Below are positions 1 to 64,000 of a stretch of 64,000 bases of DNA, piece by piece; the first letter of the stretch is position 1; the number at the start of each line of letters is the position of its first letter. The stretch lies in the NCBI GenBank assembly GCA_028710885.1, contig JAQTTG010000004.1, forward strand, positions 186,001 through 250,000. The letters are read 5' to 3'. Made by a program: the position numbers and the translations under genes. Source of the stretch: Sulfuricurvum sp. (lineage in GTDB: Bacteria; Campylobacterota; Campylobacteria; Campylobacterales; Sulfurimonadaceae). The notes beneath the pieces are model-generated. The model saw nothing but the letters and a program-made list of their open reading frames with translations, was not told the DNA's origin and made no database searches.

Positions 1-543
1 GGCGATGAGCATGCTATCAGTGAGCTCACAACATCACTAAATGCAATCTCTACCGAATTATCAACGCGTCAACAACAAGGGCTGACTGTAAAAAACATTA
101 CTCTCTTAATATCGCAATATAAATCTGAGACAGCCTTAATAAGCAACAAATTTCTCCCCTATCTAAAAAAAATGAGTCAATACGATCACTATGAACAAGT
201 GCACGAAAACAAATTTATAACGGCTATAGACCAGATTGGTCTGTATGAGCTGAAAACTTCCTATCATGAACTAAACAAACTGCGTACAGACTTTATCAAA
301 GAACCATCAGAAGCTAGAAAAGCCGCGTATGAAATGCAGGCAGGGAAAATAAAGCAGATCATCAGCGAACTGTATCTTGATGCTAAAATCGAAAAACCTT
401 TATTTGATTATTTGACTATCCACAAACTCTATTTTGAAACCCTTAGCTCTGCATATAATGATACCGGATATGAGTCTATACACCACCTTAGAACTAATAG
501 CTATGCTATTAAAACGGAGTTACAACTTCTTCCTATTCTCTAA
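1..543 (+). CDS. hypothetical protein, 5'-truncated by window edge
   Basis: Reading frame 1 is open from base 1 through the stop at 543; the ORF-track ATG at 172 is probably internal. No family recognised. Confidence 0.6.
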   Translation, partial: GDEHAISELTTSLNAISTELSTRQQQGLTVKNITLLISQYKSETALISNKFLPYLKKMSQYDHYEQVHENKFITAIDQIGLYELKTSYHELNKLRTDFIKEPSEARKAAYEMQAGKIKQIISELYLDAKIEKPLFDYLTIHKLYFETLSSAYNDTGYESIHHLRTNSYAIKTELQLLPIL

Positions 544-545
544 CT

Positions 546-740
546 ATGGAATATTCCTTGCTTCATGACAAAAAATCACGCTTAGGAGCCTGCATGAAAT
601 TTATGGATAAAATTGAACTAGTTGTAAAACTAAAAGAAAAAATTGTTGAAGCTAAAGCTTCAAATGAAGCTCTAGCACTACAATTACAAGCTCTATTAGA
701 TCAAATCATCAATAACCCGCAAAACTCTCCTGCAATTTAA
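546..740 (+). CDS. hypothetical small protein, probable coiled coil
   Basis: 64-aa ORF directly following the previous CDS with a 2-nt gap; heptad-like KLKEKIVEAKASNEALALQLQALL. Confidence 0.5.
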   Translation: MEYSLLHDKKSRLGACMKFMDKIELVVKLKEKIVEAKASNEALALQLQALLDQIINNPQNSPAI

Positions 741-743
741 CAC

Positions 744-770
744 AACAAGCACATATTTAAGGTGCTTGTT
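744..770. terminator. possible terminator hairpin
   Basis: Perfect 9-bp inverted repeat AACAAGCAC...GTGCTTGTT just after the stop at 740; no strong U-tract. Confidence 0.3.
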
Positions 771-806
771 ATCTACCTATACGTATAATTACGCCCTCTA
801 CAAAAT

Positions 807-896
807 GGACGAGTAGGAAAGCGGCTGAATCCACCTCCCTGCTAAGGAGACGTACTGGCAACGGTACCGAGAGTTCGAATCTCTCCTCGTCCGCCA
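807..896 (+). tRNA. tRNA-Ser (anticodon GCU)
   Basis: Acceptor GGACGAG/CTCGTCC, discriminator G, encoded CCA; anticodon loop CTGCTAA; long variable arm GTACTG-GCAA-CGGTAC; T arm GAGAG-TTCGAAT-CTCTC. Confidence 0.95.
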
Positions 897-1071
897 CAAA
901 CGCCTATTTTAGGCACTTTAAAAGCCATTTTAAAAAATCATAAAATCTCTTACTTACCCAAAATTTTCTATAAATAGAAATTGATATAATAAAAATAGTG
1001 TTAAATTTATGTTTGATAAATTGAAAGATAAAAAGAAGTTTGCAGAAGTTAAAGATTGCCTTTTCTAAAAG

Positions 1072-2670
1072 CTAACTATTGTTAGCAAAATAGTGTGCTA
1101 TTCCTTCAACAAGTCCCTCAACCAATGAATGTTGGTATTTTTCATCAGCAATACGCGAAGACTCGGCGGGATGACTTATATAACCAACTTCGACAAGAAC
1201 TGCAGGCATTTGTGCACCAACCAATACCCAAAAAGGTGCTTCTCTTACATTATTATCTTTTACATTTTGAAATTGCTTTCTCAAATTTCCAAGCATCCCT
1301 TTTTGTAAATCAATTGCAAGTTTATTGGATGCAATAATTTTTTCAGTATTCAAAAAATTTAGAAAACTAAGCTTTCCGTATGCTCCCATCTCTCCCATAT
1401 CTTCTGAATTTTCAAGTGCCGCAACTCGCATTGCACGTTCGCTACGGCCAGGTGAAAGATAATACGTTTCAATACCCTGAGCACCTAATGGATCAGATGT
1501 TTTTGGAATTGAATTCGCATGAACCGAAACAAATAAATCAGCCCCTTTATCATTGGCATATTTAGTTCGATCTTTGAGCTCAATAAAAGTATCATTACTA
1601 CGCGTCATATGGACAATATATCCTTGATCTTTTAATCGCTGGGCAAGTTCAGTTCCAATCTCCAAAACAATATCTTTTTCCATGTATCCATTGCCGGTAG
1701 CACCACTATCTTTTCCACCATGGCCGGGGTCAATGACAATGATTTTTTTACTTCTATCTCGTGAAGCAATATTAATAAGAGGTGGGAGTGCTGCAATAAG
1801 TGGTGGTTCTTGAACTTCAGTTTTTATCGGCGGAGTACTCGCCAAGGGTGGAGTGTTTTTCGGTGAATCTAATGCAAGATCAATAAATAACGTTGTACCA
1901 TTAATACTAGGTCTGACAGAAATCGCTTGATTATGCTCAATAACCAAACGCAAAGTTTTCGAATCAAATTGTGCCATTTTAATGCGGTTAATATTTTGAT
2001 GCTCTAATGTCTGGCTCTTTGAAAGGGTTGAAGAATCAATATCAATGATATATCTAAATCGCTGTTTATCCGCCTCAATTATTTTAGACATATGAATATC
2101 ATTTGTCCGAATTTGCGTATCAAATTGTAGTTCTAACCCAGAATTTTTCCATTGTGTATCTAAAAGTCGATGGCGCATAGTCATAGTGACTTCCCCATTT
2201 TGCTTGATTAGTTCAGGTTTTAACATCTTTTCAGGATCAGGAGTCGTAAACTTACTCACAATAGAAGATGGTTTTAATGTTTTATCATAAACTACACTAG
2301 GAACATTAGAAATACCATCGCTGTTTTGTGTTGGAAAGATTAAAGGTTTTATAGATTGAGCATCATTATTTTTTGTAATCGGTTTTATTTTAGCCAAATC
2401 ACTTGCATATTTCGAAACATCAATCCCAAGCTTGTCTCCTGCTTTTACAATTTCAACCAAAGCATCTTGAGCCATAGGGTTATTTTTTTCTAAAATAGCC
2501 CGAAGATAAATTGTCTTACATTCATTGTACCCACGGAATTGTTCTATTTCATCACTACTCTCTAATGATTTTTTTGCTGCTTCCAAACGCATAGTATCAT
2601 CTGAACCCATCACAGAAGTTACTAATAAAAATGCTAAGAGTAATAACCGAATCAACACGTGAAAGCTCAC
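1072..2670 (-). CDS. N-acetylmuramoyl-L-alanine amidase (AmiA/B/C family, Amidase_3)
   Basis: Signal peptide, AMIN-like region, then IVIDPGHGGKDSGATG...E...SVHANS...VLVEVGYISHP amidase_3 motifs. Confidence 0.9.
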   Translation of the reverse strand: MSFHVLIRLLLLAFLLVTSVMGSDDTMRLEAAKKSLESSDEIEQFRGYNECKTIYLRAILEKNNPMAQDALVEIVKAGDKLGIDVSKYASDLAKIKPITKNNDAQSIKPLIFPTQNSDGISNVPSVVYDKTLKPSSIVSKFTTPDPEKMLKPELIKQNGEVTMTMRHRLLDTQWKNSGLELQFDTQIRTNDIHMSKIIEADKQRFRYIIDIDSSTLSKSQTLEHQNINRIKMAQFDSKTLRLVIEHNQAISVRPSINGTTLFIDLALDSPKNTPPLASTPPIKTEVQEPPLIAALPPLINIASRDRSKKIIVIDPGHGGKDSGATGNGYMEKDIVLEIGTELAQRLKDQGYIVHMTRSNDTFIELKDRTKYANDKGADLFVSVHANSIPKTSDPLGAQGIETYYLSPGRSERAMRVAALENSEDMGEMGAYGKLSFLNFLNTEKIIASNKLAIDLQKGMLGNLRKQFQNVKDNNVREAPFWVLVGAQMPAVLVEVGYISHPAESSRIADEKYQHSLVEGLVEGIAHYFANNS

Positions 2671-3758
2671 TCCCCTTGAGTCAGTTTTTCCATCAATTCT
2701 TTGACGGAGATAATTTTTTCTATGCGATAGCCATTGCTACCGGAAAAAAACAATCCAAATTCGACATCACCGTTATACGCATCACTCAATCTATCGGCAA
2801 TACAGAACCCTACCTCTTTAGCTTCTACACCTCTATTGCATGGTGCAACGCAATTAGAAATACATTTAATAGATGGACCGGTACGCGTATCGATAAGATT
2901 ACGCAAGTTTGTCCGTACACCACGAGCAGGATAACCTACCGGTGATTTCATCAAAGTAATATCTTCTTCTTTGGCATCAATAAGAACTTGTTTAAAATTT
3001 TCATGCGCATCACACTCATATGTACCGATAAAACGGGTTCCCATCTGCACACCAACTGCTCCTAATGCCATCATTTCATCAATATCATTTTTATCCCAGA
3101 CACCGCCTGCAGCTATTACTGGTATATTACCCCATAAAGCAGCTTCTTCTACTACAGGACGCACAAGATTTTCAAGTTGAAACTCTTCCATAGTACACTG
3201 TTCATATGTAAACCCTTGATGCCCACCGCTTTTTGGTCCTTCTAACACTACAGCATCAGGAAGACGGTTATAGCGCTTTTGCCAACGTTTACAAATAATA
3301 GAAAGTGCTTTTGCCGAAGATACAATCGGAACAAGTGCAACATCAGGATAATCAGCCGTAAATTCAGGCATATTAGTAGGCAGACCTGCACCCGTAATAA
3401 TTATATCAATTCCCGCTTCACACGCATCCGCAACTACCCGTCCATAATCATTGATTGCATATAAAATATTACACGCTAGTGGAGCATCACCACAAATTTT
3501 TCGTGCATTTTCTACAATAGCTATAAGCCCTTTTTTAGAATAGAAATTTTCTGCATCTAATGGTCTATTAGCGATCAATTTATCCGCGTAAGCTTTGTTT
3601 TCATAATATCCAGTACCAACAGAACTGACAACACCCAGTCCACCTTCAAGAGAAACCGTCCCGGCCAAGCGGTCCCAGCTAATACCAACACCCATTCCAC
3701 CTTGAACAATCGGAATCCGAATAGTATGTTTGCCTATTTGAATTGGGTTAAAGCTCAT
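2667..3758 (-). CDS. NAD(P)H-dependent flavin oxidoreductase / nitronate monooxygenase family
   Basis: PIVQGGMGVGIS, VIAAGGVWDKNDI, ALGAVGVQMGTRFIGT motifs; 4-nt overlaps with both neighbours. Confidence 0.85.
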   Translation of the reverse strand: MSFNPIQIGKHTIRIPIVQGGMGVGISWDRLAGTVSLEGGLGVVSSVGTGYYENKAYADKLIANRPLDAENFYSKKGLIAIVENARKICGDAPLACNILYAINDYGRVVADACEAGIDIIITGAGLPTNMPEFTADYPDVALVPIVSSAKALSIICKRWQKRYNRLPDAVVLEGPKSGGHQGFTYEQCTMEEFQLENLVRPVVEEAALWGNIPVIAAGGVWDKNDIDEMMALGAVGVQMGTRFIGTYECDAHENFKQVLIDAKEEDITLMKSPVGYPARGVRTNLRNLIDTRTGPSIKCISNCVAPCNRGVEAKEVGFCIADRLSDAYNGDVEFGLFFSGSNGYRIEKIISVKELMEKLTQGE

Positions 3759-4957
3759 AGGATTACCTTTAATCGTGCAAATTTTCGTTTACCAACTTGA
3801 AGGATATATTCACCCTCTTCCAGTTGCAATTGTTCATCACTTATTTTTTCTTGATCGATTTTAACAGAGCCTTGCTTAATCTCCCGACGAGATTGCGACG
3901 TAGATGGACTTAATCCACAATCGACAAGTGCTTTTGCTACCCATAGAGGCCCTTGAACTGTAAATTCATCCATTTCACTCGGGATTTCACTCTGTGCATG
4001 AACCCGCTCAAACTCCGCTTGGGCATTTATAGCCGCCTCACGAGAATGAAAACGCTCTGTAATTTCAAGAGCCAGAGCCTCTTTTACTTTTTTCGGATGG
4101 TGTGTTCCGTTTTCAACTCCGACTTTAAGCGCTTCGATTGCATCAAGACTTTGAGTACTCAAAAGTTCATAATAGCGCCACATCAATGTATCGCTGACAC
4201 TGAGAATTTTTCCAAACATCTCATTTGGTTCATCGGCAACAGCAATGTAATTACCCAATGATTTTGACATTTTCTGAACGCCGTCAAGCCCCTCTAAAAT
4301 CGGCATCATAAGGACTGCTTGCTCTTTGCCGATCTCATAAACACGTTGTAAATGGCGCCCCATTAGAAGATTGAATTTCTGATCTGTTCCGCCGATCTCG
4401 ATATCACTCCCCAGATGAACACTGTCATATCCTTGGAGAAGCGGATACAAAAATTCACTGATAGAGATTGAGATTCCCGCTTTATGCCGTTTGTCAAAAT
4501 CATCTCTCTCCAGCATACGAGCCACGTTATAGGTCGTGGTCAGTTCCAGCATACCTGCCGCACCGAGCGGATTGATCCAGTCGGCATTGAAAACAACGGT
4601 TGTTTTTTCGGGATCAAGAATTTTGAATACTTGGGTCTTATAACTTTGGGCATTTTCCTGAATCTGTGCCGGAAGCAATTTTTTACGGGTTTCGCTTTTC
4701 CCCGTAGGGTCACCGATTTGAGCCGTGAAATCGCCGATCAAAAACTGGATGTGTCCTCCAAATTTTTGAAATGCGGCGAGTTTTTGAAGCAATACCGTAT
4801 GTCCCAAATGTAGATCGGGAGCTGTGGGGTCAAATCCCGCTTTGACGGTATACGTTTCCCCTTTTTCAAAATAATTTTTAAGTAATATCTCAAGACGTGC
4901 TTCGTCAATTATCTCGGCAGTTCCGCGTCTAATTTCTCGTAATGCTGTTTGAATCAT
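3755..4957 (-). CDS. tyrS: tyrosyl-tRNA synthetase
   Basis: PTAPDLHLGHT (HIGH-like) and KMSKSLGN (KMSKS) motifs, C-terminal S4 domain. Confidence 0.95.
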   Translation of the reverse strand: MIQTALREIRRGTAEIIDEARLEILLKNYFEKGETYTVKAGFDPTAPDLHLGHTVLLQKLAAFQKFGGHIQFLIGDFTAQIGDPTGKSETRKKLLPAQIQENAQSYKTQVFKILDPEKTTVVFNADWINPLGAAGMLELTTTYNVARMLERDDFDKRHKAGISISISEFLYPLLQGYDSVHLGSDIEIGGTDQKFNLLMGRHLQRVYEIGKEQAVLMMPILEGLDGVQKMSKSLGNYIAVADEPNEMFGKILSVSDTLMWRYYELLSTQSLDAIEALKVGVENGTHHPKKVKEALALEITERFHSREAAINAQAEFERVHAQSEIPSEMDEFTVQGPLWVAKALVDCGLSPSTSQSRREIKQGSVKIDQEKISDEQLQLEEGEYILQVGKRKFARLKVIL

Positions 4958-4960
4958 GAT

Positions 4961-7120
4961 TTATCCTTGGTTTCGGTACGCATCATCGGTCCGAAAAAAT
5001 TGTATGATTTTCCCTTTTTTTTCCAATTTGGAGCGAAGACGATTAATATCAGCTTCCAAAGTTTGAAATTCCATTTCACAATATTGTGTATGTTCTGACT
5101 TCTCTTTTCCAAGCTCAATACTATTGATATCTGAGCCCATTTTTGCCATGTATGTAAGCAAATCAGCTAAAGCCCCTTGTGCACTTTGCATACTTATGAT
5201 GAGATGATACCGATAGTATTGCTGGGCTCTCCATCGGACAAATAACATGGGAATTTTTTGATCGATCATTCCCGCAGCATGTTTACACATTTTATGATGA
5301 ACATGCGCTTTTGAATCTTGCATAAATGCGACGATCTCATCTCCTGTTTTAGGATGACAGCAATAATCAAAAACAGCATCACTGACACTAAAATTGGAAT
5401 AAACTTCCAAAGAAGCAAAAACATATGGTTTGACTTTAAAACGATTTCGTGATAAAAAAGCACTAAAGCGATTATTCTCTCCCATTTCCTGAGTAAAACG
5501 GTTCACAGTCTCTTTGAGTAAATCAAGCTCACTTGGAATACGATGACGTTGCTCCTCTAAGTGTGTCTCTTTGAACAACTCATCTATTCTGGAAGAACTC
5601 AAAGCAAAAATACTCATCATAATGTTAACACCACTTTCGGTATCGATAGCTCGAATACGCTGGTTGCAGTTAGCACGCATACTTGCTTTTGCACGTGATG
5701 TTTTTACCGCATCAATCCAACTGCATCGATTAATCTTTTTTGCCCCTGTTGTAATCTTAACGATATCGCCATTATGTAGTTCACTGAGCAATGATGCTTT
5801 TTCTTTATTAATCAAACACCCCTCAGCACTGTCTCCGATCTCAGTATGAACTGCATACGCAAAGTCGAGACATACTGCACCGCGCGGAAGTGTAAATGGC
5901 TTACCTTTTGGTGAAAAAACACTAATGTCTTCACTAAAAAGATCATTTTTAATTAGTTCATAAAATGCTTCAACCGATTCATTTTGGTACTGTAAATTAT
6001 GGAGCCAATCAAGACTGATCGGATTATTACCACCACTTTTATATTTCCAGTGTGCTGCAACACCAAGTTCCGCCGTTTTATGCATTTCATAAGTACGAAT
6101 TTGCACCTCAAAAATAGCCGTTGAATCAAATACACTGGTATGAAGCGTCTGATAACCATTCTCTTTTGGTATGGCAATATAGTCTTTGAAACGAGAACTA
6201 AGAGGCTGAAAATTAAGATGAACCATACCAAAAACACGATAACAATCAATCGGTTTCTTAACAATAATCCGAACGGCTAATAGATCCAGTATTTCATCAA
6301 TACTAATCCCTTTTCGCTGCATTTTGAGATAAATCGAATAATGATGCTTGACACGACTTAAGATTTCAAAATCTTCTTGACAAAACCCATTTTCAAGCAT
6401 CATTTTGGTCAATTTATTACAAAATTCACTCAAACGTGCTGTTATTGATCGATAGTTTTCTTCTAAATAGAGATCAATCGCCCTTTTATCTTCGAAAAAG
6501 AGGTATTGGAAACTTAAATCTTCAAGTAAATTTTTAAGAAATGATATCCCTAAACGGTGCGCTACCGGAGCATAAACCACGAGTGTTTCTTCAGCAATAC
6601 GATGCTGTTTTGCAGGAGAAAGTGCCCCTAATGTCAACATATTATGCAAACGGTCACAAAGCTTAACAACCAAAACTCTAACATCTTCAATTGAAGCAAT
6701 CAACATTTTTCGAAATGACAATGCCGAAACAACCAATTTTTCATCCGAATTTGATGGAATCAACTCAGCATCACGTATCGTATCGATTTTTGTAAGCCCT
6801 TCGACTAAATGGGCAACATCCGTGCCATAATCACGAGAGACATCTTCAATTGTAATATGCGTATCTTCCACAATATCATGAAGCAGTGCAGCGATAACCA
6901 TTGCTTCGTCACCCGTTATATTAGCAACAATTGATGCGACTAAAACGGGATGAACGATATATGGTTCTCCGCTTTTACGAAATTGATTTTGATGGGCTTG
7001 TTTAGAAAAGGCTAATGCATGCTCAATAGCCTCTGAAGTATGAATGTTGCTATAAAGGTGCGAAATTGCACCTTCAACATCATTGATGCGGGTAATTTTC
7101 TCTATATCAATAGCGTTCAA
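4961..7120 (-). CDS. spoT: bifunctional (p)ppGpp synthetase/hydrolase (RelA/SpoT)
   Basis: HD domain (AALLHDIVEDT), synthetase region (YRVFGMVHLNFQPLSSRFKDYIAIPKENGYQTLHTSVF), TGS domain, ACT-like C terminus. Confidence 0.95.
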   Translation of the reverse strand: MNAIDIEKITRINDVEGAISHLYSNIHTSEAIEHALAFSKQAHQNQFRKSGEPYIVHPVLVASIVANITGDEAMVIAALLHDIVEDTHITIEDVSRDYGTDVAHLVEGLTKIDTIRDAELIPSNSDEKLVVSALSFRKMLIASIEDVRVLVVKLCDRLHNMLTLGALSPAKQHRIAEETLVVYAPVAHRLGISFLKNLLEDLSFQYLFFEDKRAIDLYLEENYRSITARLSEFCNKLTKMMLENGFCQEDFEILSRVKHHYSIYLKMQRKGISIDEILDLLAVRIIVKKPIDCYRVFGMVHLNFQPLSSRFKDYIAIPKENGYQTLHTSVFDSTAIFEVQIRTYEMHKTAELGVAAHWKYKSGGNNPISLDWLHNLQYQNESVEAFYELIKNDLFSEDISVFSPKGKPFTLPRGAVCLDFAYAVHTEIGDSAEGCLINKEKASLLSELHNGDIVKITTGAKKINRCSWIDAVKTSRAKASMRANCNQRIRAIDTESGVNIMMSIFALSSSRIDELFKETHLEEQRHRIPSELDLLKETVNRFTQEMGENNRFSAFLSRNRFKVKPYVFASLEVYSNFSVSDAVFDYCCHPKTGDEIVAFMQDSKAHVHHKMCKHAAGMIDQKIPMLFVRWRAQQYYRYHLIISMQSAQGALADLLTYMAKMGSDINSIELGKEKSEHTQYCEMEFQTLEADINRLRSKLEKKGKIIQFFRTDDAYRNQG

Positions 7121-7139
7121 TGATGCGGCTTTAAAAAAA

Positions 7140-7355
7140 TTAGGCTTTGTCTACAAAACCTTTGATAGTGATATGCCCCTCGGCAATCTCCATCAAAGCG
7201 ATATCAGCCGTTTTAGCTTTTTTTATATCAACATTTAGTTTTGTGGTGGCACCGTTCAAAAGTTCTTCTGAACGTTTCGCAACTGCGATTGCCAATTGGT
7301 AACGGTCTACATTTGCTGTTTCAAGCGCTTTCGCGGTAAGTTGTTCGAGTCTCAT
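7140..7355 (-). CDS. rpoZ: DNA-directed RNA polymerase omega subunit
   Basis: MRLEQLTAKALETANVDRYQLAIAVAKRSEELLNG; start set at the internal Met of ORF 7140..7499 because the longer form overlaps pyrH. Confidence 0.9.
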   Translation of the reverse strand: MRLEQLTAKALETANVDRYQLAIAVAKRSEELLNGATTKLNVDIKKAKTADIALMEIAEGHITIKGFVDKA

Positions 7356-7374
7356 TTTTTTCCTTTTGAGAGAT

Positions 7375-8118
<744 letters not shown>

Positions 8119-8180
8119 TTATCGTCGCTTTAAGGTTGCTTTGATTACACTAATGTATTAAAGAAAACAGGAAAAGACAG

Positions 8181-9503
8181 GTGAACTTTTTTGATCGTAT
8201 CTTCTTTTGGCTTACACCACCTAAAAAAGAGCACCCAATCATCTATGGCAGAGGGATACATGCCCTTCCAAACCCAGATGAAAAAGAACTTTTTGAAAAA
8301 GCGTCTGATGCTTTTATACAAGGTGATATTCTCAGTGGATATGAGCAATTTTTAACTTCATTGATTCACAAAGAGCTCTTTTTATCCCATTTTACCATCG
8401 AAAAAAAAGAGGATTCAATCCATTTTATCTTAATTCAAGGTTGTGCATTAATCAAAGGTGTAATTACTCAAAAATTTTGCGAAGCCCATGCTGATATTGC
8501 TCGTTCTAAAGAACTTCATGTAGCACTTAAACGCCGCTTTTTAGAACGTAATTTTCAACTCACCTATTGTCGTTTCAGTGACGTAAATGGGGTAATAAAA
8601 CTCTCTATAAAATTTGACAATGCAACAATAACGCCTCAAAAAATATTTTTCCCTTTACGGGAAATTGCCCTCAATGCTGATTTTGAAAAAGAGTTTATTT
8701 CAAGTGAATTTGATGAATCGGTGCTCCTTGATTATGATCATATTCTAAAAATTGAACCGGAAAAAGTTATCAGGCTCTATTCTATTATGCAAAAATGGAT
8801 CAAAGAGACCAAGCAAAGCCTCATCGGCCTTTTATCAAATGACAATACAGGCATGGCCTCTTTTAGCTATTTGTCCCTTCTCCTTCAGATTGATTATCTC
8901 ATTCTTCCGCATAAAAAAATGGCAAAAAATATTAATGAAAAAATCAATGGCTACTTTATTGATGATGAAAAGTTGACCGAAGATAAAAATGCCGACTTGG
9001 AGAATTACCTTAATGAATTAGAAACAATGAATATAGAATCATTTTCAACACAACTTTACGATTCAGCCTATACTTTTTCCCCTTATGATCAGGCTATGCA
9101 TGATGAAATTTCTGCTTTTATCGATGAATCCTTAAACAAAGTACGCTGGTATAAAAATAATCGCACTAATTATGTCATTAGTGTAATTTATCGCTATATT
9201 GCTCTCTATACTCTCTATAATTACGGACTACATCCTTCACTGCGAGCACTGTTTCATCTTCATGTCGAAATTTATACGGGTGATTTTTTTAAAGATGCAG
9301 GTGAAATACCGCTTTATGATCCTATAACTCGGACATTTAAACAAGCACTAATAGATCAACGGATCAATGAAGCCATTGCCCCTTATACAAACCGATACAA
9401 AGGGCTACGAAATTTTTCTACCCTTCTAAATTACAGTGATTTGGATCATTTTAGCCACAGTTTTTACCTTCAAATAAAAAATCTCGACTATACGGAAGTC
9501 TAA
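8181..9503 (+). CDS. hypothetical protein (GTG start)
   Basis: 440-aa ORF, 2-nt gap to the downstream protease gene; no recognised domain. Confidence 0.75.
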   Translation: MNFFDRIFFWLTPPKKEHPIIYGRGIHALPNPDEKELFEKASDAFIQGDILSGYEQFLTSLIHKELFLSHFTIEKKEDSIHFILIQGCALIKGVITQKFCEAHADIARSKELHVALKRRFLERNFQLTYCRFSDVNGVIKLSIKFDNATITPQKIFFPLREIALNADFEKEFISSEFDESVLLDYDHILKIEPEKVIRLYSIMQKWIKETKQSLIGLLSNDNTGMASFSYLSLLLQIDYLILPHKKMAKNINEKINGYFIDDEKLTEDKNADLENYLNELETMNIESFSTQLYDSAYTFSPYDQAMHDEISAFIDESLNKVRWYKNNRTNYVISVIYRYIALYTLYNYGLHPSLRALFHLHVEIYTGDFFKDAGEIPLYDPITRTFKQALIDQRINEAIAPYTNRYKGLRNFSTLLNYSDLDHFSHSFYLQIKNLDYTEV

Positions 9504-9505
9504 AG

Positions 9506-10603
9506 GTGAATACAGCTACGCAAAAAATGGTAGAACAAACAATCGAAAGCATTGTTCAAATTACTAATCCCTACGGAAGTGGAAGCGGTTTTTTGATTGA
9601 TGGGCTTATCATTACAAATTCACATGTTGTCAGTGGTTTAAAAGAGGTATTGATTAGCACCAAAACCCTTCCTAAGACTCTCGCTTCTGTCATCTATGAT
9701 GATCCGGCATATGATCTTGCTTTTATTCATTCTCCCATACCAATCGAACACAAAAATCCTCTAGTTCTCTCAGAAATACCTGTACAAGATGGGGATGGAG
9801 TTATCGCAATCGGTCATCCATATGGACTTAACTATTCTACGACAGAAGGGATTGTCTCCAAAGCATCCAGATTACAGGGGGAAGTTGAATACATCCAGTT
9901 TGATGCTGCCATAAATCCCGGAAATAGTGGTGGACCGCTGCTTAATGAATCGGCAGAAGTGATTGGTGTGAATACATTTATCATACAAAACTCAAATAAT
10001 CTGGGGTTTGCCCTCCCTGCTTACACACTCAAAGAGGCTCTAAATCAATTTTCTACCAAAAATCATACGAATGTAATTCGCTGTATTTCTTGTAAAAATT
10101 TAATTCTTGAAGAAGCTATCCAAAATGACTACTGTCCTAAATGCGGCACAAAACTTGAAGTAGCAAAACGTAGACGTGAAGGATATAAACCTTCTGGTAT
10201 TGTGGCATTGATCGAAAAAATATTGGGAACACTGGGTATTAATGTCACTCTCTCTCGAAGAAGTCAACGAAGTTGGAGATTTGAGAGTATATCAAGCCGA
10301 ATCGATATCAATTATTATGATAATGGAATCATTATCGCTGATTCTGCTCTATGTCGTATTCCGCAAGAAAATATTGAATCAATCTATAACTATCTGCTAA
10401 GTGAAAATACAAAACTCGATTGGCTTCAATTTTCAATTAATGAGAATACGGTTTTTCTCTCTTACGTTGTTGTTGACTCATCTCTTAGCGAAGAATATGG
10501 AATTTCATCATTGCGGAAACTGTTTGATAGTGCACCCTTATATCAGAAACTGCTTCTCGATCGGTTTAAAGCTCTTGAACCGAAGTTTGATGAGTTTGAA
10601 TAA
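9506..10603 (+). CDS. trypsin-like serine protease (HtrA/DegP-like catalytic domain) with C-terminal zinc ribbon
   Basis: Catalytic motifs TNSHVV, DDPAYDLAF, NPGNSGGPLL; zinc ribbon CISCKN...CPKCG; no PDZ domain and no signal peptide visible; GTG start. Confidence 0.88.
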   Translation: MNTATQKMVEQTIESIVQITNPYGSGSGFLIDGLIITNSHVVSGLKEVLISTKTLPKTLASVIYDDPAYDLAFIHSPIPIEHKNPLVLSEIPVQDGDGVIAIGHPYGLNYSTTEGIVSKASRLQGEVEYIQFDAAINPGNSGGPLLNESAEVIGVNTFIIQNSNNLGFALPAYTLKEALNQFSTKNHTNVIRCISCKNLILEEAIQNDYCPKCGTKLEVAKRRREGYKPSGIVALIEKILGTLGINVTLSRRSQRSWRFESISSRIDINYYDNGIIIADSALCRIPQENIESIYNYLLSENTKLDWLQFSINENTVFLSYVVVDSSLSEEYGISSLRKLFDSAPLYQKLLLDRFKALEPKFDEFE

Positions 10604-11186
10604 GCCGTGACACCTCTTCTTTTTGAGGAAAATCGGCACCCATACTGATAATAAATGATGAGGCTTCTTGAAGTGTAAGCGTTGTTTTTTTAATCAATGT
10701 CTCATCAACGAGAACTGTATATCCACTCGTCGGATTCGGCGAAGTTGGGATAAAAACAACACAGATATTTTCATGACGGTTCAGCAAGTAAGCCGGTACC
10801 CATAACCCCTCTTTGGGATATTCTACCAAAACCACCTCTTTTTTCGTCCCGTCATCACCGCCACTGAGCATCGCGGCAAGTTTTTTGGATACTGAATAGA
10901 CCGAACGAATCGCAGGAATTTTTTCGAAAGTTGTGTCGATCATGGAGATAAAAATAGATCGGCCGTATTTCTCGATCGAAAATCCTAAAAGGGCAAAGAT
11001 ACCAACAACCCCGCCCATCAATGCCAATGTTACTTCAAAAGAATCAGTGTAATAATGCAATGACAAATAAGCACTGACCCCTAGATTTTTAAGATAATTG
11101 ACTACCACTATGACTAAAATCAAAGGAAAAAGTGAAAGTGCTCCAACAAAGATATAACGAAGAAATAGTTTAATGTTTGCACTCAT
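10566..11186 (-). CDS. DUF502 family membrane protein
   Basis: Start set at MSANIKLFLRYIFVGALSLFPL; two TM segments, YSVSKKLAAML and VFIPTSPNPTSGYTV typical of DUF502. Confidence 0.85.
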   Translation of the reverse strand: MSANIKLFLRYIFVGALSLFPLILVIVVVNYLKNLGVSAYLSLHYYTDSFEVTLALMGGVVGIFALLGFSIEKYGRSIFISMIDTTFEKIPAIRSVYSVSKKLAAMLSGGDDGTKKEVVLVEYPKEGLWVPAYLLNRHENICVVFIPTSPNPTSGYTVLVDETLIKKTTLTLQEASSFIISMGADFPQKEEVSRLIQTHQTSVQEL

Positions 11187-11276
11187 GTAAGTAAACCTTT
11201 TTAATATGACAAATTGCGGAATTATAGAATAGATTTTGAAAGAGTTTACTACAATATCACAACTACAGGAGATACC

Positions 11277-13229
11277 ATGCAACCATTTGCCGATTTTAAA
11301 CTCAATTTAGAGACTTTAATTACTGATTTAAATAACCTGATTAAAGCAAACCACCATACTATTACTGATTTGCTATCCATTCAAGATAAAACTTACGCCA
11401 ATTTTGTCCGTCCGTTTGATCTGATGGAAGAAAATATGGAATTATTATTTACTCCCCTCTCACATATCAATGCAATCAAAAATTCTGAGGAGAGCCAAAA
11501 AGTCTATGCGGATGCTCTTCCTATTCTCACCGATTATTCAACTTTTATCGGACAAAATCTTGATATATACGAAGCTTTTAAAGCAATAAAGGCAGATGAG
11601 TATAATCTCTTAGATACCGAGCAACGCCGCATTATCGACCTTAATATCCTCCATTTTGAACTTGCCGGTGCCCATCTAAATGAAAATTCTAAAAAACGAC
11701 TTTCTGAAATAAATCTCCGAAAAAGTACCCTTACCAACGATTTTTCGCAAAATGTTCTCGATGCAACCAATGCTTACGAAAAAATCATTACTGATCCTAA
11801 CGATATCATCGGAATCCCAGAGAGTGATCTGGAAAATGCCCGTTTTGAAGAAGAAGGGGTCACAAAATACCGCTTCACACTCCAAATGCCATCGTATATC
11901 GCCTATATGACCTACGGGCCAAATCGAACAATACGCGAAGAACTTTACCATGCCTATACCACCAGAGCTCCTCAAAATGGTGCAATCATCGATGAATTAA
12001 TGGCTCTTCGACAAGAGAGTGCAAAACTTCTGGGATTTGCCAATTACGCTGAATACTCTCTTGCCTCCAAAATGGCTCCAAATACAGCCAGTGTTCTGGA
12101 ATTTTTAAACTCACTCATAGAAGCATCACGAAAACAAGGTGAACGCGAGTTGGAAGAGTTACGCGCTATCGCTCCTAATATTGAACTGCAAAGCTATGAT
12201 ACAGCTTATTACGGCGAAATTCTCAAAAAAGCCCAATATGATATTGATGAAGAGGAATATCGCCCTTATTTCGAGCAACATCGCGTTATGTCCGGAATGT
12301 TTACCTTTTTGGAAAATTTATTCGGAATTCGATTTCTCCAACAAAATATCGAGTTATGGGACGAGAAAGCATCGGTCTATGACATTTACGAAGGAGATAT
12401 CCTCACTGCACGAGTCTATTTCGATCTTGAAGCCCGAAAAGGTAAACGTGGTGGTGCCTGGATGCACAATTATCAAACCCATTGCATCGATACAGAGGGA
12501 TGTACCCACTTATCCAGTGCATTTGTCGTTTGCAATTTCCCTCCATCAAGCGAGACTTCACCCTCTTTACTCCGGCATGATGATGTAGTTACCCTCTTTC
12601 ACGAAATGGGACATACGATCCATCATCTAATGAGTAAAGTCAAAGAGCACGGCGTTAGTGGGGTTAACGGTGTTGAGTGGGATGCAGTCGAGTTTCCTTC
12701 CCAATTTTTAGAAAATTTTGCATATGAGCCAAAAGTACTTAAACTCTTTGCGTCTCATCATCAAAGTGGGGAAGTCTTGAGTGACGAGATGATTGCCAAA
12801 CTTATCCGCGCAAAAAATTTCCAAAGCGGTATATTTATGCTCCGACAAATCGAGTTTTCCCTTTTTGATTTTGAGCTCCACTCAAAACTGTATCAAGGAG
12901 ACGAGATACAAGCGCTACTGGATACGATTCGCGAAAAAACAGCTCTCATCAAACCACCTGCATATAATAAATTCCAAAATGGCTTTAGCCATATCTTCAG
13001 CGGTGGATACAGTGCCGGATATTACAGCTACAAATGGGCAGAAGTACTCAGTGCAGACGCCTATTATGCAATAGTAGATGAAGGGGTTTTCGGTTCCAAA
13101 CTCGCACAGCAGTATAAAGAGATCGTATTAGCAAAAGGGGGAAGTCAAAGCATGCAGGAGCTGTTTGTCGAAATGATGGGACGTGAATGCGAAACTAAAA
13201 ATCTCCTCCGTCTCAGTGGAATCGATTAA
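11277..13229 (+). CDS. M3 family oligopeptidase (oligopeptidase A/PrlC-like)
   Basis: HEMGHTIHHL zinc-binding motif, FSGGYSAGYYSYKWAEVLSADAY; start chosen at MQPFADF. Confidence 0.93.
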   Translation: MQPFADFKLNLETLITDLNNLIKANHHTITDLLSIQDKTYANFVRPFDLMEENMELLFTPLSHINAIKNSEESQKVYADALPILTDYSTFIGQNLDIYEAFKAIKADEYNLLDTEQRRIIDLNILHFELAGAHLNENSKKRLSEINLRKSTLTNDFSQNVLDATNAYEKIITDPNDIIGIPESDLENARFEEEGVTKYRFTLQMPSYIAYMTYGPNRTIREELYHAYTTRAPQNGAIIDELMALRQESAKLLGFANYAEYSLASKMAPNTASVLEFLNSLIEASRKQGERELEELRAIAPNIELQSYDTAYYGEILKKAQYDIDEEEYRPYFEQHRVMSGMFTFLENLFGIRFLQQNIELWDEKASVYDIYEGDILTARVYFDLEARKGKRGGAWMHNYQTHCIDTEGCTHLSSAFVVCNFPPSSETSPSLLRHDDVVTLFHEMGHTIHHLMSKVKEHGVSGVNGVEWDAVEFPSQFLENFAYEPKVLKLFASHHQSGEVLSDEMIAKLIRAKNFQSGIFMLRQIEFSLFDFELHSKLYQGDEIQALLDTIREKTALIKPPAYNKFQNGFSHIFSGGYSAGYYSYKWAEVLSADAYYAIVDEGVFGSKLAQQYKEIVLAKGGSQSMQELFVEMMGRECETKNLLRLSGID

Positions 13230-14239
13230 TGCGAGTTATATGGTTCTTATCTTTACTGATTTCGTTGCTAGGAGGAGCAGAAGTGAAAATAGCTACCTAT
13301 AATGTTGAAAATCTCTTCGATACAGTTGATGATGGTAACGAATACGAAGAATATATCCCCAACACTGCGTGGGGATGGAATGATGAAATGTATCGAACCA
13401 AACTTCAACATACCGCACAAGTTATAAAAGATATCGGAGCGGATATTATCGGTCTGGAAGAGATTGAATCTGAGACCGCGCTCAAAGATCTAAAAGCACA
13501 AATTAATAGGCAAGGATTATACTATCGATATTATGTTTTTGCCAAAACAAACAATTCAGCAGTCAACACAGCACTTTTAAGCCGTTATCCTATCCAAAGT
13601 GCACTCAAGCTTCCTGTTAATAAAACTGGAAAATATCGCGATATTTTAGAAGCAAAAGTGAATATAAACGGAAAATTTTTACGTATATTTGTAAACCACT
13701 GGAAATCAAAAAGCGGCCCTGAAAGCGAACGAATATTATGTGCTAAACGATTGCTTTCGCGATTAAATGAACTACCACCGGATGAACCGTATCTTCTCAT
13801 TGGAGATTTTAACTCCCATTATGAAGAATATCGTACTTTTGCTCGCAGTCGTAAACTAAATAATACAGATGGAATAACCGGTATCAATCAGATACTCAAA
13901 ACCATTGATGACAATGGAGATCCTATCCACTATTCGTCGCTCCAAACGTGTGATCGTTGTCTCTATAATCTCTGGTATGAAATTAATGAAGAGAGACGAT
14001 GGAGCCATCAATATAAACAATATAACGAAGGGCTCGATAATATTATTATTCCCCATTCTCTAGCTGATGGAAAAGGGATAGAGTACGTACAGGGGAGTTT
14101 TAATCGTTTCGATCCATCATATTTATTCAAGAAAGGGAAAATTTATCGGTGGCAACAAAGTAGAGGATATCCAAAATACCATATAGGCGAAGGTTATTCA
14201 GACCATCTACCCATTTATGCAACGTTTAATGTGCAGTAA
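13229..14239 (+). CDS. endonuclease/exonuclease/phosphatase (EEP) family protein, secreted
   Basis: Signal peptide, IATYNVENLFDT, GLEEIES, LIGDFNSH, SDHLPIYATF motifs. Confidence 0.88.
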   Translation: MRVIWFLSLLISLLGGAEVKIATYNVENLFDTVDDGNEYEEYIPNTAWGWNDEMYRTKLQHTAQVIKDIGADIIGLEEIESETALKDLKAQINRQGLYYRYYVFAKTNNSAVNTALLSRYPIQSALKLPVNKTGKYRDILEAKVNINGKFLRIFVNHWKSKSGPESERILCAKRLLSRLNELPPDEPYLLIGDFNSHYEEYRTFARSRKLNNTDGITGINQILKTIDDNGDPIHYSSLQTCDRCLYNLWYEINEERRWSHQYKQYNEGLDNIIIPHSLADGKGIEYVQGSFNRFDPSYLFKKGKIYRWQQSRGYPKYHIGEGYSDHLPIYATFNVQ

Positions 14240-14912
14240 CACTGCACCAATTAATCGGCTTTATACCCCATCGCTCCAAATAAGTATTTGTCTGACTAAA
14301 CGGCTTCGAACCAAAAAATCCTCGATACGATGACAACGGTGAAGGATGTGGTGCTTTTAGGATCAAATGCTTCTCTTCATCTATCAGCGAGCTTTTTTTC
14401 CCTGCCGGTGCACCCCACAAAATAAATACGATGTGTTCACATTCTGTACTCAGTATTTTGATAACCTGATCAGTAAAACGTTCCCATCCGTGTTCTTTAT
14501 GCGAAAATGGTTCACTCGAACGTACCGTGAGCAGAGTATTTAACAATAAAACCCCCTCCTGAGCCCAATGACTCAAATCACCACTTTTAGGATAGTTACA
14601 TCCGATATCGGCAACCAGTTCTTTGAAAATATTTTGAAGTGACGGGGGAATAGGAACACCACGCTGTACAGAGAAAGAGAGCCCGTGTGCTTGAGCTACT
14701 CCATGATAGGGATCTTGCCCTAAGATCACTGCTTTAACTGTACCGAAAGGGGTAGAATTAAAAGCATTAAAAATCTTATTCCCCTCAGGGAAAATGGTAT
14801 GTTTTTTTTTCTCTTCAACCAAAAAAGCCTTCAGATCTTCCATATAAGGATGAGTAAATTCACTCTCTAATACTATTTTCCAGCTCTCATGAATAACAGA
14901 ATTGGTTGCCAT
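14226..14912 (-). CDS. ung: uracil-DNA glycosylase (family 1)
   Basis: VILGQDPYHGVAQAHGLSFSV and APHPSPLSSYRGFFG motifs. Confidence 0.97.
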   Translation of the reverse strand: MATNSVIHESWKIVLESEFTHPYMEDLKAFLVEEKKKHTIFPEGNKIFNAFNSTPFGTVKAVILGQDPYHGVAQAHGLSFSVQRGVPIPPSLQNIFKELVADIGCNYPKSGDLSHWAQEGVLLLNTLLTVRSSEPFSHKEHGWERFTDQVIKILSTECEHIVFILWGAPAGKKSSLIDEEKHLILKAPHPSPLSSYRGFFGSKPFSQTNTYLERWGIKPINWCSVTAH

Positions 14913-15298
14913 TATTTGAGAATATCGTCATCAAAAATTACCATTTCGTAAATGCTCCGCTTGGTCACGAGTGATTTTTCAGGTGGAACGCCACTCGAGG
15001 AGCGCATTCGAGTAATTTCAGAACGTAATTCCATCAGCTCTTGCTCCATGGCCTCCATCTTATCTTTGAGACGAATTACAACATCGACTCCGGCAAGATT
15101 TACTCCAACTTCACGAGTAAGACGGAGAATCATCTTGATCTTTTCTATATCACGTTGCGAGTAAAGGCGAATACGACCATCTGAACGCGATGGCGCAATC
15201 AAGTTTTCCCTCTCGTATTGACGAAGAGTCTGAGGATGAATGTCTAAGATTTTCGCTACGATGCTGATCATATAAACCGGTTCGTCAAAGTGATGCAT
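14912..15298 (-). CDS. hspR: MerR-family heat-shock regulator HspR
   Basis: MerR HTH (YMISIVAKILDIHPQTLRQYERENLIAPSRSDGRIRLYSQRDIEKI) immediately downstream of a CbpA-like gene. Confidence 0.9.
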   Translation of the reverse strand: MHHFDEPVYMISIVAKILDIHPQTLRQYERENLIAPSRSDGRIRLYSQRDIEKIKMILRLTREVGVNLAGVDVVIRLKDKMEAMEQELMELRSEITRMRSSSGVPPEKSLVTKRSIYEMVIFDDDILK

Positions 15299-15302
15299 GG
15301 TA

Positions 15303-16187
15303 CTACTCCTGAGGCAAAGATTGTTTCATTTGTTCAACCAAAGCTGAATCAATTTTATCTACACTTGGCAATATGATATTTGCTTTCAGATATAAATCAC
15401 CACGTACATTGCTCTGACGGTTTAATACACCCATCTCTTTCAATCGAAATCTTTGAGCATTTTTAGTATTTTCCGGTACTTTGAGTGTTACCTCTTTTTC
15501 AAGAGTTTGGACTACAACTTTGCCGCCAAAAAGTGCTGCATATAGTGGCACATTGAAAGTTTTTACCAAATTATCACCCTCACGTTCATACTCAGTATTT
15601 TGAGAAATTTCAATCCGTAAATACAGATCACCGACTTGATTACCTGCACGTTTCCCTTTTCCACGCACACGCAATTTTTCGCCACTCTTAATTCCAGCAG
15701 GAATTTTAATATCAAAACTCTCTCCTGAGAGGCTGATTGAATGCTTACCTCCGAGTACTGCAACAACAAACGGGATTGTAACGTTGGCATCAAGATCGAG
15801 ATTCATCCCTCCTCCACCGAAGCCACCTCCACCAAAACCTGCATTACCCCCAAAGCCACCGAAACCGCCTCCGCCAAATCCACCACTTTGACCAAACATA
15901 CTGCGTAAAATTTCGTCAAGATCAACATTTCCACCCTGTCCTCTCGCAAAATCGTGAAAATTTTGACCACCAAACATCGAATCACCATATTGATCGTATT
16001 TAGCACGCTTCTCTTTATCACTTAAAACTTCATACGCAGCATTAATCTCTTTAAATTTTTCTTCGGCTTTTGGGTCCTTATTAACATCAGGATGATACTG
16101 ACGTGCCAATTTTCTATAAGCTTTTTTTATCTCTGCTTCACTTGCTCCAGGAGCAATTTCCAATGTAGTATATAAACTTTTAGACAT
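15303..16187 (-). CDS. cbpA: DnaJ-class co-chaperone / curved DNA-binding protein
   Basis: J domain with HPD, G/F-rich linker, DnaJ C-terminal domains, no zinc-finger domain. Confidence 0.92.
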
Positions 16188-16228
16188 GATTATTTCCTAG
16201 TAAATTATTTCAAAAAATATTATATAAA

Positions 16229-16263
16229 ATTATAGCACATAAGTTGAGCCAAAATCAATCAAG
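16229..16263 (-). promoter_or_regulatory. candidate cbpA-hspR promoter with HAIR-like operator
   Basis: Minus-strand TATAAT (16229-16234); GTTGAGC-N7-AATCAAG at 16243-16263 matches HAIR consensus CTTGAGT-N7-ACTCAAG at 11 of 14 arm positions and overlaps the expected -35. Confidence 0.5.
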
Positions 16264-16388
16264 GTTAAATACAATTAGCCGTTTTTTTGGGAAGACATGA
16301 GCGTTAACCTCTGCGTCTATAAGACTAAACAACTTTTATCCTTATTGCATTGCATGCATTTATATTTTTCTACTTTAGAAAAAGCTAC

Positions 16389-16420
16389 TTCACACTAATT
16401 TCACTCTGGCTCTTTATAAT
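16389..16420 (+). promoter_or_regulatory. promoter with direct-repeat operator upstream of first TolC gene
   Basis: TTCACACTAATTTCACTC (16389-16406) then TATAAT (16415-16420); same layout as 17720-17751. Confidence 0.55.
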
Positions 16421-16466
16421 TTCAATTCTTATAATAATTAAAGATTTTTATCCCAAGGCAATCACA

Positions 16467-17705
16467 GTGTCTCATTTTCGGTACAGTACTCTTTTACTAT
16501 TTTTTATGCCTCATTTATTTGCTACCACACTAACTTTTAATGATGCTCTCTTACAATTCATTGCTCACAATTATGATCTACAAATTGCTCGACAAGAAGT
16601 TGAAAAGTCCAAGTCCGATTTGACTATTGCTGAGCGCCACCCTAATCCTATTCTATCAGGCTCATATGATTATTTTAATGTTCAGCATCACTTTAAAGAT
16701 GTCTCTTCCTCTGCAACAGCATTAGCCACGTTTCATGTCGATTATCCAATCGAACTTGGAAATAAACGTACGCGTCGTATTGAAAGTGCTAATGCAAATA
16801 TTGCCTATACCAATTTTTTAATGAATGAAACACAACGCCAACAACTTTTTACTTTTACAGATGCTTATTATAAAGTCTCAGGTGATGAAATTGATTTGAA
16901 GAACGCTATAGATAATCACCATGATTTTGAAAATATTATAACCATTGCAAAAGCTAAATACGATCATGGATTTCTCAGTGAAATTGACTTGGATAAGATT
17001 CAATTACAACTTATAGATTATGACCAAGAGATTGAAGAAGCAAAAACTGCATTGGCTTCCGATAAAGAATCTTTAGTTTTTTTACTGGCACTCAAATCAG
17101 ATGATTTATATCTGTCACCTCTTGGAGACACTGAACCTCTTACTTATTCTATGGATGAATTAATAGTATACGCACAAAAGCACAGAGCAGATTGTTTAGC
17201 TGCACAAGAAAATATCAAAGCGGCTAATGCTACTGTTGAACTTGAAAAAGCAAATGCGATTCCCGACCTCACAATTGGGATGGAAACAGAAAATTATGCT
17301 CCAACTTATGATGGACTGCTTATTGGTATTAATTTTTCAATTCCGATTCCTGTATATGACAAAAATCAAGGAGCTATCCAAAAATCGCGTATTACCGCCT
17401 TGCAATCATTAACACAAGAATCAAAAACAATAAATCAAACAGCATTAGAGGTACGTCAATCTTTTTTTTATTACAAATCTCAAGAGAGCATTTATCAATC
17501 AATGCTACATGGATATAAATCAGCCAAATATCTTAAAGAAAAACAAGATAAAGTTTTTGCATTAAAAGCTATCTCTATTCTTGAACTTTTAGACGCTCAA
17601 AAAAATTATCGCGAATATCAAAAGAAAATGATCCATGCATTTATTAACTTGCATATTGCAGCTGTACACTTAAAGCTAACAGCTGCCTTAGAGCTTAACC
17701 AATAA
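16467..17705 (+). CDS. TolC/CzcC-family outer membrane efflux protein
   Basis: Outer membrane efflux protein repeats; GTG start at 16467 gives a signal peptide (SHFRYSTLLLFFMPHLFA) and places the start downstream of the promoter at 16415. ORF-track start 16350 lies upstream of that promoter. Confidence 0.85.
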   Translation: MSHFRYSTLLLFFMPHLFATTLTFNDALLQFIAHNYDLQIARQEVEKSKSDLTIAERHPNPILSGSYDYFNVQHHFKDVSSSATALATFHVDYPIELGNKRTRRIESANANIAYTNFLMNETQRQQLFTFTDAYYKVSGDEIDLKNAIDNHHDFENIITIAKAKYDHGFLSEIDLDKIQLQLIDYDQEIEEAKTALASDKESLVFLLALKSDDLYLSPLGDTEPLTYSMDELIVYAQKHRADCLAAQENIKAANATVELEKANAIPDLTIGMETENYAPTYDGLLIGINFSIPIPVYDKNQGAIQKSRITALQSLTQESKTINQTALEVRQSFFYYKSQESIYQSMLHGYKSAKYLKEKQDKVFALKAISILELLDAQKNYREYQKKMIHAFINLHIAAVHLKLTAALELNQ

Positions 17706-17719
17706 TAGAATAGTGTTAT

Positions 17720-17751
17720 TTCACACTAACATCACACATTTATCTTATAAT
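17720..17751 (+). promoter_or_regulatory. promoter with direct-repeat operator upstream of second TolC gene
   Basis: TTCACACTAACATCACAC (17720-17737) then TATAAT (17746-17751). Confidence 0.55.
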
Positions 17752-17798
17752 ATCTGTATTATTAAACTATAACATACTCTATGACCTAAGGAGATTAT

Positions 17799-19043
17799 TT
17801 GAACAGTGCTAGATACAGTGCCTTATTTCTTCTCTTAGCAACCCATCTGATGGGTACAGAATTAACTCTAAATAGTGCAGTTGAGCGTCTTTTAACCTAT
17901 AATTATGATCTCCAAATAGCGCGCCAAGAGAGTCAAAAATCTCGAGCTGATTTAATTACGGCAAAAGAGCATCCAAATCCCGTATTAAACGGTTCTTATG
18001 AGTTTATGGACATTAACCACCATTTTAGTGATCAAGCAAGGGGATCAAATGGTCAAGCAACATTAATTTTAAGTCATCCATTTGAAACGGCAGGCAAACG
18101 AAACCGCCGAATTGATTTGGCAAACAATACCATTTTGTTTAGTGATTTTATTTATGATGAAATAACAAGAGAACAGCTGATATCGCTTATCACTTCCTAT
18201 TACACACTGCTTGGTGATCAAAGCGATGTAGAACACGCTCAAAACAATGCAGATTCATATGCAAAAATTGTTGCCATTGCAAAAGCCAAATTGGACAATG
18301 GCTTCCTCTCAGCAATCGATTACCAGAAAATAGCCCTTCAACAAATCGATTATACAAAAGAGTATGAAAATGCTCATCTTGCATTAATACAAGACCGTGA
18401 AACATTAGCTTCTCTACTGTCCATTCCAACATCGGACGTAACCGCAACCTCATCTGAAGATATAGATATCACTATACCCACATTAGACGAGCTCCTAAAC
18501 AAAATCCCAAATCGTCCCGATTGTAAAGCTGCAAAACAAAATATTTCTGTTGCAGATGCATCATTACAGCTTGAAAAAGCCATTGCAATACCCAATGTAT
18601 CTGTTGGTGCAGAATATGCCAGTTTTGGTCCATACTATGAACCTTTAGCAGGATTCAATTTCTCGATTCCGATTCCGATTTACGATAAAAATGAGGGGGA
18701 TATTGAAAAAGCTCGTATAGGAACACTGCAAGCCGCAGATATATACAGTAAAACGCTACGCAACGCAAGAGCTGAGATAATCCAAAGTTATGAAGCAGCA
18801 AAGTCACATAAAAATATATATCAAGCCATGTCAAACGGATATAACTCAGCCAAAGAATTGAGAGAAAAACAAGAAAAAATCTTTACCCTCAAAGGAATCT
18901 CTGTACTGGATTTGTTAGATGCCCAAAAAAGTTACCGCCAATATCAAAAAAATTTAACTCAAGCAACTATAGATTTACATATAGCTACTGCCCGTTTAAA
19001 ACTCAATTCCGGTGATCTGATGATACCGACAAAAGGAAATTAA
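17799..19043 (+). CDS. TolC/CzcC-family outer membrane efflux protein (tandem paralog)
   Basis: Signal peptide; NYDLQIARQE, EHPNPVLNGSY, FSIPIPIYDKNEG, FTLKGISVLDLLDAQKSYRQYQK closely resemble the upstream gene. Confidence 0.9.
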   Translation: MNSARYSALFLLLATHLMGTELTLNSAVERLLTYNYDLQIARQESQKSRADLITAKEHPNPVLNGSYEFMDINHHFSDQARGSNGQATLILSHPFETAGKRNRRIDLANNTILFSDFIYDEITREQLISLITSYYTLLGDQSDVEHAQNNADSYAKIVAIAKAKLDNGFLSAIDYQKIALQQIDYTKEYENAHLALIQDRETLASLLSIPTSDVTATSSEDIDITIPTLDELLNKIPNRPDCKAAKQNISVADASLQLEKAIAIPNVSVGAEYASFGPYYEPLAGFNFSIPIPIYDKNEGDIEKARIGTLQAADIYSKTLRNARAEIIQSYEAAKSHKNIYQAMSNGYNSAKELREKQEKIFTLKGISVLDLLDAQKSYRQYQKNLTQATIDLHIATARLKLNSGDLMIPTKGN

Positions 19044-20101
19044 TGCGTACTACTTTTTTTGCCCTCTCTTGTATAACGGCACTATTAATATTGAGCGGCT
19101 GCGAAAAAGAAGAAAAAGCCCATGTTGACCTCATAAAAAGTGTTCAAACTCCAATCGAAACCCTCACTCCGTCATATGGAAATTTCAACAGTATTGTTAC
19201 GGCAAACGCTTCCGTAGAACCTTCTCCAGATGGTATCGTCTCAATTTCTACACCAATATCCGGTACTGTCGCTGCCATCAAAACCTCTATTGGTGAAAAT
19301 GTTACACCCTCTGATACCCTTTTGAGTATTCGATCTTCAGATGTAAGCGATGTGCAAACCGACAAAATTGCCGCAAAAGCTGCTTATACACAGGCAAAAA
19401 GAGTTTATGGGATGAACAAAGAGCTTCTTGCTCTGGGTGCAATTACAACAAATGATTTTGCCATATCAGAAAGTAATCTTCATCAAGCAGAAGCAATGAT
19501 GAACGGGTATAGCGAAAAACTAAACTACATGGGCGCAACTTCAGGCCAAACAATAGCATTACGTTCACCTATTCCAGGAGTTGTTTATGAAATTGGAACC
19601 CATTTGGGTGAAAAAGTTGCTAATGATTCCGATCATATTCTCATAAAAGTTGCTAACTCACATCGTAAAATCATTGTTGCAACAGTTTATGAAAAAGATT
19701 TATCCGCATTTGAAAAGGGAAAACAGGTACAGATTCTCGTTCGCGGGCATGTAGATACCCCTATTGAAGGTACCATTACCTATGTAAGCGATGTATTGGA
19801 TGCTGAAAATAAAACGACAAAAGTTTATATTAAACCCAACAGTGATTCCCCATTATTAAAAATCAATATGTTTACCGTCATCCACCTAAATGCAGAAAAT
19901 AAAAATGTTTTTCGTATCCCAAAAAAATCCCTCCTCTTTAAAGAAGGAAAATTTATTGTCTATGTTAAACAAGGGGAAAATTTTATTCCAAAAGAAGTCA
20001 CACTTGTAAATGATGATGCTTCGGATGATTACTCGTTAATCAAAGGGATCACACCTAATGTACAAATCGCCTCCGAAGCGATTGTGCTGGAGAAAGAATA
20101 G
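19043..20101 (+). CDS. RND efflux periplasmic adaptor (membrane fusion lipoprotein)
   Basis: Lipobox LILSGC, barrel-sandwich/HlyD-like sequence, 1-nt overlap with TolC gene. Confidence 0.9.
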   Translation: MRTTFFALSCITALLILSGCEKEEKAHVDLIKSVQTPIETLTPSYGNFNSIVTANASVEPSPDGIVSISTPISGTVAAIKTSIGENVTPSDTLLSIRSSDVSDVQTDKIAAKAAYTQAKRVYGMNKELLALGAITTNDFAISESNLHQAEAMMNGYSEKLNYMGATSGQTIALRSPIPGVVYEIGTHLGEKVANDSDHILIKVANSHRKIIVATVYEKDLSAFEKGKQVQILVRGHVDTPIEGTITYVSDVLDAENKTTKVYIKPNSDSPLLKINMFTVIHLNAENKNVFRIPKKSLLFKEGKFIVYVKQGENFIPKEVTLVNDDASDDYSLIKGITPNVQIASEAIVLEKE

Positions 20102-23100
20102 ATGCGTCGCGTTACGAATTTTTTTCTTCAAAATTATCTGGCAGTGCTTCTCCTCACTGCGATCACAGTTGTTATTGCCATTGTATTGGTTAGGAATCTG
20201 AATATTGAAGCATTCCCCGATCCTGCACCCCCTATTTTAGAAATCGTAACCACAAATGAAGGCCATTCTGCAGAAGAGATTGAAAAACAGATCACTACCC
20301 CTTTGGAAATTGCTCTTGCGGGGATGCCTGGACTCGAGAATGTAAATAGTGTCTCATTATACGGACTTTCAGATATCAAATGTAAATTTTCTTATGATGT
20401 CCAATACAAAGATGCTCGACAAGAAGTTTTAAACCGTTTGGCACAAGCTGATATCCCTAATGGTGTAACCCCGGAAATCATCCCCAATGCCATCGGGGAG
20501 ATTATGCGATATCAAGTTGTCGGTAACCGTAGTATGACGGAGTTGCGTACTTATCAAGATTGGATTATCTCCCGTTATCTCAAAACAGTCCCTAATATCG
20601 CCGATATAGGTAGCTATGGAGGGATGATAAAAGCTTACTCGGTTGTTGTCAATCCTCAAGAGCTTGTCAAATACAAAATTTCTCTCTCAAACGTAATCGA
20701 ATCCCTATCAAAAAGCAATGTTAATGTCGGAGGACGTGTTTTAGAATTTGGAGACCAATACTATACGATACGTGGTATCGGATTAATAAAAAATATTGCT
20801 GATATTGAAAACACCATTGTCGCAACAAAAAATGAGCGCCCTATTTTTGTTAAAAATCTCGCATCAGTATCAATATCAAATATGCCTCGTACAGGATTGG
20901 CAGGTCTAAACAAAACCAATGATATTGTCATGGGTGTAGTCGTCCTACGTAAAAATGCCCCAAGTGTATCAGCGATGGAAGATCTTCATAAAAAAATTGA
21001 TGAGCTAAACAACGGCATCCTTCCAAAAGACATCAAAGTCGTCCCATTTTATGATCGACAAGATTTACTTCATACCGTTATTGGAAAAATCAAAGAGACG
21101 GCATCTATCGGTATGGTATTGGTCTTAGTAATTATCTTATTATTTCTGGGGGATCTTCGCGCTGCCCTAATTGCTGCAGCAATCATTCCGATGTCATTAC
21201 TTTATACACTAGCGCTTATGGCAAGCCAAAATGAATCGGCAAATCTTCTCTCACTTGGAGCTATCGACTTTGGAATTATCGTTGATATACCTTTGATTGT
21301 TATTGAAAATTACTTCCGCCTTAAACATCAAGGGCGTGCCCATATTCCGGCTATTTTAGATACTGCCGCAGAAGTTGGAGCTCCTATTCTTTTTTCTATT
21401 TTTGTCATTTTTCTCGCATTTATCCCTCTCTTCGCGATGAAAGGAGCAGAGTCACAGATTTTCCTTCCGATGGCAAAAACGTATGTTTATGCCATATCCT
21501 TTGCACTTATCTTAACGTTTAGCTTCTTGATGTCGAGCAAATATACTTTTCTGACCAACTCACATGAAAAAGTACCTGCGATTTTTGATCGGATCAAGAT
21601 TATATACCTACGTCAGGTATCCAAGATTACTAGTAAAATGGCCATTATGGCAACCGCAGTGGTTATTACCTTAGCTCTGTTTATTACCTCTATTCTAGGC
21701 GCTGAATTCTTGCCGAAAATGGATGAAGGGAACCTCTATATCCGCTCTATTTTTCCCTATTCAATCAGTTTGAATAAAAGCTATGAAAACTCTAAGAAAA
21801 TGCGTGACATTCTCATCAAATTTCCTGAAGTTCAAACTGTTGAGTTTCAAGCCGGTCGACCGGAAGATGGAACTGATCCGACAGGACCGTTTAACACCGA
21901 ATACTTTGTAAAACTTAAAGATTATAAAGAGTGGCATAGAGGTATTACCAAAGAAGAGCTTGAAAATGAGGTTCGTACCCAAATGCGACAAGCATTCCCA
22001 AGCGCTGACGTGAGTGTTTCACAATACATAGAAGACAATCTTGCAGAAGCAATGTCTGGGGTCAAAGGGGAAAACTCTATTAAAATTTTTGGAGATGATC
22101 TCTACAAACTCGATATATTGGCGAAAGAGGTTGAAGCGAAAATCAAAAAAATTGACGGTGTTACAGATGTCGGTATTTTTAAAGAGACGGGTCAGCCAAG
22201 TCTGATCGTTGAAGTAGACCGTGAACAAGCTGCATTATACGGACTATCCGTTGTTGATCTCATGGATAATATATCTTCTGCACTAGATGGACGGGCGATC
22301 ACAAAAATCATAGAACAAGATAAACGATTCGATCTTGTTGTCCGCTTTCCGGATGACTATCGTAAAAGTATTGAAAATATCAAAGACATCCCTATTATTT
22401 TGGATAATGGAGGAATTATTCCCCTCTCAAAAGTAACTAAAATCTACTATGATACGGGAGCTTCTTTCGTTTATCGTGAAAATTTCAAACGATTTATTCC
22501 AATCAAATTTTCTGTTGCATCCAACGATCTCGCAGGAACCGTAGCAAAAGTAAAAGATGCTATCGATACGGTCAATATGCCAGATGGATATATAACTAAC
22601 CTATCTGGACGATTCGAACAAATGCAATCAGCATTTGGACGTTTAAAAATCATGACTCCCTCAGCAATGTTTTTAATTACCATCGTCCTTTTTATCTATT
22701 TTGGATCACTGCGAAATACTATTATTGTCCTTACAGCAGCTTTATTTGCCGTTTTTGGTGGATTGTTTTTCTTATTGATTTGGGGTGAAGCGCTCAGCGT
22801 CTCAGCATCTGTCGGATTTATCTCTATTTTAGGAGTCAGTATTCTAAATGCTTCGATCATGGTTACCCATTATCTGCATCTGTTAAAACTCGGGATGACC
22901 AAACAGCAAGCGACATTACAAACGGCAGATGATAAATTTCGAGCTGTTCTCATGACAGGGTTTACCGCATCCATTGGATTATTACCTGCAGCAGTTTCAA
23001 CAGGAGTAGGAAGTCAAGTTCAGCGTCCTCTAGCGATTGTTGTAGTTGGGGGAATGCTGCTGGGGACTATGATTCTTTTAATGCTTTTACCACCATTATT

Positions 23101-23128
23101 GCGTTTTGTTAAACCAAAAGCATATTAA
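20102..23128 (+). CDS. RND efflux transporter, CzcA/HME-like
   Basis: 1008 aa; internal duplication, DFGIIVDIPLIVIEN in TM4 resembling the heavy-metal-efflux signature. Confidence 0.92.
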   Translation: MRRVTNFFLQNYLAVLLLTAITVVIAIVLVRNLNIEAFPDPAPPILEIVTTNEGHSAEEIEKQITTPLEIALAGMPGLENVNSVSLYGLSDIKCKFSYDVQYKDARQEVLNRLAQADIPNGVTPEIIPNAIGEIMRYQVVGNRSMTELRTYQDWIISRYLKTVPNIADIGSYGGMIKAYSVVVNPQELVKYKISLSNVIESLSKSNVNVGGRVLEFGDQYYTIRGIGLIKNIADIENTIVATKNERPIFVKNLASVSISNMPRTGLAGLNKTNDIVMGVVVLRKNAPSVSAMEDLHKKIDELNNGILPKDIKVVPFYDRQDLLHTVIGKIKETASIGMVLVLVIILLFLGDLRAALIAAAIIPMSLLYTLALMASQNESANLLSLGAIDFGIIVDIPLIVIENYFRLKHQGRAHIPAILDTAAEVGAPILFSIFVIFLAFIPLFAMKGAESQIFLPMAKTYVYAISFALILTFSFLMSSKYTFLTNSHEKVPAIFDRIKIIYLRQVSKITSKMAIMATAVVITLALFITSILGAEFLPKMDEGNLYIRSIFPYSISLNKSYENSKKMRDILIKFPEVQTVEFQAGRPEDGTDPTGPFNTEYFVKLKDYKEWHRGITKEELENEVRTQMRQAFPSADVSVSQYIEDNLAEAMSGVKGENSIKIFGDDLYKLDILAKEVEAKIKKIDGVTDVGIFKETGQPSLIVEVDREQAALYGLSVVDLMDNISSALDGRAITKIIEQDKRFDLVVRFPDDYRKSIENIKDIPIILDNGGIIPLSKVTKIYYDTGASFVYRENFKRFIPIKFSVASNDLAGTVAKVKDAIDTVNMPDGYITNLSGRFEQMQSAFGRLKIMTPSAMFLITIVLFIYFGSLRNTIIVLTAALFAVFGGLFFLLIWGEALSVSASVGFISILGVSILNASIMVTHYLHLLKLGMTKQQATLQTADDKFRAVLMTGFTASIGLLPAAVSTGVGSQVQRPLAIVVVGGMLLGTMILLMLLPPLLRFVKPKAY

Positions 23129-23187
23129 AAGTATCAGATGAAAATGTACCCGCGATTGCGGGAACACAATAAAGTAAAATATTATGC

Positions 23188-24723
23188 TTAGTGAAGGAAG
23201 TGACGAACACCCGTGAAATAGAGAGCCATACCATGCTCATCCGCTGCCGCGATGACTTCCTCATCGCGTACCGAACCGCCCGGCTGAATCACAGTTTTAA
23301 CACCGGCTCCCGCCGCCGCGTCGATAGAGTCACGGAACGGAAAGAATGCTTCAGAAGCCAATGCTGAACCGCTGACATCAAGCCCCATCTCTTCGGCTTT
23401 GCGCAAGGCACAACGCGCCGCGTCGACACGAGAAGTCATACCCATACCGACTGCGACCATCGCCGCGTCTTTGACGTAGACAACACAGTTTGATTTGGTG
23501 AGAGAGGCTACTTTGTAAGCAATCTCCGCGTCTTTCATCGCCGCTTCACTGGCGGTGTGTTTTGTTACCAATTTAGCGTTTGCTACCTCTTCGTGAGTCA
23601 CTTTGTCCGCATCTTGGAATACAAATCCGCCGTCGATATGTTTGAAATCGATCGCATCGTTGCTGAGGGTAATACGCTCAGCTCCGTACTCGAAAAGTTT
23701 GAGACGTTTTTTCGGCTCGAATACCGCGCGCGCTTCCTCATCGATAGAGCCTGCAATAATCACTTCGAGGAACATCTCATTCATTTTCTCCGCCAATGCT
23801 TTGGTCACGACACCGTTCACCGCGACAACCCCGCCGAACGCCGAAATTGGATCGCATTTAAGCGCTTCGGTGTACGCATCAAGGAGGTTTTCACGGATCG
23901 CAAAACCGCACGGGTTACCGTGTTTGACGATACAGATCGCATTTTCATCCCCGAATGCCGCTGCGATTTTCACCGCACCGCTGATGTCGGTGAGATTGTT
24001 GAAGCTCGCTTCCCCTTTGAGGGTTTTGAAGTTTTGGCTGAAGAACGCATCAAATTCGTACAATCCGCCCTTTTGATGCGGGTTTTCGCCGTAACGGGTA
24101 TCCATCACTTTGTTTCCGACGATGAACTGTTTAGAGCCCATGCCGTTGTTGAAGCGTTTGTTCATATAGTTGGCAATCATCGAATCGTATGCCGCCGTAT
24201 GCTCATACGCTTTGATCATCAAATCACGTCGAAACGCAACTGTATTTTCACCGTTTGCAATCGCATTAAGGACAAGTGAATAATCGCTAGGGTCGGTGAG
24301 GATGATAACACTGTCGAAGTTTTTCGCCGCAGAACGCACCATTGCAGGGCCGCCGATGTCGATGTTTTCAATAATCTCTTCAAAATCGTCCGTTTTCTCA
24401 ATCGTCGCTTTGAACGGATAGAGGTTGACACACACCAAATCGATCGCTTCAACACCGAGTTCTTTGGCTTGGTCAAGGTGTGATTGTTTGTCGCGTCGGT
24501 GTAAGATTCCGCCATGCACAAAAGGGTTCAATGTTTTTACACGCCCTTCGAAGCACTCAGGGAATTTGGTCACCTCATCGATCTCGATGGCAGACACACC
24601 CGCATCCGTGAGCATTTTGTACGTTCCGCCCGTAGAGATGATTTGATACTCCAAACCGATCAGAGATTTGGCGAATTCAACGATGTTGCTTTTATCGCTG
24701 ACACTGAGCAATGCACGCTTCAT
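23188..24723 (-). CDS. purH: bifunctional AICAR transformylase/IMP cyclohydrolase
   Basis: [76 protein letters not shown]. Confidence 0.97.
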
Positions 24724-24850
24724 GCAGTTCCTTTTGTTGGGTCATGCGCCCATAAATTAATGGTGGAATTGTACCAAATGGTGGTTTAGGGGAAGGTAAA
24801 GTTTCCATAGACTTCTACCTCTAACAGAGAAAAGCATAAAATTTTGCTGA

Positions 24851-25243
24851 TTAATGGCAGGCAGCTGCTGCTCCATCAGAAATAGCCCTTTCATAAGTTT
24901 CTTCACTAAAACCTGGGTTATTTGTCATTAACTCGTTTCGAGCTTTTTCATATCGTTCTCTAGTCACTACTTCTTTTCGGTGACAGTTTTCAACTAAGGC
25001 ATCACCAACATCCCAATTACTCGCTAACAATTTTTTTGAACGATCAAGCCAGTCTTGAACCTCAGATTGAGACACTGTGTTAAAAACCTCAAAAGGGTCA
25101 ATTTGATTATTTCTATTAATATCATTGTAATAATAAATCTGAAATACTCCATCCGCTAAATTCACAGACAATGCTCTATCAATTTTTTTCTGTCTTTGTT
25201 GTTCACTATATTCAATATCAGTCATTAAATCGTTCCTTTTCAA
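24851..25243 (-). CDS. hypothetical protein
   Basis: 130-aa ORF; no recognised family. True start may be the internal Met7. Confidence 0.5.
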   Translation of the reverse strand: MKRNDLMTDIEYSEQQRQKKIDRALSVNLADGVFQIYYYNDINRNNQIDPFEVFNTVSQSEVQDWLDRSKKLLASNWDVGDALVENCHRKEVVTRERYEKARNELMTNNPGFSEETYERAISDGAAAACH

Positions 25244-25332
25244 ATATCATATTTTTCAACTATTATGATTATACACTCTTGAGAAAAAATCTACCAATTT
25301 TTGACCTATTTTCATTCATCCAATAGATTTCG

Positions 25333-25341
25333 TGTTATAAT
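25333..25341 (+). promoter_or_regulatory. extended -10 promoter (TGTTATAAT)
   Basis: TGnTATAAT in AT-rich intergenic DNA upstream of the candidate sRNA. Confidence 0.6.
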
Positions 25342-25347
25342 TTCTCC

Positions 25348-25425
25348 GCTAACACACTTATCTATACGTTCAATGGAGCGGCACTTTGAGGTCGAGGGAG
25401 TAATTACCCCTCGGCCTTTTTTTTT
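25348..25425 (+). ncRNA. candidate small RNA (about 78 nt) ending in an intrinsic terminator
   Basis: Extended -10 at 25333-25341, 9-bp hairpin 25390-25398/25408-25416 followed by T9; its 5' half is complementary to 25429-25478. Confidence 0.55.
25390..25425 (+). terminator. intrinsic terminator
   Basis: GGTCGAGGG-AGTAATTAC-CCCTCGGCC followed by nine T. Confidence 0.85.
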
Positions 25426-25458
25426 GCCCTCCAAAGAATGTATAGATAGGGGGTCTTT

Positions 25459-25518
25459 ATGGATAAGATAGTGTTAGCGCTCTTTCTTATGTGCCTTTTT
25501 GCACCTATGCTCAATTGA
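25459..25518 (+). CDS. candidate 19-aa hydrophobic peptide MDKIVLALFLMCLFAPMLN
   Basis: ATG preceded by G-rich SD-like AGGGGG; peptide has one short hydrophobic helix; leader is complementary to the upstream candidate sRNA. Below ORF-track length cutoff. Confidence 0.4.
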   Translation: MDKIVLALFLMCLFAPMLN

Positions 25519-25523
25519 GTATA

Positions 25524-25546
25524 GCCAAGGGGTTTGTCCCCTTGGC
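25524..25546. repeat. perfect 9-bp inverted repeat GCCAAGGGG-TTTGT-CCCCTTGGC
   Basis: Read directly; located between the 19-aa ORF and the glycosylase gene, no U-tract. Confidence 0.85.
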
Positions 25547-25568
25547 CCCCAATTAAGGAAGCTATATT

Positions 25569-26063
25569 ATGCAAACATACACCCACCCCTTTGCCCCTAT
25601 CCTCGATGCCAATACCCGCATCCTATTTCTCGGGAGCTTTCCGAGCATCGCATCATTTGAACAAGCTTTTTATTATGCCCATCCGCGCAACGCATTTTGG
25701 CCGATCATGGAGTCGATATTTGGAGAGATACTCGAATTCAACGAAGCAAAAAGACTCTTTTGTCTCGAAAAGGGGATCGGGCTGTGGGATGTGATCGGCA
25801 GCTGTGAGCGGAGCAATTCGAGCGATACCAATCTCAAAAACTGTATCCCAAACGATTTTCAAAAACTTTTAAAAGACTATCCTAACATCAAAGCACTCGG
25901 TTTTACTGGGAAAAAAAGCCATGATCTTTTTCAAAAATATTTCAAGGATTTGGAAGTTGAAAAGGTATTGCTCCCCTCCACTTCACCCGCCCATGCAGCC
26001 ATGAAAAAAGAGGAAAAGGCAAAATTTTATAAAGGCTTTTTAGACAAGTTTTTAACTGTTTAA
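25569..26063 (+). CDS. DNA-deoxyinosine glycosylase (UDG superfamily, family 6-like)
   Basis: ILFLGSFPSIASFEQAFYYAHPRNAFWPI...GLWDVIGSCERSNSSDTNL; C-terminal LPSTSPAHA. Confidence 0.88.
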   Translation: MQTYTHPFAPILDANTRILFLGSFPSIASFEQAFYYAHPRNAFWPIMESIFGEILEFNEAKRLFCLEKGIGLWDVIGSCERSNSSDTNLKNCIPNDFQKLLKDYPNIKALGFTGKKSHDLFQKYFKDLEVEKVLLPSTSPAHAAMKKEEKAKFYKGFLDKFLTV

Positions 26064-26852
26064 TACCTGCTCAAAAATATTTTTAGCCGTCTTCCAGCGA
26101 TCCTCTTTGGCATGCATCATCACAATTAAACAGTCTTTCCCATCTTTTTTCGCCCGTGCGATCAAACATGCTCCGGCTTTAGAGGTATACCCTGTTTTAA
26201 TTCCTACGGCATATTCGTAACGATTCAATAATCGATTATGGGTATAAACAAAAAACTTTTTATGATTATTTTGTGAATAATAGGTATATTGATTGATTTT
26301 GCTTATCTCATTAAACTTTTTATTTTTAATCGCATATTCTGCCATTTTCATAAGATCTCTCGGAGTTGAATAGTGATTCTCTTCGTCAAAACCGCATGGA
26401 TTCATAAAATGAGTATGATTCATCCCTATTTTTTTGGCTTTCGCATTCATCATCTCTATAAAATGCTCTTTTGTCCCGCCTACAGCTATCGCAATTCCCA
26501 TCGCTGCATCATTATCAGATTGGATCATTGCCGCTTTAATTAAATCTTCCATAATGATTTGATCACCTTTTTTATATCCAGCGATGGTAGGTTCTACTTT
26601 CATCATCTCTTTAGTGATCGTCACTGTTTTATTTAAATGTCCCTGATCCATTGCAACCAAAACCGTCATCACTTTGGTAAGGCTTGCCGGATGAAGCTCT
26701 TTGTACGCATCTTTCGAGTACAACATCTCATGCGATGATATATCTTTTACCATCAATGCACCAACATCCAATTTATTAAGTTCTTGTTTATTAATGCCAG
26801 CAAATAAACCGAGTGAAACCACCATGCATATTCCTGCAATTTTTATCATCAT
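26052..26852 (-). CDS. D-alanyl-D-alanine carboxypeptidase (peptidase S11)
   Basis: SLTKVMTVLVA (SxxK), QSDNDAA (SxN), GIKTGYTSKAG (KTG). Confidence 0.93.
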   Translation of the reverse strand: MMIKIAGICMVVSLGLFAGINKQELNKLDVGALMVKDISSHEMLYSKDAYKELHPASLTKVMTVLVAMDQGHLNKTVTITKEMMKVEPTIAGYKKGDQIIMEDLIKAAMIQSDNDAAMGIAIAVGGTKEHFIEMMNAKAKKIGMNHTHFMNPCGFDEENHYSTPRDLMKMAEYAIKNKKFNEISKINQYTYYSQNNHKKFFVYTHNRLLNRYEYAVGIKTGYTSKAGACLIARAKKDGKDCLIVMMHAKEDRWKTAKNIFEQVLNS

Positions 26853-26917
26853 ATATCATCCTCTTAAATACACTAAGTAGATGATTGAAGCAAACAGTAT
26901 GCCACTTCACAAACTAC

Positions 26918-26959
26918 CTTGAGTAATTCAAGTATTCATCTAAAGCGATATGGTAAAAT
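26918..26959 (+). promoter_or_regulatory. candidate promoter with dyad operator
   Basis: CTTGAGTAATTCAAG (26918-26932, 5-bp arms) upstream of extended -10 TGGTAAAAT (26951-26959). Confidence 0.4.
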
Positions 26960-26972
26960 TCGCAAAATTACA

Positions 26973-26980
26973 GGGGGGGG
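26973..26980 (+). repeat. G8 homopolymer abutting the start codon
   Basis: cagggggggg|ATG; directly visible. Confidence 0.95.
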
Positions 26981-27241
26981 ATGATGCGACGCTTTCGACG
27001 ATTGTTTGCATTTATATTCATCCTCTCTATTTTCGCAGGTATTGCACATGAGCTAAGCCATGCACATCATGAAGGTGACTTTTGTGAAGTGTGTGTCCTC
27101 GCCCATGCTCCGGCATTGATCGATGATGCACCTATTTTACCTCTCATCACTCAAACATTTGAGCCTTTTTCTTCACCCCAACTGCCTCATCCAATCGCAC
27201 TTGTAATTCAAAGCCGTAATCGTTCTCCTCCTCTCATCTAA
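26981..27241 (+). CDS. small His/Cys-rich exported protein, candidate metal-associated
   Basis: N-terminal signal sequence then AHELSHAHHEGDFCEVCVLAHA; upstream of a TonB receptor gene. Confidence 0.7.
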   Translation: MMRRFRRLFAFIFILSIFAGIAHELSHAHHEGDFCEVCVLAHAPALIDDAPILPLITQTFEPFSSPQLPHPIALVIQSRNRSPPLI

Positions 27242-27298
27242 CCCTTTTTACTTTTAAATAACAAACCATTACAATCATTTAATTCTCAGGATATTTAT

Positions 27299-29377
27299 AT
27301 GAAAAAAACTATTTCCATCGTTGCATGCACAGCAATATATACTCTCGCAACCGCCAATGATATTCATTTGGAGGCGATCACGATCGATGATGCACAAACA
27401 CCGACAATCCAACAAAAAGGATCGCTCAAAGATCTGGTTGGAAAAACCGAAGTAATCGATAAAACGCAAATCGAACAAACGCAATCAGCTACCCTCTCAG
27501 AAGCGATCAGCCATCAAGCAGGTATCAATGTTACTACCGGCTGTTCTATCTGTGGTCTCAAACGAGTACAGATCAACGGTCTAAAAGGAGAACACACTAC
27601 TGTATTGATTGACGGTGTTCCATTCAACTCCACTGTATCAAGCTTTTATGGGATGGATGCCATTGGAACTTCTGATATCGAAAACATTGAAATTGCACGA
27701 GGAGCAGGAGCTTCACTCATTGCACCCGAAGCAATCGGAGGAACTATCAATATCATTCCGCGCAAACCACACAAAACAGGTATCGAGGTTGATACTTCCA
27801 TGGGAACACTAGGAACCAAAAATTATTCCCTCCTCGGAGAAACTATGAGTGCCGATCACAAAACAGGCATTCTTATCTCAACGTCTTACCATGCACAAGA
27901 TCAGGTCGATAATGACCATAATGGTATCAGCGAATCTCCCTCTATGGAGAATCAATCACTCTCTTTGATGCTGACACATGAAATTTCTCCATACGATTCA
28001 TTGGAATTTCGAGCCGCCCATTTCACCTCCAATGTTTTTGGAGGAACCATGGTCTCGGAAAGTGCAGCGACAGCTAGCTATGATCCGAATATTAATAATA
28101 CTTCGTATATAGGAGGGAATGTTAACAATACCTACATAGGTCAACCGATGCAAATGCTGGAGAGAATCAATACCACCCGCGATGAACTCTATTTCAAAGA
28201 GCATCATGTACTCAATGGCTCTATGAATCTGCATACTACCCTCGCTTTTTCCCAACAAATACAAGACTCTATCTATGAAGGAGCTGATTATAAGAATACC
28301 GATAAAACCTATTTTGGCGATCTAAAAATTGATCATGCTCTCAATAACAACCATTTTCTAACTTACGGTACTGATGCCAAAATCGAAACAGCACGTTCTC
28401 AATCAAAAGTCTACTTTGACACACTCGGAATGGATAAAGACGATTTTGATTATCGAGCACTTGGAATTTATGGACAAGATGAATGGATTATTGATGGCAA
28501 AAATGAGTTAACATTAGCTATGAGAGGGACTAATATCACAACAAATTGGCTGGCAAAAACAGCTCAAGGCAATGAGATTGATAAAACTCTTCTTGTTCCA
28601 CGATTATTGTTTCGACACAATCATACCAATGATCTTACTTCACGATTTAGCACAGGGATGGGATACCGTTCACCCCTGACTTTTTTCGAGTCTGAGCATG
28701 GATTACTCGATAGTGGTTTCAATATGGCAATTACTGCATTAGAAAAATCATATGGAGCAAATTACGCACTTTCATATGAGGCAAACGGACTAACCGTAAC
28801 GGCATCTGCCGCCTATACCAAAGTAAATAATCTCGCCTATATTGATACATCCGCCGCAACCCCAACCCTTCGTAATACAACCGATGTTGTAAATATAAAA
28901 AACGGTGATATCGCAATTGGGTATTCAATCAATGACAATCTGATCCTATCAGGAGGATATGAACTCTATCACTACGATGATGCGTATAAATCTCATCTCT
29001 CCCTCGCCGCGATCGAGCAACGTGCTAGATTTGGTATAGATTACGATAGTAATGGATGGGACTTTTTTACTGAAGCGACATGGGTTGGAGCACGTGATCT
29101 CACCCCTTATGGATATGCAAATCGTTACAATGACACTGCCCTTTCCTCAACTAAATATACAACTGCTCCGGCATACACAACCGTTGATTTAAAACTTTCA
29201 AAAGAGATCAGCAAAAACTTTACGATGTATGCAGGGGCTAAAAACCTTTTTAACTACACTCAAACCTCTATTGAATCACCTCTATTTTATGATGCATCCG
29301 GAGGATTTAATACATCCCATGTCTGGGGACCTTTACGTGGACGAACTCTATATGCCGGAATTAAAGCAGTATTTTGA
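27299..29377 (+). CDS. TonB-dependent outer membrane receptor
   Basis: Plug domain (VQINGLKGEHTTVLIDGVPF, IENIEIARGAGASLIAPEAIGGTINI), beta-barrel, C-terminal aromatic residue (AGIKAVF). Confidence 0.94.
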   Translation: MKKTISIVACTAIYTLATANDIHLEAITIDDAQTPTIQQKGSLKDLVGKTEVIDKTQIEQTQSATLSEAISHQAGINVTTGCSICGLKRVQINGLKGEHTTVLIDGVPFNSTVSSFYGMDAIGTSDIENIEIARGAGASLIAPEAIGGTINIIPRKPHKTGIEVDTSMGTLGTKNYSLLGETMSADHKTGILISTSYHAQDQVDNDHNGISESPSMENQSLSLMLTHEISPYDSLEFRAAHFTSNVFGGTMVSESAATASYDPNINNTSYIGGNVNNTYIGQPMQMLERINTTRDELYFKEHHVLNGSMNLHTTLAFSQQIQDSIYEGADYKNTDKTYFGDLKIDHALNNNHFLTYGTDAKIETARSQSKVYFDTLGMDKDDFDYRALGIYGQDEWIIDGKNELTLAMRGTNITTNWLAKTAQGNEIDKTLLVPRLLFRHNHTNDLTSRFSTGMGYRSPLTFFESEHGLLDSGFNMAITALEKSYGANYALSYEANGLTVTASAAYTKVNNLAYIDTSAATPTLRNTTDVVNIKNGDIAIGYSINDNLILSGGYELYHYDDAYKSHLSLAAIEQRARFGIDYDSNGWDFFTEATWVGARDLTPYGYANRYNDTALSSTKYTTAPAYTTVDLKLSKEISKNFTMYAGAKNLFNYTQTSIESPLFYDASGGFNTSHVWGPLRGRTLYAGIKAVF

Positions 29378-29401
29378 AATTTATCTGCGTTATAATAGAG
29401 T

Positions 29402-30523
29402 ATGGAAAATACTCGCCCTGCCACTATCACTGTACTCAGTAATTCATCGCACATAGTCGTGCGATGCAACGGTAACTGGACCATAAATTTTCTAAAAAAA
29501 GCGGCATTAGAACTCGAAATACTTCAACCATCAGCTCCCCTTACTTTGGATATCAGTGATGTCAATCAACTCGATTCTGGTGGTGTTGCACTCTTATACA
29601 TGAACACTAAAAAATTTGAAAAAGCAGGATATAAAACCGAAATTATCGGGGGAAAAGAAGACCATCTCAAACTCTATCATCTGCTCTCTTCCTCTCTAGC
29701 ACGTGAAGAACCTATTTTCCGATCTGCATACTCATGGCTCCATATTTTAGGAGAAAAAAGTTTTTCATCACTACTGGGAATGAATCGCTTTCTCCATTAT
29801 TTAGGTGAAGCTTTCGTGATTCTCTTCTCCATCTTGATACACCCTTGGCGCATCCGTTATCGTGCGATTATTGCTCATATTTTTACCACAGGCTTAGAAG
29901 CGCTTCCTATCATAGCCATCAGTGCATTTCTCATCGGTGTTGTCGTAGCATATCAAAGTATTGTTCAGCTTCAAAAATTTGGTGCTGACATTTTTATCGT
30001 CGATACAATCGGAATATCCCTGACGCGTGAACTCGCACCGTTGATTAGTGCTATTGTAGTGGCCGGACGAAGCGGTTCGGCTTTTACAGCGCAACTCGGT
30101 GCTATGAAAATGACCCAAGAGATCGATGCAATGAAAACAATGGGATTTGACCCTTTTATATTCTTAGTGTGGCCTAGAGTTTTTGCATTGATGCTTGTAA
30201 TGCCGTTACTCATATTCTTTGCTGATATCATCGGAATTTTTGGTGGAATGATAATCGCTCAAGCACAATCGCATATCTCTTTTTCGGAATTCACCCACCG
30301 TTTGCAGGGGACATTAGCTATCAAACATTTTATTATCGGTATTTTAAAAGGTCCATTTTTCGCCTTTTTAATTGCTATTGTCAGTACATATCGAGGATTT
30401 CAAGTATCTCTGAATACTGAAAGTATTGGCTTTTATACAACAAAAAGCGTTGTCAATTCTATTTTTTTGGTCATTGCCTGTGATGCCATTTTTTCCATCC
30501 TCCTCACAGAGCTAAAATTATGA
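29402..30523 (+). CDS. Mla-type ABC transporter permease with N-terminal STAS domain
   Basis: STAS-like N terminus (LTLDISDVNQLDSGGVALLYM) followed by MlaE family permease (ELAPLISAIVVAGRSGSAFTAQLGAMK). Confidence 0.9.
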   Translation: MENTRPATITVLSNSSHIVVRCNGNWTINFLKKAALELEILQPSAPLTLDISDVNQLDSGGVALLYMNTKKFEKAGYKTEIIGGKEDHLKLYHLLSSSLAREEPIFRSAYSWLHILGEKSFSSLLGMNRFLHYLGEAFVILFSILIHPWRIRYRAIIAHIFTTGLEALPIIAISAFLIGVVVAYQSIVQLQKFGADIFIVDTIGISLTRELAPLISAIVVAGRSGSAFTAQLGAMKMTQEIDAMKTMGFDPFIFLVWPRVFALMLVMPLLIFFADIIGIFGGMIIAQAQSHISFSEFTHRLQGTLAIKHFIIGILKGPFFAFLIAIVSTYRGFQVSLNTESIGFYTTKSVVNSIFLVIACDAIFSILLTELKL

Positions 30524-31299
30524 ATCCGGCAATCATCCGTGTGAAAAATATTGTCACTTCTTTTGGAAATACTATTGTCCATGATCATGTCAGTTGCACA
30601 GTTAATCACAATGAGATCTATGCACTACTAGGCGGAAGTGGATCTGGAAAATCTACTCTGCTACGAGAAATGATCATGCTAACCCATCCCGACAGTGGTT
30701 TTATTGAAGTGTTAGGGCATCCTTTAAAAAATATCTCTTTCGAAGAAGCATATGAACTGCGCCGTCAGTGGGGAGTGCTTTTTCAGTCAGGAGCTCTTTA
30801 CTCATCGTTGAGTGTCGGAGAGAATATTGCACTGCTTTATAAAGAATACACCGATCTCCCTCCAAATCTCATTCGCGAACTGGTCAAGCTCAAAATCGAT
30901 CTCGTAGGTCTTCCGCAGCATGCTATCAATCTCTACCCAAGCGAACTCAGCGGCGGTATGATCAAACGTGCTGCGCTTGCCCGTGCACTAGCCCTCGATC
31001 CAAAACTTTTATTTCTTGATGAACCAACCTCTGGACTCGATCCACTCAGTTCGCGTCAATTTGATACACTGATACAACAATTACGAGATCTTTTAGGATT
31101 AACCGTTGTCATGGTAACCCATGATTTAAATACAATACACCATATCGTAGACCGTTTTGCATTACTCGGAGACAATAAGGTTATTGCAGAGGGAACTTTA
31201 GATGAAGTACTTTCCATCAAACATCCTCTTATCGATTATTTTTTTCAAATCACTCGTAATACATCTCATCAAAAGGAGATACATGGAATCCAGAGTTAA
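30520..31299 (+). CDS. Mla-type ABC transporter ATP-binding protein
   Basis: Walker A GGSGSGKST, signature LSGGM, Walker B LLFLDEPTSGLDP; overlaps permease gene by 4 nt. Confidence 0.94.
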   Translation: MNPAIIRVKNIVTSFGNTIVHDHVSCTVNHNEIYALLGGSGSGKSTLLREMIMLTHPDSGFIEVLGHPLKNISFEEAYELRRQWGVLFQSGALYSSLSVGENIALLYKEYTDLPPNLIRELVKLKIDLVGLPQHAINLYPSELSGGMIKRAALARALALDPKLLFLDEPTSGLDPLSSRQFDTLIQQLRDLLGLTVVMVTHDLNTIHHIVDRFALLGDNKVIAEGTLDEVLSIKHPLIDYFFQITRNTSHQKEIHGIQS

Positions 31300-32251
31300 T
31301 TACACCGTTGTGGGAATATTCATCCTAGTATTGAGCAGTGCATTAATCGCTTTTGCTTTTTGGCTTGGTAAATACAATCAAAACGAAAGCAATTACCATC
31401 GCTACTACGTATATCTCACAGAATCGGTATCAGGTCTCTCTCCTGAAGCATCTGTAAAATTCCACGGTGTGGATGTTGGAATGGTAGAAACAGTCCAAAT
31501 CAATCCAAAAAACAGTGAAGAAGTTATTCTGACTTTAAAAATTAAAAAAGAAACACCGATTAAGACTGACTCCAGTGCCGTACTAAAATTTTACGGAATT
31601 ACCGGTCTTGCTTTTATAGAAATCATTGGTGGAAGCAAAGATGCGCCCCTCTTAATAACCAACGCTGATCAATATGCAACCATACCGGCTTCTCCGTCTA
31701 TCATCAAACGACTCGATGAATCGTTAAGTAATGTAGCATCTAAACTTTCCGTGACCCTTGAACGTGCTGATCGGCTATTTAGTGATAAAAATGTGGATAA
31801 CGTGGCCCAATCTTTAGAACATTTACGCTCTCTTACCACTCAAATTGATGCATATCAAAGTGAGATAAAACAGCTTTTATCACAAAGTTCTACACTTGAA
31901 ACCAATGCGACTGAATCATTACTAACTATGAAAGAAGCGGCAACAAGTGTCAAAAACAGTTCAAACAGTTTTAATACACTCATTCAAACAAAAATGACGT
32001 CTACTCTTGATTCGCTCCAAGCTACCTCGCTTGAAAGTCATGCCTTAATCCGGAAAATTGAAAATTCTGTCGATCGTGGTGATTATGACCTAAATTCAAT
32101 GGTATCTCCAACATCTTCACAACTCAATGATCTTATCGAGCAAACACAAACTCTCTCGAATGAGATGGAAATGACTTTACGCAATCTTCGTGAAAGCCCT
32201 TCTGATCTATTGTTTAAAAAATCAATTCAAAAACCTGGTCCGGGAGAATAA
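31283..32251 (+). CDS. MlaD/MCE-domain substrate-binding protein
   Basis: MESRVNYTVVGIFIL TM anchor, VSGLSPEASVKFHGVDVG MCE motif; start chosen at internal Met28 of ORF 31202..32251. Confidence 0.92.
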   Translation: MESRVNYTVVGIFILVLSSALIAFAFWLGKYNQNESNYHRYYVYLTESVSGLSPEASVKFHGVDVGMVETVQINPKNSEEVILTLKIKKETPIKTDSSAVLKFYGITGLAFIEIIGGSKDAPLLITNADQYATIPASPSIIKRLDESLSNVASKLSVTLERADRLFSDKNVDNVAQSLEHLRSLTTQIDAYQSEIKQLLSQSSTLETNATESLLTMKEAATSVKNSSNSFNTLIQTKMTSTLDSLQATSLESHALIRKIENSVDRGDYDLNSMVSPTSSQLNDLIEQTQTLSNEMEMTLRNLRESPSDLLFKKSIQKPGPGE

Positions 32252-32253
32252 CC

Positions 32254-32853
32254 ATGAGATACATATTGTTATCCGTAACACTCGCCTTATCATTTATCGG
32301 ATGTTCATCAACCTTGACACCTGCGATTAGTGAATACACTATTTTTCCCTCTTCTTTTACGGACAAATCGGATAAACCACTCAGTGAACACACCCTCACT
32401 ATCGCATCAACAAAAAGCATCCCTTCTCTTGCTTCCAAAAATATTTTTTACCTGCGTGAATCGGGTGAAAGTGGAATATATCTATACAGTCGATGGAGTG
32501 ATACTCCTAATGTTTTTATTGAACGTTCGCTTAACACTCAGTTACAAGAGAAAAAGGTATTTATCTCCATCCTTCCCTCCACATCTACTGCCCATTCCGA
32601 CTGGATTTTGGAAGCAAATTTGGATGCTTTTTATCACCGATTTTCAGCAGATGGAAATTCTCAAGGATTTATCGATATCACCTACCGCCTGATTGATGCT
32701 TCCACAAAACGTCTCATTAGCTCCAAACATTTTACTATTATAGTTAAAGCCCCAAGCAATGATGCAAAAGGGGGAGTCTATGCACTTACACAAGCAACAC
32801 AAAATTTGAGTGAGCAATGTTCTCAATGGCTCATAACACAGGTGAAACAATGA
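32254..32853 (+). CDS. ABC-type transport auxiliary lipoprotein
   Basis: Lipobox LSFIGCSS; fourth gene of the Mla-type operon. Confidence 0.8.
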   Translation: MRYILLSVTLALSFIGCSSTLTPAISEYTIFPSSFTDKSDKPLSEHTLTIASTKSIPSLASKNIFYLRESGESGIYLYSRWSDTPNVFIERSLNTQLQEKKVFISILPSTSTAHSDWILEANLDAFYHRFSADGNSQGFIDITYRLIDASTKRLISSKHFTIIVKAPSNDAKGGVYALTQATQNLSEQCSQWLITQVKQ

Positions 32854-33833
32854 AACAAAAAATTGCTATTCTCTGCTCCGGCGGGGATGTATCAGGGATG
32901 AACCCTGCGCTAAAACGGTTTGTAGAATATGCTCATGCCAGAGGAATAGAACCCTATTTTATTCATCATGGTTTTGAAGGACTGATTGACAACAATATTA
33001 CCCCTGCAAGTTACGCTGATGTTACCGGAATCATTACTCGTGGTGGTACCAAAATCGGTTCAGCCCGATCAAAACGCTTTTTAGAAAACTACTATCGTGA
33101 GATAGCAGCAAAAAATCTCAAAGCATTGGGAATTAGTATGCTTATTGTATTGGGAGGAGATGGCAGTTTTAGAGGAATGGAACGTTTTTATGCTGAGCAA
33201 GGTATCGCTTTTTGCGGTATCCCCTCGACGATTGATAACGATATCAATGGAACCGATTATTGTCTCGGAGTTGATACTGCACTAGGTGTCATTAAAGGTT
33301 CAATTGATCAAATACGAGATACAGCTTCTTCATTTAGACGTGCCTTTGTGATAGAAACAATGGGACGAAACTGTGGCTACCTCGCCTTAATCTCTGCCAT
33401 GACTTCAGGCGCTGAATTATGCCTTATTCCCGAAATTCCTGTTAATCTTCACGAGTATAAAGGGTGCTTTCAATCCCAAATTTCTAAAGGACGTGATTAC
33501 TTTATTGCTATTGTCTCAGAAGCACTCCAAAACACACATGAAATTTCCCAATGGTTTGAAAAAGAGCTTGGATTTGAATCACGCATTTCAGTTTTAGGCC
33601 ATATCCAACGAGGTGGGAATCCAAGCGTATACGACAGACTTATGGCTTATCGCTTTGTCACCTATGCTATTGACGCATTATTAGAGGGAAAAACCCATTC
33701 GGTCATCTGCTATACAAAAAGCCATTTTACATTTAAAACAATAGATGAAGTTGCATTGCATCCCTATCGTATAGATGAAGAATTACTTAATCTTGGGCGT
33801 GAACAATTTGCTCCATCGCACTGTCAAATGTAG
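32850..33833 (+). CDS. pfkA: 6-phosphofructokinase
   Basis: ILCSGGDVSGMNPAL, VLGGDGSFRG, IPSTIDNDINGTDYCLG, IETMGRNCGYLAL, VLGHIQRGGNPS; start at Met12 of the ORF-track entry. Confidence 0.93.
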   Translation: MKQKIAILCSGGDVSGMNPALKRFVEYAHARGIEPYFIHHGFEGLIDNNITPASYADVTGIITRGGTKIGSARSKRFLENYYREIAAKNLKALGISMLIVLGGDGSFRGMERFYAEQGIAFCGIPSTIDNDINGTDYCLGVDTALGVIKGSIDQIRDTASSFRRAFVIETMGRNCGYLALISAMTSGAELCLIPEIPVNLHEYKGCFQSQISKGRDYFIAIVSEALQNTHEISQWFEKELGFESRISVLGHIQRGGNPSVYDRLMAYRFVTYAIDALLEGKTHSVICYTKSHFTFKTIDEVALHPYRIDEELLNLGREQFAPSHCQM

Positions 33834-34650
33834 GGTAGAGAAACTCAAATCCATGTTCTTGCAGAACACGGGGATAAACCTCTTTAGAATCAAGCATCAC
33901 GGTTGAACCCTCGCCAAAAGCGAGTTTAACCAACCAAGCAGGAAGATCAAAAAAAGTAGGGCGATGTAAAATCCGTCCCATGGCTTTAGTCTGCTCTAAA
34001 TTATTGATCGGTTCAGGGGAAGTTAGATTAACGACTCCACTGATTTCATTATGATCAATCAAAAATGCAGCAGCGCGAATTAGATCTTGGAGATGAATCC
34101 ACGAAATCATTTGAAAACCATCGCCCATTTTTCCGCCAAATCCCATTTTAAAGGGAGGCAACATTTTAACCATTGCACCACCCCCACTGGCATAAACAAC
34201 CCCAAAACGCATTAAACATACCCGTGTTGTAGGAGAAACTGCACGAAGTGCCTCCTTTTCCCAATCCAGAACTAATGTGGCTAAAAAATCTTCTCCAAAA
34301 TCGCGAGAAAACTCATCATGTTGATGATACGCATCATACACCCCTACTGCTGAGGCATTTAACATCACATGAGGTACTTTTTCGCAAAAAGCCATAGCAT
34401 CAACCAATTTGGATGTTGTTTCCAAACGGCTTTGACGCAACATTTTTTTATACGATTTACTCCAACGTCCTAAAATATTGGCTCCGGAAAGATTAAAGAG
34501 AACATCAGCTCCATCTACGCGTTTAGCAATTGATTCTACGGATACATCAGAACGAACACTCAAAGAGACAACTTCATCTCCACGTGCTTGAAAAAAATTA
34601 TTTAGTCCGCTCCCGACAAATCCACTTATTCCACATATTACTATTTTCAT
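33787..34650 (-). CDS. TIGR01777-family NAD(P)-dependent epimerase
   Basis: MKIVICGISGFVGSGL, ASAVGVYD, RFGVVYASGGGAMVKMLPPFKMGFGGKMGDGFQMISWIHLQD. Confidence 0.92.
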   Translation of the reverse strand: MKIVICGISGFVGSGLNNFFQARGDEVVSLSVRSDVSVESIAKRVDGADVLFNLSGANILGRWSKSYKKMLRQSRLETTSKLVDAMAFCEKVPHVMLNASAVGVYDAYHQHDEFSRDFGEDFLATLVLDWEKEALRAVSPTTRVCLMRFGVVYASGGGAMVKMLPPFKMGFGGKMGDGFQMISWIHLQDLIRAAAFLIDHNEISGVVNLTSPEPINNLEQTKAMGRILHRPTFFDLPAWLVKLAFGEGSTVMLDSKEVYPRVLQEHGFEFLYPTFDSAMEQIVHAQD

Positions 34651-34796
34651 CGGAAATCCCTTTTATTAAGAGTGATTGTAACCTATCCGATGCACAGAAG
34701 AATTAAAGATTAAATTGGTTGTGAGGTTTAAAAATATTCTAATAGAAAGGAAAAATGAGAGGAATACAAATGCCCGCAAGGGGCAAAGCTACGGTA

Positions 34797-35129
34797 TCAG
34801 CCGCAAGAAGGAACATTTCCAGAATCTGAACCGTACATGTACAAGAAATCTCTCAAGTCAGGAGCAGAACTTTTAAATCCTTCACCATTAAAGAAAGGCT
34901 CTGCTTTAGTACCGGCATGTTTTTTAATGATTTCTGCACCACCATTTGCGAAAAGGTCATCCCATTCGTCTTGTGTATGCATTGCAGCACCTTTAGTACC
35001 ATTACCGTGACAATTTTTACACGTTTTCAAATAAGCTTTTTGACCTTTTTTGTCATCAGCTGATGCAGTTGTACTCATCATTCCTACAGCAATGACTGCC
35101 GCAAGAAAGAATGAAATAGACTTTGTCAT
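34797..35129 (-). CDS. periplasmic class I cytochrome c
   Basis: Signal peptide and single haem motif CKNCH. Confidence 0.92.
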   Translation of the reverse strand: MTKSISFFLAAVIAVGMMSTTASADDKKGQKAYLKTCKNCHGNGTKGAAMHTQDEWDDLFANGGAEIIKKHAGTKAEPFFNGEGFKSSAPDLRDFLYMYGSDSGNVPSCG

Positions 35130-35300
35130 ATTGTTCTCCTTGAAGTTTAACGTAAGACACTTTCAGCATTTTCGAAAAAATAGTGGAGGTGCCTTGATCA
35201 GTTCAATGATAACTAACAAAGGGTAAACAGATGTTTAATTTATTTATTTATTTTTTGATATGAAAATTATTTTATCAAAAATGTATCAAAAAAGCACATA

Positions 35301-35639
35301 TTACTCATTATCGACAATTGGATCATTAAGCTCTTTTGACCCTTTTCGAACTTCATGACGAATCTTCTCTTGGCGAATTTTACGATATGCTTTATATTGT
35401 GCTTTAGTCAGTTCTTCAGCACTACAGCCTACTTCGGCACCGATCTCTTCAGAAGAAATGCCTGCTTCATTCATCATAACCATGCGAAGTTCTTTTTTTG
35501 TCAAGTGGCGTTTTAATGAAGCATACAATTCACGCTCGTCGTCATTAATCTCTACCGCACTACATTCGTATATTCGTGCTAATACTTCGCGAATTGTTTT
35601 TTCAGGGTTGTAACGCAACCATAGAGAGTTCTCTAACAT
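35301..35639 (-). CDS. hypothetical protein with possible HTH
   Basis: 112 aa; MMNEAGISSEEIGAEVGCSAEELTKAQYKAYRKIRQEK looks like a sigma-70 region 4-type helix-turn-helix; adjacent to serB. Confidence 0.6.
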   Translation of the reverse strand: MLENSLWLRYNPEKTIREVLARIYECSAVEINDDERELYASLKRHLTKKELRMVMMNEAGISSEEIGAEVGCSAEELTKAQYKAYRKIRQEKIRHEVRKGSKELNDPIVDNE

Positions 35640-36268
35640 TATAAAAATACCTTTGTAATAATTTGGGTGAGATCTTTCGTATCAACGATAATATTTGCCT
35701 CTTTTTTGAGAATCTCTTTAGCACAGAATGCTACACGAGTTCCCGCATGAGCGAACATAGAACGATCATTCGCGCCATCACCGACTACCATCGTCTCTTC
35801 TTCGGTAACTCCGAATAACCCTTGAAGGCGTTGCAGCATATCTCCTTTGGAAAAATCAAACATCATATCGCCGCCGACGAGTCCGGTTAACTTACCCTCT
35901 TTAGCGTGCAGAACGTTTGAGAAATCGGCATCGTATCCTAAAATGTTTTTCGCATACGACGTTGCGGTACGAAATCCCCCGCTGAAACAGACGACTTTAA
36001 TTCCCCGTTCTTTAAGTGCGGCAATCGTTTCTACTGCACCCGGCATATAGGGAAGATTCTGACAGATGTCTTCCACCTGAGCGAATTTCAGCCCTTTTAA
36101 CAATCCTACACGTTGCTGAAGTGATTCAAAAAAATCGAGTTCTCCATTCATAGCCCTCTCGGTAATCGCAGATACCTGCTCACCAATTCCAAGCGCTTCA
36201 GCAAAAAAATCTATCGTCTCTCCATCCATGAGAGTCGAATCAAAATCAAAAACACAAAGTTTGATCAA
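35639..36268 (-). CDS. serB: phosphoserine phosphatase (HAD-IB)
   Basis: CVFDFDSTLMDGETID, VCFSGGF, VVGDGANDRSMFAHAG. Confidence 0.93.
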   Translation of the reverse strand: MIKLCVFDFDSTLMDGETIDFFAEALGIGEQVSAITERAMNGELDFFESLQQRVGLLKGLKFAQVEDICQNLPYMPGAVETIAALKERGIKVVCFSGGFRTATSYAKNILGYDADFSNVLHAKEGKLTGLVGGDMMFDFSKGDMLQRLQGLFGVTEEETMVVGDGANDRSMFAHAGTRVAFCAKEILKKEANIIVDTKDLTQIITKVFL

Positions 36269-36319
36269 AATACATTTCCTGTTTGTTATAATGACGTAAT
36301 TATATCCAAAAGGGCCCTT

Positions 36320-37222
36320 TTGTTCGAAACCTTTATCGATAAACTCCGTAACGGAACTTATATTACCCTTGAGACTACTCCATCACGTTCGGCACAATTT
36401 GCCCCGACAATTGAAAAAATTGCCGCGTTGGGTTTGGATAAACTCGTAGACGGATTCAGTACTACCGACAATCCGCTCGCCAAACTCAAATACAATGCTC
36501 TTTTTGCCGCAATGAAACTCCAAGACCGTTTCGGGCTCCCGACGCTGGCAACAATGAGTATGCGCGACCGTAACCGTATTGCACTCCAGTCCGATCTCCT
36601 CGGTGCTAATGAAGCAGGTGTCCGTGCCATACTTGCCCTCACGGGAGACAGCGCCCATTATTCTGATCAGCCACATGCCAAAGGTGTATTTGAGGGAAAT
36701 AGTAAACTCCTTCTCGACATCATCACCACTCTCAATCGTGGAACCGATCTTGCCGAACAAAAACTGATTGTACCTGTAGAAGAAATTTTTCCTTTTGCCG
36801 TCATCGATGCTTATGCCAAAAGTACCGCCACGTTACAGAAAAAAATGACCAAAAAAGTCGCCCACGGAGCCATTGCCATCATCTCTCAACCCGTCTATGA
36901 TCTTGAAAATGCCCATAAACTACTCGATATGATGAGCGAAGCAAACGCTGAAAACAACGCGGCGTGTGTACTCGTTTTAGGCTATTTTCCGATTACAAAA
37001 CTGCGAACTGCCCGATTTTTGGATGAAAACGTTCCTGGAATTTTCGTGCCGCATACGTGGGTCGAAGCACTCGAAGCGGCTTCGCTGATTAGCCCAGAAG
37101 AAGAGTACCACGTCGGATTTGAACTGAGTAAAAACCTCTTCGAAGAACTCAAAGCACTTCACCCGAAAATTCATATCATGACGGCGAATCAATTCGAACT
37201 TGCAAAGGCGATTTTGAGTTAA
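36320..37222 (+). CDS. methylenetetrahydrofolate reductase family protein
   Basis: YITLETTPSRSAQFAPTIEKIAALGLDKLVDGFSTTDNP...ILALTGDSAHY; MTHFR-like TIM barrel; TTG start. Confidence 0.75.
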   Translation: MFETFIDKLRNGTYITLETTPSRSAQFAPTIEKIAALGLDKLVDGFSTTDNPLAKLKYNALFAAMKLQDRFGLPTLATMSMRDRNRIALQSDLLGANEAGVRAILALTGDSAHYSDQPHAKGVFEGNSKLLLDIITTLNRGTDLAEQKLIVPVEEIFPFAVIDAYAKSTATLQKKMTKKVAHGAIAIISQPVYDLENAHKLLDMMSEANAENNAACVLVLGYFPITKLRTARFLDENVPGIFVPHTWVEALEAASLISPEEEYHVGFELSKNLFEELKALHPKIHIMTANQFELAKAILS

Positions 37223-37289
37223 ATATTAAATCTAAATTGACGATAATACGCACAAAAGAAAACTTTTTTCATTATTATCCGGAGGGAAA

Positions 37290-39149
37290 ATGCGTATTTT
37301 CTTAATTATTTTACTACCAATCATTGTCCTATTAATGATGCTCTACTCTTTTTTTGATCCAAAACCTATCGAAAAAATTAATAATTTGACTTCAGTCCCC
37401 ATCGTCTTATCAAATCCGACTGTGCCAGATATTTCATTAGACACACTCTCTACACCAACATCAATAGCCCTATTATGCGATCCAAAGTCTTCATCCATGA
37501 TCAGTAGAATATTACGAATTTCGGGCGTTCCATTCTTTTTTGCAGACAATCTAAATAGTTTGTCTGCAAAAATTGCCTATCTGGATGCGGGATCTTTTCT
37601 TCCAAATTGGTTTACCCCTGAACGGGTTACAATGTTGGAAAATTTTGTTGACAAAGGGGGCCGTTTAATTATTGTTGGTGTCAATCATGATATTGCATCA
37701 AAACTCTCCCCTATTTTGCAATCACGATCTCTTAACACTGGGCATATGCACAAAAAATTTACACTTCTACCCGACAAATGGAACCGATATTTAGATGACC
37801 CGAATGAACAAAACTATACATTATCTACAATGGATGATAAAGCTCCTTATTCTACCGCTATTACAACCTATTCAAAAGACACTATTCTTGCACGTTATGA
37901 AGATGGAAATGTGGCAGCAATCCGATACAAATACAAAAAAGGAGATATTACCTTGATAGGAATATCTTCATATGATTTACGGCTTCGTAATTTAGTCGGA
38001 AGAGATTACAATGCCAATCAGCACTATTGTGACGATTTTGAACCACTTTCAGACTATCTTTCTTTGTTAATAAAAGGGATGTATGAATCAACATTTCCGA
38101 TAGGGGTAACCCTTCATACCGCTCCTTATGGGTACCAATCAACTCTTTTAATTACGCATGACGTTGATTACCGATATTCCATGGAGGAAGGGATGAAAAA
38201 GTTTGCTGAATCAGAAATACGTGAACATACCCCAAGTACTTTTTTTATCCAAACAAAATATCTCACTGATGATAAAGATGTCGCTTTTTTTACCCCAAAA
38301 ACAGCACGAATTTTCCCTTGGTTGCAAAAAAATGGGTTTGAAATTGGCTCCCATACTGTAATGCATACTCGAAACTTCAATAAGCTCCCTATAGGTACGT
38401 GCAAAGAATTTTATCCTGAGTATAAACCAATCAGCTTTACCGATACGGAAGATCAAAATAATCCAACCCTTTGCGGTGAATTAAAAGTAAGTAAAGAACT
38501 TTTAAATGGGATAAAGGGAGGCAATATTGTATCTTTTAGAAGTGGAGAACTTTTGTATCACAAAGACCTACCCCATGTTATGGAACGGCTCGGATACACT
38601 CAAGGTTCTAACTTTTCAGCTGAAGATGTACTCTCCTATTTTCCTTATCGCTATCCTTACGATAAATATACCCTTGATAAAGAAAGCAATATATTTGAAT
38701 TCCCATTAAGTTATGAAGATGAAATGTCACCTCCTCTTATATTTCGTGTGAACAAAGCGGTAAGCTTATTTGATAAAATTTATAATAATGGTGCAGTTTT
38801 TGTTTTATTAATACATCCTGATTGCACATGGTGGAAACTTAAAAATTTTGATTTATCGTTTGAAGAAAAATTTCTTCATGCCCTTCCTAATGATGTTTGG
38901 CGCACAACAATGTCTAAAGCTGGAAATTTTTGGCATTTTAGAGATACACTTAATTGGCACTATCAACAGCTGAACAACCATCTTATCATCACAATCAAAT
39001 CACACTCTGATTTTAAAGGTATAACATTTACCTTAAATACAAACTATCATGTGCGCTCTATCACATCAGGAGTACATGTTCAAAATCAAAAAATTATTGG
39101 TGATTTACATAATGGAGAGAATCAATGGGAATTTGACATTGTTCCTTAA
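37290..39149 (+). CDS. NodB-like polysaccharide deacetylase, N-terminally membrane anchored
   Basis: N-terminal TM; THDVDYRY, GSHTVMH, FRSGELLYHKDLPHVMERLGY, LLIHPDC deacetylase motifs. Confidence 0.85.
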   Translation: MRIFLIILLPIIVLLMMLYSFFDPKPIEKINNLTSVPIVLSNPTVPDISLDTLSTPTSIALLCDPKSSSMISRILRISGVPFFFADNLNSLSAKIAYLDAGSFLPNWFTPERVTMLENFVDKGGRLIIVGVNHDIASKLSPILQSRSLNTGHMHKKFTLLPDKWNRYLDDPNEQNYTLSTMDDKAPYSTAITTYSKDTILARYEDGNVAAIRYKYKKGDITLIGISSYDLRLRNLVGRDYNANQHYCDDFEPLSDYLSLLIKGMYESTFPIGVTLHTAPYGYQSTLLITHDVDYRYSMEEGMKKFAESEIREHTPSTFFIQTKYLTDDKDVAFFTPKTARIFPWLQKNGFEIGSHTVMHTRNFNKLPIGTCKEFYPEYKPISFTDTEDQNNPTLCGELKVSKELLNGIKGGNIVSFRSGELLYHKDLPHVMERLGYTQGSNFSAEDVLSYFPYRYPYDKYTLDKESNIFEFPLSYEDEMSPPLIFRVNKAVSLFDKIYNNGAVFVLLIHPDCTWWKLKNFDLSFEEKFLHALPNDVWRTTMSKAGNFWHFRDTLNWHYQQLNNHLIITIKSHSDFKGITFTLNTNYHVRSITSGVHVQNQKIIGDLHNGENQWEFDIVP

Positions 39150-39954
39150 ACTATATCCCTCTGTCCAAATAATATTAGCATTACTCATTCTCATTCTTTT
39201 CTACGGATGCGCCAAGCCCAATATTCCAAATAAAGAAATAACAAACGGAGTGTGGGCATGGAACCGTTTGGATAATCTGTCAAAAACATCTCAATATTCA
39301 ATTAGTACTGTGTATTTACAACGACACAACACAGAAATTGACGAACCTTTCCGTCAAGATGCTAAACAGCTTAAAAATGGTTATATATTTTGGCTTTTGG
39401 ATGGAAACACAGCATCCATTGATGATCCCTCATTTATCCAATACGATATCTCTATTCTCGATCAAGCGCTCAAAGAGCACATAGAGATACAAGGGCTTCA
39501 TCTTGATATAGAGCTCTATACTCGAGCTGACTATACTCCTGAAACAATGGAAAATTTATGGCGCCGCTATCTGATCACATTGAAAAATGTTGCTGATGAA
39601 TTACATAAAAGAGGGTTAAAACTCTCTATCTCTATCCCTTTTTGGCTCGATACAATAACGCTCAACAATCGTCCACTATGCGATCAAGTGATGGACATTG
39701 CCGATGAAACCGTTATCATGTCCTATCGTACTGATTCAAATGATCTTTTAGCAACGGTTGAGCATGAATTAAACTATGCACAGACGCATGGAAAATCTAT
39801 CTTTTTAGCAGTTGACCTCTCCCCATCCAATGAAGCAAATGGAGAAAAACTATCATTTTTTAATCATAAGAATAAATTAAAGGATGTTATAACTATTAAA
39901 ATTAATAATATATCATTCAAAGGATGGGTATTTCACAGCCTTGATGATATTTAA
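39112..39954 (+). CDS. lipoprotein with TIM-barrel glycosidase-like domain
   Basis: Lipobox LILFYGCA; IQGLHLDIELY and ADETVIMSYRT resemble glycoside hydrolase (GH18-like) strands; overlaps the deacetylase 3' end. Confidence 0.65.
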   Translation: MERINGNLTLFLKLYPSVQIILALLILILFYGCAKPNIPNKEITNGVWAWNRLDNLSKTSQYSISTVYLQRHNTEIDEPFRQDAKQLKNGYIFWLLDGNTASIDDPSFIQYDISILDQALKEHIEIQGLHLDIELYTRADYTPETMENLWRRYLITLKNVADELHKRGLKLSISIPFWLDTITLNNRPLCDQVMDIADETVIMSYRTDSNDLLATVEHELNYAQTHGKSIFLAVDLSPSNEANGEKLSFFNHKNKLKDVITIKINNISFKGWVFHSLDDI

Positions 39955-40038
39955 TCATATAATAAGTCACATTTCTGTTAATTGTTACCTAAATACAGTA
40001 TACTATCAATAATTCTTATCTAATAAAGTTTAACTAAT

Positions 40039-40431
40039 ATGCAAACACCGCCTTTAATATTATGCGTTGATGACAATCAAACAATTATCTCTTTTCTCGT
40101 CAACTATTTATCTCGGAATGGGTATCGAATACTCACTGCTTTCGACGGTGAAGAAGGGCTTGCGAAAATGAAAGAATTTCATCCCGACTTAACGTTACTG
40201 GATCTTAATATGCCGAAGATGACCGGATTTGATGTTGCTTATGCCGCACACAATGATTCTGAATTAATCAAAATTCCCATTGTAATCCTTTCCGCACTTT
40301 CACAAGCTCATAACAAAGAACGCTACGAGCTAAAAAATGTTTATGATTATCTTACCAAACCGGTCAACCCTGCAAAATTATTATCAGTAATCGAAACTAC
40401 GTTAAAAGAGTCAAAACGTCTACATGCGTAA
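40039..40431 (+). CDS. single-domain response regulator (receiver)
   Basis: VDDNQTI, LLDLNMPKMTGF, YLTKPVNPAKL. Confidence 0.9.
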   Translation: MQTPPLILCVDDNQTIISFLVNYLSRNGYRILTAFDGEEGLAKMKEFHPDLTLLDLNMPKMTGFDVAYAAHNDSELIKIPIVILSALSQAHNKERYELKNVYDYLTKPVNPAKLLSVIETTLKESKRLHA

Positions 40432-41488
40432 TTTTAATTTCAGTATACTGTTCGTCCTCATAATCATACCGTCATCTATTTTGGCAGAAATTTCACCCAA
40501 TAGTTCTTCCAACTATTCTGTCGAAAATTACGATGAAAATATTAAAAACATCTCTAATCTAATTTCTAAAAATGATTTTCCGCAAGCAATAGATCGCCTG
40601 CAGGCTATGGATAAACGCTATCCGGAGAATGTTGAAATTCTTGAACTTTTGGCATCTTTACAGTATTGGAGCCACAACTATCCGGAAGCTACTTCTTATT
40701 ATCAAATACTTTATAATAAAACTCATAATTCATTCTACTTAGATAAAATCGATGAGATTTCGACTGCATCGGTGAATGATCAATTCACGGTTAAAAAGAA
40801 CTTTGTCATGCTAAAAGGTGAAGCCTATAGCTATGGTTCCAATCATAATTCAGAGCAAGACATCACTTTCCAAGCAGGCATTCACGCATTAGAAATGACA
40901 TGGATAGGAAGTACCGCATCGATTCATCGGTATGCTCTTACCGATCGACAAAATGGCTTAGAGGTTTATCGTAATTTAGGAGAAAAAACCTCTAAACGAT
41001 GGGGATTTATTTCATTATATCAATCACCAAATCCATACTTTTTGCCTTTATGGGATTACTCTGCCGGAATTTATCAGGGAATTTTTCAAGATACGGAAAT
41101 TGGGCTAGTATATCGACGTATGATATTTCAAAATGCTTCGATCGATATTTACAAGCCTTCTATCGCATTTCCAATACCATGGAATAATACTATGCGATTA
41201 ACCGAAGAACTCTATTTGGTCCCTTCTTCCCACTCTTATGCGAATGTCTCCACATTGGCTTATGATCCGACAGAGCATCTTCATCTGCACTACGCCCTTA
41301 CACTCGGAAATGGTTACGAAGTCACCGGAGCCGATCCTCTTTTACACACACGCACTTTTTCTCAAGCAATAGGGGGAGATTGGCGCTTTAGTCCTTCATG
41401 GTCAATAGGAATTGCATTAACCGATGGAAGAAGAACCAATTTATACCGAAGAAGCGGTGGAGAAATATTTCTCAAATATTTTTGGTAA
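40424..41488 (+). CDS. YaiO-like outer membrane beta-barrel protein with N-terminal TPR
   Basis: Signal peptide, TPR-like SLQYWSHNYPEATSYYQILYNKT, alternating beta strands, C-terminal KYFW typical of outer membrane proteins. Confidence 0.8.
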   Translation: MRNFNFSILFVLIIIPSSILAEISPNSSSNYSVENYDENIKNISNLISKNDFPQAIDRLQAMDKRYPENVEILELLASLQYWSHNYPEATSYYQILYNKTHNSFYLDKIDEISTASVNDQFTVKKNFVMLKGEAYSYGSNHNSEQDITFQAGIHALEMTWIGSTASIHRYALTDRQNGLEVYRNLGEKTSKRWGFISLYQSPNPYFLPLWDYSAGIYQGIFQDTEIGLVYRRMIFQNASIDIYKPSIAFPIPWNNTMRLTEELYLVPSSHSYANVSTLAYDPTEHLHLHYALTLGNGYEVTGADPLLHTRTFSQAIGGDWRFSPSWSIGIALTDGRRTNLYRRSGGEIFLKYFW

Positions 41489-43063
41489 ATGCAAATATTT
41501 CGCTGTAAAATAAAAAAGATCACTTATCTATTTTATTTATCACTACTTTCTCATTTTCTTTATGCTCAACCCCCTCAACTTTTACCAAAAGAACGAGTTT
41601 ATACCCTCAGACTTTTTTCTGCTACCTCTATCGAAGCAGCCCAACATGAACTGCATAAATACTCTTTACCAAATCAAAATAATATTAAACTTTATAAAGT
41701 TGGACCCTATATTGTTGCTCAATACGGTATGAGCAAAACACCAGATGCCCTCAATTCAGATTTAAACCAATACATTAAAATAGGCTTTAAACACGCCATC
41801 ATTATGACAACGACAACTTGGCATATGCAAACCGAAGAGATCAATCAAACAATACCTGATGAACAACCTACTATAGACTTATTACCAGCAGTTGCGAATG
41901 AAGAAACGTTAATAATAGAATCTCCTACTAAATCAACACACATATCTTTTATCGACCATTCAAAAAAAATAACTATTTTTTTCCGACACTTTCTGATATC
42001 AGGTATCCTTTTTTTTATCATCCTCTCATTTATTACTATTTTTGCCCTGTTCATTCATAAAACACGAATTGAATCAAAAATGAGAGAAGTCGAAAAATTA
42101 AAAAATTTTTATCGGGATCATTTAACACTTTCCCTTTTTGATGAAGTACCAGAAGATGCAATCTCACCTCTGCATAAAGAACTAGAATACGAAGCCTTCA
42201 GTGATATTGTTATTGAGCTTCTTGAAACATTTAATGATTCTATGTATAAATCTATTTTACATAACGCGCTTATACACTATGGTGTATTGGATTATTATCT
42301 CGATATAGCAATGTCAAATCAAAGTACAAATAATCGACTTAATGCGGTGGATCGTCTTGCTATGTGTCATTATGAAGAGAATCATCCATTCTTTTTATCT
42401 ATTATCCGCGATGACTCAATCGATATCTCTATCCGGAACAGTGCATTAACAGGACTTAGCTTTATACTTGATCCAGAAGAATCAGAACTTTTTTTATCAG
42501 CCCTTATCAAAACGGATACATCCGGTAAATTTACCGAATATTTGTTAAGCAATGCAATACAAAGATTTATTGAACTCGATAATCACATGGCCATCATCGC
42601 AATATTTTATTGGTTACAGCTTCAATCGAACTATTTCACCCTCAAAGCTTTTATTGAAGCTGTCTCCATCATTGGATATGAATCGATTATTCCAGAATTG
42701 CAATCTCTATATTTTATGAGTGTTCATGAAAGTCTAAAAATAACCATCGTAAGAGCGCTTGGAACTTTTGGGCATATAACGGATAAAACCATTTTAGTTG
42801 ATGCATTCAAAAGTAGCAATGAGACGCTTCGCATAGTAGCAGCAAAAAGTATATCATCCTATCAAGGAAGTGATTTAACTACTCTCGCATCTCTGCACCT
42901 TAGTGATGATTCATTTTACGTTCGATACAATATTTCGCGTTCTCTATCCAAACTCAACGGCGGTATCGATATTTTGCATAACATTGCGATTTCCGGACAA
43001 GATTTATTTGCTAGAGAATGTGCCGTCTTTTCACTTCACCTGATAGAAGACACAAATGTTTGA
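41489..43063 (+). CDS. SPOR-like periplasmic domain - TM - cytoplasmic HEAT-repeat protein
   Basis: Signal sequence, SPOR-like YTLRLFSATSIEAAQHELHKYSL...YKVGPYIVAQYG, TM GILFFIILSFITIFALFI, then HEAT-like repeats (VRALGTFGHITDKTILVDAFKSSNETLRIVAAKSIS). Confidence 0.75.
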   Translation: MQIFRCKIKKITYLFYLSLLSHFLYAQPPQLLPKERVYTLRLFSATSIEAAQHELHKYSLPNQNNIKLYKVGPYIVAQYGMSKTPDALNSDLNQYIKIGFKHAIIMTTTTWHMQTEEINQTIPDEQPTIDLLPAVANEETLIIESPTKSTHISFIDHSKKITIFFRHFLISGILFFIILSFITIFALFIHKTRIESKMREVEKLKNFYRDHLTLSLFDEVPEDAISPLHKELEYEAFSDIVIELLETFNDSMYKSILHNALIHYGVLDYYLDIAMSNQSTNNRLNAVDRLAMCHYEENHPFFLSIIRDDSIDISIRNSALTGLSFILDPEESELFLSALIKTDTSGKFTEYLLSNAIQRFIELDNHMAIIAIFYWLQLQSNYFTLKAFIEAVSIIGYESIIPELQSLYFMSVHESLKITIVRALGTFGHITDKTILVDAFKSSNETLRIVAAKSISSYQGSDLTTLASLHLSDDSFYVRYNISRSLSKLNGGIDILHNIAISGQDLFARECAVFSLHLIEDTNV

Positions 43064-44453
43064 CATACTCTTAATTATTATTATCCTTGTACAAATAATT
43101 ATTTTTATTTACTTTCTCATTCTCAATAGTACCTATTCGGCTTTTACATTTATTGCATTGGATGATATTATTAAACGAGAAGTATACGGTAGCCGATTTC
43201 GACTTCACCAAACCCTTTCCACTTCTTTATACAGGCCTATTTCTCTTATTGTTCCTGCTTACAATGAACAAGCAACTATTGTCAGCAGTATCCGTTCTCA
43301 GCTAGCTTTACACTATCCAGAATACGAAATAATCATTGTCAATGATGGGTCAAAAGATGAAACCATAAGTCGATTAGTAGAGGCATTCCATTTTATACCC
43401 GTTGAAAAACCTGTAAAACTAGAAATATACCATCAGCCAATCAGACAAGTTTACATCTCTTTAATAAATCCAAATTTATGGCTTATCGATAAAGACAACG
43501 GTGGAAAATTCGATGCAATAAACTGCGGTATTAATGCTTGTAACTATCCCCTATTTTGTGTTGTTGACGCGGATTCTTTACTAGAGCATGACAGCCTCTT
43601 ACGAGCAGGCTCTATTTTTGCCCACGATAAAGAAGTCGTAGCAGTAGGAGGAACTGTTCGTCCATTAAACGGATGTACCGTTGTCAATGGTCAAGTTATC
43701 TCTATCAAAACACCCTCAAAATGGATAGAGCTATTTCAATCTGTTGAATACACTCGTGGATTTTTAGCTGGGCGATCAGCATGGAATTTATTTGATGCTT
43801 TACTCATCATTTCAGGTGCTTTTGGTATTTTTCGAAAAGATATTGCACAAAAGATAGGAGGATACCGCCATACAGTAGGCGAAGATATGGATTTGGTCGT
43901 TCGGATACATCGCTATTGTATCGATAATGCTATCCCCTATAAAATTCTCTCCGTTCCTGACCCTATATGCTGGACACAAGTGCCTGATGACTGGACATCA
44001 CTCATGAAACAGCGAAACCGTTGGCACAGAGGGCTGATTGATGTTTTATGGCACAATAAAGTTATGTTATTCAACCCAAAATACAAAAAAGTAGGATTAC
44101 TCGGTATGACCTATTTTTTCTTTGTCGAGGCATTAGGACCAACCATAGAAATGTTTGGATATATCAGTTTTATTATCTTCTATATTTTCGGATTGATCGA
44201 TAGAGAAATCAGTATTTATATCTTTTTATTCGCATTTACGTGGGGAAGCTATATCACTCTAAGCTCAATTTTCTTGGACAATTTTATCCATAAACGCTAT
44301 TCAACCAGTAGAGATTTACTCAAACTTGCCCTCTTTGGCTTATTTGAATCTTTTGGCTACCGTCAGCTCATGACAATCGAACGATTTATCGCGACATTTC
44401 AATTTTGGCGTAAAGGTTGGGGAAAAATTAATCGTAAAGAAATCGCACCGTAA
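43056..44453 (+). CDS. processive family 2 glycosyltransferase (PgaC/BcsA-like), multi-TM
   Basis: LIVPAYNEQATI, VNDGSKDET, VVDADS, GEDMDLV, QRNRW (QxxRW) motifs plus TM segments. Confidence 0.92.
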   Translation: MFDILLIIIILVQIIIFIYFLILNSTYSAFTFIALDDIIKREVYGSRFRLHQTLSTSLYRPISLIVPAYNEQATIVSSIRSQLALHYPEYEIIIVNDGSKDETISRLVEAFHFIPVEKPVKLEIYHQPIRQVYISLINPNLWLIDKDNGGKFDAINCGINACNYPLFCVVDADSLLEHDSLLRAGSIFAHDKEVVAVGGTVRPLNGCTVVNGQVISIKTPSKWIELFQSVEYTRGFLAGRSAWNLFDALLIISGAFGIFRKDIAQKIGGYRHTVGEDMDLVVRIHRYCIDNAIPYKILSVPDPICWTQVPDDWTSLMKQRNRWHRGLIDVLWHNKVMLFNPKYKKVGLLGMTYFFFVEALGPTIEMFGYISFIIFYIFGLIDREISIYIFLFAFTWGSYITLSSIFLDNFIHKRYSTSRDLLKLALFGLFESFGYRQLMTIERFIATFQFWRKGWGKINRKEIAP

Positions 44454-44459
44454 TAGATA

Positions 44460-44966
44460 TTATTTTGACTCTTTTAATGCAGCTTCTATCGCTTGCCCAA
44501 CTTTTACAGCTCTATGCTTTCCTAAATAACAATGGATATAAATTTTTTCCTCTTGATGCGTTTGCACATATCCAATAATTTTATTTATCTCTTCCTTTGC
44601 ACTGTCTGTATTTAATTTGTCAGAATCCAATGGAAAATTGATCACCTTCAAATTAGATGTTTTACAATTTTCTTTTTCCACTTCGTACAAATCTTTTTCT
44701 TGTGGAATGCCAGATGTATTTAGTAATGAAATTACTGTCGTAACATGCAGTTTATTTTTAAGGGCATCCAAATCATCTTGTCTCGGATACGCGCCTATAA
44801 TAACGTTTGAACTAACCACTTTTGCATCCGCCTGTAGCCAATGCAAAGGGTATAAGTAAGGTTCTAAAAAAGCAAAAAGCTGAAAAACAATAATACCGAT
44901 TACTGCTGTAAATACACTAAGTGGCATAATGTTTGCCATTATTTTTTTGAAAAAAGATTTAATCAT
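44460..44966 (-). CDS. membrane-anchored Cys-based protein phosphatase-like
   Basis: N-terminal TM; HCYLGKHR fits HCx5R active site of tyrosine/dual-specificity phosphatases. Confidence 0.75.
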   Translation of the reverse strand: MIKSFFKKIMANIMPLSVFTAVIGIIVFQLFAFLEPYLYPLHWLQADAKVVSSNVIIGAYPRQDDLDALKNKLHVTTVISLLNTSGIPQEKDLYEVEKENCKTSNLKVINFPLDSDKLNTDSAKEEINKIIGYVQTHQEEKIYIHCYLGKHRAVKVGQAIEAALKESK

Positions 44967-45193
44967 TTACAATACACCTTTGCTATCAAATTTTAGATTA
45001 TATAATCTATTTTTATTTTAAAATCAGAATTATGGCTAAAATCTTCCATAAAGTATATTATTATCTTTAAATACTTTATATTTATGCCATACTAATAATG
45101 CAACGTCATATGATAGTGTAAACATTAAATTGACCTATTTTCAGCCTCATTTGGCTATAATCGATCATTATTAAATAGCAGGAATAACCCTTT

Positions 45194-46438
45194 ATGATCG
45201 ATGTAAAACTTCTCCAGAAAAATTTTGACGAAACCGCTAGAGCCCTCATGCGCAAAAAAGTCTCAGCAGAGACGATTGGCGAATTAAAATCTGCCAACGA
45301 AATCCTCAAAAGTGCCAAACTTTCCTACGAAACCCTCCAAGCCAAACAAAACGAATTGAGCAAACTCTTCGGGCAATACAAAAAAGAGGGAAAAAGCACC
45401 GACGATCTCAAAATCGAAGTCGATGCCAATAAAATCACGTTAAATGAACTGCTTGAAACTCAACGCAACGCCGAAGAAGCCCTCGATGCGATCATCATGC
45501 GTATCCCGAATATCCCCGATACGGATGTTCCTGATGGGGAAGACGAAGAGAGCAACGTTGAGCTTCGCAAAGTGCTCACTCCGCCAACCTTTAGCTTTAC
45601 TCCTAAAGAGCACTGGGAACTCGCTGAACAAAACGGCTGGATCGATTTTGAGAGGGGTGTCAAACTTGCCAAAAGCCGCTTCAGCGTTGTCAGCGGTATG
45701 GGTGCACGACTGGAGCGCGCCCTCATCAACTTTATGCTCGATTTCAACCGTGAGCGCGGCTTCCAAGAGTTCAGCGTTCCGATGCTCGTCAACCGCCATG
45801 CATTAGAGGGAACGGGACAGCTTCCGAAATTCGAAGATGATCTGTTCAAAGTCGAGGAAGAAGAGCTCTATCTCATCCCGACCGCCGAAGTACCCCTCAC
45901 CAACCTCTACCAAGACGAAATTTTAGCCTCTACCGATCTGCCGATCAAAATGACGGGATACACCTCATGTTTCCGTAAAGAGGCGGGAAGCGGCGGACGT
46001 GACGTGCGCGGGATGATCCGTCAGCACCAGTTTCACAAAGTTGAACTGGTCGCCATCACAACCCAAGAGCAAAGCGACGCGGTATTTGATGAGATGGTCG
46101 CGTGTGCTTCCGATCTGCTCTCCGCACTCGGTCTTCCACACCGCCTCGTCACCCTCTGCACGGGTGATCTCGGTTTCGGTGCGGCACGTACCGTCGATCT
46201 CGAAGTATGGCTTCCAGGGCAAAACACCTACCGTGAGATCAGCTCCGTCTCCAATACGAGAGATTTCCAAGCCCGCCGCGCGAAGATCCGCTACAAAGAA
46301 GAGGGAAAAAACATCCTCGCCCATACCCTTAACGGTTCAAGTTTAGCGGTTGGACGGACGATGGTAGCTATTATGGAAAATTTTCAGCAAGAAGACGGCT
46401 CAATCGTTATTCCTGCAGCATTGCAAAAATACCTCTAA
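45194..46438 (+). CDS. serS: seryl-tRNA synthetase
   Basis: [65 protein letters not shown]. Confidence 0.97.
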
Positions 46439-46455
46439 AAGGTTAAAGAGAGCCC

Positions 46456-48804
46456 ATGGCCCAAGAGCAAGAAGAGATAATCATCATTGAAGAATCGGAT
46501 GCCGCCGGCATCGAAAAATCTTCACAATCAAATGATGCATCTGTTATAGAAAAACCAAAAATTTGGAAAAACAAACGTTTTATTGTTGCTCTAATTGCTG
46601 GAACTCTACTTCTTAGCTTTACAACCGGTGCAATTTTTCTTTTTTCAAGTCATGGAGAAGGAGAGGCTCTTAAAAAAGAACCTCTGTTAAACAAAACTTT
46701 CCATAAAAAATCTAATCCACTTATTGAACAAAGCCAGCTGGAAAAGATGATCGAGCAAGCAAATTATCTCTACGCAAATGGCAACCAAACAGATGCGTTA
46801 AAGCTCTATGAAAAAATTGCCCTCTACTCCGAAGCCATCTCTCAATATAATCTTGGTGTTGTTCAGCTAAGAGAAGGTGAATATACAGGTGCGCTCACAA
46901 ATTTTAAACATTCTATAGACAGCAGTGAGAATCAATGTGTCAGTGCTATCAATGCCGCAGTCTGCTGTTTACACCTTGGACGGGATAAAGAGTTTAATGA
47001 CTACATAAATATGGCAGCTTCTTTTCTTCCCCAAGAGAGTACATCTCCTTTATATTCTTATTATTATGCGCTAATAAACTATTATCAAGGACATTACTTA
47101 GAAGCACTCAGTGCCCTTAAACATCCAATGACAGATGAATACCAGACGGTTCAGAATAAATTGCATGCAAAAATAAGCTCAATGTATGGAAGCTATGATG
47201 ACGCGCTCAGTGCTTTAACCAATCCTGTTCAAGAAGAGGACTCATTTTCACTCGGTCTACTTTCAGCGAATCTCGGTGATCTCGAACACGCAAAAAAATA
47301 CCTCAATGATGCCATCATTCAAAATCCAAAACCGATACAAGAGCAATTAGCTCTCGCTTTTGTAGAATTAAAGTCAGGGTTTCAATCTGATGCTGCAAAC
47401 CACATAAAAGAGATAACAACTACCTATCCGGATCAAGTTTATACTCCTTATCCCATACGCGTCTTCTTAAAACCTTCTCTCTTTAATCCGGATGATGTGC
47501 AAAATTTTTATCGATACCCTAGTACGGATGCGCGTTATCGTATGTATCAAAATATTTTTTATTTTGCACCGTATAAAATTTACAATGCAAATCAAACCAT
47601 TAATGACATCCGTAAAGGTAATGCCAATATTTATATCGATGATATCGAAAGTGCGAAAGAATATCTCCAAAAAAGCACACGATCTTCTAGTATTGATTAT
47701 GGTATTACACTCGCCGTTCAAAAAGCACTGAATTTTAGACTTAGAGATGCCAATAAAGATCTTAGTGGACTCCTTAAAATAAATTCTCAACATTCAGTGC
47801 TCCACTATAATTTAGCATTGACCTATGCACAATTGGGTGATTATTCTTCGGCGTATGACCATTTTTCTCGCTCATATAACCTCGATGCAGACAATTACCT
47901 TGCTGGTATTTTTGCCCTCATGTGCTCCGATTTAATTGCTAAAAATAATCCAAAATTATCTTCGATAATACAAGATAATTTAGCCAAAGAACCCGAGAAA
48001 GAAGAATTTGAACTGTATAGGACTCTAATAAATATTACGCAAAACAATTTTCCTGGTGCAGGAAAATGGCTGGATAGTACCTATAAAGAACGCCCCTTAT
48101 ATCTTGCACTAAAATCAATGATAGCCTTAAAACTGCAGAGATTAGATGTTGCACGTGATGCTTCTGAAAAACTCATTCATCTACAACCGCATGACATGAT
48201 TCCTCATTTTATCTATATAGATACCCATTTTCAAGACTTAAAACCAAAAGCATATGCTTCCGCCTCACTCAATTATTTAAAAAAACAAGCATTTAGATAT
48301 GATGATCTTTATTTCGGTCCAAAAATCACCCGTGACAATGCTATATTAATGGGAATTATGACAGGTCAGCTTGCTCCTATGATTAATAGACTCGAAGACA
48401 AACTTCAGACTACAGCTGATAATACAATTGACATTACCGAAGCGTTAGCACAAAGTAATTTTTACAATCAAAATTTTGAAGAAGCCTATACACTCTACAA
48501 TCAACTCATCGATACTTATAAAATTAAAGATGAGCAAACTCTTTTCAATGGAGCTGCAGCCTCTATCGGAGCTGAACATTATGAAAATGCTATTGCATTA
48601 TTGGAACTATCAAAAATTAAAAATCCAAATTTTGTCGAAAGCCGTTATGCATTAGGACTCTTATATTTACAAATACAAAATAATCCAGGTTCATATCCTC
48701 AGTTCAATCTGGTAGGGAATAAAGGATTTATCTCTCATTTCTTTGATTTTGATATTGATACAGATAAACTTTCAAATGAGCCAAAAAAATATCACCCTCT
48801 GTGA
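46456..48804 (+). CDS. TPR membrane protein, probable flagellar motor protein PflB homolog
   Basis: 782 aa, N-terminal TM plus many TPRs; position directly after serS matches Cj0389(serS)-Cj0390(PflB) and HP1480(serS)-HP1479 from recall. Confidence 0.65.
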   Translation: MAQEQEEIIIIEESDAAGIEKSSQSNDASVIEKPKIWKNKRFIVALIAGTLLLSFTTGAIFLFSSHGEGEALKKEPLLNKTFHKKSNPLIEQSQLEKMIEQANYLYANGNQTDALKLYEKIALYSEAISQYNLGVVQLREGEYTGALTNFKHSIDSSENQCVSAINAAVCCLHLGRDKEFNDYINMAASFLPQESTSPLYSYYYALINYYQGHYLEALSALKHPMTDEYQTVQNKLHAKISSMYGSYDDALSALTNPVQEEDSFSLGLLSANLGDLEHAKKYLNDAIIQNPKPIQEQLALAFVELKSGFQSDAANHIKEITTTYPDQVYTPYPIRVFLKPSLFNPDDVQNFYRYPSTDARYRMYQNIFYFAPYKIYNANQTINDIRKGNANIYIDDIESAKEYLQKSTRSSSIDYGITLAVQKALNFRLRDANKDLSGLLKINSQHSVLHYNLALTYAQLGDYSSAYDHFSRSYNLDADNYLAGIFALMCSDLIAKNNPKLSSIIQDNLAKEPEKEEFELYRTLINITQNNFPGAGKWLDSTYKERPLYLALKSMIALKLQRLDVARDASEKLIHLQPHDMIPHFIYIDTHFQDLKPKAYASASLNYLKKQAFRYDDLYFGPKITRDNAILMGIMTGQLAPMINRLEDKLQTTADNTIDITEALAQSNFYNQNFEEAYTLYNQLIDTYKIKDEQTLFNGAAASIGAEHYENAIALLELSKIKNPNFVESRYALGLLYLQIQNNPGSYPQFNLVGNKGFISHFFDFDIDTDKLSNEPKKYHPL

Positions 48805-49517
48805 AGAGTTAATCGACGAAGTAAATAAAATGATGCCCGCAGTGGACCGTAAAGTAAATACCCTGCTGCTAAAATAGCCATTCCATCTATTGGATAAATA
48901 AACACTCCCATAGCCACAACAATCAAAGTAATCAAAAAACGGATAAAATTAAATGTTTTAAAATTTATTTTTTTAAAACTTGGATAGCGAATATTACTTA
49001 CCATTAAAATCGAAAGTACTACCGCAAAGGGGAGAATAAAAAGTTTGTATTGATGATAATGTGGATAGTGTTCTAATAATAAAACCGAAATTGAAATCAT
49101 AATTGCTGCTGTTGGTATCGGTAATCCGATAAATACACTTGGTTCTATCCGAGATGTAGTTACATTAAATCGTGCAAGACGAACTGCACCAAAGATAATA
49201 AACAATGCACTGACAACAATTCCAACACGTCCATACGATTCCCCAACGTATAAATATAATATTAAAGAAGGGGCAACACCAAATGCTACTATATCTGCCA
49301 GTGAATCAAATTCTACCCCAAAATGACTGGCAGTATTAGTCAATCTTGCAACCCTACCATCCAATCCATCAAATATTAAGGCTAAAAATATGAACCAAGA
49401 AGCCATCATAAACTCGTGTTGTAATGCTAATGCTATCGCGTAAAATCCTGTAAAAATAGACGCAGCAGTAAAAAGGTTTGGAAGAATATAAGCAATAGGA
49501 GGTGGGGATTGACGCAT
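48792..49517 (-). CDS. pssA: CDP-diacylglycerol-serine O-phosphatidyltransferase
   Basis: DGLDGRVARLTNTASHFGVEFDSLADIVAFG CDP-alcohol phosphotransferase motif. Confidence 0.95.
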   Translation of the reverse strand: MRQSPPPIAYILPNLFTAASIFTGFYAIALALQHEFMMASWFIFLALIFDGLDGRVARLTNTASHFGVEFDSLADIVAFGVAPSLILYLYVGESYGRVGIVVSALFIIFGAVRLARFNVTTSRIEPSVFIGLPIPTAAIMISISVLLLEHYPHYHQYKLFILPFAVVLSILMVSNIRYPSFKKINFKTFNFIRFLITLIVVAMGVFIYPIDGMAILAAGYLLYGPLRASFYLLRRLTLHRG

Positions 49518-49518
49518 A

Positions 49519-50166
49519 TTAGGCTGCGCTCAAATACCCAATTAAACTTTCACCTGCACGAACAGTTGAACCGGCGTTGACAGAGACTTTTGAGCCTTCA
49601 GGAAGATAAAGAATACTACGGCCTTTAGCTAAAAATCCGTAACGGCTCCCTTCTTTGAGCTTTTGATTGCTTTCCAAATCAATACCTATCGGAAAACAGC
49701 TTTGTTCACTCAAATGTTCAATAAAGATTTCTTCCCCTTTTAACGAGCGAAAAGAGATTACCGCTTTTTCATTAAGGGTATCTGCCATAGGATGATACAA
49801 AGGCAAAGAGGCACCATGACGGATTTTAAATCCTTCTACAACTCCATCAAACGGTGCCCGCAACATCGACACATCCCACATAGAGTTCATCACTGTTATT
49901 TTAGTCATCTTTTGACTATCTACTGTAATATCTTCAATAGAGAGAATAACTCCATCAACACTGCTAATAATTGCATTGGATTCATTTTCAACTGTGTTAC
50001 GCTCAGGATTGCGAAAAATGACTAATATAGCCAATAATATCGCACCTGTAATAAACTGAAATAAATGTAGCCCCGTCATGGTAAAAAACAAAACCAATGT
50101 TGAAACCACCCCGATCAAGAGCCACCCTCGTTTTGAAAGGATAAAGGTATCGTTTTGAACACTCAT
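49519..50166 (-). CDS. psd: phosphatidylserine decarboxylase family protein
   Basis: SMWDVSMLRAPFDGVVEGFKIRHGASLPLYHP; adjacent to pssA; C-terminal NAGSTVRAGESLIGYL. Confidence 0.88.
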   Translation of the reverse strand: MSVQNDTFILSKRGWLLIGVVSTLVLFFTMTGLHLFQFITGAILLAILVIFRNPERNTVENESNAIISSVDGVILSIEDITVDSQKMTKITVMNSMWDVSMLRAPFDGVVEGFKIRHGASLPLYHPMADTLNEKAVISFRSLKGEEIFIEHLSEQSCFPIGIDLESNQKLKEGSRYGFLAKGRSILYLPEGSKVSVNAGSTVRAGESLIGYLSAA

Positions 50167-50178
50167 AATTTGCCTCTC

Positions 50179-52140
50179 TTATTCGTCAATTACAATTGTT
50201 TTGCTTGAAGGTATCTCTTTACGTGGCTCAAGTTTTGTGGCAATACCCATTTCAAGTTCAAAAGCTTCAATGATTTCACGAACCTGCTCTCCACTAATAT
50301 TTTCTTTTGCATACAGTAATTCAACAATTTTTTCTATTGCAACGCGGTACTCTTCCAAACGTGCTTTAACATCATTATAGCGTTCTGCAAGAGAGTTTTT
50401 AATAAATGTATCCATATCTTCAGCCATTTTGTCACTGTATTCACGAGCTTGTGTCATTCCACCATTTAAAAAGCTGCTTCGCTGTTTTTCTAATACCATC
50501 AAGCCGGCGACATCGCTCATTCCATACATTTGAACCATCGCTTTGATGATATCCGTACAACGCTCTAAATCGTTTGCGGCACCGGTTGAAATTTCACCGA
50601 TAAAGACCTCTTCTGCCGCACGACCACCCAATAGTACATCAACCTCTGCCCAAAGTTCATGACGCTGCATCAGATATTTATTCTCTTCTGGAGTATTAAG
50701 GGTGTAACCCAATGCTGCCAACCCACGAGGAACAATTGATACTTTAGATACTTTTTTTGCGCCCTTGGTAGTTTCAGCAAGAAGCGCATGTCCACTTTCA
50801 TGATATGCAACGATCCGTTTCTCTTTTTCATCAATACGACGACTCTTTTTCGACAATCCGGCAATTGCACGTTCCACCGCTTCACGCATATCAGTTTGAC
50901 GCACAGTTTTTTGACTTTTCCGTCCTGCTAATAATGCCGCTTCATTAATGATATTAGCCAAGTCTGCACCGGCCAATCCAGCAGTTAAACGCGCGATCTC
51001 TACCAAATCCACATCAGGGTCTTGCTTAACACCTTTTACATGGACATTTAAAATATCAATACGTCCTTGAAAATCAGGTTTATCAACAAGAACCTGCCGA
51101 TCAAATCGGCCCGGACGAAGTAATGCAGGATCAAGAATTTCAGGACGGTTGGTTGCCGCTAAAATAATAATCGGCGTATCAGTTCCAAATCCATCCATCT
51201 CTGCGAGGAGCTGATTCAAGGTTTGTTCGCGTTCATCATTTCCCCCCATCATTCCGCCAGCAGCACGACTTTTACCGATTGCATCAATTTCATCGATAAA
51301 TATAATCGAAGGAGCATCTTTTTTAGCCTGTTCAAATAAATCACGTACACGTGCGGCACCAACTCCAACGAACATTTCTATAAAACTTGATCCTGATACG
51401 GAAAAAAATGGTACTTCCGCCTCTCCCGCTACTGCTTTTGCCAGCAATGTTTTACCGGTACCTGGGCTCCCTACCAAAAGAACACCTTTTGGTATTTTTG
51501 CCCCAAGTTCGACATAACGATCCGGAAATTTCAAAAAATCAACGATCTCTAATACCTCTTCTTTTGCCTCTTGAACACCAGCGACATCGTCAAATTTCGT
51601 TTTAGGCTTTTCAGAATTAATCAATTTTTTAGAATTACCCATTCCTAAAATACCGCCACCCATGCTACGCTGCATTCTACCAGCAAAAAACATCCAAATC
51701 GCAATGATAATTAGAAAAGGAAAAAGCCATCCGAACATTTCAGTAAACCAATTACTTTCACTGAATCCTGTATAATTAATCCCTTGCTTATCAAGTAACG
51801 GAATTAATGTTGCATCTTGTCCAACGATGCGGGTAGTATATGCAATTTTGCCGGTACCATCGCTGCCGATAGCACGAATATACGTTTGCCCGATTGAAAC
51901 TTTTTCAACTTGTTTATTTTGAATCAGCCGTTTAAGATCCGCATAACTTATCTCTTGCGTTCGAGTGACATTTTGACCATTTAACTTTCCTGTCAACTCA
52001 TTTTCATCGCCGATTACTGCTTTGAAAAGGATAATAACTACAATCGAAAAAATTGCAAAAGTTATTAAAGGGTTTTTATTAAAAAAATTACCGTTTTTGT
52101 CCGGGGTCGGATTCGACTCTGGTTGACTCATATTATTCAT
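50179..52140 (-). CDS. ftsH: ATP-dependent zinc metalloprotease FtsH
   Basis: [31 protein letters not shown] region, HESGH. Confidence 0.97.
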
Positions 52141-52969
52141 TTCCTTTGTGGGTTACAACTAAGGTTACCCATTCATTTTCGACAAATCGTTCCGTAAGCT
52201 CCAACGCTTTATAAGCACGTAAAACTTTCTCTTCGTATTTATCCATAATACCGGAGAGAATAATCACTCCTCCATCACGTAACCTTTTTCTAAGATCACT
52301 TGCGATGAAAACTAAAACATCTGCCACAATATTCGCAATAATGACATCATATTTTTCATCGCTTTCCGATACAGGCCCTTCCCATAAGCGACGGTACACG
52401 ATAGCGTTTTGTTCACCATTGACAATAGCATTTTCTACTGATAATGGATCGGTATCACATGCATCTGCGACTGCACCTTGCTTGATTGCTGCAATTGCCA
52501 AAATCCCGCTACCACATCCGACATCAATCACTTCATGATTTGGTTGAACGTATTTTGCTACTGCACGAAGACAAGAAGCCGTCGTAGGATGATGCCCTGT
52601 ACCAAAAGCCAATGCAGGATCAATAGCGATATTTAACATCCCTTCTTTGGGTGCTTCCCATGTAGGATGAATATAAAAAGGATCGATTTCAACAGGAGTG
52701 ACACTTTGCTGATACTGTGCGATCCAGTCATCGTTTTTCTCTTTACTAAGTATCAGTTCAACATCTACAACTTCACCTAATGCACGTTGTAATGCTTCTG
52801 CGAACTGTTCAATTCCCCAACTGACAGTTTCAAGATCCTCTTCGCTACGAATGATAAATCCATCATCTATCTCTTCAAATCCTACCGGCAGGATATCCAC
52901 TAAAAAATCGCTAAAAAGTTCTAAATGCGATGATGGCTTCACCACCAACATATAATAGTAATCTTGCAT
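52133..52969 (-). CDS. prmA: ribosomal protein L11 methyltransferase
   Basis: PALAFGTGHHPTT, VIDVGCGSGILAIAA, IIANIVADVL. Confidence 0.94.
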   Translation of the reverse strand: MQDYYYMLVVKPSSHLELFSDFLVDILPVGFEEIDDGFIIRSEEDLETVSWGIEQFAEALQRALGEVVDVELILSKEKNDDWIAQYQQSVTPVEIDPFYIHPTWEAPKEGMLNIAIDPALAFGTGHHPTTASCLRAVAKYVQPNHEVIDVGCGSGILAIAAIKQGAVADACDTDPLSVENAIVNGEQNAIVYRRLWEGPVSESDEKYDVIIANIVADVLVFIASDLRKRLRDGGVIILSGIMDKYEEKVLRAYKALELTERFVENEWVTLVVTHKGNE

Positions 52970-53343
52970 TAACCCTCAGTACCTAGAACGGCGGAGAGTT
53001 TTTCTTTTAACACCTGAGGAGTAAATGGTTTAACAATATAGTTATTTACACCTGCTTTGAGGGCTGTAATAACTTCTGTTTTCCCACCTTCGGTGGTAAC
53101 CATGATAATTGGAAGGTCACTAAAGCGAGCATCACCACGTACTTTTTTAACCAACTCCAGACCATTCATCTCCGGCATATTCCAGTCGGTAATCAGCATA
53201 CCGATATCAGGATTTTCATTTAGAACCGTCCAGCCTTGAAGCCCGTCTTCACCCTCTAATACTTCTTCATACCCAAGGCGAGAAAGTGTATTTTTGATAA
53301 TACGGCGCATTGTCGAGCTATCATCTACAACCAATAATTTCAA
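52969..53343 (-). CDS. cheY: chemotaxis response regulator CheY
   Basis: VVDDSSTMRRIIKNTL, LITDWNMPEMNG, MVTTEGGK, YIVKPFTPQVLKEKL. Confidence 0.94.
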   Translation of the reverse strand: MKLLVVDDSSTMRRIIKNTLSRLGYEEVLEGEDGLQGWTVLNENPDIGMLITDWNMPEMNGLELVKKVRGDARFSDLPIIMVTTEGGKTEVITALKAGVNNYIVKPFTPQVLKEKLSAVLGTEG

Positions 53344-53420
53344 AGTGCGTCCTTTTGTCGATTCTTAATATCTTTATAGAATAAATACCCAATCATAACC
53401 TAACCAACTTTGTGAAAAGT

Positions 53421-54125
53421 TTAAAAAAACGATCTGAGGTCAATTCGTCCCTCATAAAACGCTTTTCCAACGATTACACCGGAGATTTCACCACTTTGAA
53501 TCAAGGCGCGAATGTCACTATCATCTTTTACACCGCCACTGGCAATCGTAGGTATTCCCGATGCTCTTGCAATCTCAAGGGTAAAATCGACATTTACGCC
53601 TGAAAGTGTACCGTCACGCCCCACATCAGTACAAATGATCGCTTCAACTCCGGCATCCGCAAAAGCACGTGCAAGATCAGTCGCTCTCATTGAGCTCACT
53701 TCTCCCCACCCCTCTACCGCCACATAGCCATCAATCGCGTCAATACCTACAACAATGGGGTATTTTGCTGCCATCGATTTCACAAACTCAGGGTCACGAA
53801 GTGCGATTGATCCCAAAATTAATCGGTCAATTCCCAGTTCTAAATAACGCTGAATAGTCTCTTCATCACGAATCCCACCACCCAATTGAAGCTTTACGTT
53901 ACAATTTTCTCGAATAGAGCGAATTTGCTCTAAATTTTTAGGCTCTCCTGCAAATGCGCCATTAAGATCAACAAGATGTATCCATGAAGCACCCATCTCC
54001 TCAAATGTTTTTACCAGCTCCCATGGAGTATCCGAATAAATTTTGGCACTCTCCATAGCCCCTTTTGTCAAACGAACAGCTTTACCGTCTTTAAGATCAA
54101 TCGCTGGAAATATAATCATTGACAT
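53421..54125 (-). CDS. hisA: HisA (ProFAR isomerase)
   Basis: [43 protein letters not shown]. Confidence 0.96.
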
Positions 54126-54128
54126 CCT

Positions 54129-54740
54129 TTATAACTTGATGAAATTTTTTAAAATTGTTAGCCCATTGTCGTGGCTTTTTTCAGGATGAGGCTGAATCCC
54201 CATCACGTTTTCATGGGCAACAGCACTGGTAAAGCGATAGCCATACTCACTTTCACCGATGCTATCGTTTTGATCAGAGCATAAAGCATGATAAGAGTGA
54301 ACGAAATAGAGGTAATGAGCTGAATCCAGCCCTTCGAATAATGGATGAGCTGTCGTAAACATTCGATTCCAACCCATGTGAGGAACCTTTAATGGTGTGA
54401 TAAAGCGACTTGTATCAAATGCGACGACCCGCCCTTTTATCAAATCAAGTCCCTCATTAACACCAAATTCTTCGCTAGATTCGAAAAGCAATTGCATCCC
54501 AAGACAAATCCCTAATAAATATTTCCCACTGGATGCATATTCTTTAATCGCTTCATCCATTCCACGACTTTTTAGATGTTCCATCGCATCAGCAAATGCA
54601 CCTACACCCGGTAAAATCAATTTATCATAAGTACACAACTTGACAGGGTCAGATTCAACAACAACTTTCTCTCCCAATAGATCGAAAGCATTTTTAACAC
54701 TGGCTAAATTGCCCATATTGTAATCCACAATCGCTATCAC
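54129..54740 (-). CDS. hisH: imidazole glycerol phosphate synthase subunit HisH
   Basis: IVDYNMGNLASVKNAF, LLGICLGMQLLFE, MGIQPHPEKS. Confidence 0.96.
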   Translation of the reverse strand: MIAIVDYNMGNLASVKNAFDLLGEKVVVESDPVKLCTYDKLILPGVGAFADAMEHLKSRGMDEAIKEYASSGKYLLGICLGMQLLFESSEEFGVNEGLDLIKGRVVAFDTSRFITPLKVPHMGWNRMFTTAHPLFEGLDSAHYLYFVHSYHALCSDQNDSIGESEYGYRFTSAVAHENVMGIQPHPEKSHDNGLTILKNFIKL

Positions 54741-55645
54741 TCTCTCTCCTTCGTATGAGTAAAATGGATATAAATCGCCAATCCAACAAGCAAGAGGGAG
54801 ACTCCACCGATGATATATATAGCATTTACAAGCATCCCCGGTGCAGTTAGTGCAAATTTAAATACCAACATCAACGCTTCAATCGAAAGAGCAATAATAA
54901 CTGATCCTAAAAACCGAACCATCGTTTTATGCATATCGGATGAGGGGTCATGTTTTGGACGTCCCAACACTTCTTCTTCGAAAAGCGTTTTAACCAAATC
55001 AAATATCGCTAATGACAGCGTAAATAAAATGGTTGCTTCAAAAATATCTTTAATCTCTATTTGAGCATATTTTCCGAATCCATAACTTAAAAATCCTTCT
55101 GTCGCTTTTACAAATAATAACCCTGCGACAAATGTCAATGCGAGGGTAAAGATGGCATAAACCGCTCGAAAAAATTTTCCGGCATAGGTTTCAGATGCAA
55201 GTGGATGGGCGATTCGAAGTACTTCAGCAAGAGGCATATCTAAACAAGCTACATAAACAATTTCACCATTTTCATCAAAAATCGGTTCCGATGCTGTAAC
55301 GGTTAATTCATCATTAAGGAGTGAAGGATACGGATCGGTAATCGTACAGCGACGCTCGTGCATTGCACGGTAATAATATGCCCTTGTGGATCGACTCTTC
55401 CCGATATCTTCTTCTTTTTTACTATTTTTTAGATAGGTAGGAGAGACCTGTATCCCTTTTGCATCCAATAAGTACGCGGCGTCTAATCCCTGAAGATCAC
55501 CGCGGATTTTAAGCAGACGTGCCGTTAATGATTCAAGTGAAACAGCTGGAAGATGGTTAGGGAGATTTTTATGAAAAAGATAGCAAAAATAAGCGCGTGC
55601 TTTTGGACGTATTTCAGCGTATTGTCGGATATCCTGAACAACCAT
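54737..55645 (-). CDS. PDC/Cache-like sensor domain fused to multi-TM domain
   Basis: YYYRAMHERRCTITDPYPSLLNDELTVTASEPIFDENGEIVYVACLDMPL PDC-like; then four hydrophobic segments, PsiE-like. Confidence 0.7.
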   Translation of the reverse strand: MVVQDIRQYAEIRPKARAYFCYLFHKNLPNHLPAVSLESLTARLLKIRGDLQGLDAAYLLDAKGIQVSPTYLKNSKKEEDIGKSRSTRAYYYRAMHERRCTITDPYPSLLNDELTVTASEPIFDENGEIVYVACLDMPLAEVLRIAHPLASETYAGKFFRAVYAIFTLALTFVAGLLFVKATEGFLSYGFGKYAQIEIKDIFEATILFTLSLAIFDLVKTLFEEEVLGRPKHDPSSDMHKTMVRFLGSVIIALSIEALMLVFKFALTAPGMLVNAIYIIGGVSLLLVGLAIYIHFTHTKERE

Positions 55646-55711
55646 TATTCGTCTCCTTATTCCACTTTATTTTCATCGGGATTGTAGCTTAGTTGCGCTA
55701 TAGTTACGCTT

Positions 55712-56707
55712 ATGAATACGCGAAATCTCCGAATTGCTATTATTCGCTTAAGCGCACTGGGCGACATAATCAACACTGCTGTCGCCTTGCAAATCATCCG
55801 AAAACATTACCCCGAAGCGTCCATCGATTGGTACGTGGAAGAGGCTTTTTCCCCGATCTTAGAGGGTCATCCCCTTTTACATGAAGTGATCTCCGTCCCG
55901 ATCAAACGGATCAAAAAAACAAAGAGTTTTCAGCTCCTCAAAGAGACGATACGCTCTCTCCGATCACGTGAACCTTACGATCAGATTATCGATGCCCAAG
56001 GGTTACTCAAATCAGCCATAGTCTCCTCTTTTATCAAAGGAAAAGTACACGGTTTTGATCGTCATAGCATACGTGAAAAGTTTGCTGCATCTTTTTACGA
56101 TACCACCACTGCCATCCCTTATGAGCTTAATGTCATCAAACGCAATATTATGGTGATCACGGAAGCTTTGGGGATTGCTTACGATGAAAACGATATTCTG
56201 CGTAAAGAACCTCTTTTTTCACTTCAAAAGAGACCCGACCTTTTCGGAAATGGAAAAAATATTGCGTGCGTTATCGGAGCATCCTGGCCGAGTAAATGTT
56301 ATCCGAAAGAGCACTTTGCAACCCTTTGTGAAAAGCTCCCTTATCCGTGTTTTTTGATTTGGGGAAGTGAAGCCGAACGGCTCGATGCACAGTGGATTGC
56401 CCAACATTCTACTAACGCCAAGATTGCCCCAAAAATGTCCTTAACTGAGCTCGTCAGCTTTATCGGTTATTGTGATTTGATCATCGGCAATGATACGGGA
56501 CCTACTCATATGGGATGGGCTATGAATAAAGCCTCCATTACCCTTTTTGGCCCTACCAATGAGCGGATGATATTCCCTACAGCAATCAATATCGGGATTA
56601 AATCTCCCTCAATGGTCAATATTCTCAAAATTGATCGAAATGATTTTTCCATCAAAGAGATCGACCCTGAATTGATCATCCAAAAAGCGAAAGAGCTATT
56701 AGCATGA
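55712..56707 (+). CDS. waaC: LPS heptosyltransferase I (GT9)
   Basis: IAIIRLSALGDIINTAVALQIIRKHYPEASIDW, GNDTGPTHMGWAM. Confidence 0.92.
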   Translation: MNTRNLRIAIIRLSALGDIINTAVALQIIRKHYPEASIDWYVEEAFSPILEGHPLLHEVISVPIKRIKKTKSFQLLKETIRSLRSREPYDQIIDAQGLLKSAIVSSFIKGKVHGFDRHSIREKFAASFYDTTTAIPYELNVIKRNIMVITEALGIAYDENDILRKEPLFSLQKRPDLFGNGKNIACVIGASWPSKCYPKEHFATLCEKLPYPCFLIWGSEAERLDAQWIAQHSTNAKIAPKMSLTELVSFIGYCDLIIGNDTGPTHMGWAMNKASITLFGPTNERMIFPTAINIGIKSPSMVNILKIDRNDFSIKEIDPELIIQKAKELLA

Positions 56708-57588
56708 TCGGGTTTCGTCTCTTTTTAACATTGAATTGGCTTTTAATGGCATTGCCCTCTTCATGGCGAAAAGCTTTTTTTATTGCTCTTAGCAACGCCG
56801 CTTATGTATTTGACCGCCGTCGCAAAAAAATTATCCGACAAAATCTCAGTTTTGCTTTTCAAAATACCTTGTCATTGGAAGAACAAGAAGAGATAGAGCG
56901 GTATTGTTACCGCAATTTGGCACTTAATTTTTTACAAGTCATGGAAAATCGACACAATAATACCTCGGATCTCGCATCAAAAGTGACGTTTGAGAATCGG
57001 CACATTGTCGATGAACTTTTGGCACAGAATAAAGGGATTATTTTTGTATCGGCTCATTTTGGAAACTGGGAGCTTGGTGCATCGGCACTTGCATCTTTAA
57101 TCACACCGCTCACCTCTATCTATAAAGCGCTAGATAATCAAAATTTTGAACCGTATTTAGTCGAAGCCCGTCAACGACACAATATCAAATTGGTTGAGAG
57201 AAACGGTGCTCTTAAACACCTCGCACGTGCATTAAAAAACCATCATTCCGTCTCTTTATTAATAGATCAGTCAATCAATGTACGCCAAGGTATTGCTGTT
57301 AAGTTTTTTGATCATTTGACCTATCACTCGCCCGCAGCGGCAAACCTCTCTTATAAATATAATGCCCCAATCGTCCCTTTGTACATTACTCGTGTTGAAA
57401 ACGATGAACACTACACCATTACCTTTTTTGATCCAATTTATGTTGAGGATGAGACAGAAAAGAGTATTAAGATTGCAACCCAACGCCAAGTAGCTATACT
57501 AGAAGAGGTAATTCGAAAAAATCCAAAATTATGGTTCTGGTGCCACAAACGGTGGAAGGGAGAGCACCCTGAAATTTATGCCGGATAG
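56704..57588 (+). CDS. lipid A biosynthesis acyltransferase (LpxL/WaaM-like)
   Basis: VSAHFGNWELG (HxxxxD/E-type), SVSLLIDQS, WFWCHKRWKG. Confidence 0.93.
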   Translation: MIGFRLFLTLNWLLMALPSSWRKAFFIALSNAAYVFDRRRKKIIRQNLSFAFQNTLSLEEQEEIERYCYRNLALNFLQVMENRHNNTSDLASKVTFENRHIVDELLAQNKGIIFVSAHFGNWELGASALASLITPLTSIYKALDNQNFEPYLVEARQRHNIKLVERNGALKHLARALKNHHSVSLLIDQSINVRQGIAVKFFDHLTYHSPAAANLSYKYNAPIVPLYITRVENDEHYTITFFDPIYVEDETEKSIKIATQRQVAILEEVIRKNPKLWFWCHKRWKGEHPEIYAG

Positions 57589-58256
57589 GCAGTTTCAAGG
57601 GCTTTGTATAACTCTTCAGGGCTCATCTCAGGATTTGTTTCCCATCCGTTTTTCATCACTGCATTATCTTCCAAACCGTTCCAAATCTTGATATAGTTCC
57701 CCTCTTTGTATCCGTGATCCTGACGGAACTGATTGAGAATATTTTTACCGACATACAAACGATATAACTCCGTCGCATTCAGCGCACCCAGATACGCCAG
57801 TTCAAAAAACTCCTCGACCAATGCACCAACCATCTCCGCAGATATAGGGATCAATGAAAGGCGCATCACGTTCTCGATTTTGGTCATCAGAAGTTCATCC
57901 GTTCCGAATTTAAGAGGTGCATCGCTGTTTACTTTTTGGTATTCCGGAGTGTTGAACATACTTTTTGAAAGTTCTTCCATCGTTTCCGCACCGTTTGAAA
58001 ACTCTAGCAACAAACTCATCACGAAATGCCACACATCGACGATCTCGATTTGGAGATTGTCGTAATCTGTCGGTTGTGCGATACTTTTCCAGTGTTTCCA
58101 TCCGAATGAATCGATCATCTCGGCAGATTCCATGTAAATACAACGACGCCAATTGATTTTTTTACCTTGTTTGGTAACCCCTTTTTCCCATCCGATACCA
58201 TTCGTCGCATCATTTAATTTTTGTTGCAGTTCTAACATACAGAGCAATTTATTCAT
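57576..58256 (-). CDS. dut: dimeric all-alpha dUTPase
   Basis: NWRRCIYMESAEMIDSFGWKHWK, DNLQIEIVDVWHFVMS, YRLYVGKNILNQFRQDHGYKEG. Confidence 0.93.
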   Translation of the reverse strand: MNKLLCMLELQQKLNDATNGIGWEKGVTKQGKKINWRRCIYMESAEMIDSFGWKHWKSIAQPTDYDNLQIEIVDVWHFVMSLLLEFSNGAETMEELSKSMFNTPEYQKVNSDAPLKFGTDELLMTKIENVMRLSLIPISAEMVGALVEEFFELAYLGALNATELYRLYVGKNILNQFRQDHGYKEGNYIKIWNGLEDNAVMKNGWETNPEMSPEELYKALETAYPA

Positions 58257-58301
58257 ATCAATCCTTTAAAAAGTTTATAATTATACGGTAATATTCCACC
58301 C

Positions 58302-58478
58302 ATGGAAAAAATAAATTGTCATAAATGCATCTATTATTTCGTTACGTGGGAAGCAAACCAGCCACACGGTTGCAAAGCGTACGGATTTAAAAGTAAAATG
58401 ATCCCCTCAATGATCGTTCAGAGTTCGAGCGGCAAGCCATGCAGTTTATTTCAGCTCAAAGCTCCCGTTTCCAAGTAA
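58302..58478 (+). CDS. small Cys-containing conserved-type protein (58 aa), missed by ORF track
   Basis: ATG at 58302: MEKINCHKCIYYFVTWEANQPHGCKAYGFKSKMIPSMIVQSSSGKPCSLFQLKAPVSK, stop TAA 58476-58478; CxxC...C...C; pattern recalled from widespread small proteins. Confidence 0.75.
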   Translation: MEKINCHKCIYYFVTWEANQPHGCKAYGFKSKMIPSMIVQSSSGKPCSLFQLKAPVSK

Positions 58479-58863
58479 TCTTTTTTCCGAATCCCAAAGT
58501 ATTATCGGTCATTTTGACCTCATCGAGGCGTATAACCCATAACGTCGGATTCATGACCCGTGCGTAGGGAAATGCTTCAAAATAGAGCCTTTTTTGAGTA
58601 TCGGGACACTGTTCCATCACTCCGCTAAACTGAATCCCCTGAATTTTTCCCACCGTTTTGGTCTCCAATGCGACCGTTCCTGCAACGTGAGCATTTTGGG
58701 AAACATTACCCATATGCTCCGTCGTCTCGTCCGAGGCGACAATAAAAATCTTCTCGACCTCATCATACGCATAAAACATCGAACAGCACCATAGCCGCTC
58801 GCCTAATGTTGCAAGGGTTAAAAGGTGATGTTTTTGGATAAAAGAGACGATTTTTTTATCCAC
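58456..58863 (-). CDS. pyridoxamine 5'-phosphate oxidase-like split-barrel flavoprotein
   Basis: HHLLTLATLGERLWCCSMFYAYDEVEKIFIVASDETTEHMGNVSQNAHVAGTVALE. Confidence 0.82.
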   Translation of the reverse strand: MDKKIVSFIQKHHLLTLATLGERLWCCSMFYAYDEVEKIFIVASDETTEHMGNVSQNAHVAGTVALETKTVGKIQGIQFSGVMEQCPDTQKRLYFEAFPYARVMNPTLWVIRLDEVKMTDNTLGFGKKITWKREL

Positions 58864-60019
58864 GCAGTGCTCCGCTTAGTTTTTCCAGCGCTTCTTCTAA
58901 AACAGTGGTAGGGACTGCAAAATTGAGCCGCATAAAGCCCGATCCCTCTTTTCCGAAGCTCAGCCCAGGACTGAGTCCCAATCCCGCTTTATGGACAAAA
59001 AATTCCCGCAATTCCCGATCTCCGAGTCCAAGTGCCCTGCAATCGAGCCATGCCAAATAGGTCGCTTCAGGTGCACGCCACCCTATCATAGGGTTCTCAC
59101 TGATCCATTTTTCGATCATCTGCGTATTGGCAGTTAAATGTGCCAAAAGCTTTTTATGCCATTCACCGCCCTCGGTGTAAGCCGTTTCAAATGCCACATG
59201 AGACAATGCCGCACCATCCCCAAAATGGACACGATGAGCCTCATCTTCATACAATTTTCTAACTTTCTCATCCGCAATACACACGCTCGAAATCGAAAAG
59301 CCCGCCATATTAAACGTTTTCCCCGGACCTATGAGGGTAATCGTATTTGCTAACAGTTTATCAGAGAGTGCAGCAATAGGGGTATGAATATGGGGTATAT
59401 AAACGATGTCGGAGTGAATCTCATCGCTAATGATACGGATACCGTGTTCCAGACACAACGCTCCGAGTGTTAAAAGTTCATCCCGACTCCACACACGCCC
59501 GATCGGATTATGGGGTGAACAAAGCAATAGCAGTTTGGTTTTCGGTGTAATCTGAGAACGCAAAAGGTCGATATCAAAATGGTATCTTCCTTCTCTGTCT
59601 TGTTTGAGAGAATGGAGAAGCAACTGACGGTTATTCTCTTTGACCATGCTATAAAACGGCGGATAGACGGGGTCCATGACGATCACCTCATCCCCGACCT
59701 CGCTCAAAGCCCTTATGGCGCACCCGATCGATGCCACCACGGAGGGAGAGTAACTGAGCCATTCGCGTTTTATGTCAAACGAGTGATGTTCCCTCATCCA
59801 GTGTATCTGAGACATAAAAGCACGCTCACTCATGATTTCATATCCAACGACCGGATGGAGGAGTCTCTTTTGCAACGCATGAATAACACACTCAGGTGTC
59901 GCAAGATCCATGTCTGCAACCCACATCGGTATCACCGCTTCGGTATGAAAAAGTTTCTCCCTCAGCGTATATTTTTCAGCATTGGAACCGCTCCGATCAA
60001 TGCTGCGAAACTCATCCAT
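58856..60019 (-). CDS. PLP-dependent MalY/PatB-family C-S lyase/aminotransferase
   Basis: IPMWVADMDLATPECV, PHNPIGRVWSRDEL, SDEIHSDIVY, GPGKTFNMAGF. Confidence 0.92.
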   Translation of the reverse strand: MDEFRSIDRSGSNAEKYTLREKLFHTEAVIPMWVADMDLATPECVIHALQKRLLHPVVGYEIMSERAFMSQIHWMREHHSFDIKREWLSYSPSVVASIGCAIRALSEVGDEVIVMDPVYPPFYSMVKENNRQLLLHSLKQDREGRYHFDIDLLRSQITPKTKLLLLCSPHNPIGRVWSRDELLTLGALCLEHGIRIISDEIHSDIVYIPHIHTPIAALSDKLLANTITLIGPGKTFNMAGFSISSVCIADEKVRKLYEDEAHRVHFGDGAALSHVAFETAYTEGGEWHKKLLAHLTANTQMIEKWISENPMIGWRAPEATYLAWLDCRALGLGDRELREFFVHKAGLGLSPGLSFGKEGSGFMRLNFAVPTTVLEEALEKLSGALRG

Positions 60020-61430
60020 ACCGTTTTACCCATCGCTCATGCATTTGAACGATATGCGCATACTTTTTCGATTCGTTTTCACCCTCACCGACTGCATAAC
60101 GAAATCCCGCATGCTGGATAAAATGACGTCGGAATGCATAACGAGAAGCGGATACGATCTCATTGCCGCTCGATATCCACGATCCCCCTTTAATAAGGTT
60201 ATGCTTACCGTCAAACGTCGGTTCGGAAAAATCATCGTACCACGGATGGGTCACAAACCCCTCATACGCATCCATCTGCGTTTGTGTCCACTGCCATACG
60301 TTGCCTACAGCATCGTACACATCTCCGTGTGCAAAGGTATCGATCGGAACCGATGAGGCGTAGTGGGAAAGATTGATATTGGAACGCTGATCGTCAAAGA
60401 TTTCGTCTAGAGCATTCCCCTCTTGTGCCATCATGACCCACTCTGCTTCGCTCGGGAGACGATACGTTTTCCCCTCCTGAGCACTTTTCCATCGACAAAA
60501 CGCTTCCGCTTCGAGAGCATTAACCTCTACCGGCCAGTTATACGGCATCTCAATCTCTTGAGTCAACGTCCGGAATGTGTAACTTCCGTCTTCTTGCAAA
60601 ACCCAAAATGGCGGACACGTAACATTACGGATTTGGAGATATTTTAATCCCTCTTCATCCCACCATCTGGACGTAGAGTATCCCCCCGCCGCAACGAAAT
60701 CCATAAACTCCCCATTACTCACCAAATATCGGGATACACTAAAGGGTTCAATGACACGAGTGATATTGCCATATTCATTGTCCCAACCATATATCCCATT
60801 ATCTTCGCTACCTTTTCCCAAACGGATCTCACCCCCGTTAAAATCTATAAGAAGATTTTCAGGTGCATCTCCGAAAATAGGACAAATCGGGAAATTGTCA
60901 CTGGAGTGGACAAACCGTATCGGCATTTGTCGATGAAGTACGCTGGAGGTCTCAATATGGATTCGCTCATGCTCAATGCCCATCCATATTGCCCAGAAGG
61001 GATCATCTTTGAGGATCGGAAGCCTCATAGGCATTGAGGTAATCATCTGATCTACGAGTTCCCGCACGCGCTGACGATACGCTCGCACGTCATTCACACT
61101 CGGCCATTTGAGGGAATCACTGCTGGCATCCCATGTCATCTCATCGACACCGACGGCAAATAATTGCTCAAAATGGGGATTGATACGTTCTTGCAATGCT
61201 CCGGATGCTACTAATTTATTGATGTAAAAAATCGCCGTATGCCCAAAATAGAAAATCATCGGATGACGGGTCGGTTCGGATTGCAGATAAAAAATATCAT
61301 CAGAGATCAACAGATCAAAAAGCGATTCAAAAAGATCATAACTCTGATGAAAATAGCTTCTCAGTGATTCACGCTTAGCAGAGATATCGTCCCCATCCAA
61401 CCGTACTGACTTCATCTGTCTGTGTAACAC
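60012..61430 (-). CDS. 5-histidylcysteine sulfoxide synthase (OvoA N-terminal DinB + FGE-sulfatase modules)
   Basis: IFYFGHTAIFYINKL, MGIEHERIHIETSSVLHRQMP, FGE-like WNWEYG-type region ending in GGSWISSGNEIVSASRYAFRRHFIQHAGFRYA; no C-terminal methyltransferase. Confidence 0.88.
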   Translation of the reverse strand: MLHRQMKSVRLDGDDISAKRESLRSYFHQSYDLFESLFDLLISDDIFYLQSEPTRHPMIFYFGHTAIFYINKLVASGALQERINPHFEQLFAVGVDEMTWDASSDSLKWPSVNDVRAYRQRVRELVDQMITSMPMRLPILKDDPFWAIWMGIEHERIHIETSSVLHRQMPIRFVHSSDNFPICPIFGDAPENLLIDFNGGEIRLGKGSEDNGIYGWDNEYGNITRVIEPFSVSRYLVSNGEFMDFVAAGGYSTSRWWDEEGLKYLQIRNVTCPPFWVLQEDGSYTFRTLTQEIEMPYNWPVEVNALEAEAFCRWKSAQEGKTYRLPSEAEWVMMAQEGNALDEIFDDQRSNINLSHYASSVPIDTFAHGDVYDAVGNVWQWTQTQMDAYEGFVTHPWYDDFSEPTFDGKHNLIKGGSWISSGNEIVSASRYAFRRHFIQHAGFRYAVGEGENESKKYAHIVQMHERWVKRYG

Positions 61431-61498
61431 GACTCTGTCCTTTTTCCGTTTTAGTGTATTTTACCCTATTTAGATATAAGCCTCGATATACTCACTGT

Positions 61499-62254
61499 AT
61501 GAAAACAATTTCTTCACCTCTTCTCTCATCGTTTACGGATGTAACCGCCGTCTTTACCACACGACACGGCGGTATTTCTAAGCCTCCCTATACCAGTGCA
61601 AATCTCGCCTTTCATGTTGGAGATAACCCTATGGATGTCGTGAAAAACCACGATTTGCTTGCAGAAAAACTGGGCTATACTCGCCAATCACTGATTCATA
61701 TGCGCCAAATCCACTCAGATCAGATTATCCTTGTCAATGAAACTTTAAATTTTGATACCCCACCTGAATGCGATGCACTGATTACTAACCGTCCACATAC
61801 GCCTCTTATGGTTATGAGTGCCGATTGCACAGGAATTTTGATTTATGATCCGGTAGAAAAAGCTATAGGAGTAGTTCATGCGGGACGCGCAGGAGCGCTA
61901 AACAGCATCCTCCAAAAAACGATTAAAACAATGGAAAAAGCGTTTGGATGTATGCCCAATAATCTTCGTATTTTATTTGGGCCATCCATCGGTGGGTGTT
62001 GTTATGAAATTAATGAAATGATTAGTGCAGAGTGTGAGAATAAAGGGTATAGTAATGCATTGCGCAGAGAGGATAAAAAACTGTTTTTAGATGTCAATAC
62101 AATTCTTCTGCAGCAACTCAAGGAGATGAATATCCCCTTAGAGCACATCGAAGTGATGCGTGAATGTACGTCATGCAAAAGCGACGAGTATTTCTCCTAT
62201 CGAGCGGATAACCAACACACCGGACGTATTGCGGGTCTCATTATCCTGCGATAA
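61499..62254 (+). CDS. YfiH/PgeF-type polyphenol oxidase (laccase domain, DUF152)
   Basis: TTRHGGIS, SADCTGILIYDP, VVHAGRAGAL, GPSIGGCCYEI; start at internal Met16 of the ORF-track entry. Confidence 0.92.
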   Translation: MKTISSPLLSSFTDVTAVFTTRHGGISKPPYTSANLAFHVGDNPMDVVKNHDLLAEKLGYTRQSLIHMRQIHSDQIILVNETLNFDTPPECDALITNRPHTPLMVMSADCTGILIYDPVEKAIGVVHAGRAGALNSILQKTIKTMEKAFGCMPNNLRILFGPSIGGCCYEINEMISAECENKGYSNALRREDKKLFLDVNTILLQQLKEMNIPLEHIEVMRECTSCKSDEYFSYRADNQHTGRIAGLIILR

Positions 62255-64000
62255 CCTTCGCGGCTAATTGCATCGGAAGAAGCCCCAATGACTCTTCGAC
62301 GAGCTTGGTGTTACCGTGTTTGATAAATTCATCATCGTATTCAAAACTTACAATCCGAACATCGGTAATTTTCTCTTCAGATAACCACTCTAACAATGCA
62401 CTTCCCACTCCCCCCATACGTGAGGAATCGCTAAAAACATACCATTTTTTGTGGCTCTGAGCCATTTGATGTAACATCTGCGTATCCAACGGTTTTACGA
62501 AACGCAAATCAAGAAGTGAAGGTTTTTCATCCATAAATGCCATCGTTTGAGCTGCACGGCCAACCCCATTTCCATATCCAATAAATAATATCTCAGATTC
62601 ATTGGAAATCAATAATTGCGCTTTTCCAGTTTCAAATGGAATTGATGCAGGAAGATCAGCTTCCAAAAAAGCTCCACGTGGATAACGTACCGAACATGGA
62701 TGAGTATAACTTGCAGCATACTCAATGATATGATGAAACGATTTTTCATCTCGCGGAGCGCATAACGTCATATTAGGAATCAAACGTAAAAAACTGATAT
62801 CATAAGCACCTTGATGGGTCTCTCCGTCTTCTCCGACAATACCGGCACGATCCAGCGCAAAAACGACAGGTAAATCCATCAAGCAAACATCATGGATAAT
62901 TTGATCATACCCTCGTTGTAAAAATGTTGAATAAATGGTGCAAAATGGTTTAAACCCCTCCTTTGCCAATGCACCCATCGATGTTACAGCATGCTGTTCA
63001 GCAATAGCTACATCCCAAAATCGATTAGGATATTTTTCCATCAGTTGTGTTAATCCTGTACCACTTGGCATAGCAGCAGTCACCCCTACTATCTTATTAT
63101 TCTTATCGGCTTGTATCATTAATGCTTCAGCATAAATTTGCGTTGCATTTTTTACACTGCTTTTAGTATTCGCAGTACCGCTTTTAAGATCAAAAGGAGA
63201 GACACCATGCCATTTTTCATGTTTTCCCTCTGCAATCTCATACCCTTTGCCTTTGATTGTCTGCACATGAACCAAAACGGGCTTTCCCATCCCTTTAGCC
63301 ATACTCAAAATATCAATCAGAGATTTTAAATCATGCCCATCTACAGGACCAATATATTCAATCCCCATCTCTTCAAATAATATTCCTGGAGTAATGAGTT
63401 TAAATGATTCTTCAAAGCGTTTCGCCAGATAGTGAGCTCCCTCACCGAAATTATCGACAAACTGCTCTGTTTTTCGTTTAAAACGCTGATAAAAAGGGCT
63501 AGCCATTGCAGAGCTTAGCATTCTGCTAATTGCACCGATCGGTTTAGCGATGCTCATCTCATTATCATTGAGGATAATCACCATCGGATATTTACGATCT
63601 CCAAGTTCATTAAGAGCCTCGTATGCCATTCCAGCAGACATGGCACCATCACCAATAACGACGACGGGGATACGACTCTCCTGCTCATTTTTTAGTGCAA
63701 TCGCTTTTGCGGCACCCACACCTAAAGATATCGATGTGGAGCTGTGCCCAGCTACAAAATAGTCCATTGAAGATTCAGAAGGTTTCGTATAACCACTAAG
63801 ACCGTCAAACTGACGTAATGTTGCAAATTCTTCCCATCGGTCTGTTAAAAGTTTATGCGCATACGATTGATGAGAGACATCAAAGATAAAAGGATCTTTT
63901 GAAGCATCAAACACTTTGTGCATCGCAACAATTATTTCAGTCGCTCCAAGTGTAGAACTTAAATGCCCACCATTTGTACTTACTACTTCTAAAATACGAT
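62241..64000 (-). CDS. dxs: 1-deoxy-D-xylulose-5-phosphate synthase, N terminus truncated by window edge
   Basis: Frame stays open to window end (RILEVVSTNGGHLSSTLGATEIIVAM...); VVIGDGAMSAGMAYEALN, GPVDGHDL, GEDGETHQGAYDISFLR. Confidence 0.96.
   Translation of the reverse strand, partial: RILEVVSTNGGHLSSTLGATEIIVAMHKVFDASKDPFIFDVSHQSYAHKLLTDRWEEFATLRQFDGLSGYTKPSESSMDYFVAGHSSTSISLGVGAAKAIALKNEQESRIPVVVIGDGAMSAGMAYEALNELGDRKYPMVIILNDNEMSIAKPIGAISRMLSSAMASPFYQRFKRKTEQFVDNFGEGAHYLAKRFEESFKLITPGILFEEMGIEYIGPVDGHDLKSLIDILSMAKGMGKPVLVHVQTIKGKGYEIAEGKHEKWHGVSPFDLKSGTANTKSSVKNATQIYAEALMIQADKNNKIVGVTAAMPSGTGLTQLMEKYPNRFWDVAIAEQHAVTSMGALAKEGFKPFCTIYSTFLQRGYDQIIHDVCLMDLPVVFALDRAGIVGEDGETHQGAYDISFLRLIPNMTLCAPRDEKSFHHIIEYAASYTHPCSVRYPRGAFLEADLPASIPFETGKAQLLISNESEILFIGYGNGVGRAAQTMAFMDEKPSLLDLRFVKPLDTQMLHQMAQSHKKWYVFSDSSRMGGVGSALLEWLSEEKITDVRIVSFEYDDEFIKHGNTKLVEESLGLLPMQLAAKVIAG

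What the first reader, a model, noticed from the sequence alone, without database searches (positions are those of the whole stretch)
25333..25518. Candidate type-I-toxin-like module: terminated small RNA complementary to the leader of a 19-aa hydrophobic peptide
Seen: extended -10 TGTTATAAT (25333-25341), a predicted ~78-nt RNA ending in a 9-bp hairpin plus T9 (25390-25425), then ATG at 25459 for MDKIVLALFLMCLFAPMLN. The RNA 5' half matches the peptide leader in inverted orientation: GCTAACAC (25348-25355) with GTGTTAGC (25471-25478); TATCTATACGTTC (25358-25370) with GAATGTATAGATA (25436-25448, one G-U); GGAG (25375-25378) with CTCC (25429-25432). The paired region brackets the SD and start codon. 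Known: type I modules (for example Hok, Fst, TisB, and AapA/IsoA in Helicobacter) pair RNA antitoxins with mRNAs of short hydrophobic peptides. Inference: either a same-strand antitoxin RNA with a toxin ORF, or a read-through-controlled leader. Same-strand, upstream arrangement would be unusual.
Basis: partly seen in the sequence, partly recalled or inferred. Interest (0 to 1): 0.75.

Follow-up and report, generated by a model that had tools for sequence, protein, structure and literature searches.

The report
Same-strand RNA-guarded toxin-like peptide module
A 220-base genetic element, present in over a hundred varied copies across a group of environmental bacteria, makes a short RNA that stops early and is built to pair with, and silence, the longer version of itself that encodes a tiny membrane-seeking (probably toxic) peptide, an arrangement not described for this class of toxin guard.

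Summary
The element runs from -10 (25333) to a C-run at 25550. I found 102 apparently intact copies in 56 genomes (Sulfuricurvum, Sulfurimonas and relatives; up to seven model matches in one genome). All share one layout: promoter, two single-stranded arms, an intrinsic terminator with exactly nine Ts (99 of 102), the complementary arms, SD, a 19-codon hydrophobic ORF, a 3' hairpin and a tail complementary to the SD. The arms are hypervariable but covary almost perfectly (38 of 39 modelled pairs change on both sides). The peptide is under purifying selection. Decayed copies keep promoter, short RNA and terminator and lose the ORF (16 loci); no intact ORF half was found without its RNA half. 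In most Sulfuricurvum relatives the site is empty. Best reading: a type I-like toxin-antitoxin module, with base-pairing RNA and a doubly locked toxin mRNA, in the type III gene order (one promoter, RNA, terminator, toxin). Toxicity, transcripts and action in trans are untested. New variant of a known kind.

The parts
25333..25341 (+). extended -10 promoter element TGTTATAAT; only promoter of the module
   Evidence: a -10-like hexamer lies upstream in 98 of 102 copies, TATAAT in 77
25347..25425 (+). predicted ~79-nt terminated RNA (candidate antitoxin); first ~20 nt predicted unpaired, 3' end = terminator
   Evidence: fold; sRNA-only remnants
25347..25355 (+). arm I5 CGCTAACAC, pairs with codons 5-7 of the ORF
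25359..25371 (+). arm II5 TATCTATACGTTC, pairs with the leader just upstream of the SD
25375..25383 (+). conserved arm III5 GGAGCGGCA, pairs with TGCCCTCC just after the terminator
25390..25425 (+). intrinsic terminator hairpin plus T9; stem covaries, T-run exactly 9 in 99 of 102 copies
25436..25448 (+). arm II3 GAATGTATAGATA
25449..25453 (+). Shine-Dalgarno GGGGG
   Evidence: SD class matches tail class across copies
25459..25518 (+). 19-codon ORF MDKIVLALFLMCLFAPMLN, hydrophobic, toxin-like
   Evidence: dN/dS 0.26 over codons 8-19; residues L10, C12, A15 invariant in 87 copies
25471..25479 (+). arm I3 GTGTTAGCG inside the ORF
25525..25545 (+). 3' hairpin CCAAGGGG-TTTGT-CCCCTTGG
25546..25550 (+). 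3' anti-SD tail CCCCC, covaries with the SD
24801..25567 (.). inserted segment absent from most relatives; holds an orphan ORF (24851-25243, minus) and the element
   Evidence: blastn of relatives

Best explanation
A type I-like toxin-antitoxin module written on one strand in the type III gene order. One promoter makes a short RNA that ends at the conserved T9 terminator. Occasional read-through makes the mRNA of a 19-aa membrane-type peptide. Three pairings keep that mRNA silent: the 5' arms close over the region on both sides of the SD and start codon (in cis in the read-through RNA, or in trans by the free short RNA once the mRNA has lost its leader), and the 3' tail covers the SD itself. 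Loss of the leader and trimming of the tail, together with loss of the unstable short RNA, would release toxin synthesis. Shown by sequence: the layout, the three covarying pairings, the plus-strand RNA nature of arm pairing, peptide selection, promoter and T9 conservation, loss of the toxin half first, and an empty site in relatives. Inferred: that the peptide is toxic, that the short RNA is a separate molecule acting in trans, that termination sets the RNA-to-mRNA ratio, that the short RNA is unstable, and that processing activates the mRNA.
For: 102 apparently intact copies. Covariation: 97% of cells paired, 38 of 39 pairs with double changes, score 0.624 v 0.216 shuffled. G-U far exceeds A-C in the arms (59 v 4), so the functional strand is plus. 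SD class predicts tail class: GGGGG holds CCCCC in 53 of 60, GGGAG holds CTCCC in 23 of 24 and CCCCC in 0, GGGGA holds TCCCC in 6 of 7, GGAGG holds CCTCC in 3 of 4. T-run exactly nine in 99 of 102; -10 in 98 of 102. dN/dS 0.26 in frame, 0.54 and 6.35 in shifted frames. Folds show a short RNA with a free 5' arm, the SD closed by the tail when the leader is removed, and that lock lost when the tail is cut. Cognate pairing -25.9 kcal/mol v -11.8 for other copies in the same genome; only 1 of 150 cross-pairs is stronger. 16 remnants keep the short RNA but lack or interrupt the ORF; none keeps an intact ORF without the RNA. A non-translatable primary toxin transcript closed by an anti-SD, sometimes long-distance, is a stated hallmark of type I loci (PMC6733600).
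Against: No expression or toxicity data. Every read-through mRNA carries its own 5' arm, so trans action needs a processing step that is not shown. Arm divergence within a genome is no greater than between genomes, so selection for separate specificities is not demonstrated. The low dN/dS may partly reflect RNA structure inside the ORF (frame +1 gives 0.54). sRNA-only remnants were counted by eye in draft genomes.
Confidence: 0.68

Rival explanations
1. Cis-only control: the leader folds back on its own mRNA and the terminated RNA is merely an aborted transcript with no role in trans. The peptide may still be toxic.
For: One promoter for both RNAs; the full-length RNA folds into one hairpin holding both arms; copies do not avoid each other's arms more within than between genomes.
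Against: A pure leader hairpin does not need a terminator with exactly nine Ts in 97% of copies. Remnants keep promoter, arms and terminator after losing the ORF, though recent decay could also give this. The arms of the short RNA are predicted free.
Confidence: 0.2
2. A benign small membrane protein or leader peptide under attenuation control, not a toxin.
For: Toxicity is untested; no protein family matched, although only distant 20-22-aa relatives could be scanned because the 19-aa peptide is below the tool minimum.
Against: Copies sit in many different places, so it does not lead one downstream gene; the window copy is an insertion. Two or three independent locks on one SD and ORF-first decay fit a harmful product better.
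Confidence: 0.09
3. A palindromic mobile DNA repeat (MITE-like) whose hairpin matters as DNA.
For: Several copies per genome at different sites and an empty site in relatives.
Against: The arms are the most variable, not the most conserved part; G-U pairs dominate over A-C pairs; reading frame, SD-tail pairing, promoter and T9 are all conserved.
Confidence: 0.03

Closest known systems
aapA/IsoA (Helicobacter pylori type I)
   Same: Several copies per genome in another member of the former Epsilonproteobacteria; hydrophobic peptide; inert full-length mRNA with 3' anti-SD closing on the SD and activation by 3' trimming (PMC6733600).
   Different: IsoA is a cis-encoded antisense RNA and AapA1 is 30 aa (PMC8309996). 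Here the RNA is the same-strand, promoter-proximal terminated leader of the toxin mRNA, and the peptide is 19 aa.
ibs/Sib (E. coli type I)
   Same: IbsC is a 19-aa hydrophobic toxin; five copies in MG1655; Sib uses two recognition domains (PMC4147584), like arms I and II. Some distant peptides score above composition-shuffled controls against IbsC.
   Different: sibC and ibsC lie on opposite strands. The window peptide itself does not exceed shuffles against IbsC.
Type III toxin-antitoxin (ToxIN and relatives)
   Same: Gene order: single promoter, RNA antitoxin, Rho-independent terminator, toxin ORF, one strand (PMC5086642).
   Different: Type III toxins are endoribonucleases bound directly by RNA repeats; here a 19-aa hydrophobic peptide and base pairing to its mRNA, with no repeat array.
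hok/Sok
   Same: mRNA so stably folded that activation needs 3'-end processing (as cited in PMC6733600).
   Different: Sok overlaps hok as an antisense RNA (PMC8309996); Hok is longer and not alike in sequence (own knowledge).

Membership tests
Type I toxin-antitoxin | RNA antitoxin that base-pairs with the toxin mRNA | tested here: inconclusive
   Pairing is strongly supported by covariation; that it occurs between two molecules is not testable here.
Type I toxin-antitoxin | antitoxin is antisense, on the opposite strand, with its own promoter | tested here: not met
   RNA is upstream on the same strand with one shared promoter. Definition from PMC12390103.
Type I toxin-antitoxin | short hydrophobic peptide | tested here: met
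   19 aa, mean Kyte-Doolittle 3.1 over residues 4-15.
Type I toxin-antitoxin | translationally inert primary mRNA through SD sequestration | tested here: met
   By prediction and covariation only: SD pairs with the 3' tail.
Type I toxin-antitoxin | peptide is toxic when overexpressed | not testable with these tools
   needs an expression assay
Type III toxin-antitoxin | single promoter, RNA, intrinsic terminator, toxin on one strand | tested here: met
   Layout conserved in 102 copies.
Type III toxin-antitoxin | antitoxin RNA made of tandem repeats binding an endoribonuclease | tested here: not met
   No repeat array; product is a 19-aa hydrophobic peptide.
aapA/IsoA | AapA peptide with antisense IsoA from the opposite strand | tested here: not met
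   Same-strand RNA; no Rfam match in the window apart from a tRNA. Peptide homology to AapA was not tested.
ibs/Sib | Ibs peptide with antisense Sib | tested here: not met
   Opposite-strand layout in E. coli, same-strand here; window peptide v IbsC not above shuffles.

The most novel reading that the evidence does not exclude
The antitoxin is nothing but the prematurely terminated 5' leader of the toxin mRNA: a self-targeting system in which transcription termination, tuned by a T9 tract under strong selection, decides between guard RNA and toxin message. It could therefore respond to anything that changes termination or halts transcription, such as phage takeover. This would be a new class between types I and III.
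Probability: 0.4. Interest if true: 0.88.

Novelty: new variant of a known kind. Interest (0 to 1): 0.8.

Why it matters
Searches for type I systems look on the strand opposite the toxin, so a same-strand module is missed by design. The family gives over a hundred natural pairs of matching RNA arms, a ready data set for RNA specificity. It also makes testable whether terminator read-through alone can set an antitoxin-to-toxin ratio, and it links the type I mechanism to the type III gene order.

Tried and rejected
Rfam found only a tRNA in the window. No match among IMG/VR viral contigs by exact pattern, nor among plasmid or phage records by blastn, so no link to phages or plasmids. Pfam and NCBIfam gave nothing significant for four distant 20-22-aa peptides; the 19-aa window peptide is below the tool minimum. 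A second promoter for the mRNA was considered and rejected: the gap between T9 and ATG is made of the variable arm and the SD, and the promoter scan shows none there. Most minus-strand covariance-model hits are echoes of the palindrome. Selection for distinct arms within a genome was tested and not seen. The ORF in the same insert (24851-25243) has no family and no consistent partner among relatives. A weak order-level hit (L220) has no ORF and was not counted. A literature search for a same-strand type I antitoxin upstream of its toxin found none in the held library, which lacks most subscription papers.

Full report
Check of the observation. The whole transcript, 25347-25550, folds at -99 kcal/mol, 9.7 standard deviations below shuffled sequence.

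It is a family. A DNA search found homologs in 20 of 60 related genomes, often several per genome. A pattern scan of one genome per GTDB species returned only Campylobacterota records (Sulfuricurvum, Sulfurimonas, unnamed Campylobacterales). A covariance model found matches in 53 of 201 genomes of the family, 7 of 18 genera, up to seven per genome, and in other families of the order. From these I extracted 102 distinct, apparently intact copies from 56 genomes. Copies from other families have quite different sequence but the same order of parts.

Pairing. In 33 copies helix I has 293 Watson-Crick and 2 G-U pairs among 297, with 31 different 5' arms; shuffled partners give 69.5%. Helix II is 94.9% paired against 64.9%. 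G-U pairs outnumber A-C by 59 to 4, which says that the plus-strand RNA is what pairs. On 98 aligned sequences, 38 of 39 modelled pairs change on both sides, and the score is 0.624 against 0.216 (shuffled) and about 0.08 (slid). This alignment was fitted to the model, so the count leans towards the structure; the gapless count does not share that bias for helix II, while for helix I the register was chosen per sequence among nine offsets.

The second lock. Grouping copies by SD, the tail follows: GGGGG with CCCCC in 53 of 60; GGGAG with CTCCC in 23 of 24, none of these with CCCCC; GGGGA with TCCCC in 6 of 7; GGAGG with CCTCC in 3 of 4. A plain swap of whole tails between copies separates less well, because most copies share the GGGGG/CCCCC class. 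In a fold without the leader, tail and SD close on each other; without the tail that closure is gone and a weaker upstream CCCUC pairing takes its place. This is the arrangement described for aapA3 (PMC6733600).

Promoter, terminator and peptide. A -10 lies upstream in 98 of 102 copies and the T-run is exactly nine in 99 of 102; only 2 of 203 A- or T-runs of six or more in the window reach nine. The terminator stem itself covaries (helix 4). The peptide is M(D/N/E)K, then hydrophobic residues, then L-x-C-x-F-A-P, with dN/dS 0.26 over codons 8-19 against 0.54 and 6.35 in the other frames.

One transcription unit. The gap between T9 and ATG is 29-34 nt in 98 of 102 copies and is made of the variable arm and the SD, so there is no place for a conserved second promoter. 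The mRNA must come from read-through. The predicted terminated RNA has its first 20 nt free and a strong terminator.

Specificity and decay. Cognate RNA-mRNA pairing averages -25.9 kcal/mol, and -11.8 with other copies in the same genome; only one of 150 cross-pairs beats the cognate. The between-genome value is the same, so I do not claim selection for separate specificity. Sixteen loci keep promoter, arms and terminator but have lost or interrupted the ORF, among them a second copy in the window's own genome beside acs (L002). A search of 41 genomes with the ORF half found no intact ORF half without its RNA half; exceptions are truncated remnants.

Mobility. In most Sulfuricurvum relatives purH and the glycosylase gene are neighbours with a short spacer; alignment stops at 24800 and resumes at about 25568. 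The window genome therefore carries a ~767-bp insertion holding the element and an orphan ORF. No plasmid, phage or viral relative was found.

Reading. Gene order is that of type III systems: one promoter, RNA, intrinsic terminator, toxin (PMC5086642). Pairing and mRNA locks are those of type I. The type I definition of an opposite-strand antitoxin with its own promoter (PMC12390103) is not met. I therefore file it as a new variant that works like type I and is laid out like type III. Toxicity, separate transcripts, trans action and the trigger are inferred.

Noticed in passing
L002 (G000:C13:517245-517367, minus): The window's own genome holds a second promoter-arms-terminator unit without any ORF, next to an apparent acetyl-CoA synthetase gene (identified by eye); related genomes have full copies at that gene (L007, L025).
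   Followed up: partly
window 24801-25567: Insertion relative to most relatives, carrying an orphan 130-aa ORF (24851-25243, minus) with no family match.
   Followed up: partly
A1 alignment; window 25417-25425: T-run of exactly nine in 99 of 102 copies, unusual for a slippage-prone tract.
   Followed up: partly
window 25491-25503: Conserved small hairpin inside the ORF (GTGCNTTTTTGCAC type) and another around the stop codon, of unknown role.
   Followed up: no
L229 (G091:C25): Variant copy in which the 5' arm ACTCCTTTCTT pairs directly with the SD AAGAAAGGAGT, with a 17-nt arm I and no obvious 3' tail lock.
   Followed up: no
L161, L165: ORF removed by a deletion between the SD G-run and the 3' hairpin.
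   Followed up: no
L166: A roughly 120-bp foreign insert splits arm II3, leaving the short-RNA half intact.
   Followed up: no
L085 (G095:C26): Two full copies about 170 bp apart with different arms.
   Followed up: no
Peptides of distant copies (L088, L099) align to E. coli IbsC better than their own shuffles, while the window peptide does not.
   Followed up: partly
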